Shown here: positions 1 to 38,439 of the stretch, piece by piece
How positions within the stretch are numbered: the first letter of the stretch is position 1
How the letters are laid out: every line of letters begins with the position of its first letter
From: Candidatus Methanophagales archaeon
GTDB lineage: Archaea; Halobacteriota; Syntropharchaeia; Alkanophagales; Methanospirareceae
Assembly: GCA_030602585.1 (NCBI GenBank)
Contig: JAUVZJ010000017.1
Location: 1 to 38,439 of the forward strand
DNA: 38,439 bases
Direction of reading: 5' to 3'
Translations under genes and position numbers: made by a program
Notes under the pieces: model-generated
The model's input: the letters and a program-made list of their open reading frames with translations, nothing else
What the model was told of the DNA's origin: nothing
Databases searched by the model: none

Positions 1-32
1 GCATCAATCCGCTCCTGTTCCTCAATATTCAT
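1..32 (-). CDS. Possible 5' end of a gene running off the window
   Basis: An ATG at 30-32 on the minus strand opens a frame (MNIEEQERID...) that continues past the window edge. A perfect 8-bp hairpin sits directly before it, and its 3' part (GTGATG) could act as a weak Shine-Dalgarno sequence. Only ten codons are visible, so neither function nor reality as a gene can be judged. Confidence 0.3.
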   Translation of the reverse strand, partial: MNIEEQERID

Positions 33-54
33 AACGCATCACAAAGGATGCGTT
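33..54. repeat. Perfect inverted repeat (8-bp stem, 6-nt loop)
   Basis: AACGCATC at 33-40 and GATGCGTT at 47-54 are exact complements around ACAAAG. On the minus strand the stem ends immediately before the ATG of the partial ORF at 1-32. It could be a terminator for the genes to its right (without a following T-run), an operator, or a structure over a start site. Confidence 0.6.
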
Positions 55-81
55 AAATGGAACTTATATCAAAAGACTTAC

Positions 82-136
82 CGATGTATTGAACCTTTAT
101 TTGTCAAATGAAATACTGAACGATGTATTGAGCCTT
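82..136. repeat. Short direct repeat, two copies
   Basis: The 16-mer CGATGTATTGAACCTT at 82-97 recurs at 121-136 with one change (A to G), 39 nt apart. The second copy lies inside the 3' half of the 35-aa ORF at 104-211. This may mark a small duplication or deletion that shortened that ORF. Confidence 0.55.
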
Positions 137-211
137 ACCACAAACACCTACCACAATACCTACAAATAAACACCCCATAAATAAACAGATTACAGCCGTT
201 TTCTTTTTCAT
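104..211 (-). CDS. Tiny secreted or membrane peptide, possibly a truncated gene
   Basis: A 35-codon frame begins MKKKTAVICLF and has a lysine-rich start, a long hydrophobic core with two Cys, and a short tail ending in QYFI. A strong Shine-Dalgarno sequence (GGAGGTGATG) precedes the ATG and overlaps the stop codon of the upstream propeller gene, so the two would be translationally coupled. The protein looks like a signal peptide or single membrane segment with almost no mature part. The frame closes inside a duplicated 16-mer region, which suggests a truncated secreted-protein gene. A genuine small membrane peptide is the alternative. I do not recognise a family. Confidence 0.45.
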   Translation of the reverse strand: MKKKTAVICLFMGCLFVGIVVGVCGKAQYIVQYFI

Positions 212-221
212 TTTTTTCTCA

Positions 222-1430
222 TCACCTCCTTTTGTTTTTTATCCACCTTTTTAGTTTTACAATATAGACTACAACAAGTAATGCCGAAATTGCGGTTATC
301 GCTTCAAATCCGGGAATCCTTCCTGCTGGACTTGGTGTTGATGTTGTAGTTGGCGTAGGCGTTGTAACTGGTGCTCCCCCATTACCGCCATCACCACTAG
401 GCGTTGCAGTTGTTGCCGGAGTTATTTCCTCTTCAACCGTTATCACATAGATGTTGCCCTCTGAAGTGTATGCAATCTTCTTTCCATCTGGATTCCATTG
501 TGGATTGAGATCACCTCCTTTACCTGTGGTCAGTTGCACCTTCTCACTATTATCACTATTCATCACCCAGATATCATCCATGGTATCAGCCCAATCGATG
601 GATGCGGAGAATGCAATCTTTTTCCCATCAGGACTCCATGCTGGATATGCAAAAAAAGATACATTAGTTGTTAGCTGAACTTTGTTACTACCATCACTAT
701 CCATTACCAAAATATCCCGATTGCCAGAACGAACTAAAATAAAGGCAATCCGTGTTCCATCCGGGCTCCAAGTTTGAAACAATTCATCGCCTTCATTTGT
801 GGTTAATTGCGTTTTATTACTCCCATCGCAGTCCATTACCCAGATGTCCCAAGTTCCTGAACGAGTGGATACAAAAGCAAGCTTGTTTCCTGAGGGATCC
901 CATGCCGGACCAAAATCTTCTGCAAAACTGGTAGTGAGTTGAACCTTATTGCTTCCATCGCTATCCATCACCCAGATATCCTTATTTCCGGTCCGATTGG
1001 AGGTAAAAACAATTTTTGTTCCATCAGGGCTCCACGAAGAAAAAAGGTCCACTGCAGGACTGGTGGTTAGTGGAACTTGATTGCTTCCATCGCTGTCCAT
1101 CACCCAAACATCAAAATTACCAGAACGATTCCAAGAAAAAGCAATCCTTGTTCCATCTGGATTCCATTTTGGATTATCGGGTACTCCTTTGTTGGTAAGT
1201 TGAAGCTTGTTATTCCCATCGCTATCCATCACCCAAACATCAAAATTACCAGAACGGTATGAAATAAAAGCAATTTTTTCTCCATCTGGACTCCAGGCTG
1301 AAAAAAAATTCGCAGTCGAATCATTTGTCAACTTTACCGCTTTTCCACCTGTCATAGTCGAAGTCATTCCAACCAGAGTACATACCAATATAGCCAAAGC
1401 AATAGCCAGTACAAACATTTTTTGTGCCAC
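222..1430 (-). CDS. Secreted seven-bladed PD40/TolB-type beta-propeller with PGF-like C-terminal anchor
   Basis: A 402-aa exported protein. It starts at GTG 1428-1430, chosen because GGAGGTGATG lies about 9 nt upstream; the in-frame ATG four codons later is too far from that site. Residues 1-28 form a signal peptide. Seven repeats of about 42 residues follow, each with W(S/N)PDGxKIAF ... R(S/T)GNxD(I/V)WVMDSDGSNKxQLT, the PD40 (TolB/WD40-like) propeller blade. The recurrent DSDGSN loops resemble calcium-binding loops. A Thr/Pro/Ser-rich linker (about 335-368) leads to PGFE, a hydrophobic helix and a KRWIKNKRR tail, which is the layout of archaeosortase-processed PGF-CTERM proteins. It is therefore probably a surface-anchored binding protein; ligand unknown. 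Repeats 1-5 are very alike at DNA level, implying recent blade duplication. Confidence 0.85.
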   Translation of the reverse strand: MAQKMFVLAIALAILVCTLVGMTSTMTGGKAVKLTNDSTANFFSAWSPDGEKIAFISYRSGNFDVWVMDSDGNNKLQLTNKGVPDNPKWNPDGTRIAFSWNRSGNFDVWVMDSDGSNQVPLTTSPAVDLFSSWSPDGTKIVFTSNRTGNKDIWVMDSDGSNKVQLTTSFAEDFGPAWDPSGNKLAFVSTRSGTWDIWVMDCDGSNKTQLTTNEGDELFQTWSPDGTRIAFILVRSGNRDILVMDSDGSNKVQLTTNVSFFAYPAWSPDGKKIAFSASIDWADTMDDIWVMNSDNSEKVQLTTGKGGDLNPQWNPDGKKIAYTSEGNIYVITVEEEITPATTATPSGDGGNGGAPVTTPTPTTTSTPSPAGRIPGFEAITAISALLVVVYIVKLKRWIKNKRR

Positions 1431-1486
1431 CTCTTATCATCACCTCCATTATATTACATTTCTACATTTTTTATTTATTGTCTTGA

Positions 1487-1497
1487 CTTATAAGCAT
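1487..1497 (-). promoter_or_regulatory. Probable TATA box for the propeller gene
   Basis: On the minus strand GCTTATAAGTC lies about 60 nt before the GTG start at 1430. That leaves room for transcription start near 1465 and a short leader carrying the GGAGGTGATG ribosome site. The 82-nt gap also holds AT-rich sequence without other structure. Confidence 0.4.
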
Positions 1498-1512
1498 AAG
1501 GGTTCACTATGA

Positions 1513-2004
1513 CTATGTCCCTTTCTGCACTCTGCAAGAAGCATGAGCCACACCAGAAGCAGCAAAACAAAAACAGGAAACATCTACATATGCATAATGT
1601 TCATCGTTTTCGTGACCTGACTTTATGTCAAACCAATCATCGCCGCTAGCGTAGCAAACAAAATGTCCGAAGGTGTGTTCTTTCTCCTCGCTGCAATATC
1701 CAGAACCACAGATTTTGGTTCTAACTTTGCATTCGTAAATACAATTACCACACTCAGGTCCCCCGCAACAACCTGCACTATAATGTACTTTTATCTTGTT
1801 TGTGGATGCATATAAAGTTGCTTCTACCTTGGCATGAGCACAATGATTAGGACTATCGTCTGAATCTTCACAATAATCACTCCAATTACTCCAATCACCC
1901 CAACAGAAAAAATAACTCTTCTCCCTCTCCTTATCCTGCCTCGCTCTCCACCTCTCCCACCTCTTTTTGTTTATCTTCTGTCTTCTGTCGTCTATTACTT
2001 TCAT
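1513..2004 (-). CDS. Cysteine-rich protein (14 Cys), candidate substrate of the adjacent radical SAM enzymes
   Basis: A 163-aa protein of no family I recognise. Residues 1-30 are highly charged and helical-looking (DDRRQKINKKRWERWRARQD) and carry no Cys. From about 33 on come 14 cysteines, including CC-GGPEC-GNC-IYEC and CFC groups, plus many aromatic, His, Gly and Asp residues. There is no signal peptide. The start is preceded by GGGTGGTGAG at good spacing, and that site overlaps the stop of the upstream radical SAM gene, so the two are translationally coupled. The leader-like N-terminus, Cys-rich remainder and tight linkage to two maturase-like enzymes suggest a modified peptide/protein precursor. 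It could instead be an ordinary disulfide- or metal-binding protein. Confidence 0.75.
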   Translation of the reverse strand: MKVIDDRRQKINKKRWERWRARQDKEREKSYFFCWGDWSNWSDYCEDSDDSPNHCAHAKVEATLYASTNKIKVHYSAGCCGGPECGNCIYECKVRTKICGSGYCSEEKEHTFGHFVCYASGDDWFDIKSGHENDEHYAYVDVSCFCFAASGVAHASCRVQKGT

Positions 2005-2010
2005 CTTTTC

Positions 2011-2826
2011 TCACCACCCCAGAAAGTTACAGCACGTATCAAATGGATTCATAATATCTTCAGGTCTCCTCAAAACTTCTTTTATCGGTGTCGGATACGT
2101 CCCTATGACTTCCTGATGCCTCGGACAGTCCCAATAATTCAGGTCTGGAGTAACTGCTAATCCGCAAATTCCCGCAACGCACCCCGTTTCTACACATGTA
2201 ACAAGCGTTTTAACATATTTGCTCACATATTCCTTCGCTTTGAGCCATTCCGTAAATCTGACAGTTTTGCTTGAATTTTTGAACGGCTGATATAATCCGA
2301 AATTCAGTATCGTGCATTTGTATTTCTTGCAGAGTTCAATGATATGGTCAATGCAGTGGAAGTTCCACTTGCATAACATAAACCCTATTGAATGTTTAAT
2401 TCCATGTTCTTGCAGGCACTCCAATGCCTTAATAGCCTTGTCATAAGAGCTTTTACCACGAATTCTGTCATGAGTTTCCCGGTCACCGTCAATGCTTACC
2501 TGTATTCCGTCTTTTTTGTCAAAAACACCCATTTCAACATATTTCGGTATGAAAATCCCATTCGTGCTCAATATGATGTGGTCTTGATATTCCCTGACTA
2601 AATCGCAGAGTTGCTCGAACTTGGAATATAACAAAGGCTCGCCGCCGCTCAGGATTATACTATACTCTTTAAGTGGGAATTCTGTGTTCAAGAAATCCTC
2701 ACAGAGATTTTTTATTATTTCTAAAGGCATTTCGGTGGATGCGGTAGTGTAGTTCTGGCAATAACAGTGCTTGCATCGAAGCTGACAATTACTGGTAACA
2801 TGCAATGCTAAGAAGATTTCAACCAT
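2011..2826 (-). CDS. Radical SAM enzyme with SPASM-like C-terminal cluster domain
   Basis: A 271-aa protein from ATG 2826; a GTG at 2856 is possible, but GAGGCGA lies 8 nt before the ATG. The radical SAM motif CQLRCKHC (C14, C18, C21) and the SAM-binding SGGEPLL are plain. The C-terminal third has Cys residues in a SPASM/twitch arrangement (CVETGCVAGICGLAVTPD ... WDCPRHQ ... TCC), and ends FLGW. SPASM enzymes commonly modify peptides or proteins (anSME-, PqqE-, sactionine- and mycofactocin-type maturases). It overlaps the upstream radical SAM gene by 19 nt and is followed within 7 nt by the Cys-rich gene, so all three form one transcription unit. Substrate unknown; modification of the Cys-rich protein is inference. 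Confidence 0.85.
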   Translation of the reverse strand: MVEIFLALHVTSNCQLRCKHCYCQNYTTASTEMPLEIIKNLCEDFLNTEFPLKEYSIILSGGEPLLYSKFEQLCDLVREYQDHIILSTNGIFIPKYVEMGVFDKKDGIQVSIDGDRETHDRIRGKSSYDKAIKALECLQEHGIKHSIGFMLCKWNFHCIDHIIELCKKYKCTILNFGLYQPFKNSSKTVRFTEWLKAKEYVSKYVKTLVTCVETGCVAGICGLAVTPDLNYWDCPRHQEVIGTYPTPIKEVLRRPEDIMNPFDTCCNFLGW

Positions 2827-3827
2827 GATGTCGTCGCCTCTTTCCTCTTTTCCCACTCATCGATCTTTACCAAGTTCAAATAGCCACGTTCATCTTCCTC
2901 AATTTGGTATTTAATTTGTTTGAATTGTGTAGTATAATAGACACTTCGATCAACTCGCTTAAAATACTGCAATGCAATTTCATCGAGTTTGTAACGTATT
3001 TTTTCGCATTCCTCTCTTTCATGATCGGGGTAAAAAGGGCAGTATATTTTTATAGCAAAATCAGGTTTTATCCTGTAGAGAAACTCACACATGTCGTTAA
3101 ACGTTGAAGTATCTACGTTAGAAAAAGGAATTAAAGAAACGGCAGTTAGACCTTCAAATTTATCACTAACCAATTTAAGCGCATTTATTGTAGCTTGATT
3201 ACTATGACCGGTATATTCTTTATGCCATTCATCATCTAAGTTGTAAAAAGATATATTAATCGTATCAAGCCCCACCGCATTTGCTTCTTCAACAAAATTT
3301 GCTTCGATAAGAGAACCATTCGTTGCGAGCCCGCATGAATAATTAGTTCTCTTTTTTACAGATTCAATCAGTTTGGGCACTTCTTCCTTTTGAAGTAGTG
3401 GCTCACCCCCACTTATAGTAAACATGGTTGTTGCATCTCCATCTAAAGTGAGCAAAAGCTCTGTTAGCTTATCAATGGATATTCCTAGTGGAGGTACACC
3501 CTTAAGACCGCAACAACATTCCGTTGGGCACCATTTGCACTTCCAATTGCACCCCCACAGTTTAATGCCAATCCTATGCTTCTTATACGATTCACCACTT
3601 ACAATTTCATACTCGTAGATTACAGGATACATTATCACTTCCCCGTCTTCTTTCAGAACTATATCGGTTATATCAGTTAAATTGTAGGAGCTGCCAGCGA
3701 CACCAAAAGTAGCACTTGCTTTGATAAATCTGCGCCTGCTTACCTTAAGATCATTATTAGGTTTTTCACAGTCATTTTCACGTGTTCCTTCGCTTTCCCC
3801 TTCACCATTACCAAATCTTCCATTCAT
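2808..3827 (-). CDS. Radical SAM enzyme (PFL-activase-like) with an N-terminal Tat-like segment
   Basis: A 339-aa protein. The radical SAM signature CNWKCKWC (C93, C97, C100) is followed by an unusual CCC (104-106), then TISGGEPLL (SAM-binding GGE near 140) and ATNGSLI. The core resembles pyruvate-formate-lyase-activating-type radical SAM proteins without an obvious SPASM domain. Upstream of the core, residues 30-46 read SRRRFIKASATFGVAGS, the shape of a twin-arginine export signal. An in-frame ATG at residue 66 (MYPVIYEYE) would give a 274-aa enzyme without that segment. The longer start has GAGGGG before it. This is the first gene of the three-gene unit. Exported radical SAM enzymes would be very unusual, so the N-terminal segment may be a relic or have another role. 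Confidence 0.8.
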   Translation of the reverse strand: MNGRFGNGEGESEGTRENDCEKPNNDLKVSRRRFIKASATFGVAGSSYNLTDITDIVLKEDGEVIMYPVIYEYEIVSGESYKKHRIGIKLWGCNWKCKWCPTECCCGLKGVPPLGISIDKLTELLLTLDGDATTMFTISGGEPLLQKEEVPKLIESVKKRTNYSCGLATNGSLIEANFVEEANAVGLDTINISFYNLDDEWHKEYTGHSNQATINALKLVSDKFEGLTAVSLIPFSNVDTSTFNDMCEFLYRIKPDFAIKIYCPFYPDHEREECEKIRYKLDEIALQYFKRVDRSVYYTTQFKQIKYQIEEDERGYLNLVKIDEWEKRKEATTSWLKSS

Positions 3828-3860
3828 CTTCTTCCCCTCGCCGCCCCCTCAAGTCGGGGA

Positions 3861-3900
3861 TATTTATAGGTAACAACAAAAATATATAACTATATAAAAG
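3861..3900 (-). promoter_or_regulatory. Promoter region of the radical SAM operon
   Basis: Minus-strand TATA-like sequences lie at 3881-3900 (TTTATATAG, TTATATATT) and 3861-3870 (CTATAAATA), 35-70 nt before the ATG at 3827. A GAGGGG ribosome site sits just before that ATG. Either box could serve the three-gene unit. Confidence 0.5.
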
Positions 3901-3967
3901 TTATGTATTTTTATTCATAAACTATTAAAATAAGCACCTTTAAGACTCATAGATATTAATTATTATG

Positions 3968-3977
3968 GGGTATACCC
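3968..3977. repeat. 10-bp perfect palindrome GGGTATACCC
   Basis: A perfect palindrome in the divergent region between the radical SAM operon and coaE, flanked by TATG/CATA arms. It could be an operator for either side; no regulator is identified. Confidence 0.4.
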
Positions 3978-3996
3978 GCCATAAAGGTCATAGCGA

Positions 3997-4069
3997 GAAA
4001 CCTTTACCAGAGAAAGAATTTTTCTTTTAGCACAGGTTTTCTTTTTGTAAAAAAGAAAAAAGTGTAGAA
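3997..4069 (+). repeat. Interspersed palindromic element upstream of coaE
   Basis: Two modules. The stretch 3997-4016 matches 17 of 20 bases of the element inside coaE (4396-4415). From 4019 to the ATG the sequence is nearly the same as 18081-18134 before the CDP-alcohol transferase start, with two substitutions and two one-base indels over about 54 nt. The core TTTTCTTTTT GTA AAAAAGAAAA is an inverted repeat able to form a hairpin. The element ends right at the start codon and carries no clear Shine-Dalgarno sequence. Confidence 0.75.
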
Positions 4070-4723
4070 ATGCGAGTAGTGGGCGTAACCGGGGGAATAG
4101 CAAGTGGAAAGAGCCTCGTGTTAAATACATTTATGAAACTCGGCGCTTATGCAATAGATTGTGATGCGCTAAGCAGAGAGGTTGTAATGCCATGTTCGAA
4201 GCCGTGGTGGGAGATAGTGAGTTTCTTTGGTAAAGATATATTGAAGAAGGATTTGGAGCTAGACAGGAAGAAGCTGCGGGGGATAGTGTTCGGCGATTCG
4301 GAGAAACTCGATATTTTAGAGAAGATAATACACCCGGAAGTAAGAAGGAAGTGCATGGAGAGAGTCGAGGCGATAAAAAACCTTTCTTTAAAAAAGAAAG
4401 CTTTACCAAAGAAAAATTATACTTCATACACTATGGAATTAGAGCCAGATACGCTCGTTGTTATTGATGTCCCGCTATTAATAGAGCTGGGGATTCAAAA
4501 AGAATTCGATAAAGTAATTGTTGTTTATGTCAGCGAGGAGGTGCAGATAAGAAGGGTGATGGAACGAGATGGAGTAACGAAGGAAGCGGCAAAAAAAATG
4601 ATTGGAATGCAAATGCCGCTGAAGGAGAAGCTGAAATTCGCTGATAATGTTATAAATAACGAAGGCACGCTCGAAGAAACCGAGAAGCAGGTTAGAAATG
4701 TGTTTGAGGCACTTTCTTCTTGA
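4070..4723 (+). CDS. coaE: Dephospho-CoA kinase
   Basis: A 217-aa P-loop kinase for the last step of coenzyme A synthesis: ATP-dependent phosphorylation of the 3'-hydroxyl of dephospho-CoA. GVTGGIASGKS (Walker A) is at residues 5-15. CDALSREV, the HPEVR segment, the VVIDVPLLIELG lid-proximal motif and the VMERDGVTKEAA region all match CoaE. The family is usually about 190-200 aa. The excess falls between VEAIK and DTLVVIDVPLL, where residues 104-115 (NLSLKKKALPKK) are encoded by a 36-nt interspersed repeat in frame. The gene stands alone between two minus-strand blocks. Confidence 0.9.
   Translation: MRVVGVTGGIASGKSLVLNTFMKLGAYAIDCDALSREVVMPCSKPWWEIVSFFGKDILKKDLELDRKKLRGIVFGDSEKLDILEKIIHPEVRRKCMERVEAIKNLSLKKKALPKKNYTSYTMELEPDTLVVIDVPLLIELGIQKEFDKVIVVYVSEEVQIRRVMERDGVTKEAAKKMIGMQMPLKEKLKFADNVINNEGTLEETEKQVRNVFEALSS
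4379..4414 (+). repeat. Interspersed repeat inserted in frame within coaE
   Basis: This 36-nt block matches the reverse complement of 31022-31057 at 35 of 36 positions. It contains the perfect palindrome CTTTCTTT AAA AAAGAAAG (4382-4400). It starts exactly on a codon boundary and equals 12 codons (residues 104-115), so it adds residues without shifting the frame. Confidence 0.85.
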
Positions 4724-4832
4724 TTTTCCAAATTCTAAGCACCAGATCTCATTTGAATTTTAATTTTTGATATTGTTTGGAGCTTAGAAATAAGGATTTA
4801 TGTTTTTTCACCTCTTATTGCGGATATTTCTG
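4724..4832. other. AT-rich spacer with an inverted repeat between convergent genes
   Basis: The gap between coaE and the convergent island operon contains TTCTAAGC near 4732 and GCTTAGAA near 4782, which can pair across about 40 nt of low-complexity T-rich sequence. The spacer resembles degenerate AATTT/GATTTG-rich intergenic repeat seen also after truD. No gene is seen. Confidence 0.4.
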
Positions 4833-5261
4833 TTACCTGCCCAACCCTGATTCTCCCAGAACAAACAAGTCTATCTCATCAGCTAAATCAGAAAAACGAT
4901 CCTTAAACTCAAATATCTTGTCCCTCTTTGCTTCCTCTATCTCCGGTTTGCCAAGCTTTTCTTCAAGTTCCACCTCTTTATAAAAGATGTCATAAATCAA
5001 CATGAAAATACTGGGTCTTTTGCTTCTAAACCTTTTAAAGTCTTCCATAACAGCCTTGCCATTCAAATAGTTATCACGCATTTCATCAAATTCTTTAAAA
5101 ATCACGTCACTGTCCTTATAAAAATCGCTTAACGTTTTCAAAAAGATTTCCGATATTCTTCTATCTTCTGTCATGGGCAATATTGAATAATATATTTGGC
5201 TATTTAAAAGTTTTTCGATTTTTAATTTTTCTTCTTCTCCTCCTTTGTTCAGGCTTATCAT
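4833..5261 (-). CDS. Hypothetical soluble protein, paralogue of the 6134-6805 gene product
   Basis: 142 aa, starting at ATG 5261 after GGGTGAGGAT. I do not recognise a domain. It aligns along residues about 37-135 with the first gene of the same operon: both have FY..SD(V/I)IFK.FD, (D/N)YL.GK...D, IF.LI.DI, then KRDKIFEF..R(Y/F)SDL.DE. Highly charged, helical-looking, no signal peptide or membrane segment. Last gene of the five-gene operon, 4 nt after the preceding stop. The duplicate pair enclosing three small membrane proteins suggests soluble partners of one membrane complex. Confidence 0.7.
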   Translation of the reverse strand: MISLNKGGEEEKLKIEKLLNSQIYYSILPMTEDRRISEIFLKTLSDFYKDSDVIFKEFDEMRDNYLNGKAVMEDFKRFRSKRPSIFMLIYDIFYKEVELEEKLGKPEIEEAKRDKIFEFKDRFSDLADEIDLFVLGESGLGR

Positions 5262-5265
5262 ATCC

Positions 5266-5478
5266 TCACCCTTTTAAGGCGGATTTCGTAATCGAGAACA
5301 CTATTGTTAATAACAGCGATGTGATTCCTATTCCTGCAAAACCAACAGCCATGCCTATATTGGTAGATAAATAAAAAATTAAGCCTAATGTAAAAGCTAA
5401 GGCGGTAATGGGCGCAAAAACAAATTTGGTGCAGCGGTCAACGAATATATATTGTGGCGTTTCTGTGATAGACTTCAT
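5266..5478 (-). CDS. Small two-helix membrane protein
   Basis: 70 aa from ATG 5478. GAGGAGG lies 10 nt before it, so this start is preferred over the upstream TTG at 5520, which lies inside the previous gene. Two hydrophobic helices (about 20-40 and 44-65) are joined by a short loop, with a charged N-terminus (MKSITETPQYIFVDR). No family recognised. Fourth gene of the operon, 7 nt after the previous stop. Confidence 0.65.
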   Translation of the reverse strand: MKSITETPQYIFVDRCTKFVFAPITALAFTLGLIFYLSTNIGMAVGFAGIGITSLLLTIVFSITKSALKG

Positions 5479-5485
5479 TTCGCTG

Positions 5486-5722
5486 TTATGCCTCCTCAAA
5501 CTTCTTAGAGATTTTGTCAAATATTATGTTAACCCATGCCCACATGAAAAAGAAAAATAAAAGGAAAGGAAGAGGAAAATTAAAATAGTACTTTTGGAAT
5601 CCTTCCATTGGCATAATTATAAAGACGCCAATTGCTGCAACAACCTTTACTGCGCCATTAGGAGAATAACGTTCAACAATTGCCTTTATAGCACCCCAGA
5701 AGGAACCATCATCTTCTTTCAT
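5486..5722 (-). CDS. Small two-helix membrane protein
   Basis: 78 aa from ATG 5722, which has AAGGAAAAG just upstream; a GTG at 5737 would add five residues. It has an amphipathic N-terminus, then two hydrophobic helices (VVAAIGVFIIMPM and LPFLLFFFFMWAWVNIIF) and a charged tail. No recognised family. Third gene of the operon. If the GTG start is used it overlaps the preceding gene by 29 nt. Confidence 0.6.
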   Translation of the reverse strand: MKEDDGSFWGAIKAIVERYSPNGAVKVVAAIGVFIIMPMEGFQKYYFNFPLPFLLFFFFMWAWVNIIFDKISKKFEEA

Positions 5723-6131
5723 GTCTTTTCCTTTCACGTGATGCTACCATCCACATATCCACGAAGATAATCACCAGCGAGATGAAACCACACCATACAA
5801 TTGCCCAATAACCGTATAAAAAGCCATAATAAAGAGCAAATAGCGATATAATCGTTGCAACAGATGCCGTGGCTGTAAGTGCTTGGCTTTTTAATGTGGT
5901 TGAAAATATAGACGATAAGTTTTGTGACGATGCGCTTGATTCTATCTCCGATTCTGCCCTTTGACGTGGTAAAAGCTCAGGGATAGGAAAAACGTTAGAA
6001 GAAGCAAAATCAACTTTGAGTTCCTTCTTTTGAGGATATTTGAATAATAGCAGCTCAACGTATTTCATTATTGCCCTAACGCCTTCATTTTTTTCTTTAA
6101 TATCTCTTACCTGTGTTGTAACTGGTTCCAT
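5709..6131 (-). CDS. Membrane protein with soluble N-terminal half and C-terminal helical hairpin
   Basis: 140 aa. Residues 1-85 are polar (MEPVTTQVRDIKEKNEG...). Residues about 86-130 form two membrane helices with a very short turn, and the C-terminus is strongly basic (RERKRHERR), so both ends probably face the cytoplasm. GGGAGAT overlaps the stop codon of the upstream gene, 2 nt before this ATG, giving translational coupling. No family recognised. The hairpin anchor plus soluble region resembles small membrane effectors or anchors of defence modules only in general layout. Confidence 0.65.
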   Translation of the reverse strand: MEPVTTQVRDIKEKNEGVRAIMKYVELLLFKYPQKKELKVDFASSNVFPIPELLPRQRAESEIESSASSQNLSSIFSTTLKSQALTATASVATIISLFALYYGFLYGYWAIVWCGFISLVIIFVDMWMVASRERKRHERR

Positions 6132-6133
6132 TT

Positions 6134-6805
6134 TTATCTCCCTTCCCCATCTGCCTTTTTCTCTAACTCCTTTGCCATATTTAAAACTTCATTCGCATCA
6201 TTAATTATCCTGTTTGCCGTCTTTTTGACATCGGTAATAACCTCCTTCTTAATGCTCTTATCTCTGTTTTCAGAAAGGCAACCTTTTATCCTTAGTTGTA
6301 TTTCTCTTACAAGCTCGTATATGTTATCAATACTATATTTCATGTGCAGTATTTTTTTATTTGAGACTGAAAGCAACTTAATCTCCATTACTACTGTGTT
6401 TTGGTGTTCATCAAATTCACAATCAGACAGAAGATCTATCCAACAATTAAACCACCCGAAATATTCTCTTAATATTAGCGATACCATCTCATCTTTTAAA
6501 TCCGAGTATCTTCGTGCAAACTCAAATATTTTATCCCTTTTATTTCCTTCTATTTTAACCTTATCGAACCACTCTTTAATCCCCTCTTCTGCAAGGAGGA
6601 TATCCCGTATCAAATAGAAAATATGGCTTTTATTATTTAATAACCCCTTTAAATCTTCCTGAATATCTTTACCTCGTAAATAATCGCTGTATATGTCATC
6701 AAAACATTTGAAAATAATGTCCGACAAATCATAAAATTCATTTACTGCTTCCACAAACCCTTCTGGCACTTCTTCCCCTTTACCTTCTTTTTCTTCCTTT
6801 GCCAT
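6134..6805 (-). CDS. Hypothetical soluble protein heading the small-protein operon
   Basis: 223 aa from ATG 6805; an in-frame GTG at 6814 is possible. Its N-terminal half is paralogous to the 142-aa last gene of the operon (shared KRDKIFEF, SDL.DE, (D/N)YL.GK motifs). The C-terminal half is unique: NKKILHMKYSIDNIYELV, then a helical, lysine-rich tail (ANRIINDANEVLNMAKELEKK) with coiled-coil character. No membrane segment. A TATA box 22 nt upstream suggests near-leaderless transcription of the operon from here, separate from the helicase gene upstream. Confidence 0.65.
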   Translation of the reverse strand: MAKEEKEGKGEEVPEGFVEAVNEFYDLSDIIFKCFDDIYSDYLRGKDIQEDLKGLLNNKSHIFYLIRDILLAEEGIKEWFDKVKIEGNKRDKIFEFARRYSDLKDEMVSLILREYFGWFNCWIDLLSDCEFDEHQNTVVMEIKLLSVSNKKILHMKYSIDNIYELVREIQLRIKGCLSENRDKSIKKEVITDVKKTANRIINDANEVLNMAKELEKKADGEGR

Positions 6806-6827
6806 AGGTATCACTATACGATTTGCA

Positions 6828-6837
6828 TTATATAATG
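6828..6837 (-). promoter_or_regulatory. TATA box for the five-gene small-protein operon
   Basis: ATTATATAAT lies with its centre about 26 nt before the ATG at 6805, the usual archaeal spacing, so the transcript would begin at or just before the start codon. It sits in the 100-nt gap after the helicase stop at 6909. Confidence 0.6.
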
Positions 6838-6908
6838 AATGACGCTTTTTATTTTTTAAGCGCTTTTCCGCTCAACTTTTTCCGTCTCATACTCCTGACT
6901 ATCACTTC

Positions 6909-9900
6909 TTATTGGTTCAACACATCTCCAAATATCCGTCGAAGTCGCTCATCTAATTTTTTCATATCTTCTGGCTCTATACTTCTTAATCTTAGATTCG
7001 CTTGCATATACAACTTTTCTTTTACCTTCCTCGTCTTTCTATACCATTCTTCGTGCATCAAACCCCAATATTCCACATATATTTCCCCTCGTGGTAAGAA
7101 CCAATCGCAACGCATTAATCTATTAACAGGAACCTGTTTTTCAACTTGATGTTTTATTCCGTTCCTATGAAACCAATTATCAATCAGCATCTCATGAGTA
7201 GACCTTAAACTGTGTTCATCCTCTGCTGTATAGCTTGAAGGGTTCCTTTCCTCATCAACTCTCAATTGAAATAAGCTATAACATTCCTCACTGCAAATCG
7301 CCGACCTTTCTTCAGGAACATCTTCACCACACATCATGCAGCAGTTCTGCTCGTGCACATCGCCGTATTCCTTGATATGCCCATAAAGCGCTCCGTATAT
7401 CGGCACTCTCTCGAAAAGTTCTCTGCTCCCTATAATTATAAACTTCTCTTTTGCCCTTGAAACTGCAACGTTCAAAAGATTCTTACTCGTCGGACCTTCC
7501 AGCGGCTTTCCAAAACCGCTGCTTTGGCTCCTCCGGTAGTTAGCAGTGGCGAAGATGATAATCCTCTTCTCCTGACCTTGAAACGTATGTACCGTCCCGC
7601 ACTCAATATCAGGAATTTCATCTTCTACTATATCTATTTGTGCTCGATACGGGGATATTATTGCCATTTCTTCATAAATACTTTCACCATATTCACGCCT
7701 AAACTTTTCAATTATCTTTTTGACAAAGCCAATCTCGACCTCAGAAGACACAGAACGACCTTCATAATCAGTCCAGAATCTTCTTGGAAAACATACCATC
7801 GGATAACAGTTGCTTATGAGGTCATCTGGACATTCCCTTAATCTTTCAGTAATTTCTATTTCCGCTGGTGTATTCAATAATCCATCGTAGAAGGATGAGC
7901 TAACAAAATCCGCTATCTTCCTTTTCATTCTGTATTGAGATGTTAGCATAACTGCGTGATTATCCCCATAGTTGGATTTGTAGAACCTTTCAAAAATGCT
8001 CAACCGCAATCTCGGATTTTGCTCGACAAAGTCACTGATTTCTGGTGGTCTGTCCACTAAAATAGGCGGAAGTTGTTTGGGGTCACCCAGCAATATGAAC
8101 TTATTGCCTTTTAAAAAAGGGAGGACAGCACCCGGCAAGTCAATAGCGCCCGCTTCATCCATTATGACAAGGTCAAACTTAATGCTCGCAAACAGCTTGT
8201 CGTATGCTCTTAAATTCGTCGTTGCGATAATCTGTTTTTCGTTGAGAATAGCCAACCTTGCTTCTTCCATTTTTCTCTTCATTTCCTCCTGCATTTCCTG
8301 TTCCGCCGCTTTGATTTCCGCAATTTTTTCCCTGACCGAATTCATAAGTTTTTCAATCAAGCCGCTCAAATCAATGCGCTTCTGCTCCATTCCTTTTAAA
8401 TCCACCTCTTTCTGGTTCTTATCGCTCTGTTTATTGCGTAATTCGTTGTATAACTCACGCAGTACTGATTTTTCTCTTCTTAACGCATCGCTGTCATATT
8501 CCAATTTGCCGTGAGCAAGCGATTCAATATCCCTTTTTAACTCTTTCAGTTTCTTTTCACCAGATTCAATATTTCCTGACAAACTCGCGTGGTTTTTTTC
8601 AATAGTGCATAGTTCTTCTTTTTTACGTTCCAATTCATTTTCCTTTTCACGTATTTCGCGTTCTCGTGCATTTAAATCATTTTGAAGTTTTGTTATCTCC
8701 TCTCTTTCGTTTTTCTGTTCTTCCAAATTCTCCTGGAGTATTATCTCCAGTTCGATGCGCTGTCTTCCTTCTAATTGCAACTCTGTTGTCTCCTGTTTAT
8801 ATTGCTCATATAACAGTTCTGAGCGCCCACGTATGAAATCACTCAAGCCATTCCTGATTCTATTATTTTTCCAGTTTAAATCATCGTATAACGCACGCAA
8901 TTCAGGATTTTCTCTTATTAACGCATCTTTGTCATATTCTAATTCACCACGAGCAAGTAAATCCTTGTCTCTTTTTAAATCCCCCAGTTTCTGTTCCCTT
9001 CTTTCAATAGTTCCTGACAAACTCGTGTAATTTTCTTCGACTGCAATTAACTCTTCCATTTTACGTCTCAATTCCTCTTCTTTTTCTCTTAGTGTGCGTT
9101 CTCGCTCATTTAAGTCACTTAGAAGTCTTAGTATTTTCTCCAGTTCGCTACTAGTTCTTCTTGCTAATTGCAATTCATTTATCTTTTGTTCATACTGCTC
9201 GTATAACGGATTTCGCCGCTTAAATACGTATTTTTTCCAAAGAGCTACGATTTTATTCCTTCTGGCGTATTCCAGATAAGAGCTTACAATGTGGATTATA
9301 TTGGCTATATCAGGTTCATTATTCTCCAAATTAGCCAACTGTTCACGAATGCCGGCTATATCACTGTTTAATCTGGGAACTTCATTTTCTATTCCCTCTA
9401 TCGCTCTGTTAATCTCCTCCTTTTCCTGCTGGAGTTCATCAAAATTCTCTTTGTAGTTCCGCAATTCGTTATCAATTCGGTTAATCTCCTCCATGAACTT
9501 AGCGGTGAGCAATGAGTGCTCTCTTTCCGCTATCAAGTTTTTAATACGTGATATTTCGGCGCTTAGCGCTTCAATTTCTTGTTTTGGTCCTTCGGCGAAA
9601 TCCAGATAATACTCTATTATGCGAATAATATTGGCGGTATCCTTCTCTTTTATATCCCATTCCGCCAACTGCCTATTAATGTCCGATTTGACATCTTCTA
9701 ACCTGCTAACATGGATTTTAAGTTCTTCCATCTCTTCGTTAAATTCTCTCTTTTTTATCGGAAGCTCTATGAGTTTCTCTCGGTATTCCTGCAACTGTCC
9801 GTTAATTTGGTCTATCTCCTCTTCGAACTGAGCAGTGAGCAAAGAGCGTTCATTATCAGTTATCTGATCTGTAATATAGGTTATTTCAGCGTTTAATGCG

Positions 9901-10787
9901 TTAATTTCGCTTTTGATATCTTCTTTGTCTTTCTCAACCGTTTCCGCCTCTTTGTTCTTTGACTTGCGTTCTTTTTCAATCTTCTCCTTTTCCCGAAATA
10001 ACTGTTTTATTTTCTCCTTAAACCTACCTAACTCTCTTTCTATCTCTTTTCGCTTCTTTTTAAGCTGTTCATCAAAAAGCGCATCTTTGTATTTGTCCGT
10101 AAGCGTGGAGTAACCAAACCTGACGATGATTTTTTTACATCTCCTGTTATCGAACAATTTCATCACCACGTTATCCACCGCTCTGTTCGTGTAACTGCAC
10201 ACCAGTATCTTCGTGTCCTTGTGCAATCTGATATAATTGCGCACAATTTCCGGGACAATTGTCGTCTTTCCGGTACCGGGCGGACCCCAGATTAGATATA
10301 CATCCTGAACGCCAACTGCATATTCAATAGCGCGCTTTTGCTCTTCATTTAACCCTTCTTCTTCAAATATGCATTCGCTTCGGGCACCTCCTGAGATATC
10401 TCCGTCTCCAAATAATAACTGCCTTCTTTCACTGAAATTTTCCCTTAACTGCTTTAAACCCTGCATTTCTCGTTCTAAGATGTTACTCGTATCTACATTG
10501 ATTGCTCCGTTTTCAATATGCCTTTGCCCTGCATCTAAATCTTCTATCCGTAATTTCACTTGATTTCTTGTTAACTGGACGATATTGCATTCGTATTCTC
10601 CGCTGCTGTACTTAAAGTTATAATCGCCTCTAATTTGCTCCAATTTCCGGTATCTGCTCGGTGTTATCGCAAAAACAAATTCTTCTGAAGATTTTCGTCG
10701 GCCATTAGCGATAGGAATTTCTGTCGTAAATGGATGCCTTAACAGCAGATTTATTAATTCGATATATGCATTAAGTTCCTCGCTCAT
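6909..10787 (-). CDS. Large SF1 (UPF1/DNA2-like) helicase with long coiled-coil insertion, Cys cluster and C-terminal nuclease-like domain
   Basis: 1292 aa. Residues 1-140 form a distinct N-terminal domain. SF1 motifs follow in order: GLNEEQKRAI, GPPGTGKTT (168-176), SYTNRAVDNV, then after the insertion DEAG (877-880), GDPKQLPP (901-908), QYRM (951), VHTFQGQE (1066-1073) and NVAVSRAKEK (about 1106-1115). Between motifs Ia and II, residues about 240-850 are almost continuous heptad-rich, Glu/Lys-rich coiled coil, far longer than in ordinary UPF1-like helicases and recalling SMC/Rad50. A C-x2-C-x11-C-x3-C cluster lies at 1150-1169. The end reads CDWFLPRG-EIYVEYWG ... KTRKVKEK, matching the D-(E)xx..K pattern of PD-(D/E)XK nucleases (D1228, E1239, K about 1254). 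Likely a DNA or RNA processing/defence ATPase; substrate unknown. Confidence 0.85.
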   Translation of the reverse strand: MSEELNAYIELINLLLRHPFTTEIPIANGRRKSSEEFVFAITPSRYRKLEQIRGDYNFKYSSGEYECNIVQLTRNQVKLRIEDLDAGQRHIENGAINVDTSNILEREMQGLKQLRENFSERRQLLFGDGDISGGARSECIFEEEGLNEEQKRAIEYAVGVQDVYLIWGPPGTGKTTIVPEIVRNYIRLHKDTKILVCSYTNRAVDNVVMKLFDNRRCKKIIVRFGYSTLTDKYKDALFDEQLKKKRKEIERELGRFKEKIKQLFREKEKIEKERKSKNKEAETVEKDKEDIKSEINALNAEITYITDQITDNERSLLTAQFEEEIDQINGQLQEYREKLIELPIKKREFNEEMEELKIHVSRLEDVKSDINRQLAEWDIKEKDTANIIRIIEYYLDFAEGPKQEIEALSAEISRIKNLIAEREHSLLTAKFMEEINRIDNELRNYKENFDELQQEKEEINRAIEGIENEVPRLNSDIAGIREQLANLENNEPDIANIIHIVSSYLEYARRNKIVALWKKYVFKRRNPLYEQYEQKINELQLARRTSSELEKILRLLSDLNERERTLREKEEELRRKMEELIAVEENYTSLSGTIERREQKLGDLKRDKDLLARGELEYDKDALIRENPELRALYDDLNWKNNRIRNGLSDFIRGRSELLYEQYKQETTELQLEGRQRIELEIILQENLEEQKNEREEITKLQNDLNAREREIREKENELERKKEELCTIEKNHASLSGNIESGEKKLKELKRDIESLAHGKLEYDSDALRREKSVLRELYNELRNKQSDKNQKEVDLKGMEQKRIDLSGLIEKLMNSVREKIAEIKAAEQEMQEEMKRKMEEARLAILNEKQIIATTNLRAYDKLFASIKFDLVIMDEAGAIDLPGAVLPFLKGNKFILLGDPKQLPPILVDRPPEISDFVEQNPRLRLSIFERFYKSNYGDNHAVMLTSQYRMKRKIADFVSSSFYDGLLNTPAEIEITERLRECPDDLISNCYPMVCFPRRFWTDYEGRSVSSEVEIGFVKKIIEKFRREYGESIYEEMAIISPYRAQIDIVEDEIPDIECGTVHTFQGQEKRIIIFATANYRRSQSSGFGKPLEGPTSKNLLNVAVSRAKEKFIIIGSRELFERVPIYGALYGHIKEYGDVHEQNCCMMCGEDVPEERSAICSEECYSLFQLRVDEERNPSSYTAEDEHSLRSTHEMLIDNWFHRNGIKHQVEKQVPVNRLMRCDWFLPRGEIYVEYWGLMHEEWYRKTRKVKEKLYMQANLRLRSIEPEDMKKLDERLRRIFGDVLNQ

Positions 10788-10815
10788 TTTCTTTCATATC
10801 CCGTCCATTGTACTC

Positions 10816-10827
10816 GCTTTTATAATA
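10816..10827 (-). promoter_or_regulatory. TATA box for the helicase gene
   Basis: TATTATAAAAGC on the minus strand is centred about 35 nt before the ATG at 10787, predicting a leader of about 10 nt. Little Shine-Dalgarno signal is present. Confidence 0.5.
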
Positions 10828-10967
10828 TTGCTTACGTCCACTTTAAATGCTTCCTTTCAATGTGTCTCTCTTACCTTTATAGAGGGTATTTAAGGACTCG
10901 GACTGTTTGAATTTGAAATGATTTTTAACTCGTAGAATTTACACCATGGATACATACAATGTTTTTA

Positions 10968-11003
10968 TTAACCAAGGTTAAATTTATATTGTCAAAAAGA
11001 CAA
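10968..11003 (+). promoter_or_regulatory. Promoter with two flanking inverted repeats upstream of the 155-aa membrane protein
   Basis: TTAACC AA GGTTAA (10968-10981) is a perfect inverted repeat, directly followed by a TATA-like AATTTATATT (10981-10990). A second perfect inverted repeat follows, TTGTC AAAAA GACAA (10989-11003). Two dyads hugging a TATA box are the usual place for archaeal operators. The regulator is unknown. Confidence 0.5.
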
Positions 11004-11014
11004 TGGTGGTGTGT

Positions 11015-11479
11015 ATGAAAAAGAAAATCCCATTGGTTTATAGAGTATGGTTTGCTTTCGGTTTTATAATCGCAACCTTTTTTGCTTTGAGTTTTATAAT
11101 CACGCTGATTGGTAGTTTATTAAATACAACAATGACTGTAGAATTTGTCAAATCGCATTTTATCTTTTCACGGTTTGGAGTGGTCGGTGGATACTTAATT
11201 CATATTTTCGGGAACATATTTTTCGCCGCCATGGCTATATTTTTTGCATTACTCTCATGGAAAGGATTTAGCTCTCAAATCAATCCTCCTGAACTGCTTA
11301 CAGTTAGTCATGTTACATGTAAAAAATGTGAGAAGGTTCATAGGCTATATTACAAAACTTTCCAAGATCCAAATACCGATAAACATTGTGAAGAAAGGGG
11401 ATTTATGCCTATGCCCCGGGATAATAAGATAATATGTGACTGCGGCGCAGAAATAGATTTAAGTGATGTGAGAGATTAA
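11015..11479 (+). CDS. Two-helix membrane protein with C-terminal zinc-ribbon-like domain
   Basis: 154 aa from ATG 11015, chosen because GGTGGTG sits just before it; an ATG at 11003 is the alternative. Membrane helices occupy about residues 10-35 and 58-82, separated by a loop. The soluble C-terminal domain has CKKCEKVHRL ... KHCEE ... ICDCGAE, a C-x2-C ... C-x-C pattern that could bind zinc. It is divergent from the helicase gene and controlled by a promoter with two dyads. No family recognised; its place beside the helicase island suggests, but does not show, a shared role. Confidence 0.65.
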   Translation: MKKKIPLVYRVWFAFGFIIATFFALSFIITLIGSLLNTTMTVEFVKSHFIFSRFGVVGGYLIHIFGNIFFAAMAIFFALLSWKGFSSQINPPELLTVSHVTCKKCEKVHRLYYKTFQDPNTDKHCEERGFMPMPRDNKIICDCGAEIDLSDVRD

Positions 11480-11547
11480 CCCCCTTGGCGAAACATATCG
11501 AAATATCGATAAATAATAAAAATGTCCGATTGTGGGAATTTCCCCCA

Positions 11548-13386
11548 CTATAAAGGTCTCACCTCCCGCACCTGCACTGCCACACCTCTCCTCGATTCTA
11601 CCATCTCCCAGCCGCTCATCTTTGCTCTACCCACGCCAAATGCCTTCTCGCCAACGAAAACAACTTCATCATTCACTCTTATTTGTTCGCTTGCGTTTAC
11701 AACCCCAGGCGCCAATATCGAACCTTCGGGGACAAAATCACCTATTTCCACATTATACGAAGAAAGAAAATTCTCGATTCTACGAGCCCCATTCACCGTA
11801 AGAGCTAAAGTCCCGTATGCAGACACGATTCTCGCAAGAACACCGCCGCCCAAACTGAGTTTAAAGGAAGGATACCGCCCTGTTATTTTTATTCTTTCTC
11901 CTTCTTTTCTCGCCACCAGCTCGTTTCCAGCACCGATACAGAACTGAAAATCAGCCATTGCTTTTATCACGCTCGCTTTCATTTCGAATCCCGACAGCCT
12001 CTTTTTATCACCACATAACTCTGATACACAATTTCTCAATCGTTCCAGAGATTCTTTTGAAGTCGCATCCACTCCTTCTTCACATGTAAACACGACCTTT
12101 ATACCCAAATCCTCTGCAACACCTGAGCATATCTCTTTATATGCACCGCTGAGATGTGCAACCACCGTGTCGTAATTTCTCAAGTTACGCTCAAGGTATG
12201 CATGCAGGCACGAGGATACCCATTCTCGCTCTTCCGCATCCCAGTATCCGGTTACGGGAATATCGTAGAATGCGGCGGGATAAACCACTTCAAGCTCTCT
12301 TGGAACAACACCAAGCGGAGACGTTAAAATCAACTCATGAATATGGCCTCTATAATCTCCAATCGCATCTATGAACTTCGCATGAGAAGGTGATGTGGAA
12401 TAAGGCTTTCTCGCTGAACATGGCAATATCAACAAAATTTTCCTCGCCGGGGGTTCATACCTTTCCAGAACACGGTTCGCAAACCTCTTCACTTCTATTC
12501 GCTTTAACGATTCCATCGTGTTCGCTTTCATGCATCCTCTCCGGGCAATCGGCGTTCTGAGCTCAAAATATTCGCTCTCGTAGAGGTCCAGGATTCTTAG
12601 CACCGCGGTTAAAAAAGTTGAAGACCTCACCTTCATCTCCACGTACTCACGCAAATTACCTGCTCTTATACGCTCTTTTGCCTTTTTCGTCTCTTTATCC
12701 AGAAGCGCCGTATTATGTCTTGCGAGCAACAACGCCCGTTCCTTAAAATCCTTTCCTCTTAACTCGTTTATACTTAGAGAAGCGCAAACACTACAATTGC
12801 ATGGCAATTCCTCCAATTCATTTAATCTTATTTCACCTTCTTCCACCTGATAAATAGCCTGGTAGCCATTTATCACCGCATTCGTATCGTCTATTATATC
12901 CACGCCCATGTAAAACAGCAATGCGGCATTCTCCGCCGTCGCTATCGCAGGAACCCATAACGCGACATCCGGCGGTATCATATTTCGCGCATCAATGATT
13001 CTGCGAACAAAATCCCTCGGGCTGTTGTGCATATTGGAAGCGATGGAGAGCACGAAAAAATCAACGAATAGTGGAGCATCTTTCACATTTGTAAATAAAG
13101 GATGAACTTCAGGCAAGAGGACAGCGCCTCGTGGAACGTCCCACAAATCTTCCTGGAATAAATCGTTAAAGTTCGAATCTTCAGCATGAACCACTTTGAT
13201 TGCCTCTTCACCGGTACTTAAAGCATCAACGCGGAACAGCAGGGGTGTTTGCTTCTTCTCTCCAGGTAGAGACAAAATACCTATTCTCGCCGCGCCGTCT
13301 CTTCTTCTTACCTCGTAAAACTTTGTCATCTTGCAATTTTTAAAAGTTTTTATCGGTTTAGAATTTTCAATTTTAACATTTACCAT
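11548..13386 (-). CDS. arcS: Archaeosine synthase (TgtA2/ArcS)
   Basis: 612 aa from ATG 13386; a TTG at 13398 is less likely. ArcS acts after the archaeal tRNA-guanine transglycosylase, converting preQ0 at tRNA position 15 toward archaeosine. The N-terminal half is a degenerate TGT barrel including the ELPCNCSVC zinc-type segment. The middle carries the diagnostic PCSARKPYSTSPSH motif (about 322-335), where ArcS proteins have PCxxxKPYxxSxxH. The C-terminus is a PUA RNA-binding domain (ILAPGVVN ... FVGEKAFGVGRAKMSG). Full length for the family. It lies alone between the helicase island and the cassette region and has no clear Shine-Dalgarno sequence. Confidence 0.92.
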   Translation of the reverse strand: MVNVKIENSKPIKTFKNCKMTKFYEVRRRDGAARIGILSLPGEKKQTPLLFRVDALSTGEEAIKVVHAEDSNFNDLFQEDLWDVPRGAVLLPEVHPLFTNVKDAPLFVDFFVLSIASNMHNSPRDFVRRIIDARNMIPPDVALWVPAIATAENAALLFYMGVDIIDDTNAVINGYQAIYQVEEGEIRLNELEELPCNCSVCASLSINELRGKDFKERALLLARHNTALLDKETKKAKERIRAGNLREYVEMKVRSSTFLTAVLRILDLYESEYFELRTPIARRGCMKANTMESLKRIEVKRFANRVLERYEPPARKILLILPCSARKPYSTSPSHAKFIDAIGDYRGHIHELILTSPLGVVPRELEVVYPAAFYDIPVTGYWDAEEREWVSSCLHAYLERNLRNYDTVVAHLSGAYKEICSGVAEDLGIKVVFTCEEGVDATSKESLERLRNCVSELCGDKKRLSGFEMKASVIKAMADFQFCIGAGNELVARKEGERIKITGRYPSFKLSLGGGVLARIVSAYGTLALTVNGARRIENFLSSYNVEIGDFVPEGSILAPGVVNASEQIRVNDEVVFVGEKAFGVGRAKMSGWEMVESRRGVAVQVREVRPL

Positions 13387-13429
13387 TGTTCTAACCAAAC
13401 GATTAATTTTAGACTATTTTTGAACAAAG

Positions 13430-13518
13430 CATTCCCTATGGGACACCTGAGAAGTTTAATGGTAACGAAGAATAAGCCACCTGTTCTATATGGTAAAAAA
13501 GTAGGTGGACGTATGCAA
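13430..13518 (+). repeat. Degenerate repeat A with inverted-repeat arms, upstream of the HEPN cassette
   Basis: About 80 nt here align at roughly 65% with 14293-14390 after the HEPN gene (shared CCTGAGA-GTTTA-GG-AA-GAAG-AT, then CCAC ... GTAGGTGG). In this copy CCACCT pairs with AGGTGG. In one frame it reads GTPEKFNGNEE then stop, similar to SGVPETFTGKEG in copy B. It may be a relic of a mobile element or a cassette-boundary structure. Confidence 0.4.
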
Positions 13519-13576
13519 GGCATGAAAGAATTCTTAAGTCTCTGATAGTCTTAAGAGGTATGCTAAATTACTACGG

Positions 13577-13630
13577 TTATTTATTATGCAATTGAGAACT
13601 AATAGAATAAAGATAAAAAGCAATGTTATG
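13577..13630 (+). promoter_or_regulatory. Common cassette promoter element, copy 1
   Basis: The core AATAGAATAAAGATAAAAAG followed by CAATGTTA closely matches copies at 14437-14488 and 15136-15187, together with upstream TATTTAT. The ATAAAAAG part can serve as a TATA box; the HEPN gene starts about 45 nt later. Confidence 0.65.
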
Positions 13631-13659
13631 TGTAAGGAGTAAAGGGATAAATACCGAAT

Positions 13660-14199
13660 ATGAACGAAGAAAATGTAAAATCAATAATTGCATTACAAAG
13701 AATAAATAATCACTTGCTGGTACTTATTGATTCTAAGAAAAACACGGAAAATATATCTCTCAAACAAATTCTTGATTTAGTGTATGAACCATATGAAAAA
13801 ATCGAGAATAATTATAGACATAATCACAGTTTTTTTAATCAGTATCAAATGATATCTTCGCTATACACATATATAGTTCTCCCAAAAGAAACCTTCTTTA
13901 ATTCTATTCCAGAAAATACACTAACAAATTCACTTATAGATGCTTGGGGCATAAATAAAATCATACCATCATGTGAGTTAAAATATTTTATTAGACGAGT
14001 TCGTAATGCAGTATCTCATGGAAACATTGAGTTTACAGAAAAATTAGAATTTACATTTACTGATATAAATCCCAAAAATAAAGAAGATAAATTTCAAATA
14101 AAATTATCGGGCGAACAATTGTTGAAATTTACTCGCGCATTAGCATATTGGTGCCTTACACAAGATATAGACTTAAAAAACTTAGAAGAGAGCACATGA
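13660..14199 (+). CDS. HEPN-family protein (pEK499 p136-like)
   Basis: A 179-aa all-helical-looking protein. FIRRVRNAVSHGNIEF (about 110-125) contains the R-N-x3-H (R115, H120) motif typical of HEPN domains, in the RNAVSHGN form seen in the pEK499-p136 type. HEPN proteins with this motif are often RNases in toxin-antitoxin or defence systems. No antitoxin (such as MNT or Arm) lies next to it. Base composition is very AT-rich compared with flanking core genes. It is the first of three cassettes sharing the same upstream promoter-like repeat. Confidence 0.7.
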   Translation: MNEENVKSIIALQRINNHLLVLIDSKKNTENISLKQILDLVYEPYEKIENNYRHNHSFFNQYQMISSLYTYIVLPKETFFNSIPENTLTNSLIDAWGINKIIPSCELKYFIRRVRNAVSHGNIEFTEKLEFTFTDINPKNKEDKFQIKLSGEQLLKFTRALAYWCLTQDIDLKNLEEST

Positions 14200-14377
14200 C
14201 GCCGAATACGGCGCGGCGGATTTGCAACGTTATGTTGAATCAGACCGAATCTTCGAGGCACTATTTACGATACTACTGCTACCCTTGATGAGTGGGGTGC
14301 CTGAGACGTTTACCGGCAAAGAAGGATGGTTACCACTTATGTTATCGAATAAGAGACGTAGGTGGCTTATGGCGTGA
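14186..14377 (+). pseudogene. Open fragment without start, containing repeat B
   Basis: After the HEPN stop, one frame stays open for 63 codons without a usable start (GAADLQRYVESDRIFEAL ... LLLPLMSG ... KRRRWLMA, then stop). It is GC-richer than the HEPN gene and begins inside the HEPN 3' end, so it looks like a gene remnant. Its second half is repeat B, the partner of 13430-13518. A hairpin CGCCG AATA CGGCG (14200-14213) lies right after the HEPN stop and could end transcription. The 311-nt gap holds nothing else convincing before the promoter at 14437. Confidence 0.4.
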
Positions 14378-14436
14378 TGTAGGATAATTTTAATATACAT
14401 GAAATAATTGCAAATATAAGCTAGTAATTATCCATG

Positions 14437-14488
14437 ATTATTTATACGAGGTAGGAAATAATAGAATAAATATAAAAAGCAATGTTCG
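14437..14488 (+). promoter_or_regulatory. Common cassette promoter element, copy 2
   Basis: TATTTATAC, then AATAATAGAATAAATATAAA and AAGCAATGTTC. The AAATATAAAAAG stretch is a good TATA box with a purine-rich element before it. Predicted transcription starts about 10 nt before the antitoxin ATG at 14511. Confidence 0.7.
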
Positions 14489-14510
14489 ACTATAAAGAGA
14501 ACAAAGAACA

Positions 14511-14696
14511 ATGTCATCTTTAAAAGCGCGAATGGCTGAAATCATCCAAGAGCAACCGGAGGACGCAACCTACGAGGAGATCATGCGCGAGCTTGCTTTC
14601 GAGCGCATGGTTGAGCGCGGGCTGGCGGACTCCCGTACCGGAAGGGTTATTTCCAACGAAGAGATGGGTCGGCGGATTCGAACATGGCAGAAATAA
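14511..14696 (+). CDS. Antitoxin of a ParE/RelE-type toxin-antitoxin pair
   Basis: 61 aa, acidic and helical (MSSLKARMAEIIQEQP..., ending EEMGRRIRTWQK). It resembles the short antitoxins found directly before ParE/RelE-superfamily toxins. It overlaps the toxin gene by 13 nt. The pair is clearly GC-richer than the two neighbouring cassettes, pointing to separate acquisition. The fold class of the antitoxin is not certain from sequence alone. Confidence 0.75.
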   Translation: MSSLKARMAEIIQEQPEDATYEEIMRELAFERMVERGLADSRTGRVISNEEMGRRIRTWQK

Positions 14697-14980
14697 TATG
14701 GACGGAGGAGGCCGAGCGGTGGCTCAAAGACATACACGATTATATAGCGCAGGACAACTCTGCTGCCGCTGAGGAGGTCGTATCTGGCATTTATCAACGT
14801 GTGCAGATTCTGCTCGAGTTTCCAGAGGCGGGATACAAATACAGATCAGAACCAGAGGGGGATATCCGTATACTTCTCTACGGTCACTATCGTATCGCCT
14901 ATCTGATCAAGGGCAACGATCGCGTAGATATCCTTGGGGTATTCCACGGAGCCCTGGATATAGACCGATACCTGCCGTGA
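14684..14980 (+). CDS. ParE/RelE-superfamily toxin
   Basis: A 98-aa protein with the ParE-type pattern: WTEEAERWLKDIHDYIA at the N-terminus, AAAEEVVSGIYQRVQIL, the LLEFPEAGYKYRSE turn, then IRILLYGHYRIAYLI and VDILGVFHG strands, ending RYLP. Full length for the family. ParE members poison gyrase, while RelE members cut mRNA on ribosomes; the FPEAG..(Y/R)......R.L......I.Y motifs favour the ParE side, target not shown. Translation is coupled to the antitoxin by overlap. Confidence 0.88.
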   Translation: MAEIIWTEEAERWLKDIHDYIAQDNSAAAEEVVSGIYQRVQILLEFPEAGYKYRSEPEGDIRILLYGHYRIAYLIKGNDRVDILGVFHGALDIDRYLP

Positions 14981-15135
14981 ATGACGAGCATAGAAAAACG
15001 GCTGCGTGCGAACACCGAGCGAAGCTATGTCTTAGAGTAAGTATGAACAGCGGCATTTTTCGTAATGCCTGCTTTTCCACGCTGAAGTTATGCTGAAGTA
15101 TAATGTTTATATATAAAAAATAAAATCACCTAAAT

Positions 15136-15187
15136 CTATTTATACATAAGAAAAATAATGGAATATAGATAAAAAGCAACATTGTTA
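15136..15187 (+). promoter_or_regulatory. Common cassette promoter element, copy 3
   Basis: TATTTATACATAAG, then AATAATGGAATATAGATAAA and AAGCAACATTGTTAG, matching the other two copies with small changes. The TATA-like ATAGATAAAAAG lies about 25 nt before the ATG at 15195, so this gene would be nearly leaderless. Confidence 0.65.
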
Positions 15188-15194
15188 GAAATTT

Positions 15195-15866
15195 ATGATG
15201 CAAACCAATGAATTGCTAAAATGGCAATGGGCTTATAGTGAGCAACTTTATTTATTTGATATACACGACGCATACTGGATTGAATGCGCTAAATTAGGTT
15301 GGGAAACATCAGAGCAAAATAAAAAAGAATTTAATCGGCTTCTTATCTCTTATGGAGTGAAAAGAGGAAAAATAGGAGAATATTTGAAAAAAGATGGTTG
15401 TGAAAAATTGATTGGAATTTGTAACAAAGCGTTCCGGGGAGAATTATCAAATGATGTTTATAAAGACGCACAAGAAAGATGGAATGATGTAAAAAATGAG
15501 CTTTGTTCGGAAATAGAACAAAATCCAGCATCGGCAACTCTTAAAATATTTTGGTTTTATCACCCTGAAAAATTGCCAATGTATGATAACTATGTAAAAA
15601 AGGCATTATCAAAACATCTCGGTAATATAAAGATAGACGATAAAAACTTTTTGATAAAATTTGGAGAATATTATCAAAAAGTGAAACCGCGAATTTATGA
15701 AGCTGAAGAATTCTTTGACAGAAAGTATATTTCCTATCCAAGAGTAGTAGATAAATATCTTTGGCTATGTGGCTCGGGAAAAAAGGAAGAAAATATTTTA
15801 AAAAAGTACGAAAGTTCCTTAGATAAAATCCCTTTAAAAAAAATTCTAACAAATCATTCACCCTGA
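15195..15866 (+). CDS. Accessory protein of unknown function
   Basis: 223 aa, AT-rich codons. I do not recognise a family. It is mainly helical, with a central SATLKIFWFYHPEKLPMYDN segment and a late YPRVVDKYLWLCGSGKK segment. The ..KI..F..P...PMYD.. pattern recalls helix-hairpin-helix DNA-glycosylase-like folds, but no catalytic Lys/Asp signature can be pointed to. Third cassette with the common upstream element. A second ATG follows the first directly, so the start is ambiguous by one residue. Confidence 0.6.
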   Translation: MMQTNELLKWQWAYSEQLYLFDIHDAYWIECAKLGWETSEQNKKEFNRLLISYGVKRGKIGEYLKKDGCEKLIGICNKAFRGELSNDVYKDAQERWNDVKNELCSEIEQNPASATLKIFWFYHPEKLPMYDNYVKKALSKHLGNIKIDDKNFLIKFGEYYQKVKPRIYEAEEFFDRKYISYPRVVDKYLWLCGSGKKEENILKKYESSLDKIPLKKILTNHSP

Positions 15867-15984
15867 CGTGGTGGATCGCGCTTTTTTCAAAGTTTTGTAG
15901 TAAAAAAGAGGGTATTCTTGAGCAAGAGTCACCGCGACGCAGGGATAGCCGAGTACAATCGACAAATTCTCTTCTGACCCTTCT

Positions 15985-17088
15985 TCATCCTTCCAAATAC
16001 GTGCTCACGTCCTTATAATCAAACTCCTCCGCATCAAGCACGTTCTTTATGAAGTTAAACAATTTCCTTCTCGTATCCACTGAAATATTAGGATACCACA
16101 CTGGAGAAGCAACGACAAGCCCTCTAAACGCATAAAATGGCTGTATCACCTCCAATAGCTCGTAATCTCCCGTTTCTTTAAGATACACGTCGAAAAACGT
16201 CTCATACAATCGCTTGAAGTCATCGTCAATCGCTTCGCCATCAGTTTTTAGAAGCCCGAAAAAGAGATAATTTATGGTCATCGAAGAGATGTCATCAGCC
16301 GCTTCTCCCCATTCTCCCCTGCTCCTATCCAGCACCGTAAAATCCGCTCCTTCCCTGAACATAACGTTCCACGGATGGAAATCGCCATGAACCATACACA
16401 ACCTTTTCGTTCTCTCCTTCAGTTTCCACCGCCAGTCTATGCTCTTCTTCTCTATATCACTCAGTTCGTCGCTCGTTATGAACTCACTTCCGGATGGATA
16501 ACTGTCTGTAAGCCCGAATATACATTCGCTATGCCCTATTAACTCCCTTATCCTTCGCACATAAAGTCCTGCATCGTCTTTCTTGACAGCGTGTATATCA
16601 GCTAAATAGGAAGCCATAGCGGATACTCTTTCCTCATCTTCTTTTCTTAGTTTCCCCCCTGCTTTTAACCTGTCCAGGTCCCTAACATATTCCTCGCCTT
16701 CCACTTTATCGCATACAATGAAATATTCCTCTGCGTCACTTGCTGATTCCATCCTTCCGTCCTTCGTAAAGTAACCGACATCGAGCGATTTCACGTGCTT
16801 CGGCAGCGTATTAAACGCATGGTGCTGCCAGATCAATATTTGCGCACGGTCAGAGATATGGTCATGCCCAAACCCATCCCCCTTCATCGAGGAGATAACA
16901 ACTTCTTTTAGTTCTCCTTCGCCAGTCTCAAACTCCACGAAATAAGGTTTACCATACCCGAACCCTTTTATTTCGTGCTCCTCTTCCTGCTTTGACTTCG
17001 ATTCCAGCCCCAACTCCTTTACGCTTAGTATTTTTACAGGAGCCCCAAACTTGCTCTCAAAATATTCTTTTATTTTCTCTTTCAACAT
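15985..17088 (-). CDS. Aminoglycoside phosphotransferase/choline kinase-family kinase
   Basis: A 367-aa protein-kinase-like fold enzyme. The catalytic loop MVHGDFHPWNVMF (Brenner motif HxDxxxxN) and the metal-binding VLDRSRGEWGEAADD, in place of the usual DFE/DWE, are clear. Upstream, FIVCDKVEGEEY fits the hinge. The APH family phosphorylates small molecules such as aminoglycosides, choline, homoserine or sugars; the substrate here cannot be told. It is monocistronic and flanked by the accessory cassettes and the HMG-CoA synthase remnant. Confidence 0.8.
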   Translation of the reverse strand: MLKEKIKEYFESKFGAPVKILSVKELGLESKSKQEEEHEIKGFGYGKPYFVEFETGEGELKEVVISSMKGDGFGHDHISDRAQILIWQHHAFNTLPKHVKSLDVGYFTKDGRMESASDAEEYFIVCDKVEGEEYVRDLDRLKAGGKLRKEDEERVSAMASYLADIHAVKKDDAGLYVRRIRELIGHSECIFGLTDSYPSGSEFITSDELSDIEKKSIDWRWKLKERTKRLCMVHGDFHPWNVMFREGADFTVLDRSRGEWGEAADDISSMTINYLFFGLLKTDGEAIDDDFKRLYETFFDVYLKETGDYELLEVIQPFYAFRGLVVASPVWYPNISVDTRRKLFNFIKNVLDAEEFDYKDVSTYLEG

Positions 17089-17209
17089 ATCGTATCAAAT
17101 AAAACCTGTTACTTTCAATAGATATCACATTTTTAAAAACTTTTATCCTATTTTTGGAGGTGTGCGACGGAAGTTAGAAAAACGTCATCTATGAATTCAA
17201 GCGATACAT

Positions 17210-17250
17210 ACATATATATACTCTTTTTAAACTTGTTTATTAGGGGGAGG
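17210..17250 (+). promoter_or_regulatory. Promoter and strong ribosome site before the HMG-CoA synthase remnant
   Basis: ACATATATATAC (17210-17221) is a TATA-like sequence about 40 nt before the ATG at 17256, and GGGGGAGG (17243-17250) is a strong Shine-Dalgarno sequence. The signals of the original gene appear intact. Confidence 0.6.
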
Positions 17251-17255
17251 ATACT

Positions 17256-17480
17256 ATGATAGGAATAGTCTCGTATGGTGTGTATATGCCTACATATAGG
17301 GTAAAGGTAGAGGAGGTAGCGAAACAATGGGGTGAAAATCCTGCGAATATAAAATCGGGGCTACTCGTGGAAGAGAAATCCTTCCGCGACATCGCAGTAG
17401 AAGCAGGTTTAAAGGCGATAGAGAACGCAGGGATAAGTGGGGAGGTGCTAGAAGCGCTTTATGGCGGGAACATGTCATGA
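17256..17480 (+). pseudogene. Truncated HMG-CoA synthase N-terminal fragment
   Basis: 74 codons. The start MIGIVSYGVYMPTYRVKVEE, then GLLVEEKS and AVEAGLKAIENAGI, match the N-terminus of archaeal hydroxymethylglutaryl-CoA synthase (mevalonate pathway). The segment between VEEKS and AVEA is shorter than in the family, where a PDED-containing stretch normally sits, and the frame stops just after the YxGxxS position. No catalytic Cys region remains from an enzyme of about 350 aa. Its stop overlaps the ATG of the next gene (ATGA), so it may now serve as a translated leader for the kinase. Whether an intact copy exists elsewhere cannot be seen. Confidence 0.75.
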
Positions 17481-18130
17481 TAATCGGCATCACAGGAACT
17501 CCGGGCACTGGAAAGACGAGCGTGTGCAAAGCACTTGGACTCGAATTTATGGATTTGAATAAAGTAGTAGAGGAGAAGGGCTTCTATACGGGTGTAGATA
17601 ATGAAAGAGGATGTCTTATCGCAAACCTGGATAAAATAGAAGAATACGTGAGGTATGAAGAAAAAAGGATGATGGTAGTCGAGAGCCACTTAGCTCATTT
17701 CCTGAAGCCTGATGTAGCGGTCGTGTTGCGAGCAAATCCTTTCTTACTTGCCGATAGGCTAAAGCAAAAGGGCTTTTCTGCGCAAAAAATAAAGGAGAAC
17801 GTGGAAGCGGAAACGCTGGATGTTATATTAGCGGAGGCGGTAGAGATATGCGAAATTGTATATGAAGTGGATACAAGTGGAAAGAGCATAGAAGAAGTGG
17901 CTTCTACAGTGCGAGAGATTATAGACGTAGAGATAGTAGGTGAAAAAGGGGGTAAGAAGGTAGAAGAGACAAGGGATAAGTATAAGCCGGGGACAGCGGA
18001 CTGGACTTGCTTCGTAGAGAAAGTTTGCCTTACGGCAACAATGAAAAATGAAAAACGAAAAATGCAAAAGAAACTATTGTTTTTTCTTTTAGCACAGGTT
18101 TTCTTTTTTGTAAAAAAGAAAAAGTGTTAA
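17477..18130 (+). CDS. AK6/Fap7-type adenylate kinase with repeat-derived C-terminal tail
   Basis: A 217-aa P-loop kinase. GITGTPGTGKTSV is the Walker A of the AK6/Fap7 group, followed by ELVEEKGFYTG-like (KVVEEKGFYTG), VESHLAHF and the LRANPFLLADRLKQKGF lid. Archaeal and eukaryotic members bind Rps14/uS11 and act in small-subunit maturation, with adenylate kinase activity. The normal end is near KYKPGTADWTCF (about 176). Residues 189-217 are encoded by two interspersed repeats, giving a hydrophobic then lysine-rich tail (LLFFLLAQVFFFVKKKKC). The family is usually about 180 aa. The stop lies 1 nt before the next start. Confidence 0.88.
   Translation: MIIGITGTPGTGKTSVCKALGLEFMDLNKVVEEKGFYTGVDNERGCLIANLDKIEEYVRYEEKRMMVVESHLAHFLKPDVAVVLRANPFLLADRLKQKGFSAQKIKENVEAETLDVILAEAVEICEIVYEVDTSGKSIEEVASTVREIIDVEIVGEKGGKKVEETRDKYKPGTADWTCFVEKVCLTATMKNEKRKMQKKLLFFLLAQVFFFVKKKKC
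18041..18070 (+). repeat. (ATGCAAA)n-type junction repeat, copy a
   Basis: A-rich tract of ATGAAAAATG/AAAAACG/AAAAATGCAAA form within the 3' end of the AK6-type kinase gene. Same family as 18769-18810, 19211-19240, 20241-20266 and 24201-24236. Confidence 0.6.
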
Positions 18131-18131
18131 A
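18081..18131 (+). repeat. Interspersed palindromic element ending at the CDP-alcohol transferase start
   Basis: Near-identical to 4019-4069 before coaE. It contains the inverted repeat TTTTCTTTTTT GTA AAAAAGAAAA. Here it codes for the last residues of the AK6-type kinase and ends at the ATG of the next gene. Confidence 0.8.
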
Positions 18132-18761
18132 ATGGCTCTTGATTCTCTGTTGCGTGCCTTTGTAGATAATAGTAGGTTTGCGAGAACGATTGCGAGATTT
18201 TTCGCTGCCATGGGTATCTCGCCGAATTTCCTGTCCCTTCTCTCGTTCTTCTTCGCGGCACTCGCCGGTTTATTTTTCTTCCTCTCCGGCAATAACCTTA
18301 TTTTGCTACTCGCTGGCGTTTTCGTATGCTTGAATGGTTTTTTGGATGGTTTAGATGGCGTTTTAGCACGTGAAATCGGGAACGCAAGCAAAAAGGGTGA
18401 TTTCCTCGACCATGTGCTCGACCGATATTCCGACATGTTCATTATCGGGGGCATTGTCTTTGGCGGATATGCAGGCTGGGAAATCGGCGTAATAGCGATT
18501 ATTGGCGTTTTGCTCTCCTCATACATGGGCACACAGGCGCAGGCAGTGGGACTGAACAGGGTGTATGGCGGTTTGCTTGGCAGGGCAGACCGCCTTTTGA
18601 TAGTGATAGCTGCAACTTTTCTCACTCTTCTCTATCCATATCCGGTTCCAGCATCAGGAATGTTAAGCTTCTCTTTCCTCGGCTGGGCACTGCTAATTTT
18701 CGCACTTCTCTGCAATGTCACTGCGTTACAGAGGTTCTTTTACGCCTGGAGAAGAATTTGA
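18132..18761 (+). CDS. CDP-alcohol phosphatidyltransferase (archaetidylinositol-phosphate synthase-like)
   Basis: A 209-aa integral membrane enzyme. The family signature D-G-x2-A-R-x8-G-x3-D-x3-D is complete: DGVLAREIGNASKKGDFLDH VLDRYSD (about 74-103). Five or six hydrophobic helices surround it. In archaea these enzymes attach a headgroup such as inositol phosphate, serine or glycerol phosphate to CDP-archaeol; the exact headgroup is not determined here, archaetidylinositol phosphate being the closest guess. It follows the AK6-type kinase by 1 nt, with no Shine-Dalgarno sequence because an interspersed repeat fills the upstream region. Confidence 0.85.
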   Translation: MALDSLLRAFVDNSRFARTIARFFAAMGISPNFLSLLSFFFAALAGLFFFLSGNNLILLLAGVFVCLNGFLDGLDGVLAREIGNASKKGDFLDHVLDRYSDMFIIGGIVFGGYAGWEIGVIAIIGVLLSSYMGTQAQAVGLNRVYGGLLGRADRLLIVIAATFLTLLYPYPVPASGMLSFSFLGWALLIFALLCNVTALQRFFYAWRRI

Positions 18762-18768
18762 CTTCGTA

Positions 18769-18810
18769 AATGAAAAATGCAAAGTGCAAAAGGTAAAATT
18801 TTGCATTAAG
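18769..18810. repeat. (ATGCAAA)n junction repeat, copy b
   Basis: AATGAAAAATGCAAAGTGCA then AAAGGTAAAATTTTGCATT fills the gap between the convergent lipid-synthase and purE genes. TGCAAAA ... TTTTGCA arms could form a hairpin and end both transcripts. Confidence 0.6.
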
Positions 18811-19209
18811 CTACGACTTCTTCACCTTCAGTATCCTCAAGGCAAGCAAAGCCGCATTTTCTCCATTGTCTATGCCCACCACACCTACCGGAACACCAGA
18901 AGGCATTTGAACCATAGAAAGCAGAGCATCCATGCCTAACAGCTTACCACTCACGGGAACACCAATAACAGGTTTTTCGGTTTTTGATGCGATTACCCCG
19001 GGCAAAGCTGCCGATAGCCCTGCAATCGCTATTATCACCCCCACGGATTCATCGCTTTCCTTCAGATACCTGTCCAGCTCATCGGGATTCCTGTGCGCTG
19101 AGATTACCTTTACTTCATAAGGAATATTATGCGCCTCCAATACCCTTATCGCTTTATCCGCCACCGCTCTATCGCTCTCCGAGCCCAATATTATCGCTAC
19201 TTTGTTCAT
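18811..19209 (-). CDS. purE: N5-carboxyaminoimidazole ribonucleotide mutase / AIR carboxylase
   Basis: 132 aa, purine synthesis. [14 protein letters not shown], the substrate-phosphate [12 protein letters not shown] segment, [15 protein letters not shown], the GVPVSGK loop and [17 protein letters not shown] with the final [10 protein letters not shown] are all PurE signatures. Slightly short compared with bacterial class I enzymes but complete in motifs. No purK lies nearby, so class I or II cannot be decided from context. A junction repeat fills the 27 nt before its ATG. Confidence 0.92.
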
Positions 19210-19210
19210 T

Positions 19211-19240
19211 TCTCAATTTGCATTTTGCACTTTGCTTTAG
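19211..19240. repeat. (ATGCAAA)n junction repeat, copy c
   Basis: TTTGCATTTTGCACTTTGC in the 27-nt gap between the HTH regulator gene and purE. It overlaps the regulator stop and forms the whole purE leader. Confidence 0.6.
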
Positions 19241-20202
19241 CTCTTCGTTCTCTCCTCCATCACACAGGTGAACTCTTCCGTGTCCCTTATTCTTTTCAAC
19301 TCCTCCTTCGCTATCAAAACAGTATTATCTACTTGCACACGTTTGATATTCCCATTCACCACGAACACCGATTTCGTTCTCGTAACCTGCGATAAGCTGC
19401 TCACTATTCTCGCCCTTTTTATCATTCGCTCTGTATATTTACTTATCCCGGTGAGAATTTTCACACTCTCGCTTCTTTCTTTTGACTGCGGTTGCAAAAA
19501 TGAGACTGCGCTAAAAGGGGCATACGCAGTTGTAAATATCTCAAATCCTATCTCTTCCATCATACTTAAAATATACTTCTCCAGGCTCGAAGCCGCTTCT
19601 TCCACTCCACCTCTTAACGGTGGTTCTTCAAATTCGTCATTTAAAAACTCTAACGGCTCTATTAGCATCTCATCTAAAATTTCCTCGAGCTTAAGTGCTA
19701 TGTCTATTGTAGTGCTCATTCCTCCTTCCTCGTACTTGCTAACACTCCTCCTTGAAACACCTAATTCCGCGGCAATATCCCCTAAGGAGCATTCCTTCTT
19801 TTCCCTCGCCTTCTTCATCGCTTCTCCGTCTATATTAACGTACAAGCCACCAGTGGCAGAATAAACGCATGGTTGCGCGTCCTCAACGAAATAATCGTAT
19901 AGTGTATGCGTGTTTATGGCAGGAATGCCGTATCTATGATATATAACGTCGTCTTCTAAGAAGAAATCGCCTTTTCTCTCTCCTACGACGATAGGCGAAG
20001 CAAGTAAGCAAAATGCGGCACGTTTTATACTTCTCGCTACTTCCTCGCTAATTCCGTCTATGTTATGCAATATCTTCGCCAACAATGTTATTTCACTTCT
20101 CCTCGCCGCTAAATCAAAACTTCTCGCTTCGCATCTACTCGATACGATAAATCCCGCTTCTTTCAATATTTCCGTTGCCCGAGAAATCAAAACTTCCTTC
20201 AT
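19237..20202 (-). CDS. Archaeal HTH-type transcriptional regulator
   Basis: 321 aa. Residues 1-115 form an alpha/beta domain. A helix-turn-helix of Cro/C1 type follows (SLGDIAAELGVSRRSVSKYE, about 137-157), then a C-terminal domain ending near QVTRTKSVFVVNGNIKR. This layout matches the conserved archaeal 'putative HTH-type transcriptional regulatory protein' family of about 310-330 aa. Targets unknown. A TATA box (TTTATATT, 20226-20233) lies about 27 nt before the ATG, so it is probably leaderless and transcribed on its own, with purE possibly behind it. Confidence 0.8.
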   Translation of the reverse strand: MKEVLISRATEILKEAGFIVSSRCEARSFDLAARRSEITLLAKILHNIDGISEEVARSIKRAAFCLLASPIVVGERKGDFFLEDDVIYHRYGIPAINTHTLYDYFVEDAQPCVYSATGGLYVNIDGEAMKKAREKKECSLGDIAAELGVSRRSVSKYEEGGMSTTIDIALKLEEILDEMLIEPLEFLNDEFEEPPLRGGVEEAASSLEKYILSMMEEIGFEIFTTAYAPFSAVSFLQPQSKERSESVKILTGISKYTERMIKRARIVSSLSQVTRTKSVFVVNGNIKRVQVDNTVLIAKEELKRIRDTEEFTCVMEERTKS

Positions 20203-20225
20203 CTGTCTCTGTGTCTAATAGATAT

Positions 20226-20233
20226 AATATAAA
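20226..20233 (-). promoter_or_regulatory. TATA box for the HTH regulator gene
   Basis: TTTATATT on the minus strand, about 27 nt before the ATG at 20202, predicts a leaderless transcript. Confidence 0.5.
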
Positions 20234-20240
20234 TACTTTA

Positions 20241-20266
20241 CTTGCATTTTACATTTTGCTTTTTCC
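20241..20266. repeat. (ATGCAAA)n junction repeat, copy d
   Basis: TTGCATTTTACATTTTGC overlaps the stop codon of proC and encodes its last residues (KSKM). Confidence 0.6.
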
Positions 20267-21091
20267 CGATATTTCCCTTGCACGCTTTGTTGCTTCGATT
20301 ACCGCTTCCATCATCGCCGCCTTTACACCTCTCGCTTCCATTGCATATATCCCCCTTATTGTCGTCCCCCCCGGAGAAGCGGTCATTTGTTTTATCGAGG
20401 ATGGTTTATCTCCCGCAAGAATTATTTTCGCAGCTCCAAGTGCAGTCCGGGCAGAAATCGCCAGTGATAAATCATGCGGTAATCCCTCATACACACCTCC
20501 GTCTGCCATTGCAGCTATTACCATAGCAAAGAAAGCGATACCACTGCCACTTAACCCCGTAATAACGTCCATATCACGCTCCTTCACGACGTAAACAGCG
20601 CCAATAGCACTTAAAATCTCCTCTGCTATTTCTTCATCCTCTTCTCCCGCATATTCGCCCTTACATATCGCAGTTACTGATTCGCCTACACGTGCCCCTA
20701 TATTCGGCATCACACGAATCACCTTCCGCCCTTCACCGAGATCTCTCTCTATCGCACTCGTTGGCACGCCGGCAGCCACCGATATTAATATTCCCCCTTC
20801 GTTCATAAAGGGTGCAATCGCTTCTACTACCCCTCGCACATCGTTCGGCTTAACCGCCAGAATTATCACTTCCGAGTTCTTCGCCACCTCTTCGTTACTC
20901 GCGCATATTTCAATTCCCGAATCGCTTTCAAAAACTCGGAGTTGCTCCTTTTTTTCGTCACTTATAAAAATCTTCCTGTCTTCTCTGCCCTTCTCCATAT
21001 CAGCAGCCCGTAGTCCATGAAGAATGGACGTCCCTATGTTACCCACGCCGATAATTCCTATTTTCTTCCTCCTTACCTCTCCCGCTTTCAT
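20249..21091 (-). CDS. proC: Pyrroline-5-carboxylate reductase
   Basis: 280 aa, final step of proline synthesis (NAD(P)H reduction of pyrroline-5-carboxylate). The Rossmann start KIGIIGVGNIGTSILHGL, then VILAVKPNDV, SVAAGV, RVMPNIGARVGESVTAI and the C-terminal TGLSGSGIAFFAMVIAAMADG and MTASPGGTTIRGI are classic ProC motifs. Its start overlaps the stop of the Lsm gene by 4 nt. The last residues and stop come from a junction repeat. Confidence 0.93.
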   Translation of the reverse strand: MKAGEVRRKKIGIIGVGNIGTSILHGLRAADMEKGREDRKIFISDEKKEQLRVFESDSGIEICASNEEVAKNSEVIILAVKPNDVRGVVEAIAPFMNEGGILISVAAGVPTSAIERDLGEGRKVIRVMPNIGARVGESVTAICKGEYAGEEDEEIAEEILSAIGAVYVVKERDMDVITGLSGSGIAFFAMVIAAMADGGVYEGLPHDLSLAISARTALGAAKIILAGDKPSSIKQMTASPGGTTIRGIYAMEARGVKAAMMEAVIEATKRAREISGKSKM

Positions 21092-21312
21092 TCCTTCAAG
21101 GGGTTTATAAGCACAACATTATTACCCCGAAGTATTACAGAACCAAGCAATCTCTTTCTTTCACCGTTCAGTATCTCGTTCGCTCCACTCAGATGTAAAT
21201 TCAAATAGTCGTCTGCCGATGCCAGCACGCCCTCCAGTACGAACTTCTCACCTTTCATCTCCACGTGTATCCTTCTTCCCACCAGACTTTGCACTCTTTT
21301 GTTTGGAAACAT
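21088..21312 (-). CDS. Sm-like (Lsm) archaeal RNA-binding protein
   Basis: 74 aa. Sm1 is GRRIHVEMKGEKFVLEGVLA with DDYLNLHL, and Sm2 is SVILRGNNVVLINP (the family has [IV]RGNN at this place). Lsm proteins form heptameric rings that bind U-rich RNA. GAGGGG precedes the ATG. It shares a 45-nt divergent region with pyrC and is cotranscribed with proC. Confidence 0.93.
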   Translation of the reverse strand: MFPNKRVQSLVGRRIHVEMKGEKFVLEGVLASADDYLNLHLSGANEILNGERKRLLGSVILRGNNVVLINPLKE

Positions 21313-21357
21313 ATTCTTCCCCTCTTATCTTTTTATTCTAATCCTTTATTAAAAGAT

Positions 21358-22683
21358 ATGCCCCATGACCTGATCGTTGAAGGTAGAGTTGTAAATCCAG
21401 AAGGGATATACGACGCTCAGATAGGCATTCAGGGTGGATACATTACAGAAATAAAAAAGCAAGGTTTAAAAGGCGAGCGAAAAATAGAAGTTCGAGGATG
21501 TTTTGTTTTTCCCGGGTTTATTGATATACATGCGCATTTGAGGGAAGATAGCAGTCATAAATGGGACTATAAGGAAGATTTCAAGTCCGGCACGGCGGCT
21601 GCACTTCACGGCGGTATAACTACCGTTGTTGACATGCCAAACACGCCTCTGCCCGGCATAAATTCAGAACGAATAAGAAAAAAGAAGGAACTCGCACGCT
21701 CAAAATCGAAAGGATTAATTGACATCTTTTTCTGCGGCGGTGTGACGGAATCCAACATGAATGCGATTGCAGAGATGCAAAAAGAAGTCGTAGCTTATAA
21801 AATATACCTCGCCGAGACCGGTGGATTGTATATAGAAGCGGAAACATTACCAAAAGCGATTAAGGCGGTAGAAGCGACTTCCAAACCAGCGGTAGTTCAT
21901 TGCGAAGACCAGCGAGTTATAGAAAGGAGGGAAGAAGAGTTAAAAGTAAAGTGTGAAGAATGGAGTCGTAAGGAAATCCATTCCGAGCTGAGACCTGAGG
22001 AAGCGGAACTATCTGCGGTTAAGAAAGTTTTAGCCGCGGCTTCTGCTTCGGCAGACACTAAAATCAATATAGCCCATGTTTCCGTTTACGAGACATTGCG
22101 TATTATAAGGCGATACAAAAAAGTTCACTGTGAAGTCACACCACATCATTTGTTTTTCAGTAAAGACGATGTACTGGCTAAAAAGGCGTTTTTAAAGACA
22201 AATCCACCGTTGAGAACAGAAGAGAATAGGCGGCGGTTGCTGGAAGCATTTAAAGAGGGCGAAATAGATTTTTTGGTGACTGACCACGCACCGCATACGA
22301 GGGAAGAAAAGGCAAGTGATATTTTAGAAGCGCCTGCCGGTGTTCCTAATTTAGACACTTATGGTAATTTCGTCGCATGGTTGATTGTCTGTTGTGGTGT
22401 CCATCCGGAGCTTATATCGAGGGTATGTTCGTATAATCCGGCGCTGTTTTTGGGATTGAACGATAGAGGTCGTATAGAAGTAGGAAAAAGGGCAAATTTG
22501 ACGATTTTAGATCTGGATGTGGCAAATCAAAAACAAGTGAAAATCAGCAGTGAACACTTATATACAAAATGCGCGTGGTCGCCATTTGAGGGCTATGAAT
22601 TTCCCGGTACGGTGAGGCATACTATATTTAATGGTGTAGTAGTGAGTGAAGATGACGAATTAATTGGTGATTTGGATTTATGA
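21358..22683 (+). CDS. pyrC: Dihydroorotase
   Basis: 441 aa from ATG 21358 (MPHDLIVEGRVVNPEG), the first Met that fits the family; the open frame extends further upstream but overlaps the Lsm gene. It catalyses cyclisation of carbamoyl aspartate in pyrimidine synthesis. Metal-binding DIHAHLREDSS, the GITTVVDMPNTPLPG loop, the KIYLAETGG lysine region, VVHCEDQ, NIAHVSVYET, and FLVTDHAPHTREEK are all present. The C-terminal composite domain (GRIEVGKRANLTILDLD) fits type I dihydroorotases. Confidence 0.92.
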   Translation: MPHDLIVEGRVVNPEGIYDAQIGIQGGYITEIKKQGLKGERKIEVRGCFVFPGFIDIHAHLREDSSHKWDYKEDFKSGTAAALHGGITTVVDMPNTPLPGINSERIRKKKELARSKSKGLIDIFFCGGVTESNMNAIAEMQKEVVAYKIYLAETGGLYIEAETLPKAIKAVEATSKPAVVHCEDQRVIERREEELKVKCEEWSRKEIHSELRPEEAELSAVKKVLAAASASADTKINIAHVSVYETLRIIRRYKKVHCEVTPHHLFFSKDDVLAKKAFLKTNPPLRTEENRRRLLEAFKEGEIDFLVTDHAPHTREEKASDILEAPAGVPNLDTYGNFVAWLIVCCGVHPELISRVCSYNPALFLGLNDRGRIEVGKRANLTILDLDVANQKQVKISSEHLYTKCAWSPFEGYEFPGTVRHTIFNGVVVSEDDELIGDLDL

Positions 22684-22824
22684 AGTGCTCTCCGAATTCA
22701 TCTTCTCACTAATCCTTGAAATCGCTTCTTCAAGTGCCACCCTTTTCGTTATCCTCTCAAGTTTTATTGAAAGGAATAAATCAATTGCATCCTTACATAT
22801 CCTCTCTACCCTTGTATCTTCCAT
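22678..22824 (-). CDS. Small charged protein (48 aa)
   Basis: This frame starts MEDTRVERICKDAIDLFLSI and ends SEKMNSESTS. It is predicted helical and amphipathic. Its stop overlaps the pyrC stop on the other strand by 6 nt. It lies 69 nt after the cysteate synthase-like gene in the same direction, with only a weak purine-rich leader (GGGATGGG). Protein-like composition supports coding, but no family is recognised. Confidence 0.45.
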   Translation of the reverse strand: MEDTRVERICKDAIDLFLSIKLERITKRVALEEAISRISEKMNSESTS

Positions 22825-22893
22825 TTCTAACCCATCCCAAGAGCACCATCTATATACTGGGCGAAGAAGCCCAATGTCAGGATAAGTAAGAAC

Positions 22894-24216
22894 TTATACA
22901 TTGACCACTCTCCGACTTGCTAATAGCTTCGTGCTTTCAAATTCCTTTACTTCTCTTTCAATTTCATCTAACGGTAATTGAACCGAAGAACAGGGATTTA
23001 GCTCCATCCTCTCCTCTATTTCATACATTTTATAATCCTCCCTCAATCTTTTGTAGCCTCCACCTGTGATATTCAACAAAATCTTATCCTCTTTTTTAAC
23101 GAAGCCTTCATCAACGGCTTTAATCAATGATGCACATGCTACTGATGCCGCAGGGTCCAAATCAATCCCTTCTTCGCTTTCGAATAACTTTTCCGCTATC
23201 TTACACTCTTCGTTGGTTATCCCGTATATCCTTCCGTTTGAACTCCCAAGCATATCATATACGCCTCCTTTGACGGAATAAGGCGGATTCCTTGTGGAAA
23301 GCACGTCTGCATACATCTTCTCTATTGCCTCTCCGGTATTACTCATGTCTTTATCTGCGATTATCTCCGCTCTGCCATCCTGCCATGCACTGAACATTGG
23401 AGCAAAAGGAAGATTCTGCGAAATAACAATCCCTGGCATCTCTTGCCCGAATCTGCCATCTTCAATTAGCCGGATAAATGCTTCCCATGCGGCAATCGCA
23501 CCCGTGCCACTGCCAACTGCTTGAAAATAATAATTAGGCAGAACCTTCATAAAAAATGCCGCTTCAAGCTCCACCACGCCCATTCCATCCCTTCTCGCCA
23601 CATTTCTTGCTCCTCCTTCTTCTATTAACGCATCTATCTTCACTATCTCCTTGCTTATCGCAATCGCATCTGAATAATCGCCATCCACGGAGATTAAGAA
23701 AATGCAGTCGTGGTTTTCCGTAGTTGTCCACATCCGGTGGATACTACTTTTTGGCACAATTGCTACTACCGGCATCCCTGTCATGGAGGCAACGTCTGCG
23801 AATGCTCTTGACGTATTCCCGGCAGAAGCCACCACCAGAATCTTCCTGTCTGCTCCCTCTTTTGCTCGCTGAAGAGTGGGTGGCGCTTCTAACTCCTTGA
23901 ACGTGCAGGTCTCCATGAACACGCTTTTCTCCGGCCAGTAACCACTGAAACTGATATACAAATTTTTTAACCCTAATTCCTTTCCAAAATCCGCGCTTTT
24001 GTATGTAATCGGGCATGCGTTTATAGACAAAGCTTCTTCTACTGGCAGCCAATCTATATAATCGAACATCCCTTTTCCAGAAAGTCTCCTTATCCTCTTT
24101 CTTTTATACACCGTTCTTAACAACGAATCATGACCCTCCGGGCATGTATTCGTGTATCTGTCCGTAATTGTCTTCCCGCATTCTAAACATCTCAACTGAT
24201 ATTTTGCATTTTGCAT
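22894..24216 (-). CDS. Cysteate synthase-like PLP enzyme (threonine synthase family)
   Basis: 440 aa. An N-terminal zinc-ribbon-like part (CLECGKTITDRYTNTCPEGH) is followed by a fold-type II PLP enzyme: FMETCTFKELEAPPT (Schiff-base Lys), ASAGNTSRAFA, and GSGTGAIAAWEA. The form ETCTFKELEA with SFSGYWPEK matches my recall of cysteate synthase, which makes L-cysteate from phosphoserine and sulfite for coenzyme M in Methanosarcina-type archaea, better than canonical threonine synthase. The neighbours (marker-16-like DUF39 protein, Hdr) support a coenzyme M role. Its first codons (MQNAK) come from a junction repeat. Threonine synthase remains the alternative. Confidence 0.75.
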   Translation of the reverse strand: MQNAKYQLRCLECGKTITDRYTNTCPEGHDSLLRTVYKRKRIRRLSGKGMFDYIDWLPVEEALSINACPITYKSADFGKELGLKNLYISFSGYWPEKSVFMETCTFKELEAPPTLQRAKEGADRKILVVASAGNTSRAFADVASMTGMPVVAIVPKSSIHRMWTTTENHDCIFLISVDGDYSDAIAISKEIVKIDALIEEGGARNVARRDGMGVVELEAAFFMKVLPNYYFQAVGSGTGAIAAWEAFIRLIEDGRFGQEMPGIVISQNLPFAPMFSAWQDGRAEIIADKDMSNTGEAIEKMYADVLSTRNPPYSVKGGVYDMLGSSNGRIYGITNEECKIAEKLFESEEGIDLDPAASVACASLIKAVDEGFVKKEDKILLNITGGGYKRLREDYKMYEIEERMELNPCSSVQLPLDEIEREVKEFESTKLLASRRVVNV

Positions 24217-24236
24217 TTTACATTGCGCTTTAAGCG
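24201..24236. repeat. (ATGCAAA)n junction repeat, copy e
   Basis: ATTTTGCATTTTGCATTTTA then CATTGCGC spans the gap between the DUF39 gene and the cysteate synthase-like gene. It includes the latter's start codon and first five codons. Confidence 0.65.
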
Positions 24237-25496
24237 TTATAGCCTGCTTGCGGGCTCGGAAAGCGAGAAATCACCATTTAAAATCTTTATCTTCAGCATC
24301 TCCGCCAGCTTTACTGCCCTTTTTCTATCCGACTGCCGCAGAGTTACCGGAATTTCTCTTCCTGAAAGAGTAACAACGCCGAGATTACAGTAAAAAGCAC
24401 CTCCTTCACAGAAACGGACACATGCGCCGCAGTTGCAGCATAAATCATCGTTCACTTCCTTAGCCAGAACGTCGAATGCGTCCGTAGGGCAAATGCTTGC
24501 AACCTGACACTCTTCGCATTCGCTGCATTTCTGATCCTCAAACCTCACGGAAAGGTCGCTGCTACGCCAGACATCAGCATAAGTTATTTCACCCACGGGC
24601 AGCCTGTTATTAACGTCCAGGACACCCAGCTTTATCTCTTCATCCAGTCTCTTTGCATTTTCCAATACCCGATCGTTCAATATAGGAATAGGCACTGCCC
24701 ACGAATTCCATACCTCAGGTCCGGCAGAAGTGCGAAATCCGCCTAAATACTCTGGAAGCATCCCGTGCATATCTGCAATCCCCATCAAATTCGGCTTTTT
24801 CGCCGAACTTCGTGTTCCTTCACCGATAACAAAACCCTCTGCACCATTCATCAAGATTTTCGTGCCCACGCCGATTGTATCCATACCCGGGTCCTTTTCC
24901 AATGGGTTCAACTCACCACAGCCAGAGAAAGTCAGTTCCTTAAAAGGTCCTTCAAACTCGCTCACTGAAAATATCGAAGCAACCTTGTTCTCACGTGAAT
25001 TTACAAATGCATAGTAGTTCTTAAACGCATTTCTCGTGCCACAGAGTCTCGCAAAAGGAATTTCCTCAAGATCCGTTAGTGTTTCTATCCTTCGACCTTC
25101 AACTGTTTCTACCACGACTTCTATCTCTTCTCCCGCAACCAGCTCCCTGAAAAGATGCCCACCTCCATATCTTTCGTCCCTGCGTGCTGTGCCATACACG
25201 ATGGCGTCAATGATACCAAGCCGTTCGTTAGGGCAAGGACCTGCGAATGCCGGCACACCATTCAAGAACACCTTCGATGCACGTTCAAACTCTTCTCGCT
25301 CGGCGACTTTAAAAGAAAGAACTGCAAACGTCCCGCTCTTCAGGCCACAGGTAGCAGAAGTAACTACATCCACGTCTTCAAATCCCACCTTCTCTCCACT
25401 TCGCACACTATTACAAAGTTCGTCAGCAGTCATCACCACTGCCTCGCCTCTTTCTACTTTTTCCTTTATCTCGGCTAACGTCCTTCTTTTCTCCAT
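24237..25496 (-). CDS. DUF39/methanogenesis-marker-16-like protein with C-terminal ferredoxin clusters
   Basis: 419 aa from ATG 25496; a TTG at 25511 overlaps the upstream gene. The main domain is DUF39/COG1900-type (TADELCNSVRSGEKVGFEDV, ATCGLKSGTFAVLSF, GPCPNERLGIIDAIVYGTA, GVGTKILMNGAEGFVIGEGT, ADMHGMLPEYLGGF). Members take part in sulfur incorporation: one subgroup makes homocysteine from aspartate semialdehyde, and the marker-16 subgroup is found in methanogens and has been proposed for coenzyme M synthesis. Two [4Fe-4S] sites follow (CSECEECQVASICP; CCNCGACVRFC). It sits between HdrCB and the cysteate synthase-like gene. The sulfur acceptor is inferred. Confidence 0.82.
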   Translation of the reverse strand: MEKRRTLAEIKEKVERGEAVVMTADELCNSVRSGEKVGFEDVDVVTSATCGLKSGTFAVLSFKVAEREEFERASKVFLNGVPAFAGPCPNERLGIIDAIVYGTARRDERYGGGHLFRELVAGEEIEVVVETVEGRRIETLTDLEEIPFARLCGTRNAFKNYYAFVNSRENKVASIFSVSEFEGPFKELTFSGCGELNPLEKDPGMDTIGVGTKILMNGAEGFVIGEGTRSSAKKPNLMGIADMHGMLPEYLGGFRTSAGPEVWNSWAVPIPILNDRVLENAKRLDEEIKLGVLDVNNRLPVGEITYADVWRSSDLSVRFEDQKCSECEECQVASICPTDAFDVLAKEVNDDLCCNCGACVRFCEGGAFYCNLGVVTLSGREIPVTLRQSDRKRAVKLAEMLKIKILNGDFSLSEPASRL

Positions 25497-25497
25497 T

Positions 25498-27066
25498 TCA
25501 TAGAATACCAACCTCTTCTAAGATAGGCTCGATAGGAACGGAATGGGTTTGTATCCCCACTACATTATATGCATCCACACCCATTGCCAATGCGATAAGC
25601 TGGGCATAGTTTACAATTGGCAAACCTATTTCCACGCCGCTTTCTCTTTCAATGAGTTCTTGATTTCTATCTAATGTTATCTGACACCCCGGACAAGCCA
25701 CGACAACAATATCTGCTCCTGCTTCTTTCGCCGATAGAAGTTTTCTTTGGGCAATTTCCCTCGTAAGGTGCCTTCGTTCTTGTTCTATTGTATGACCAAA
25801 GCCCATCCCACAGCATGAACTCTTTTCCGCGTAATCAACAGGCTCTGCTCCGGTTAGCGAAGCAAGTTCATCCAATAAATTTGGCACTGCTGATTTTCTG
25901 AATATCTTTGTATAATGGCAGCCATTGTGCGTAGCGACTCTTAGACAGTCAAGTCTATGCTTTATTTTATCTTTTATCTTATCTCTTTGAGCCCATAGTA
26001 TTTCTGAGACGTGGGCTATATTGACCTCACCTTTGAATTTCATGTTCACTCTGCTCAATACTTCTTCATTTACCTGCCTCCCTATCCCACTCTTCAAAAT
26101 CCCTGCTGATTCTGTAAGCACACCATAACAAGTTTGACAGACTGCCGCTATATTTGGATGTCCCGTCTCTGCGGCTAAAGCGAAATTCCTTGCATTTACA
26201 GCAAGCATTGTGGAAAGCGATATTTTATCACCATAATAAGCAAAGCCGGTACACGTTGAGTGTCTGGGATCGTCTATATAGTCTATGTTTAGTTTGTCAA
26301 ATATATATTTTATACTTGTAGTAATTCCAGGATAGTGTGCATCAGCTTGACAACTGTGGAACAAATAGATTTTATTCTTCGGAATCCTTTTCTTTACTTC
26401 TTCGATTTCCCCTTCTTTTTTAAATTTTTTATTCTCTGTTCTACCTACAATTTCCCTTATCTCATCAAGAGAATTTTTGGGTATTTCTCGATAAAGACCT
26501 TCAAGTCCAAGCTCCGATCGGATATTTTTCATATTATTGTGTATCTGCTCCCATGAAGACCCCCATTCTGGAAACTTATCTGGAGAATGAGTATCAACGG
26601 TTACACATAAACCGTTCCCGTAAAGTGATTTGTAGTGCAGTTCTTCTTCACATCTTTCACAATTTATGTTTAACCCCCCGTTCTCTTTTAAAACCTTAAC
26701 TATGTCAGCTACACAATTTTCTTTTCTGCAAGCGTATTTACAGGCATAGCAAGAAAAGCACTTTTCTAAGGGATAATCCTCTATATCCCATCCTGTGATA
26801 AGACACTCTACTAATCTTCTCGGATTGTATTTCTTATCCATTGAAGCAGCAGGGCAAATGGAAGTGCACGCACCACATTGAATGCAAGAATAAAAATTAG
26901 AGACACGAGGGTCTGTAAGTAGCCAATCTATCCTGGATTTCTTCATGTCTTCTTCCCACAGCCCTTTTTCCGTAACGGTAATTTCCGCAATTTGGTCTTT
27001 TCCTGGCGGGTAATCCATGAGAACCTGTGTTATCCCTATTCCTTGTGATTTTATCTTTCCCTCCAT
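25498..27066 (-). CDS. HdrC-HdrB fusion (HdrD/TfrB-like heterodisulfide reductase subunit)
   Basis: 522 aa. The HdrC-like N-terminus has two [4Fe-4S] motifs: CIQCGACTSIC (C61, C64, C67, C71) and CFSCYACKYAC (C103, C106, C109, C113). The HdrB-like C-terminus has two CCG domains (HSCQADAHYPG ... CTGFAYYG ... CQTCYGV, and NGCHYTK ... SSCCGMGFGH ... CPGCQITLD), which in HdrB/HdrD hold the noncubane clusters that split the CoM-S-S-CoB disulfide. It is soluble, without a membrane partner nearby, and no HdrA adjoins. TfrB (thiol:fumarate reductase) is similar in layout. GAGGATGAT precedes the ATG. First gene of a likely coenzyme M operon. Confidence 0.88.
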   Translation of the reverse strand: MEGKIKSQGIGITQVLMDYPPGKDQIAEITVTEKGLWEEDMKKSRIDWLLTDPRVSNFYSCIQCGACTSICPAASMDKKYNPRRLVECLITGWDIEDYPLEKCFSCYACKYACRKENCVADIVKVLKENGGLNINCERCEEELHYKSLYGNGLCVTVDTHSPDKFPEWGSSWEQIHNNMKNIRSELGLEGLYREIPKNSLDEIREIVGRTENKKFKKEGEIEEVKKRIPKNKIYLFHSCQADAHYPGITTSIKYIFDKLNIDYIDDPRHSTCTGFAYYGDKISLSTMLAVNARNFALAAETGHPNIAAVCQTCYGVLTESAGILKSGIGRQVNEEVLSRVNMKFKGEVNIAHVSEILWAQRDKIKDKIKHRLDCLRVATHNGCHYTKIFRKSAVPNLLDELASLTGAEPVDYAEKSSCCGMGFGHTIEQERRHLTREIAQRKLLSAKEAGADIVVVACPGCQITLDRNQELIERESGVEIGLPIVNYAQLIALAMGVDAYNVVGIQTHSVPIEPILEEVGIL

Positions 27067-27099
27067 TTTATCATCCTCAAAATTCTATACAGATCCAGC

Positions 27100-27209
27100 A
27101 TTTTTTTATACATAACTGTTCTCCATCGTAAGCCACTATTTAAATTTTACTATTTTGTGCAGTAAATTATCTAACTGTATAATAATAACACAAAAAGATA
27201 TAAATAAGA
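27100..27209. promoter_or_regulatory. Divergent promoters of the hdr operon and the XRE-type regulator
   Basis: On the minus strand TGTATAAAAAAATG (near 27100-27113) can serve hdrCB. On the plus strand GATATAAATAAG (27198-27209) is centred about 29 nt before the regulator ATG at 27233, predicting a leaderless transcript. The shared 166-nt gap makes the regulator a candidate controller of the hdr/coenzyme M operon. Confidence 0.5.
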
Positions 27210-27232
27210 AAAGTCTCTTTATACTATAAGAT

Positions 27233-27763
27233 ATGAGCATCGCTGACTACATAGTGACTGAAATCTTCGGGCATGATAAAGAACTCCCCCTCGTATTAAC
27301 GAAGACAATCAAACAGAAACTCGGCATTACCATAGGAGAATTCAGTGAAAAATCGGGGATTCCTGCGAGCACGCTTTACAAAATCCTCTCCGGCGAGAGA
27401 GACCCGAACTTGCGCACCTTCAGAAGGATAATAAACACAATAAGGGATATAGAAGGTGAATGTGCGAAAAATAAGAAGAAATTCATCGCTGTTATTGGCG
27501 TAAGAGGCGTTTTAGACGGGATAGAAAAAAAGACGATAAGCATTGGACCGGAGACCATTGACATCCATGAATATGCGGTCACTACCATAGAAGAAGCGAT
27601 GATAGCAGCCATCCAATCGGAAAAAGAAGGTGCATCCGCACTTGTGTGCGCACCCATTGTCAGTTCCACGGTTGAAAAGGTAGTTAATATACCCGTATCT
27701 ACGATAAGACCAAAATCAAGCATAATCAGGGCTATTGAATTGGTGGCGAAGAAAATAAGTTAA
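27233..27763 (+). CDS. Archaeal XRE-type transcriptional regulator
   Basis: 176 aa. The HTH is at about residues 30-58 (GITIGEFSEKSGIPASTLYKILSGERDPNLRTF, written here only by its core IPASTLYKILSGERDPNLRT). The C-terminal domain (FIAVIGVRGVLDGI ... EGASALVCAPIVSSTVEKVV ... IIRAIELVAKK) resembles a small sensory alpha/beta domain of PrpR-N type. Conserved in methanogen-related archaea. It is divergent from the Hdr/coenzyme M operon and so may sense a related metabolite; ligand unknown. Confidence 0.78.
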   Translation: MSIADYIVTEIFGHDKELPLVLTKTIKQKLGITIGEFSEKSGIPASTLYKILSGERDPNLRTFRRIINTIRDIEGECAKNKKKFIAVIGVRGVLDGIEKKTISIGPETIDIHEYAVTTIEEAMIAAIQSEKEGASALVCAPIVSSTVEKVVNIPVSTIRPKSSIIRAIELVAKKIS

Positions 27764-27804
27764 AAATAACGTGACTTACTATCTATTCTATTATTATATA
27801 GAAC

Positions 27805-28503
27805 ATGGTCTTAGCAGGTAAATTATTCCGGGTTGAGGAGGATATTGACTTGCATACGATAGCCGCCAAGCTGAAAGGGTTTAAATCCGAAGAGAACTTG
27901 AAAGATGAGGATATAACTCTGATTACGGAGATAAAAGACCTGCGCTTAATCGGAGATTCTTTGCATGGAACCTTCGTTCAGGATCAACTTCTGGATGTCT
28001 ATCATCATGGTGAGCGTGTGCATATACCGACCACTTCCGAAGCTCCTTTTTTCTTCGTTGAGCAAGCGCAAAAGCAAAAACAGGAGCAAAAAGGTAGGAT
28101 TGTTCTAACCATTATGGAGAAGAAAGCGAGGGCAAATAATATCGCTAATCAGTTGAGCAAAATACTTTTCATAACAACCGGGAAGATAGTAGAAGTGAGG
28201 ATTGAGCCAGCACGCTTTGAACGTTTTCACGAGGATAACTTCGAGGATACAAAAGTAATTTTCTTCGACGATGTAAACCTGCCGAATATCAAAAAATTGT
28301 CTTTATATGGCTCTGCTTTGGGTGATACGTCCACGTATATAGACTACTTGAAGCACGGGAAGATATGGTATATCGTATTAAAATCTAAACGACACGGCTC
28401 GGTGGTAGGCGTAACAAGAAATGGTGTTGTAACCATTTTCAGCAAGGCTACAAAGGACGAGTTCATAAATTATGTGAAGGAGGAGATTATTGGTTTGATT
28501 TAA
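27805..28503 (+). CDS. Conserved hypothetical protein
   Basis: A 232-aa soluble alpha/beta protein of no family I recognise. The first 95 residues include GTFVQDQLLDVYHHGERV; then a Gln/Lys-rich hinge (EQAQKQKQEQKG) leads to a second domain with ILFITTGKIVEVRI, FFDDVNLPNIKKLSL and WYIVLKSKRHGSVVGVTRNG. TATA-like TTATTATATAG lies just before the ATG. It precedes the archaeal ATPase gene by 72 nt and may be cotranscribed with it. Confidence 0.65.
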   Translation: MVLAGKLFRVEEDIDLHTIAAKLKGFKSEENLKDEDITLITEIKDLRLIGDSLHGTFVQDQLLDVYHHGERVHIPTTSEAPFFFVEQAQKQKQEQKGRIVLTIMEKKARANNIANQLSKILFITTGKIVEVRIEPARFERFHEDNFEDTKVIFFDDVNLPNIKKLSLYGSALGDTSTYIDYLKHGKIWYIVLKSKRHGSVVGVTRNGVVTIFSKATKDEFINYVKEEIIGLI

Positions 28504-28575
28504 TTAACTAAACCCACATAGTGAAATTATCAGGACACTTTTAAGGACGGAAAAGCGAGGATTAGAAACGGAAAG

Positions 28576-29661
28576 ATGAAGAGAATCGAGTTTCATAACA
28601 GAGAAGAAGAGATAAAAGAGATACAGGACATATTGAGCGTGGAGCCCATATTGATTACTTTTGTTTACGGTCCTATAAACAGCGGGAAAACAGAACTGAT
28701 TGACCATCTTGCGAAACAATTGCCGAAAGATTATGTCGTTTTTTATATCAATTTCCGAGGAAAGTACATCTCCGATTACAGCGACTTCATCAGGGTTCTG
28801 TTCAAGGTGGAGCGAGAGAAGGATTACAAGGAAATTTTAAAAACTATTTCGGAACCACCAGAGGAAGCACTGAGGTTTAAAGGCATTCCCGTCACTAAAA
28901 GTATGATAGATGCGGTATTCAAAAAATCTTACGAGGATGTATTTGAATTTCTCGAGGGCTACTTTACAAAACTATCAGAAAGCAGGATACCAGTGCTTAT
29001 TGTTGACGAGCTGCAGGTGATTAAGGACATAAAGATAGATGAGTTGTGGATATATAAACTCTTCAACTTCTTCGTAAGGCTGACAAAAGAATTGCGTATT
29101 TGTCATGTCTTCGCAATCACTTCCGATTTCCTTTTCATGGAAAAAGTTCACAGTGATGCGATGCTTCACGGAAGATGCAGATACTTGCTCGTTAATGACT
29201 TCAGTCAGGAAGTAACCATGAATTTTCTGGAAAAGCACGGCTTTAATAAGGAGGAGAAGGAGATTGCGTGGCACTACTGTGGCGGTAAGCCCCTATGCCT
29301 GGTCGAACTTGTAAATAGTGAAAGCAGGGAAGGAAAAGCTGAAGAGATGTTCAAGATAAGAAAGGGACAAATAGAAGAGATAGTGTATTCGTTGAAAGAT
29401 AAAAACAAAAAAATGTTTGCCGCAGTTTTGGGTGTCCTATCAGAATTTGAAGACAAGGATAAAACCGGATATAAATATTTAAGGGAAGAAACCAGGCTTC
29501 TGGTGGAAAAAAATATCCTTTTCGCAGACCCCGTGAATAAGGAGTTGAGAGCACAGTCAATGCTGGATTTGCTTGCTATAAGGGATGCGATTTCCAAACA
29601 GAAGAGTCGCTTATTCCTTTTGAGAATAAGGAGACGAATTCGCAGTGGACATGTTCTGTGA
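28576..29661 (+). CDS. Archaeal ATPase (AAA-type, DExx)
   Basis: 361 aa. REEEIKEIQDIL leads into Walker A VYGPINSGKTELIDHL (residues about 30-45). Walker B is PVLIVDELQVI (about 137-147). FAITSDFLFMEK acts as sensor 1, and a lid region has WHYCGGKPLCLVELV, all typical of the Pfam archaeal ATPase family. The Ser in GKTE-type NSGKT is normal. A basic C-terminus (LRIRRRIRSGHVL) ends the protein. These STAND-like ATPases occur in many copies in archaea, with largely unknown roles. Its stop overlaps the GTG start of truD by 4 nt. Confidence 0.82.
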   Translation: MKRIEFHNREEEIKEIQDILSVEPILITFVYGPINSGKTELIDHLAKQLPKDYVVFYINFRGKYISDYSDFIRVLFKVEREKDYKEILKTISEPPEEALRFKGIPVTKSMIDAVFKKSYEDVFEFLEGYFTKLSESRIPVLIVDELQVIKDIKIDELWIYKLFNFFVRLTKELRICHVFAITSDFLFMEKVHSDAMLHGRCRYLLVNDFSQEVTMNFLEKHGFNKEEKEIAWHYCGGKPLCLVELVNSESREGKAEEMFKIRKGQIEEIVYSLKDKNKKMFAAVLGVLSEFEDKDKTGYKYLREETRLLVEKNILFADPVNKELRAQSMLDLLAIRDAISKQKSRLFLLRIRRRIRSGHVL

Positions 29662-31013
29662 GAGAATTACGAGAAGATGAAGTAATATCTTTTGGGTCAA
29701 AGGGAATGGAGTTAAAAGAAAGCCCGGAATTTGAAAAACGAATAGGTATATGGTTTTACTTTACGAGAACAGAAGGAATAGGTGGAGTTATAAAAACAAT
29801 ACCCGCTGACTTCTTTGTTCGTGAAATTACGAATAGAAAGGAAAGCGAAGAAGGAAAATACCTGATTGCCGAATTGAAGAAGGAAAACTGGGACACACAC
29901 GGCGTGATAAGAGAGATTTCTCGTAGGCTGCGAGTTAGCAGGAATAGGATTGGGTTCGCAGGCACGAAAGACAAATCCGCCGTGACAACGCAGAAGATAA
30001 GTATATGGGATACCGATGAAAAAGAGCTGGAACGAGTAAAAATCGCTGATGTCTCGTTAAAAATAATCGGGAGGTCGAATAAAGCCGTTTCCTTAGGCGA
30101 CCTTTATGGAAACGAGTTTGAGATTGTTATTCGTGGTATAGAAGGTGGAAAAGAAGCGATAAAAGATAAAATCGATGCGATAACAACCGAAATAGAAAAT
30201 GCCGGCGGGATACCTAATTTCTTCGGTAGTCAGCGTTTTGGCATTAGCCGTCCGATAACGCACGTAGTAGGAAAACACCTGATACAGGGTGAACTAAGAG
30301 AAGCGGTTATGTCTTACATATCCGATATTTTCCCGGGGGAAAGCGAAGAGGCGAAACAAGCGAGGATGTTATGCAAGGCGGGTGAACTGAAAGAAAGCTT
30401 GAAAATAATGCCTTTGCGATACGAAAGAGCAATGTTGAATGAGCTTGTAAAAAGTGATAATGAAGCAAATTTCCTTTCTGCTTTTTCCGTCCTTCCAAAG
30501 AACTTACAAAAACTTTTCGTTCATGCGTATCAAGCTTATCTCTTCAATCTCGTCTTAAGCCATCGTATGAAACGAAACTTGCCTTTTAATGAAGCGTTGG
30601 CAGGCGATGTGGTCTGTTTTCACAATGAATTTGGATTCGCAGACGCTGACAAGGTGGAGAGAGTCACAGAAGATAAAATGGCGGGGATGAACAGGTTAAT
30701 AAAGAGGGGCAGGGCTTTTGTCACCGCTTCTATCTCTGGATATGAAACTGAATTTGCAGATGGTGTGGAAGGGGAGATAGAGCGGAAGGTTCTGGAAGAA
30801 GAAGCCATCGAATTAACCGATTTTCATATCGAAAAGATTCCGGAAATAAGCTCTAAAGGGATAAGAAGACCGGTGTTGGTGCCGGTGAAGTTAAGTAAAG
30901 AAGAAATCAGCGATGATGAGCTTAATCCCGGACTATTCAAAGTAACGTTACATTTCTTCCTGCCAAAAGGCTCTTATGCTACTGTTCTGTTAAGAGAATA
31001 TATGAAAAAATAA
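29658..31013 (+). CDS. truD: tRNA pseudouridine synthase TruD
   Basis: 451 aa if GTG 29658 is used (GTGA overlap with the upstream stop), or 435 aa from ATG 29706 (MELKESPEFEKRIGI), which fits the usual archaeal N-terminus better. Catalytic FAGTKDKSAVTTQ, the GNEFEIVIRGI strand, NFFGSQRFGISRPITH and the TRUD insertion domain are intact. It makes pseudouridine 13 in tRNA (and U35 of tRNA-Tyr in some archaea). The end is PKGSYATVLLREYMK, as in the family. Confidence 0.93.
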   Translation: MRELREDEVISFGSKGMELKESPEFEKRIGIWFYFTRTEGIGGVIKTIPADFFVREITNRKESEEGKYLIAELKKENWDTHGVIREISRRLRVSRNRIGFAGTKDKSAVTTQKISIWDTDEKELERVKIADVSLKIIGRSNKAVSLGDLYGNEFEIVIRGIEGGKEAIKDKIDAITTEIENAGGIPNFFGSQRFGISRPITHVVGKHLIQGELREAVMSYISDIFPGESEEAKQARMLCKAGELKESLKIMPLRYERAMLNELVKSDNEANFLSAFSVLPKNLQKLFVHAYQAYLFNLVLSHRMKRNLPFNEALAGDVVCFHNEFGFADADKVERVTEDKMAGMNRLIKRGRAFVTASISGYETEFADGVEGEIERKVLEEEAIELTDFHIEKIPEISSKGIRRPVLVPVKLSKEEISDDELNPGLFKVTLHFFLPKGSYATVLLREYMKK

Positions 31014-31021
31014 AATAGTTG

Positions 31022-31057
31022 TTTCTTTGGTAAAGCTTTCTTTTTTAAGGAAAGGTT
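31022..31057 (-). repeat. Interspersed palindromic element after truD
   Basis: On the minus strand this block equals the 36-nt in-frame insert of coaE at 4379-4414 except for one base. It begins 8 nt after the truD stop. Confidence 0.85.
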
Positions 31058-31095
31058 TGTTTTGAATTTTGAAATTAGGATTTGGGATTTGTTTT

Positions 31096-31136
31096 CGTGG
31101 GCTCTGCCCACGTCCCCGCAAGCCCTGAAAGGGCTT
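31096..31136. terminator. Two consecutive perfect hairpins between truD and nmd3
   Basis: CGTGGGC TCT GCCCACG (31096-31112) and AAGCCCT GAA AGGGCTT (31120-31136) are perfect 7-bp stems, flanked by degenerate AATTTTG/GATTTGGG repeats. They sit between convergent genes, so a two-way transcription end or RNA-end stabiliser is likely. GC-rich islands in an AT-rich spacer also suit a small inserted element. Confidence 0.5.
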
Positions 31137-31163
31137 AATTTGATGCTTATGATTTGGAATTTT

Positions 31164-32048
31164 TCAAGAAACCTTCTTCGCCCCCTTCAATTCTTTCTTA
31201 CTCAAGAACATGTTCTCGCCAGTGTTTATATCCCTGCCTTCTATTCCTTTTCCTTCTATCACGTGCTCCACGGAAATCACTTTATCATCTACTTCCACGA
31301 TGTCACCTTCCTTAAATCCCGGAAGTCTAACCGAAAACGACACCCTGTATATATTCCTGCCGTCTTTACGTCCATACAATTTCTGACTTTCCGAAAACGC
31401 CCCACCTAATTTCTTCACTATCGCTCTCGAAATCCTCCGTCCACATTCCATGCTGCTGACATAAATGTCCAGCCCCTCCTTCAACATCATCTCTTTAGAT
31501 ACGAAATCCGATTCTCCTAAGGACGAATACGCAATTTTTTCCGCCATAACAAGTTCGTCATCCGTTGGAATTCTACCCTCTGCCCTTATTTGCACTATAC
31601 CCGCGTAATATCCACCCGCTATCCTGCTGCACCGTTCACACATCTCTCGTTTCAGAATAACCGCTATCTCGCCTCTTTCTGCTATCTCCACCCCCTTTAC
31701 TTCTGCTTTTGCAACCAGAAACACGCTTGCTCTGCGCTCACCTTCTTTCCTTAAACCCTTTATCTCGACTTCACAGCCGTATCCATACTTCTTTCTTATT
31801 TCTCTCTTCACGGAATCCTCAACCACTTCTTCTATGCTCGTTCTCTCATTACCCTTAAAATAGCCTCCGCAATTCTTGCATACACTCAGACTTAGCTCTA
31901 ATTTATCCGCTTCGATTAACAATATTCCTTGCTTGAAACAGTCCTTACATAAAGAATCGAAAAGTTCATCTGTTTTTTTACCACATCGCGGGCAGAATTT
32001 AGCCCATTTCTCTCTCCCTTTTCTTTCCTCTTTCATTGTTACTGCCAT
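31164..32048 (-). CDS. NMD3-family protein
   Basis: 294 aa from ATG 32048 (MAVTMKEERKG); a TTG ten codons upstream is less likely. Two zinc-ribbon pairs, FCPRCGKKTDE...LCKDC and SVCKNCGGYF, open the protein. A third, MCERCSRIAGGYY, follows. The C-terminus has the OB-like RLPGFKEGDIVEVDDKVISV. The eukaryotic homologue is the 60S export adaptor; archaeal members are thought to act in large-subunit biogenesis. Monocistronic, convergent with truD. Confidence 0.85.
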   Translation of the reverse strand: MAVTMKEERKGREKWAKFCPRCGKKTDELFDSLCKDCFKQGILLIEADKLELSLSVCKNCGGYFKGNERTSIEEVVEDSVKREIRKKYGYGCEVEIKGLRKEGERRASVFLVAKAEVKGVEIAERGEIAVILKREMCERCSRIAGGYYAGIVQIRAEGRIPTDDELVMAEKIAYSSLGESDFVSKEMMLKEGLDIYVSSMECGRRISRAIVKKLGGAFSESQKLYGRKDGRNIYRVSFSVRLPGFKEGDIVEVDDKVISVEHVIEGKGIEGRDINTGENMFLSKKELKGAKKVS

Positions 32049-32248
32049 GAAAAATATGTTTAATATGATATTACCCAATTAAGTGTAATGTCCATTAATT
32101 AATAGTCCACGGTTAATTATGTTATCAAACATATCGAAAACAAACGTTACCCTTTACAAAAGAACCTTTCTCCTTCCTTCTTTATACCTTCAAAAAGGTA
32201 GTCTTTTTAGCATGGTGTTTTCGCACCCCTTCCTTCGTATAATCCTTA

Positions 32249-32506
32249 TCACCGTGATTTTCTTTCTACAAACCTCATTACATCCTTAGCGTAAGCTATA
32301 CGCCAGGGTTTCACGTTTTTAACTTCTTTTATAATTCTATCATGCTCATCATAGAAGATAACATCAATGGGGAAACACATAAAAAAAGTGTGAACCACAA
32401 TGGTAGATGGTTTTTTAAATCGAAATTCCATCTGACCCTTAAAATCCTTCCGAAACATTAAGCCAATGGTGCGCTTTATTACGCCATCTGCATATTCGGT
32501 TTTCAT
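32249..32506 (-). CDS. Short DUF192-family protein
   Basis: 85 aa from ATG 32506 (MKTEYADGVIKRTIGLMF), chosen because AGGA lies 6 nt before it and the family begins near GLMFRK. TIGLMFRKDF and HTFFMCFPIDVIFYDEHDRI are the DUF192 hallmarks. Family members are usually longer: the final strand with a (D/N)xVLEL(P/G)AG-like segment is reduced to DVMRFVERKSR. The open frame continues upstream to a GTG at 32620 with unrelated-looking sequence. No function is established for the family. Confidence 0.75.
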   Translation of the reverse strand: MKTEYADGVIKRTIGLMFRKDFKGQMEFRFKKPSTIVVHTFFMCFPIDVIFYDEHDRIIKEVKNVKPWRIAYAKDVMRFVERKSR

Positions 32507-32688
32507 ATTTATTCCTATCCTAAAAAATAAAAGGTATAAATAAAAGGCTCTCCCCTCCGCTATCTCCAAATATGATAAATCACCACATTGTATGTTCTCA
32601 GATAAACTTTCTAAAATCACCCGCTCATCAGTTACCGCACCTAAATTGATAATCCAACCATTTCTTTCCTAATAATTGTATCGCTCAT
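32507..32688 (-). pseudogene. Frame-disrupted coding remnant upstream of the DUF192 gene
   Basis: An ATG at 32688 overlaps the stop of the 52-aa ORF (ATGA). It opens MSDTIIRKEMVGLSI and stops at 32641. Shifting one frame at that point gives a protein-like run (GWIINLGAVTDERVILESLS, then NIQCGDLSYLEIAEGRAF ...) that stays open into the DUF192 gene. This suggests a frameshifted gene, or a frameshifted N-terminal part of a fusion. I do not recognise the domain. Confidence 0.4.
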
Positions 32689-32843
32689 AAGCTCACCCCC
32701 GTCATCCTCATCATCCTCCTCTCGCTCCACTCCCTCATGTGCTTTAACTCTTGTAAAAGAACGGTGTTCATTTTTGCTGACTTTTTTAGTCTCTTTCCAA
32801 TTTCCTCTACCTCATCCAGCCAAAATTCGTTCTCGTTTATCAT
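32685..32843 (-). CDS. Small helical protein (52 aa)
   Basis: The frame starts MINENEFWLDEVEEIGKRLK and ends RRMMRMTGVSL; it is charged and amphipathic. GGGGGT lies 8 nt before the ATG, and the stop overlaps the next ATG (ATGA), both signs of real translation. No family recognised. Confidence 0.5.
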   Translation of the reverse strand: MINENEFWLDEVEEIGKRLKKSAKMNTVLLQELKHMREWSERRMMRMTGVSL

Positions 32844-33123
32844 CGCTTTTTACCCCCAAAAATGACAGGGTCAAGTAAGTTGAGAATGTAACATGGTATG
32901 GAAAATACAAACATTCTATTTGGGTAGTAACCCCCACTCCCGCCCCTGTTACAGCTATCTATAATATTATACATACCATAATCTATTAAAAAGACGCAAT
33001 ATATAAGCTTTTCGGTTTTTTACGCCGATATTAATCCTACAACCCTTCATAAAGGCGCTATAAACGGCTCGTTAGTGCAGTAAAAATAATAATATAAAAA
33101 ACTTCTGATATTAGAAAATAAAT
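32844..33123. other. Gene-free intergenic region
   Basis: 280 nt between the 52-aa ORF and the redox cluster. It contains a GGGGGT ribosome site for the 52-aa ORF, several TATA-like stretches (CAATATATAAGC near 32997, TAATATAAAAAAC near 33090) and a C-rich tract (CCCCCACTCCCGCCCC, near 32931). I see no coding frame, tRNA or strong hairpin. Confidence 0.5.
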
Positions 33124-33360
33124 TCACATCATTTGCAATTTTACTTCAGCCCCCCCTCCTCCCTCCCCCCTCTCATACCGCTCTGTTATAAAAGCCCTTT
33201 TCGCTTTATACTTCACTTTCGCCTCGTCGTACCCATACTTATCCACGAGCTTCTCCAATAATCGCTTTTTACTGCCACCTTTCAGTTGTAACTCCTCTAT
33301 TACCGCGTTAACTATTCTCTCCTTTTCCTTATCCCCCGCAATCTCTTTTTCTTCGCTCAT
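33124..33360 (-). CDS. Small basic hypothetical protein, last gene of the redox cluster
   Basis: 78 aa. ERIVNAVIEELQLKGGSKKR followed by LLEKLVDKYGYDEAKVKYKA looks like a small winged-helix or helical domain, then a Gly-rich stretch (GEGGGGAEVKLQMM). Its start overlaps the stop of the molybdopterin-fold gene by 4 nt, so it belongs to that operon. It might be an assembly factor or regulator; no family recognised. Confidence 0.65.
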   Translation of the reverse strand: MSEEKEIAGDKEKERIVNAVIEELQLKGGSKKRLLEKLVDKYGYDEAKVKYKAKRAFITERYERGEGGGGAEVKLQMM

Positions 33361-34913
33361 TCAGCCCTTCTCGCTTCTACCCTCGTTAGCAAGCCCTGTA
33401 ATGGCTTAATTGACAGTTTCGCCTCAGACAAAACCAAATTCGGTGGCAAATCCGAAATCTTAAATCCCATTCTTTCTTTCCCCTCTCCCTGCACAATCTC
33501 CACTACATCACCTCTAAACAGTCCGAGCTCTCTCATCGCTACCGGACTTATCTCCACAAAATTCTTAGCACGAATACCATTCCAGAAGAAAGGATTGGTC
33601 TTATACCAGAGGAAATACTCTTCTTCCGCTCCCCCTCCTTCTTCCTTCTCTATTTTCGGTTCTACTACTTCAAACTTCCTTTCCTCTCGTTTTACCGCAA
33701 TCTCAAACTCACTTATTTCTGAATCTCCCAGCCCTAACCTTTTCTTTGCCTCTTCATGAACTTCCTCATACTTCCTCCCTTTTCCTATGCTCTCCATTAT
33801 CCCCAACCCTTTTTCCGATTCACCACCAATTTCCAATACTCTACCTTCTACGTTGACCACCGTCCCTTTTTTCATAAAAAACGGCTCTGAACAAATCGTT
33901 ATACCGGCAGTGTCGGACAAATGAGTTCTGAATGCATTTTGCTCTATCAGCAAGTCCAGTTTTGGAATTGTCTCAGCGACCTCTTCACCTCCGAGCATTG
34001 CTCCTGCAATGTCTGTTTCGAGCAAATAAAGCGCTTTTATTTCTCCTCTTTCCACACCCTCAAGTATCTCAAACAAATCCTTTCTGCCACCGTCACGTCC
34101 AAGCAAAAAAGCACCTGTGGAATTCAAAAACGGCTTCAAAAGAAAGAGTCTTGACGAAGTAGATGCATTTAGCCATAACATCAACGACAAAAATTGCGGA
34201 TTCGTATAGGGTGTTAACTCGCCAATAATCAACGAATCTTCAAATAGCTCTTTCTTTTCCTTTATTCTCTCGACCTCCGTAGGCTTCACCAAAACTGTCT
34301 CATCTGCTATCCCTCTCTCGTTCTTCGCAAAAGACACCTCTATTACTTTTGCTCCGTTCTTCTTTGCCTTTAATATCCTCCTCGCAAGCAGCGGATAATG
34401 CACGAAAGGGTCGAGGAAAAAAAGTATTATCTTAGATGCTCCCTCCACTTCGCTAAATGGCAACCCGTTCTCGATAATATATGCTGCTTCTTCTGGAACC
34501 ACACTGAAGAACCTTTCGAACCCAAAGGATACGTTCTCACAGCCAAACTCAGCCGCTAAAGAAACAAAAGACACTATTTCCTCATTGGTTATCGTGCCCG
34601 GCAGTGCTATAAAAGCGAGTTCATCAGGTTTCATGCCCTTAAGACTTTCCTTTGCCGCTTTTATCGCCTCTTCCTGCTTCACTTCTTTACCATCCACGGA
34701 ATTAATCATCGCTTCTCGTTCGTAATACGTATGCAAATCAGTCCCGAACCTGCATAGTTTACCTTCGTTCATCGGCGACGTCGTCCGGTGCAATACTTTC
34801 CTCTTCCCCCCTTCCTCAGACTCAAGCAAATACAAACCGCAACCTATACTGCATCCAGGGCAAATAGACGAATTCGTTTTCATTTCCTCCCTATTCCTAT
34901 TCTGCCTCGGCAC
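33357..34913 (-). CDS. Molybdopterin-oxidoreductase-fold protein (FdhA/NuoG-like) lacking an obvious catalytic Sec/Cys
   Basis: 518 aa from GTG 34913, or 508 from ATG 34883 (MKTNSSICPGC; GGAGG is only 2 nt away). It opens with CPGCSIGCGLYLL ... GKLCRFG, the [4Fe-4S] site of FdhA/NapA/NuoG proteins. The fold continues (DELAFIALPGTITNEEIVSF, GAKVIEVSFAKNERGIADE, FLLGRDGG, KALYLLETDIAGAML, then FFMKKGTVVNVEGRVLEI as in NuoG). A C-terminal molybdopterin-dinucleotide-type domain ends it (EISPVAMRELGLFRGDVVEI). Formate dehydrogenases of about 680 aa have a Sec or Cys near residue 130-140 with a following His; no such motif is seen. It may be a non-formate or non-catalytic subunit. Confidence 0.78.
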   Translation of the reverse strand: MPRQNRNREEMKTNSSICPGCSIGCGLYLLESEEGGKRKVLHRTTSPMNEGKLCRFGTDLHTYYEREAMINSVDGKEVKQEEAIKAAKESLKGMKPDELAFIALPGTITNEEIVSFVSLAAEFGCENVSFGFERFFSVVPEEAAYIIENGLPFSEVEGASKIILFFLDPFVHYPLLARRILKAKKNGAKVIEVSFAKNERGIADETVLVKPTEVERIKEKKELFEDSLIIGELTPYTNPQFLSLMLWLNASTSSRLFLLKPFLNSTGAFLLGRDGGRKDLFEILEGVERGEIKALYLLETDIAGAMLGGEEVAETIPKLDLLIEQNAFRTHLSDTAGITICSEPFFMKKGTVVNVEGRVLEIGGESEKGLGIMESIGKGRKYEEVHEEAKKRLGLGDSEISEFEIAVKREERKFEVVEPKIEKEEGGGAEEEYFLWYKTNPFFWNGIRAKNFVEISPVAMRELGLFRGDVVEIVQGEGKERMGFKISDLPPNLVLSEAKLSIKPLQGLLTRVEARRAE

Positions 34914-36075
34914 TCCATCCCAATTCCGTCTCGTATAACGGCGGTTTTTTCGTGACGTCCATCCCCGGTGTGTATCCCAGGTGACGTTGCATCCGCTCTG
35001 AGAATCGCCGCTGTATTAGTGTTAGTGGTATGTCCACGGGGCAAACGTCCTCACATTGACCACAATGTATGCAAGAATCCATCAGATGAAATATCCTGAC
35101 CAGGTTATACATAGAAATTGCATAAGAATCTCGCTCGTCATACAGCCCTGTGCACTTCGCATCTTCTTCACATGCGCAAACCGGGCATACTTCCTTACAT
35201 GCACCACAATGAATACAGTTTTTTAACGCACCCACATAAAACTCAAATCTTTCCGAACGTGATAGTGCCTTCAGGGCATCCATCTTCTCCTTCCAACTCG
35301 CTGCACGTTTCTGCATCCCTGCATCTATCCTCTGCCTCGTCTCTATTCCTTTTCCCGGTGCCTCCTCTATCGCTACATATCCGCTATCCACTGCATTTTT
35401 GAATAAAGTCTCGCCTTTATCCGTGAGCACTTCTACAAACGTCTTCTTCTCGTCATTCGACCCCCAGTTTCCACAGGCTAAATCAGCCATTGTTGGTATT
35501 TTCGTAACGCACGATTTGCACGCATCTCTCCTTCCATACCCCTTCTCCTCCAGCTCGTCTATCTTCATCCATTTCTCTTTCTCCTTACCTTCCTCGTCAC
35601 TCACCAGAAATATCTTTCCTTCTTTTATCTCCTCTCTCACTACTGAATCCGGGTCAAGCCCATAATACGCTGCTATCTCCCGCATTCTCAACGGATGTAA
35701 CGTTGCACCGCAGTTAAGCCCTACCATATATACATTCTCAAGACTTACCTGTCTCCTCTTCGCCTGCTCTATTATCCCACGTGCGTCACAAGGCTTTGTC
35801 GGCAGCCCTATCCTTTTCTTCGCCGCATACTCCACCACGTATTTCGTAAGATTCAAAGGTACGCAGTGCAAAGAGCCGCTACATTCCTTTATCTCTTCCG
35901 GGTCGTTCGTCAACACAGGTATGCCTTCATACACGCTCTTTTTCTTAACTACCAGAGCAACGTCAATAAAATCAGTTTCCAATGCGCTTACAAGCGTAGC
36001 AGTTACAAATCCGCCATTCGCTCCTTTTTTTCTTATCGCATCATCCTTAGCCCATGCAAGATAATATCTCGGCAT
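34897..36075 (-). CDS. FdhB/FrhB-family F420 (or flavin) oxidoreductase subunit with two [4Fe-4S] clusters
   Basis: 392 aa from ATG 36075, which follows the MvhD stop by 8 nt; the frame stays open upstream within mvhD but that part is out-of-frame sequence. MPRYYLAWAKDDAIRKKGAN GGFVTATLVSAL is the FrhB/FdhB start, with KPCDARGI, GLNCGATLHP and GRRDACKSCVTKIPTMADLA following. Two ferredoxin motifs close it: CIHCGACKEVCPVC and CIHCGQCEDVCPVD. Family members exchange electrons between F420H2 or flavin and iron-sulfur partners. Placed between MvhD and the molybdopterin-fold protein, it most likely links F420 or another donor to heterodisulfide reductase. Confidence 0.85.
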   Translation of the reverse strand: MPRYYLAWAKDDAIRKKGANGGFVTATLVSALETDFIDVALVVKKKSVYEGIPVLTNDPEEIKECSGSLHCVPLNLTKYVVEYAAKKRIGLPTKPCDARGIIEQAKRRQVSLENVYMVGLNCGATLHPLRMREIAAYYGLDPDSVVREEIKEGKIFLVSDEEGKEKEKWMKIDELEEKGYGRRDACKSCVTKIPTMADLACGNWGSNDEKKTFVEVLTDKGETLFKNAVDSGYVAIEEAPGKGIETRQRIDAGMQKRAASWKEKMDALKALSRSERFEFYVGALKNCIHCGACKEVCPVCACEEDAKCTGLYDERDSYAISMYNLVRIFHLMDSCIHCGQCEDVCPVDIPLTLIQRRFSERMQRHLGYTPGMDVTKKPPLYETELGWSAEAE

Positions 36076-36083
36076 TTTCGCTT

Positions 36084-36512
36084 TTACTTCTTCCACTCTC
36101 TTCTCAGAGGACTTGGTCCTATCTTCTTTATCTTTTCCGTTACCTCTCGAACCATTTCTGCAAAAAGCGACCCCTCTGATGCAGAAATCCAGCTCAGCCA
36201 AAGCCTCTCCGGCTCTAAGCCAAGCTCGTCCACAAATTCCTTTAAAAACTCATACCTGTTCCTCGTTTTGTAATTCGCATTCACATAATGGCAATCGCCT
36301 ATGTGGCAGCCTGTGACTAAAACAGCATCTGCACCCTCTAAAAGACCCATCAATACGAAAGCAGGGTCTATTCTCCCTGAACACATTACCCTTATCACGC
36401 GTATCGTAGGTGGAACCTGCCTCCTTTCCAACCCCGCAGCATCTGCACCCGCGTAGGAACACCAGTTACAGCAAAACGCCAGTATCTTCGGCTCCCACTC
36501 TTCTTCAGCCAA
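36084..36512 (-). CDS. mvhD: MvhD-family iron-sulfur protein
   Basis: 142 aa. FCCNWCSYAGADAAGLERRQ, VMCSGRIDP and TGCHIGDCHYVNAN hold the conserved cysteines of MvhD, the [2Fe-2S] subunit that carries electrons from hydrogenase or formate dehydrogenase into HdrA. No hydrogenase genes are here; the partner is an FdhB-like protein. The start is TTG 36510-36512, supported by GAGGAG 8 nt upstream; no ATG fits. First gene of the four-gene redox operon. Confidence 0.9.
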   Translation of the reverse strand: MAEEEWEPKILAFCCNWCSYAGADAAGLERRQVPPTIRVIRVMCSGRIDPAFVLMGLLEGADAVLVTGCHIGDCHYVNANYKTRNRYEFLKEFVDELGLEPERLWLSWISASEGSLFAEMVREVTEKIKKIGPSPLRREWKK

Positions 36513-36546
36513 TCTTTTTTTCTCCTCTTGGTTTAATTAGATAGAT

Positions 36547-36560
36547 TTTTATTTAAGTAG
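36547..36560 (-). promoter_or_regulatory. TATA-like box of the mvhD operon
   Basis: TTAAATAAAAATC on the minus strand lies about 40 nt before the TTG start of mvhD, with a GAGGAG ribosome site in the leader. Confidence 0.45.
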
Positions 36561-36604
36561 GACTGAATTATACGTGGAACCTTATAAATTTTGCGAAATT
36601 TTTC

Positions 36605-37474
36605 TTACACAATCATCGTTCCAATTCCTGTATCGGTGAACAACTCAAGTAAAATAGAATGAGGTTCTCGTCCATCTATTATGTGGGCTGTGACACCGCC
36701 GGAAGACGCTCTTAAACTCGCCTCTGCCTTTGGTATCATCCCCTCCCCGATGACTTTATTCGCGATGAACTCTTTTATCTCTGCTGCTGTCGCCCGTGAT
36801 ATCAAAGTAGAGGGGTCAGCAGGATTTCGCAGCAACCCTGAAACGTCAGTGAGCAATATCAGCTTCTTTGCCTTTATTGCATACGCTATCTCACCGGCTA
36901 CCGAATCGGCATTCACGTTAAGGCTGTTTCCTGCGCTATCCACTGCTACTGGCGATATTACGGGAATATATCCCTCCTCAGAGGTTATGTTTATTATTTC
37001 AGCGTTTATCTCCTCTATTTCGCCTACCCAGCCGAGGTCAACTTCTCTTTCCTCGCCTGCAATTCCAACCTTTTGCTTCCGCTTCTTCTTTGCTACTATT
37101 AACTTGCCATCGTTCCCTGACAATCCAATCCCCTTTCCTCCATGTTTTCCGATAAGCGATACTATACGCTCATTTACGCTGCCTACAAGCACCATTCTTA
37201 CTATTTCCATCGTTTCGTCGTCCGTTATGCGAAGCCCACCGATAAATTCAGGCTTCTTACCCAGCTTCTCCATTAGCTTCGTTATCTCCGGACCACCTCC
37301 GTGCACCACCACAGGGCATATTCCAACGAATCTAAGCAGCACGATGTCTTGCGTGATATTATCCATGATGCTTTCATCTACTAACGCATGCCCGCCTATC
37401 TTTATCACCACTTTCGAGCCGTAGAATTCACGAATATACGGCAGCGCCTCTATCAGAACTTCTTCTTTTTTCAT
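36605..37474 (-). CDS. argB: Acetylglutamate kinase
   Basis: 289 aa, second step of arginine synthesis. VVIKIGGHALVDE, VVHGGGPEITKLMEKLGKKP with FIGGLRITDDETMEIV, GLSGNDGKLI, NVNADSVAGEIAYAIKAKKL with LLTDVSGLL, and GEGMIPKAEASLRA are the amino-acid-kinase and ArgB motifs. The ATG overlaps the hemB stop (ATGA). No other arg genes are in the window. Confidence 0.93.
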   Translation of the reverse strand: MKKEEVLIEALPYIREFYGSKVVIKIGGHALVDESIMDNITQDIVLLRFVGICPVVVHGGGPEITKLMEKLGKKPEFIGGLRITDDETMEIVRMVLVGSVNERIVSLIGKHGGKGIGLSGNDGKLIVAKKKRKQKVGIAGEEREVDLGWVGEIEEINAEIINITSEEGYIPVISPVAVDSAGNSLNVNADSVAGEIAYAIKAKKLILLTDVSGLLRNPADPSTLISRATAAEIKEFIANKVIGEGMIPKAEASLRASSGGVTAHIIDGREPHSILLELFTDTGIGTMIV

Positions 37475-38439
37475 TCCTGTTCTAAAACATTTGCAACCTC
37501 TTTCGCAAAATATGTGATTATCAAGTCCGCACCTGCTCTTTTTATCGCTGTTAATCCTTCCATCATCACTTCCTCGCGATTTAAATAGCCCTTCTCCGAT
37601 GCCGCTGTTATCATTGAATACTCGCCACTTACGTTATATGCCGCCAATGGAACGTCAAACCTCGCACGCACCTTAGAAATGATGTCAAGATGAAAAATAG
37701 CGGGTTTTACCATCACGATGTCCGCACCTTCTTTTATGTCAAGTTCCACTTCCCTGAGTGCTTCGCGTGCATTAGAATAATCCAGTTGATAACTGCTCCG
37801 GTCTCCGAATTTGTATCCGGAATCTGCGGCATCGCGGAAAGGACCGTATAAAGCGGAATTGTATTTCGCCGCATAAGACATAATAGCAATCTCAGAGAAG
37901 CCCGCATCGTCGAGTTTCTCCCGTATCGCTTTTACCATCCCATCCATCATTCCGGAAGGCGCTACAATATCCGCACCTGCTTCCGCCTGACTTACTGCTA
38001 TTTTTCCCAGCACTTCCAGTGTAGGATCGTTGAGCACTTCTCCATTCTCTACAAGCCCGCAATGCCCGTGACTTGTATATTCACAAAGACACAAATCGCT
38101 AATAATTACAACGTTCTCCACATCCTTCTTTATCCTTCTAACCGCTCTTTGTATTACTCCTTCTTTATTGAATGCCTCACTTCCCTTTTCATCCTTACTC
38201 GCTGGGATTCCGAACAACAGCACCGATTTTATACCCATCGAATGCGCTTCTAAAACCTCTTTTACCGCTCCTTCTATCGAATATCTATACTGTCCCGGCA
38301 TGGAATTAATCGGTTTTTTATTTTTACCTTCTATGTTCTCGTCAATAAACAACGGGAGAATCAGGTCGTCTGTCGAAAGCCGTGTTTCTCGTATTATCTT
38401 TAACTTTCTCAAACGTCTCATCCTAACCGCTGGGAACAT
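37471..38439 (-). CDS. hemB: Delta-aminolevulinic acid dehydratase (porphobilinogen synthase)
   Basis: 322 aa, complete, with its ATG on the very last bases of the window. It joins two aminolevulinates to porphobilinogen, for tetrapyrroles such as F430, cobalamin and siroheme. MFPAVRMRRLR, the zinc-site DLCLCEYTSHGHCG, APSGMMDGMV, the first Schiff-base-region lysine in SYAAKYNSALYGPFRDAADS, and the catalytic MVKPAIFHLD are all seen. The three-Cys zinc site marks it as a Zn-dependent type. It is cotranscribed with argB. Confidence 0.94.
   Translation of the reverse strand: MFPAVRMRRLRKLKIIRETRLSTDDLILPLFIDENIEGKNKKPINSMPGQYRYSIEGAVKEVLEAHSMGIKSVLLFGIPASKDEKGSEAFNKEGVIQRAVRRIKKDVENVVIISDLCLCEYTSHGHCGLVENGEVLNDPTLEVLGKIAVSQAEAGADIVAPSGMMDGMVKAIREKLDDAGFSEIAIMSYAAKYNSALYGPFRDAADSGYKFGDRSSYQLDYSNAREALREVELDIKEGADIVMVKPAIFHLDIISKVRARFDVPLAAYNVSGEYSMITAASEKGYLNREEVMMEGLTAIKRAGADLIITYFAKEVANVLEQE

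Follow-up and report, generated by a model that had tools for sequence, protein, structure and literature searches.

A short radical SAM enzyme family of archaea and the Trp-rich head of unrelated proteins as its candidate cross-linking site

The window analysed here, a stretch of 38,439 nucleotides from a Candidatus Methanophagales archaeon that makes up one whole contig, encodes a short radical SAM enzyme (rS2) next to a 163-aa protein composed of a leader, a Trp-rich head and a Cys-rich body. At related loci similar leaders precede unrelated cores, their genes adjoin that of the enzyme, and the head both recurs on other bodies and tracks the presence of rS2. We suggest that rS2 matures proteins by radical SAM chemistry, with the adjoining leader-head-body protein as its substrate and Trp-Asp/Asn cyclophanes on the head as its product, a reading which as a whole we hold to be evenly balanced. 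Its parts differ in strength. Because the head tracks rS2 and Asp or Asn is enriched two residues after Trp, the 163-aa protein is probably the substrate of rS2 and, with somewhat less assurance, the head is the likely site of modification; provided that it is, a cyclophane would by analogy be the probable product. That unrelated bodies beside the enzyme share this Trp-rich front end further suggests that it is the part which the enzyme cross-links.

Results

Three open reading frames follow one another on the minus strand of the window: rS1 (positions 2808 to 3827, 339 aa), a radical SAM enzyme whose CNWKCKWC motif provides CX3CX2C at C93, C97 and C100; rS2 (2011 to 2826, 271 aa), a peptide-maturase-like radical SAM enzyme of type A and the central enzyme of the system; and the leader-head-body protein, a putative precursor of 163 aa (1513 to 2004) with 14 Cys, the first being residue 34. 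The first-pass annotation had described a three-gene cassette here, and the cassette is real: both enzymes pass Pfam Radical_SAM (PF04055, cut-off 29.5 bits; rS1 57.2, rS2 72.4), and the gene coordinates hold except at the start of rS2, which in its relatives aligns with the ATG at 2826 and not with the GTG at 2856. The overlap of rS1 and rS2 is thus about 19 bases. The proposed gene junctions also stand, GGTGGTGA ahead of the 163-aa protein gene containing the rS2 stop codon, but the cassette does not end where it was thought to end and continues into a fourth gene. This gene (1430 to 222, minus strand, 402 aa) lies 82 bases past the end of the 163-aa protein gene and encodes a secreted TolB-like beta-propeller with a PGF-CTERM anchor (Pfam PD40 208 bits, PGF-CTERM 23.2 bits); in L054 too a propeller gene directly follows the precursor gene, and the operon probably has at least four genes with the propeller as the fourth. 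Upstream of rS1 a TATA-like element, CTATATAAAA as read on the plus strand (3890 to 3899, assigned to the minus strand), was spotted by eye. Since dN/dS (dN divided by dS) is about 0.09-0.34 (about 0.21 for rS1, about 0.16 and 0.09 for rS2, 0.34 for the 163-aa protein), all three are genes under constraint.

Numbered from the ATG at 2826, the CQLRCKHC motif of rS2 places its cluster Cys at C14, C18 and C21, and these are invariant in 14 aligned rS2 sequences together with C42, C166, C216, C234, C265 and C266, with C211 nearly invariant. The C-terminal Cys had earlier been called SPASM-type; their conservation is borne out, but Pfam SPASM found no match in rS2 at E<=1, and C211, C216, C234, C265 and C266 make only five conserved Cys against the seven of a SPASM domain. 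Such a set would fit one auxiliary-cluster half and not a 7-Cys SPASM. The Twitch pattern, with one auxiliary cluster, is CX9-15GX4C plus additional Cys; type B enzymes (rS2-B, the paralogue at leaderless loci) have C216-X12-G-X4-C234, and in type A the Gly is replaced. The AlphaFold2 model of rS2 (pLDDT 80.6, residues 255-271 poor) has SkfB as its top PDB neighbour, the other nearest folds being the antibiotic enzyme BlsE and two more peptide or protein maturases, SuiB and anSMEcpe, with TM by query of 0.69-0.75 and 16-19% identity in the alignments for SuiB and SkfB, while by sequence the first PDB matches are SkfB and 5wgg, which we take to be CteB. In NCBIfam every match of rS2 is far under its cut-off: the top model, TIGR04340 (ACGX-system radical SAM/SPASM protein), gives 79 bits against 400 (96 for the L030 rS2-B and 94 for the L132 enzyme), none of the cyclophane-maturase models (YhhB, GrrM, FxsB) reaches its cut-off, with YhhB at 67 against 445 bits, nor does any sactipeptide or ranthipeptide maturase model, and against the prokaryotic viperin model (cut-off 180) rS2 scores 52 bits and rS1 41. 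MoaA and viperin, the substrates of which are nucleotides, also score against rS2 in profile and fold searches.

No family in Pfam, NCBIfam or PHROGs matches the 163-aa protein. Its leader (residues 1-33; 1906 to 2004, minus strand) is basic and has the consensus VIxxxRQEINKKRWERWRAxQxxKREKxYFYC, which stands ahead of different proteins at separate loci. The proteins that carry it measure 130 aa in L034 and 229 aa in L033, L032 has a remnant of 67 aa, and L055 also encodes one; several matches of the 163-aa protein extend over its first 43-66 residues only. Leaders are 43-65% identical pairwise, and a body gives BLAST matches only within its own body family. In six loci the leader gene begins 3-15 bases past rS2-A, and at the end of every leader is a Y-[FC]-[FYH]-[CW]-like motif. 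The idea that the 163-aa protein is a leader-bearing precursor of rS2, already put forward in the first-pass annotation, gains from this arrangement. As far as sequence can tell, it is in type A only that a conserved leader, a variable core and a position beside the putative modifying enzyme come together as in a RiPP; no protease gene was identified. Pairwise, the window leader and that of L034 differ by dN 0.24 and dS 1.68, the window body and that of L030 by 0.18 and 0.32, and the window rS2 and that of L034 by 0.09 and 0.53. AlphaFold2, run on four sequences, predicts a low-confidence helix over residues 2-25, a low-confidence stretch over 22-47 and a beta-sandwich over 55-160 (pLDDT mostly 73-91, lower toward both ends of the block and around residues 80-90), the Cys-rich body as a whole being residues 55-163 (1516 to 1842, minus strand). 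Foldseek with this body gave no confident PDB match, in keeping with the earlier proposal; three matches at E<=0.001, one MD-1 fold, have TM by query of only 0.29-0.33 and are generic beta-sandwiches, and a known fold was rejected.

Directly after the leader stands the Trp-rich head, in the window WGDWSNWSDYCED (residues 35-47; 1864 to 1902, minus strand), which is predicted to be disordered and is the proposed modification site; its counterparts are WHDWSDYCED in L031, WNNWGNWGD in L034 and WNDWSDVCED in L054. Heads without a leader recur on further bodies near rS2-B, and at least seven body kinds carry one. The window's Cys-rich body recurs in L030 (75% identity) but lacks a leader there; that protein starts MGWGEWGDWSDYCED, its gene comes straight after one for an NTPase, and two genes further, past a propeller, lies rS2-B. 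Archaeoglobales elements have an rS2-like enzyme and then a head starting MGGWGDWSGDWSGDWSDWSDW (L132) or MTWSDWSGDWSGDW (L135), this enzyme being longer and distant (about 36% identity to the L060 rS2-B) and disrupted in L135. Over 16 heads, whose boundaries were set by eye, Asp or Asn is found at +2 of 39 of the 64 Trp, against a mean of 20.4 when the non-Trp residues are permuted within heads (P about 5e-5); D, N or E stands at +2 or +3 of 57 of the 64, and D at +3 (W-x-x-D) of 13. When one head is taken per body family, W-x-[DN] describes 18/28 Trp (shuffle mean 8.4). At least two aromatic-x(1,2)-[DNE] units are present in 14/16 heads, L033 having none and L055 one, and by this measure the heads resemble triceptide substrates, which are recognised as a repeated aromatic-x-residue motif beside the enzyme.

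At type B loci a P-loop NTPase gene, found in 14 of the 392 genomes of the phylum, replaces leader and rS1, and the layout rS2-B, NTPase, head protein is seen in L060, L122, L124 and L129. The NTPase regions taken were 19 (L113-L131) plus L030, L060 and L133, with the downstream gene unscored in L123, L130, L131 and L133. Where rS2 is in the locus, the gene directly 3' of the NTPase has at least one Trp in its head in 5/5 cases, three or more in L030, L060, L124 and L129 and a minimal MGWAEYADV in L122; where there is no rS2, Trp occurs in the first 25 residues in 0/13 (L114-L121, L125a, L125b, L126a, L127, L128). L113 keeps a head with no rS2 found and has its NTPase truncated beside a transposase-like ORF; it apparently lost rS2 and retains the head. 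Fisher p is 5e-4 counting L113 against the association and 1e-4 without it, for loci that are related and not independent, and on the NTPase tree the rS2 label changes three times, at least two of these forced by supported branches. In L122 and L124, which have rS2, the body family of L122, L124 and L055 bears a Trp head, but at loci lacking rS2 (L125b, L126a-c, L131) it comes with another N-terminus. Intact rS2-B was also met with no head gene seen, in L037 (10 kb read) and in L035 and L036 (both at contig ends). In L030 and L037 the rS2-B and propeller genes overlap, at the 3' end of the latter. The NTPase has no Pfam, NCBIfam or PADLOC name apart from its Tat signal, and its top PDB profile match is SRP54 (E 0.019).

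Across eight leader-type loci rS1 is intact in three (window, L033, L055), damaged in two (L031, L054) and not found in three (L034, L016, L032), although by eye a short C-terminal tail is left in L034; the leaderless loci do not include rS1. Because it is intact in only 3/8 and L034 keeps rS2 and the leader protein despite the rS1 remnant, rS1 is, as judged from gene content, dispensable and accessory, and the notion that two dissimilar radical SAM enzymes define the system finds no support. The co-occurrence of all three genes, suggested earlier as a check, holds for the Cys-rich body, whose homologues have rS2 on the same contig in 5/5 loci (window, L030, L031, L016, L054), but not for rS1. 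No auxiliary-cluster domain was recognised in rS1, which occurs in 3/58 genomes of the class (E<=1e-25) and as a tblastn query against genome contigs gave no match. A Tat-like N-terminus recurs among rS1 proteins: against the Pfam TAT_signal cut-off of 22.7 bits the window rS1 scores 13.2, the L033 rS1 21.5 and the Methanolobus NTPase (L060) 24.3, and genes for TatA and TatC adjoin the last. TatC is present in 29/58 genomes including G000 and was not found in G046, the source of the Tat-like L033 rS1. As a firm claim Tat export was dropped, given the window and L033 rS1 scores and the absence of a TatC match in G046, and it is at most a guess from sequence; the roles of rS1 and the NTPase we likewise infer.

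Relatives of rS2 (E<=1e-30) occur in 9 of the 58 genomes of the class and matches to the 163-aa protein (E<=0.01) in 7, and in the 392 genomes of the phylum rS2 occurs in 16 (E<=1e-35), the leader profile giving 13 at E<=0.01, including 7 at E<=1e-12. Further loci came from scanning GTDB contigs: L054 (GoM-Arc1), L060 (Methanolobus psychrotolerans YSF-03) and L062 (Archaeoglobus UBA230), the last with a broken rS2-B and no head gene recognised. Searches of IMG/VR gave four matches with the rS2 profile, all distant, and eight with an L132-type query (27-33% identity), in which no Trp-repeat head was recognised; the plasmid search gave no match and the phage search two weak ones, and on these results a viral origin of the window system was rejected. 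A Trp-x-Asp tandem DNA pattern matched at least 120 viral stretches, with an rS2-like ORF (E<=1e-3) in 0/120 among the matches listed. The ATG-GGN-TGG pattern matched in 15/392 genomes, where the translated heads were those already known from G103, G232 and G030, the rest being short ORFs, ORF ends or no MGW ORF, and among these stretches of about 3 kb each only G103 had an rS2-like ORF. Our literature search found no description of this system or of archaeal triceptides, which is weak evidence because most subscription journals were outside its coverage.

Discussion

We propose that the type A leader would recruit rS2-A to the precursor, and that rS2 would then act on the Trp-rich head, which is predicted to be disordered and separates the leader from the folded body. 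Here it might take hydrogen from the C-beta of Asp or Asn, a step known from general background chemistry, and bond that C-beta to the ring of the Trp at i-2, unit by unit; such a linkage is reported for the products of OscB (PMC11002830). Tandem three-residue cyclophanes, as in triceptide chemistry, would be the most likely product, and the finished protein, a folded body bearing a stiff cross-linked tip, would probably go to the cell surface near the anchored PGF-CTERM propeller. Against this proposal speak the weak heads in two of eight leader proteins (no W-x(1,2)-[DNE] unit in L033, one in L055), the many W-x-x-D units that fall outside a strict i/i+2 rule, the scores of rS2 under every cyclophane-maturase cut-off and its incomplete SPASM, the lack of a leader in type B, and the intact rS2-B genes of L037, L035 and L036 beside which no head gene was seen. 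With more doubt than confidence, we can extend the proposal to archaea and at least one virus-like element, in which a distinct short radical SAM family might put tandem Trp-Asp/Asn cyclophanes on the N-terminal tips of full-size folded proteins, the tip being a module that moves among unrelated bodies and across the two operon types, with leader and without, and that by its rigidity would help surface or virion proteins to bind or insert. On this extended reading the presence of the module in both operon types would imply that the enzyme can act leader-free on a protein terminus.

A different site is conceivable, in that rS2 might modify Cys, forming thioethers of the sactionine or ranthipeptide type, or between Cys and Asp/Glu on the model of quinohemoprotein amine dehydrogenase gamma, in type A possibly at the conserved Y-F-Y-C of the leader end. 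The window protein is rich in Cys, as are those of L031, L033, L034, L054 and L055 (9-14 each), eight Cys are invariant across four homologues of the Cys-rich body, each leader ends in its aromatic and Cys-containing motif, and SkfB, the top structural neighbour of rS2, is a sactipeptide maturase. However, Cys drop to 3-5 in L060, L113 and L129 and to 0 in L132 while the Trp head remains in all four, the L122/L124/L055 body family exists also with another N-terminus and no rS2, and the sactipeptide and ranthipeptide models all stay under cut-off, so that modification of Cys appears unlikely. Because the number of Cys varies from 0 to 14 across 16 head-bearing proteins, the Cys-rich body as sole substrate is rejected as a general rule; the first-pass annotation had seen in it the modified part, and it is the Trp-x-Asp/Asn head that recurs instead.

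Similarly improbable in our judgement, the head could be a recognition or chaperone-binding tag, with rS2 making a small molecule or modifying another protein, for instance the propeller, and shared export or regulation holding the operons together. The overlap of rS2-B with the propeller gene, including in L037 where no head gene was seen in 10 kb, would suit this, as would the W-x-x-D units and the scores of the nucleotide-acting MoaA and viperin; yet rS2-A always adjoins the leader gene and not the propeller, heads lie beside rS2-like enzymes where no propeller was recognised in the region read (L132, L135), and downstream of the NTPase there are no heads where rS2 is absent. Granting the head as substrate still leaves the chemistry free, and radical SAM enzymes with auxiliary clusters catalyse many reactions; in favour of Trp oxidation, hydroxylation or epimerisation, or of a Trp-Trp or Trp-Cys linkage, is also the spacing of the heads, which varies between W-x-D and W-x-x-D. 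These we consider very unlikely, as the Asp and Asn enriched at +2 are the partners known from Trp three-residue cyclophanes (PMC11002830).

If cross-linking of the head is correct, triceptide-like chemistry extends past small bacterial peptides to the tips of whole folded proteins, the hosts of which are methane-oxidising and methane-producing archaea, and an unnamed operon family of methanogens composed of an NTPase, a protein and a propeller would receive a function. From the leader-free and leader-bearing versions one could then learn how dependence on a leader arises or is lost within an enzyme family. Since the relative in Methanolobus psychrotolerans YSF-03 belongs to a named strain, the claim may be testable in cells besides by co-expression.

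Among known systems, the ACGX system has the enzyme model that scores best for rS2, but far under its 400-bit cut-off, and no ACGX-like substrate was seen here. SuiB (streptide) and SkfB (sactipeptide) are among the closest solved folds to the rS2 model; each has a pair of auxiliary clusters and, at its N-terminus, a domain for binding the peptide, whereas rS2, at 16-19% identity to them, has only 271 aa and begins at the radical SAM core. QhpD, a radical SAM enzyme, acts on quinohemoprotein amine dehydrogenase gamma, a small folded protein with a leader, a pairing to which ours is putatively similar, although there is no family match, the bodies in our system are unrelated to one another and can replace each other, and Cys is not what stays constant. 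To our knowledge the known triceptide precursors are small peptides, and leaderless substrates are unusual among RiPPs. Characterised triceptide enzymes are reported to link a Trp with the Asn or Asp at i+2, OscB being one case, and triceptide-maturing enzymes contain SPASM (PMC11002830). Similar to the triceptide or 3-CyFE systems (XncB, OscB/GrrM, MscB/FxsB, YhhB), a radical SAM enzyme here stands beside a precursor with repeated aromatic-x-Asn/Asp; unlike them, rS2 is without a full SPASM and under all cyclophane-maturase cut-offs, the units also include W-x-x-D, the leader is optional, and the head is carried by folded proteins of 130-740 aa in archaeal hosts.

Gene neighborhoods of the related loci

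Inspection of the loci of relatives found that rS2-B, the type B form of the second cassette radical SAM enzyme, is directly followed in L054 (L054:9252-10166) and L016 (L016:935-1183) by a radical SAM protein of yet another type, the third, whose nearest model is HxsC at 103 bits, which is below the cut-off. Counting this HxsC-nearest gene the L054 operon possesses four radical SAM genes, with its rS2-B and the other cassette enzyme, rS1, both frameshifted. In Methanolobus psychrotolerans rS2-B is immediately preceded by two genes for TatA-like proteins and two for TatC (L060:3567-5865). The secreted TolB-like beta-propeller and rS2-B are duplicated in tandem at L037:2-2697, with rS2-B truncated in the first copy, and in several loci a membrane-anchored repeat protein takes the place of the propeller (L055:2532-3194, L122:3769-4461 and L031:7353-8339), its repeats centering by eye on 'RWSVD...LTPEN..L.G..I.GWT'.

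We also observe a methanogen operon family (L114-L121 and L125-L128) in which a P-loop NTPase gene, whose product has a C-terminal end resembling GWVLPQYLIREGFLEV, is followed by a gene for a protein that starts with MGGGG or MGSPP and carries what we read as Ig-like repeats, and in several of these loci by a propeller-like protein in third position. Neither Pfam nor NCBIfam gave a family name for the NTPase or body of these operons. Moreover, virus- or plasmid-like elements of Archaeoglobales (L132, G266:C109; L135, G150:C20) encode a longer rS2-like enzyme and then proteins with at least eight tandem W-x(1,2)-D units, and the one from L132, 743 aa long, has a weak match (E 8e-4) to a major head protein model in PHROGs. 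In the window itself two short ORFs (4833-5261 and 6134-6814; EIFLKTLSDFYKDSDVIFKEFDE... and EAVNEFYDLSDIIFKCFDD...) appear by eye to be paralogues, and are adjoined by a helicase-like gene of 1292 aa (6909-10787). Lastly, the L034 core (L034:9219-9377), for which a family match was sought and none found, is hydrophobic after its GG and rich in Cys and Gly, and to our eye is similar to archaeal bacteriocins such as halocin C8.

Follow-up and report, generated by a model that had tools for sequence, protein, structure and literature searches.

A palindromic element inserted in frame within the dephospho-CoA kinase gene of a Methanophagales archaeon and dispersed through its family

From comparison of the sequences of many genomes, it was concluded with a probability of roughly 0.86 that a repeat block lying within the dephospho-CoA kinase gene coaE was a copy of a palindromic element, non-autonomous and dispersed in one Methanophagales (ANME-1) family, present in coaE as a recent insertion of about 60 nt that was tolerated in frame. 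The basis shown by this comparison consisted of dispersed copies, a site left empty in the nearest relative, frame-kept insertions in many unrelated enzymes, and one site filled in several lineages. That selfish palindromes invade essential enzymes in frame was already known from Rickettsia and from the intragenic REPs of some other bacteria; here a different 60-nt element is spread in this way through a family of methane-oxidising archaea that are uncultured and of global importance. Filled and empty sites of the same gene make the contribution of such elements to protein sequence directly testable on pairs of enzymes that differ in the insert, and the copies form a natural record of insertion-tolerant loops in CoaE, DapF, MetRS, LeuRS, PurL and others.

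The window, i.e. the whole stretch of 38,439 nt that was analysed, carried coaE at 4070..4723 of the + strand. The encoded dephospho-CoA kinase of 217 aa contained the insert at residues 104-121 and had its closest named relatives in Methanophagales (ANME-1) MAGs. It matched PF01121 at 1.1e-51 in two stretches, the first of which stopped at residue 104, and the alignment with the PDB homologue 2if2 (the Aquifex CoaE structure) consisted of blocks 1-104 and 117-216, the insert being skipped. The first-pass annotation had placed within coaE, at 4379..4414 (+), a 36-nt block of exactly 12 codons, and both position and frame were borne out. This conserved core of the element (AACCTTTCTTTAAAAAAGAAAGCTTTACCAAAGAAA) encoded N-L-S-L-K-K-K-A-L-P-K-K as residues 104-115 in frame with coaE. 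It comprised the hairpin CTTTCTTT-AAA-AAAGAAAG (4382..4400, +) and a third arm, AAAGAAA (4408..4414, +), which mirrored the hairpin's purine arm and was a candidate triplex arm. The 36-mer was real, but the insert proved to be longer. The full 60-nt unit (4379..4438, +) was made up of the core and a 24-nt A/T-rich tail (AATTATACTTCATACACTATGGAA) and matched the copy in dapF at 92% over 60 nt.

The annotation would have been refuted if the coaE orthologues had encoded the same residues from unrelated DNA. That refutation failed, as the extra residues occurred in only one of about 37 aligned orthologues of the family, namely in the genome of the window (G000). The coaE gene of G001, a genome of the same genus, was an empty site and read GCGATAAAGAAG-ATGGAATTAGAG, against GCGATAAA-AAACCTTT...CACT-ATGGAATTAGAG in G000. 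The net gain of G000 was 51 nt or 17 residues (residues 105-121, about 4382..4432, +), and by this comparison the coaE insert is a recent insertion. Two other orthologues, L058 (G045) and G050:C141, contained one in-frame TAG each, which would indicate either a decayed gene or TAG read-through, e.g. as pyrrolysine.

The place of the inserted residues on the CoaE structure, also raised in the annotation, could be predicted. In the AlphaFold model (pLDDT 86) the CoaE fold was kept (2f6r, TM 0.85), and the top PDB matches were dephospho-CoA kinases. In this model the insert prolonged a long helix as far as residue 111 and continued as a loop, with pLDDT below 50 at 117-124, that preceded the strand 129-133.

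Further, other copies were sought in the window and beyond. With up to 3 mismatches, CTTTCTTTAAAAAAGAAAG gave 4 matches in the window, when 0.13 were expected in shuffles. An intergenic copy was located at 31022..31057 (-), between truD (29658-31013, +; identified by PF01142) and an NMD3-family gene (31164-32078, -). As had been claimed, the 36-mer of coaE matched this reverse-strand copy after truD at 35 of 36 bases (97%); the ungapped pair extended to 40 nt at 95%. An absence of other genomic copies, which would likewise have refuted the annotation, was ruled out by the census of G000 (2.05 Mb, 92.7% complete), which combined pattern matches with retrieved stretches. A 68-nt query returned at least 47 matches in this genome. 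The 16-mer AGCTTTACCAAAGAAA, with up to 2 mismatches, was found at 74 places vs 7 for the reversed control. The 73 distinct copies that were oriented and read fell into 21 of class A (AAACCTTTTCTTAGAAAGAAAAGCTTTACCAAAAGAA) and 52 that were of class B (AAACCTTTCTTTnnAAAAGAAAGCTTTACCAAAGAAA) or, in a few cases, degenerate, so that about 70 copies of two related classes were present. The core started with AAACC and ended with CCAAAGAAA. The spread into ORFs that had been suggested was real as regards the in-frame copies, but these were a minority: about 93% of the copies in G000 were intergenic and about 7% intragenic.

Across the phylum, an exact 21-mer was recorded in 30 of the 38 genomes that share the family and, among 209 genomes from elsewhere in the phylum, in 1; the control was never matched, and the 21-mer was not found in the IMG/VR viral contigs. 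Genomes without the element included G010, G012, G017, G023 and G033. Two exact core copies were noticed in G053, which belongs to another family of the same class, possibly through transfer or a binning error. Some class B copies held a further G+C-rich palindromic repeat in the loop, resulting in a 78-nt composite (26 codons). Such a composite, with the hairpin arms placed around a G+C-rich double palindrome, was seen in frame in metG of G000 (L030) and in a PfkB-family sugar kinase gene of G004 (L037), which are of different genera.

In-frame copies were detected in at least 15 unrelated enzymes, including coaE, dapF, pssA, metG, leuS, purL, thiD, pheA, galU, recQ and ubiD. Of the three sense frames of the core, two are open (NLSLKKKALPKK and KPFFKKESFTKE) and the third contains TAA; both open frames were used. 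The family-wide list held 40 sense-strand copies within ORFs, of which 29 used one open frame and the remaining 11 the second. It was obtained by searching the family with peptides in the two open frames and filtering for copies inside longer ORFs. Since these peptides were the queries, the list was biased to open, sense and well-conserved copies, and it included some unproven cases or doubtful ones near the N-terminus (L047, L064, L135, L026). Pfam or PDB homology was found on both sides of the insert in CoaE, DapF, MetG, UbiD, PheA, ThiD, GalU, RmlD, PfkB, an FAD oxidase, an epimerase and PurL, hence the insertions were made into folded domains. One locus (L209, G015:C7) consisted of two adjacent copies of an NAD-dependent epimerase gene with the insert in both; the gene had apparently been duplicated once the insert was in place. 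A class A copy in reverse orientation, lying in frame within a gene for asparagine synthetase (L150, G000:C87), was left out of the count, as its peptide resembled the natural motif there and an empty-site comparison was lacking.

The dapF genes of G000 and G001 were longer by 60 nt than those of most other genomes, and the added DNA was that of the coaE element in another reading frame (KPFFKKESFTKEKLYFIHNEKG). The full unit of 60 nt, equal to 20 codons, was displayed by dapF and by an NADH-dehydrogenase-like gene. The latter carried 60 additional nt in G018, G013, G035 and G016, always at an identical position; these genomes represent four genera, and the site was empty in congeners of three of these four. 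It may be argued that the four filled genes descend from one old insertion followed by many precise losses, or were exchanged between genera by homologous recombination, rather than resulting from repeated insertion at a preferred site. The four inserts, being 97-100% identical and having the same tail, speak for such an account. However, when the insert was cut out, the gene tree firmly kept G035 within genus g11 and G016 within genus g5, beside empty relatives. The site was therefore either filled more than once or precisely emptied several times, and by our count a single gain would require roughly seven or more precise losses. We consider this account, with either losses or recombination, less likely than repeated insertion, though it has to be kept in mind.

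Orthologous in-gene copies from different genera had an identity of 94-100% and agreed in almost every codon, and the host genes shared 58-92% of codons at identical residues. This would suggest repeated recent insertions, or DNA that was constrained or homogenised, but the comparison is suggestive only, as decayed copies were not collected.

The same conservation, exceeding that of synonymous sites of the host genes, might also be expected if the element were a functional RNA or DNA signal selected in place, such as a leader or ribosome-binding hairpin, a terminator or an architectural site, with the intragenic copies as accidental by-products of its spread. The omission of decayed copies is an ascertainment problem for this argument too. 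The in-frame copies were nearly always in the sense orientation. The reverse orientation has open frames as well (FFGKAFFFKERF), but a search for these yielded mostly copies just upstream of start codons. Reverse-strand copies in long ORFs were thus rejected as protein inserts; nearly all lay upstream of a likely start codon and were regarded as leaders. When 59 copies from G000 and G001 were gathered by DNA pattern alone, and the bias of the in-ORF list was thereby avoided, an ATG opening an ORF of 75 aa or more was located within 30 nt of the GGTTT end in 20 of them (5 at distance 0), and within that range of the other, sense, end in 1. Reverse copies also stood directly before a tiaS-like gene and acyl-CoA dehydrogenase-like genes. 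In five genomes of four genera, a reverse element with unlike upstream flanks immediately preceded the ATG of a gene resembling hisH (L199, L318, L320, L321, L335); all three gene names were given from sequence motifs only. Moreover, the core hairpin was predicted to fold better than most shuffles (z from -1.5 to -3.2). On the other hand, copies were also 3'-adjacent, convergent or intragenic, most leader positions lack a check of conservation between species, and a search of Rfam families near the element gave no match. A signal selected in place was judged rather unlikely.

It was further considered that the insert might be removed after transcription by splicing, or skipped in translation by ribosomal bypassing, leaving the protein unchanged. 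Mobile hairpins that are bypassed exist in yeast mitochondria, and hairpin-rich inserts within conserved genes would suit such a process. Yet the clean empty-site lengths of 51, 60 and 60 were divisible by three and the used frame was open, neither of which is needed for removal, and we find this explanation highly improbable. That the block is merely an ordinary lineage-specific loop of coaE, its match to non-coding copies being an A/T-rich coincidence, has the support of slight loop-length differences among orthologues at the insert region and of the A/T-rich sequence, but was already refuted by the many dispersed copies that match it at 36/36 or 35/36, the reversed control without exact matches, and the same DNA in another frame in dapF.

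The preferred reading, a dispersed element tolerated in frame, may be extended to a putative mechanism. It was inferred that the element is moved in trans by a transposition-like process, with site preference or precise excision, though no transposition has been observed. An enzyme of the HUH/Y1 type acting on the hairpin would be a guess without direct evidence. Within genes, the element would survive through the two open sense frames out of three, which yield a peptide (KNLSLKKKALPKK or KPFFKKESFTKE) that is short, soluble and rich in lysine. The protein could take up this peptide by extending a helix or by forming a disordered loop on its surface, and CoaE would thus still be active; the activity is inferred, and translation of the insert is deduced from frame preservation only. 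Outside genes, the element may persist by doing little harm, or as a leader directly before a start codon in reverse orientation.

A Y1 transposase was rejected as an obvious mobiliser because no clean correlation with the bearers of the element was seen. Y1 genes occurred in many bearers, but several bearers had no Y1 match and G012 had matches without the element, in a comparison limited by incomplete MAGs. One Y1 family was itself truncated beside the element. One copy was 135 nt from a Y1 gene, and no pair of elements flanking an intact Y1 gene was seen. Three truncated Y1 genes (two in G002 and one in G024) shared an identical junction with a class B element (L301, L302, L303). It seems that this chimaera was copied; the G002 and G024 cases were rejected as REPtrons, as they look like truncated genes. 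With regard to target-site duplication, dapF had ATGAAAAA on both sides, when the NADH-dehydrogenase-like sites did not repeat their own target, and the 3' ATGAAA looks element-borne. Contrasts between filled and empty sites in MAGs may include assembly errors, yet the filled sites recurred in independent genomes.

Nearly half of the Rickettsia palindromic elements (RPEs) lie inside ORFs. These in-frame palindromes occur in many unrelated metabolic genes with a conserved peptide per family (PMC10969869, PMC3733652), measure about 150 bp (PMC10969869) and in R. conorii contain a CGTC tag (PMC3733652). The ANME-1 element was likewise inserted in frame in unrelated protein genes, and the RPE-like spread proposed in the first-pass annotation held across the family. 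Membership in the Rickettsia family did not, since the sequence differed: the element is archaeal, shorter (60 nt with a 36-nt core), about 7% intragenic and devoid of CGTC at its core ends AAACC and AAAGAAA. It works like an RPE and yet is not one.

Intragenic REPs, which carry a GTAG or CGTC tag, belong to palindromes of 20-40 bp that are present in tens of copies, mostly intergenic or near gene ends; some lie wholly in ORFs and code for 20-30 aa, and some are N-terminal and probably leaders (PMC3733652). A term search of the text of that paper revealed no archaeal case. The ANME-1 element resembles REPs as a dispersed, mostly intergenic stem-loop of 20-40 bp, but has neither the GTAG nor the CGTC tag, carries an extra mirror-repeat arm and has no demonstrated RAYT pairing. 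Like MITEs it is short, non-autonomous, dispersed and presumably moved in trans; as a difference from them, terminal inverted repeats attributable to an identified IS were not evident, with Y1 as the only autonomous partner sought, and signs of target-site duplication varied between sites. PARCELs, apparently mobile palindromic DNA coding for a protein motif, are arranged in tandem, for the most part in proteins of the membrane or surface, and were not found in archaeal genomes (PMC2996958), whereas the ANME-1 inserts are single and mostly in soluble enzymes. The element is best read as a mobile REP/RPE-like element that is assigned to neither class. No literature on palindromic elements in ANME-1/Methanophagales or other archaea was found, most subscription papers being outside the search.

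The window contained a second type of element, the AGCACAGG family, with the layout of classes A and B but a different sequence. The repeat TTTTTCTTTTAGCACAGGTTTTCTTTTTGTAAAAAAGAAAAAGTGT was present at 4019..4066 (+), stopping a few nt short of the start codon of coaE, and at 18081..18131 (+), directly before the ATG (18132) of a CDP-alcohol phosphatidyltransferase gene, with a hairpin and a mirror arm in both copies. In classes A and B the third arm followed about 7 nt past the hairpin as the mirror image of the purine arm; class A is asymmetric, whereas class B is symmetric and thus uninformative. We speculate that this pattern reflects an intramolecular triplex rather than alternative Watson−Crick pairing, although few independent sequence types were available. 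A still wider proposal, that of an archaeal mobile-element superfamily with three-arm triplex geometry, whose orientation sets the role as an in-frame protein linker or a start-codon leader, is probably not correct as it stands and is offered as conjecture. The hairpin and third arm were paired as CTTTTCTT with TTCTTTT in class A and as TTTTCTTTTT with TTTTTCTTTT in the AGCACAGG family. In a variant of this family (L276) both had changed together, to TTCTTTCTTT with TTTTCTTTCTT, and the third arm also co-varied in a GGTAAAG variant (L327).
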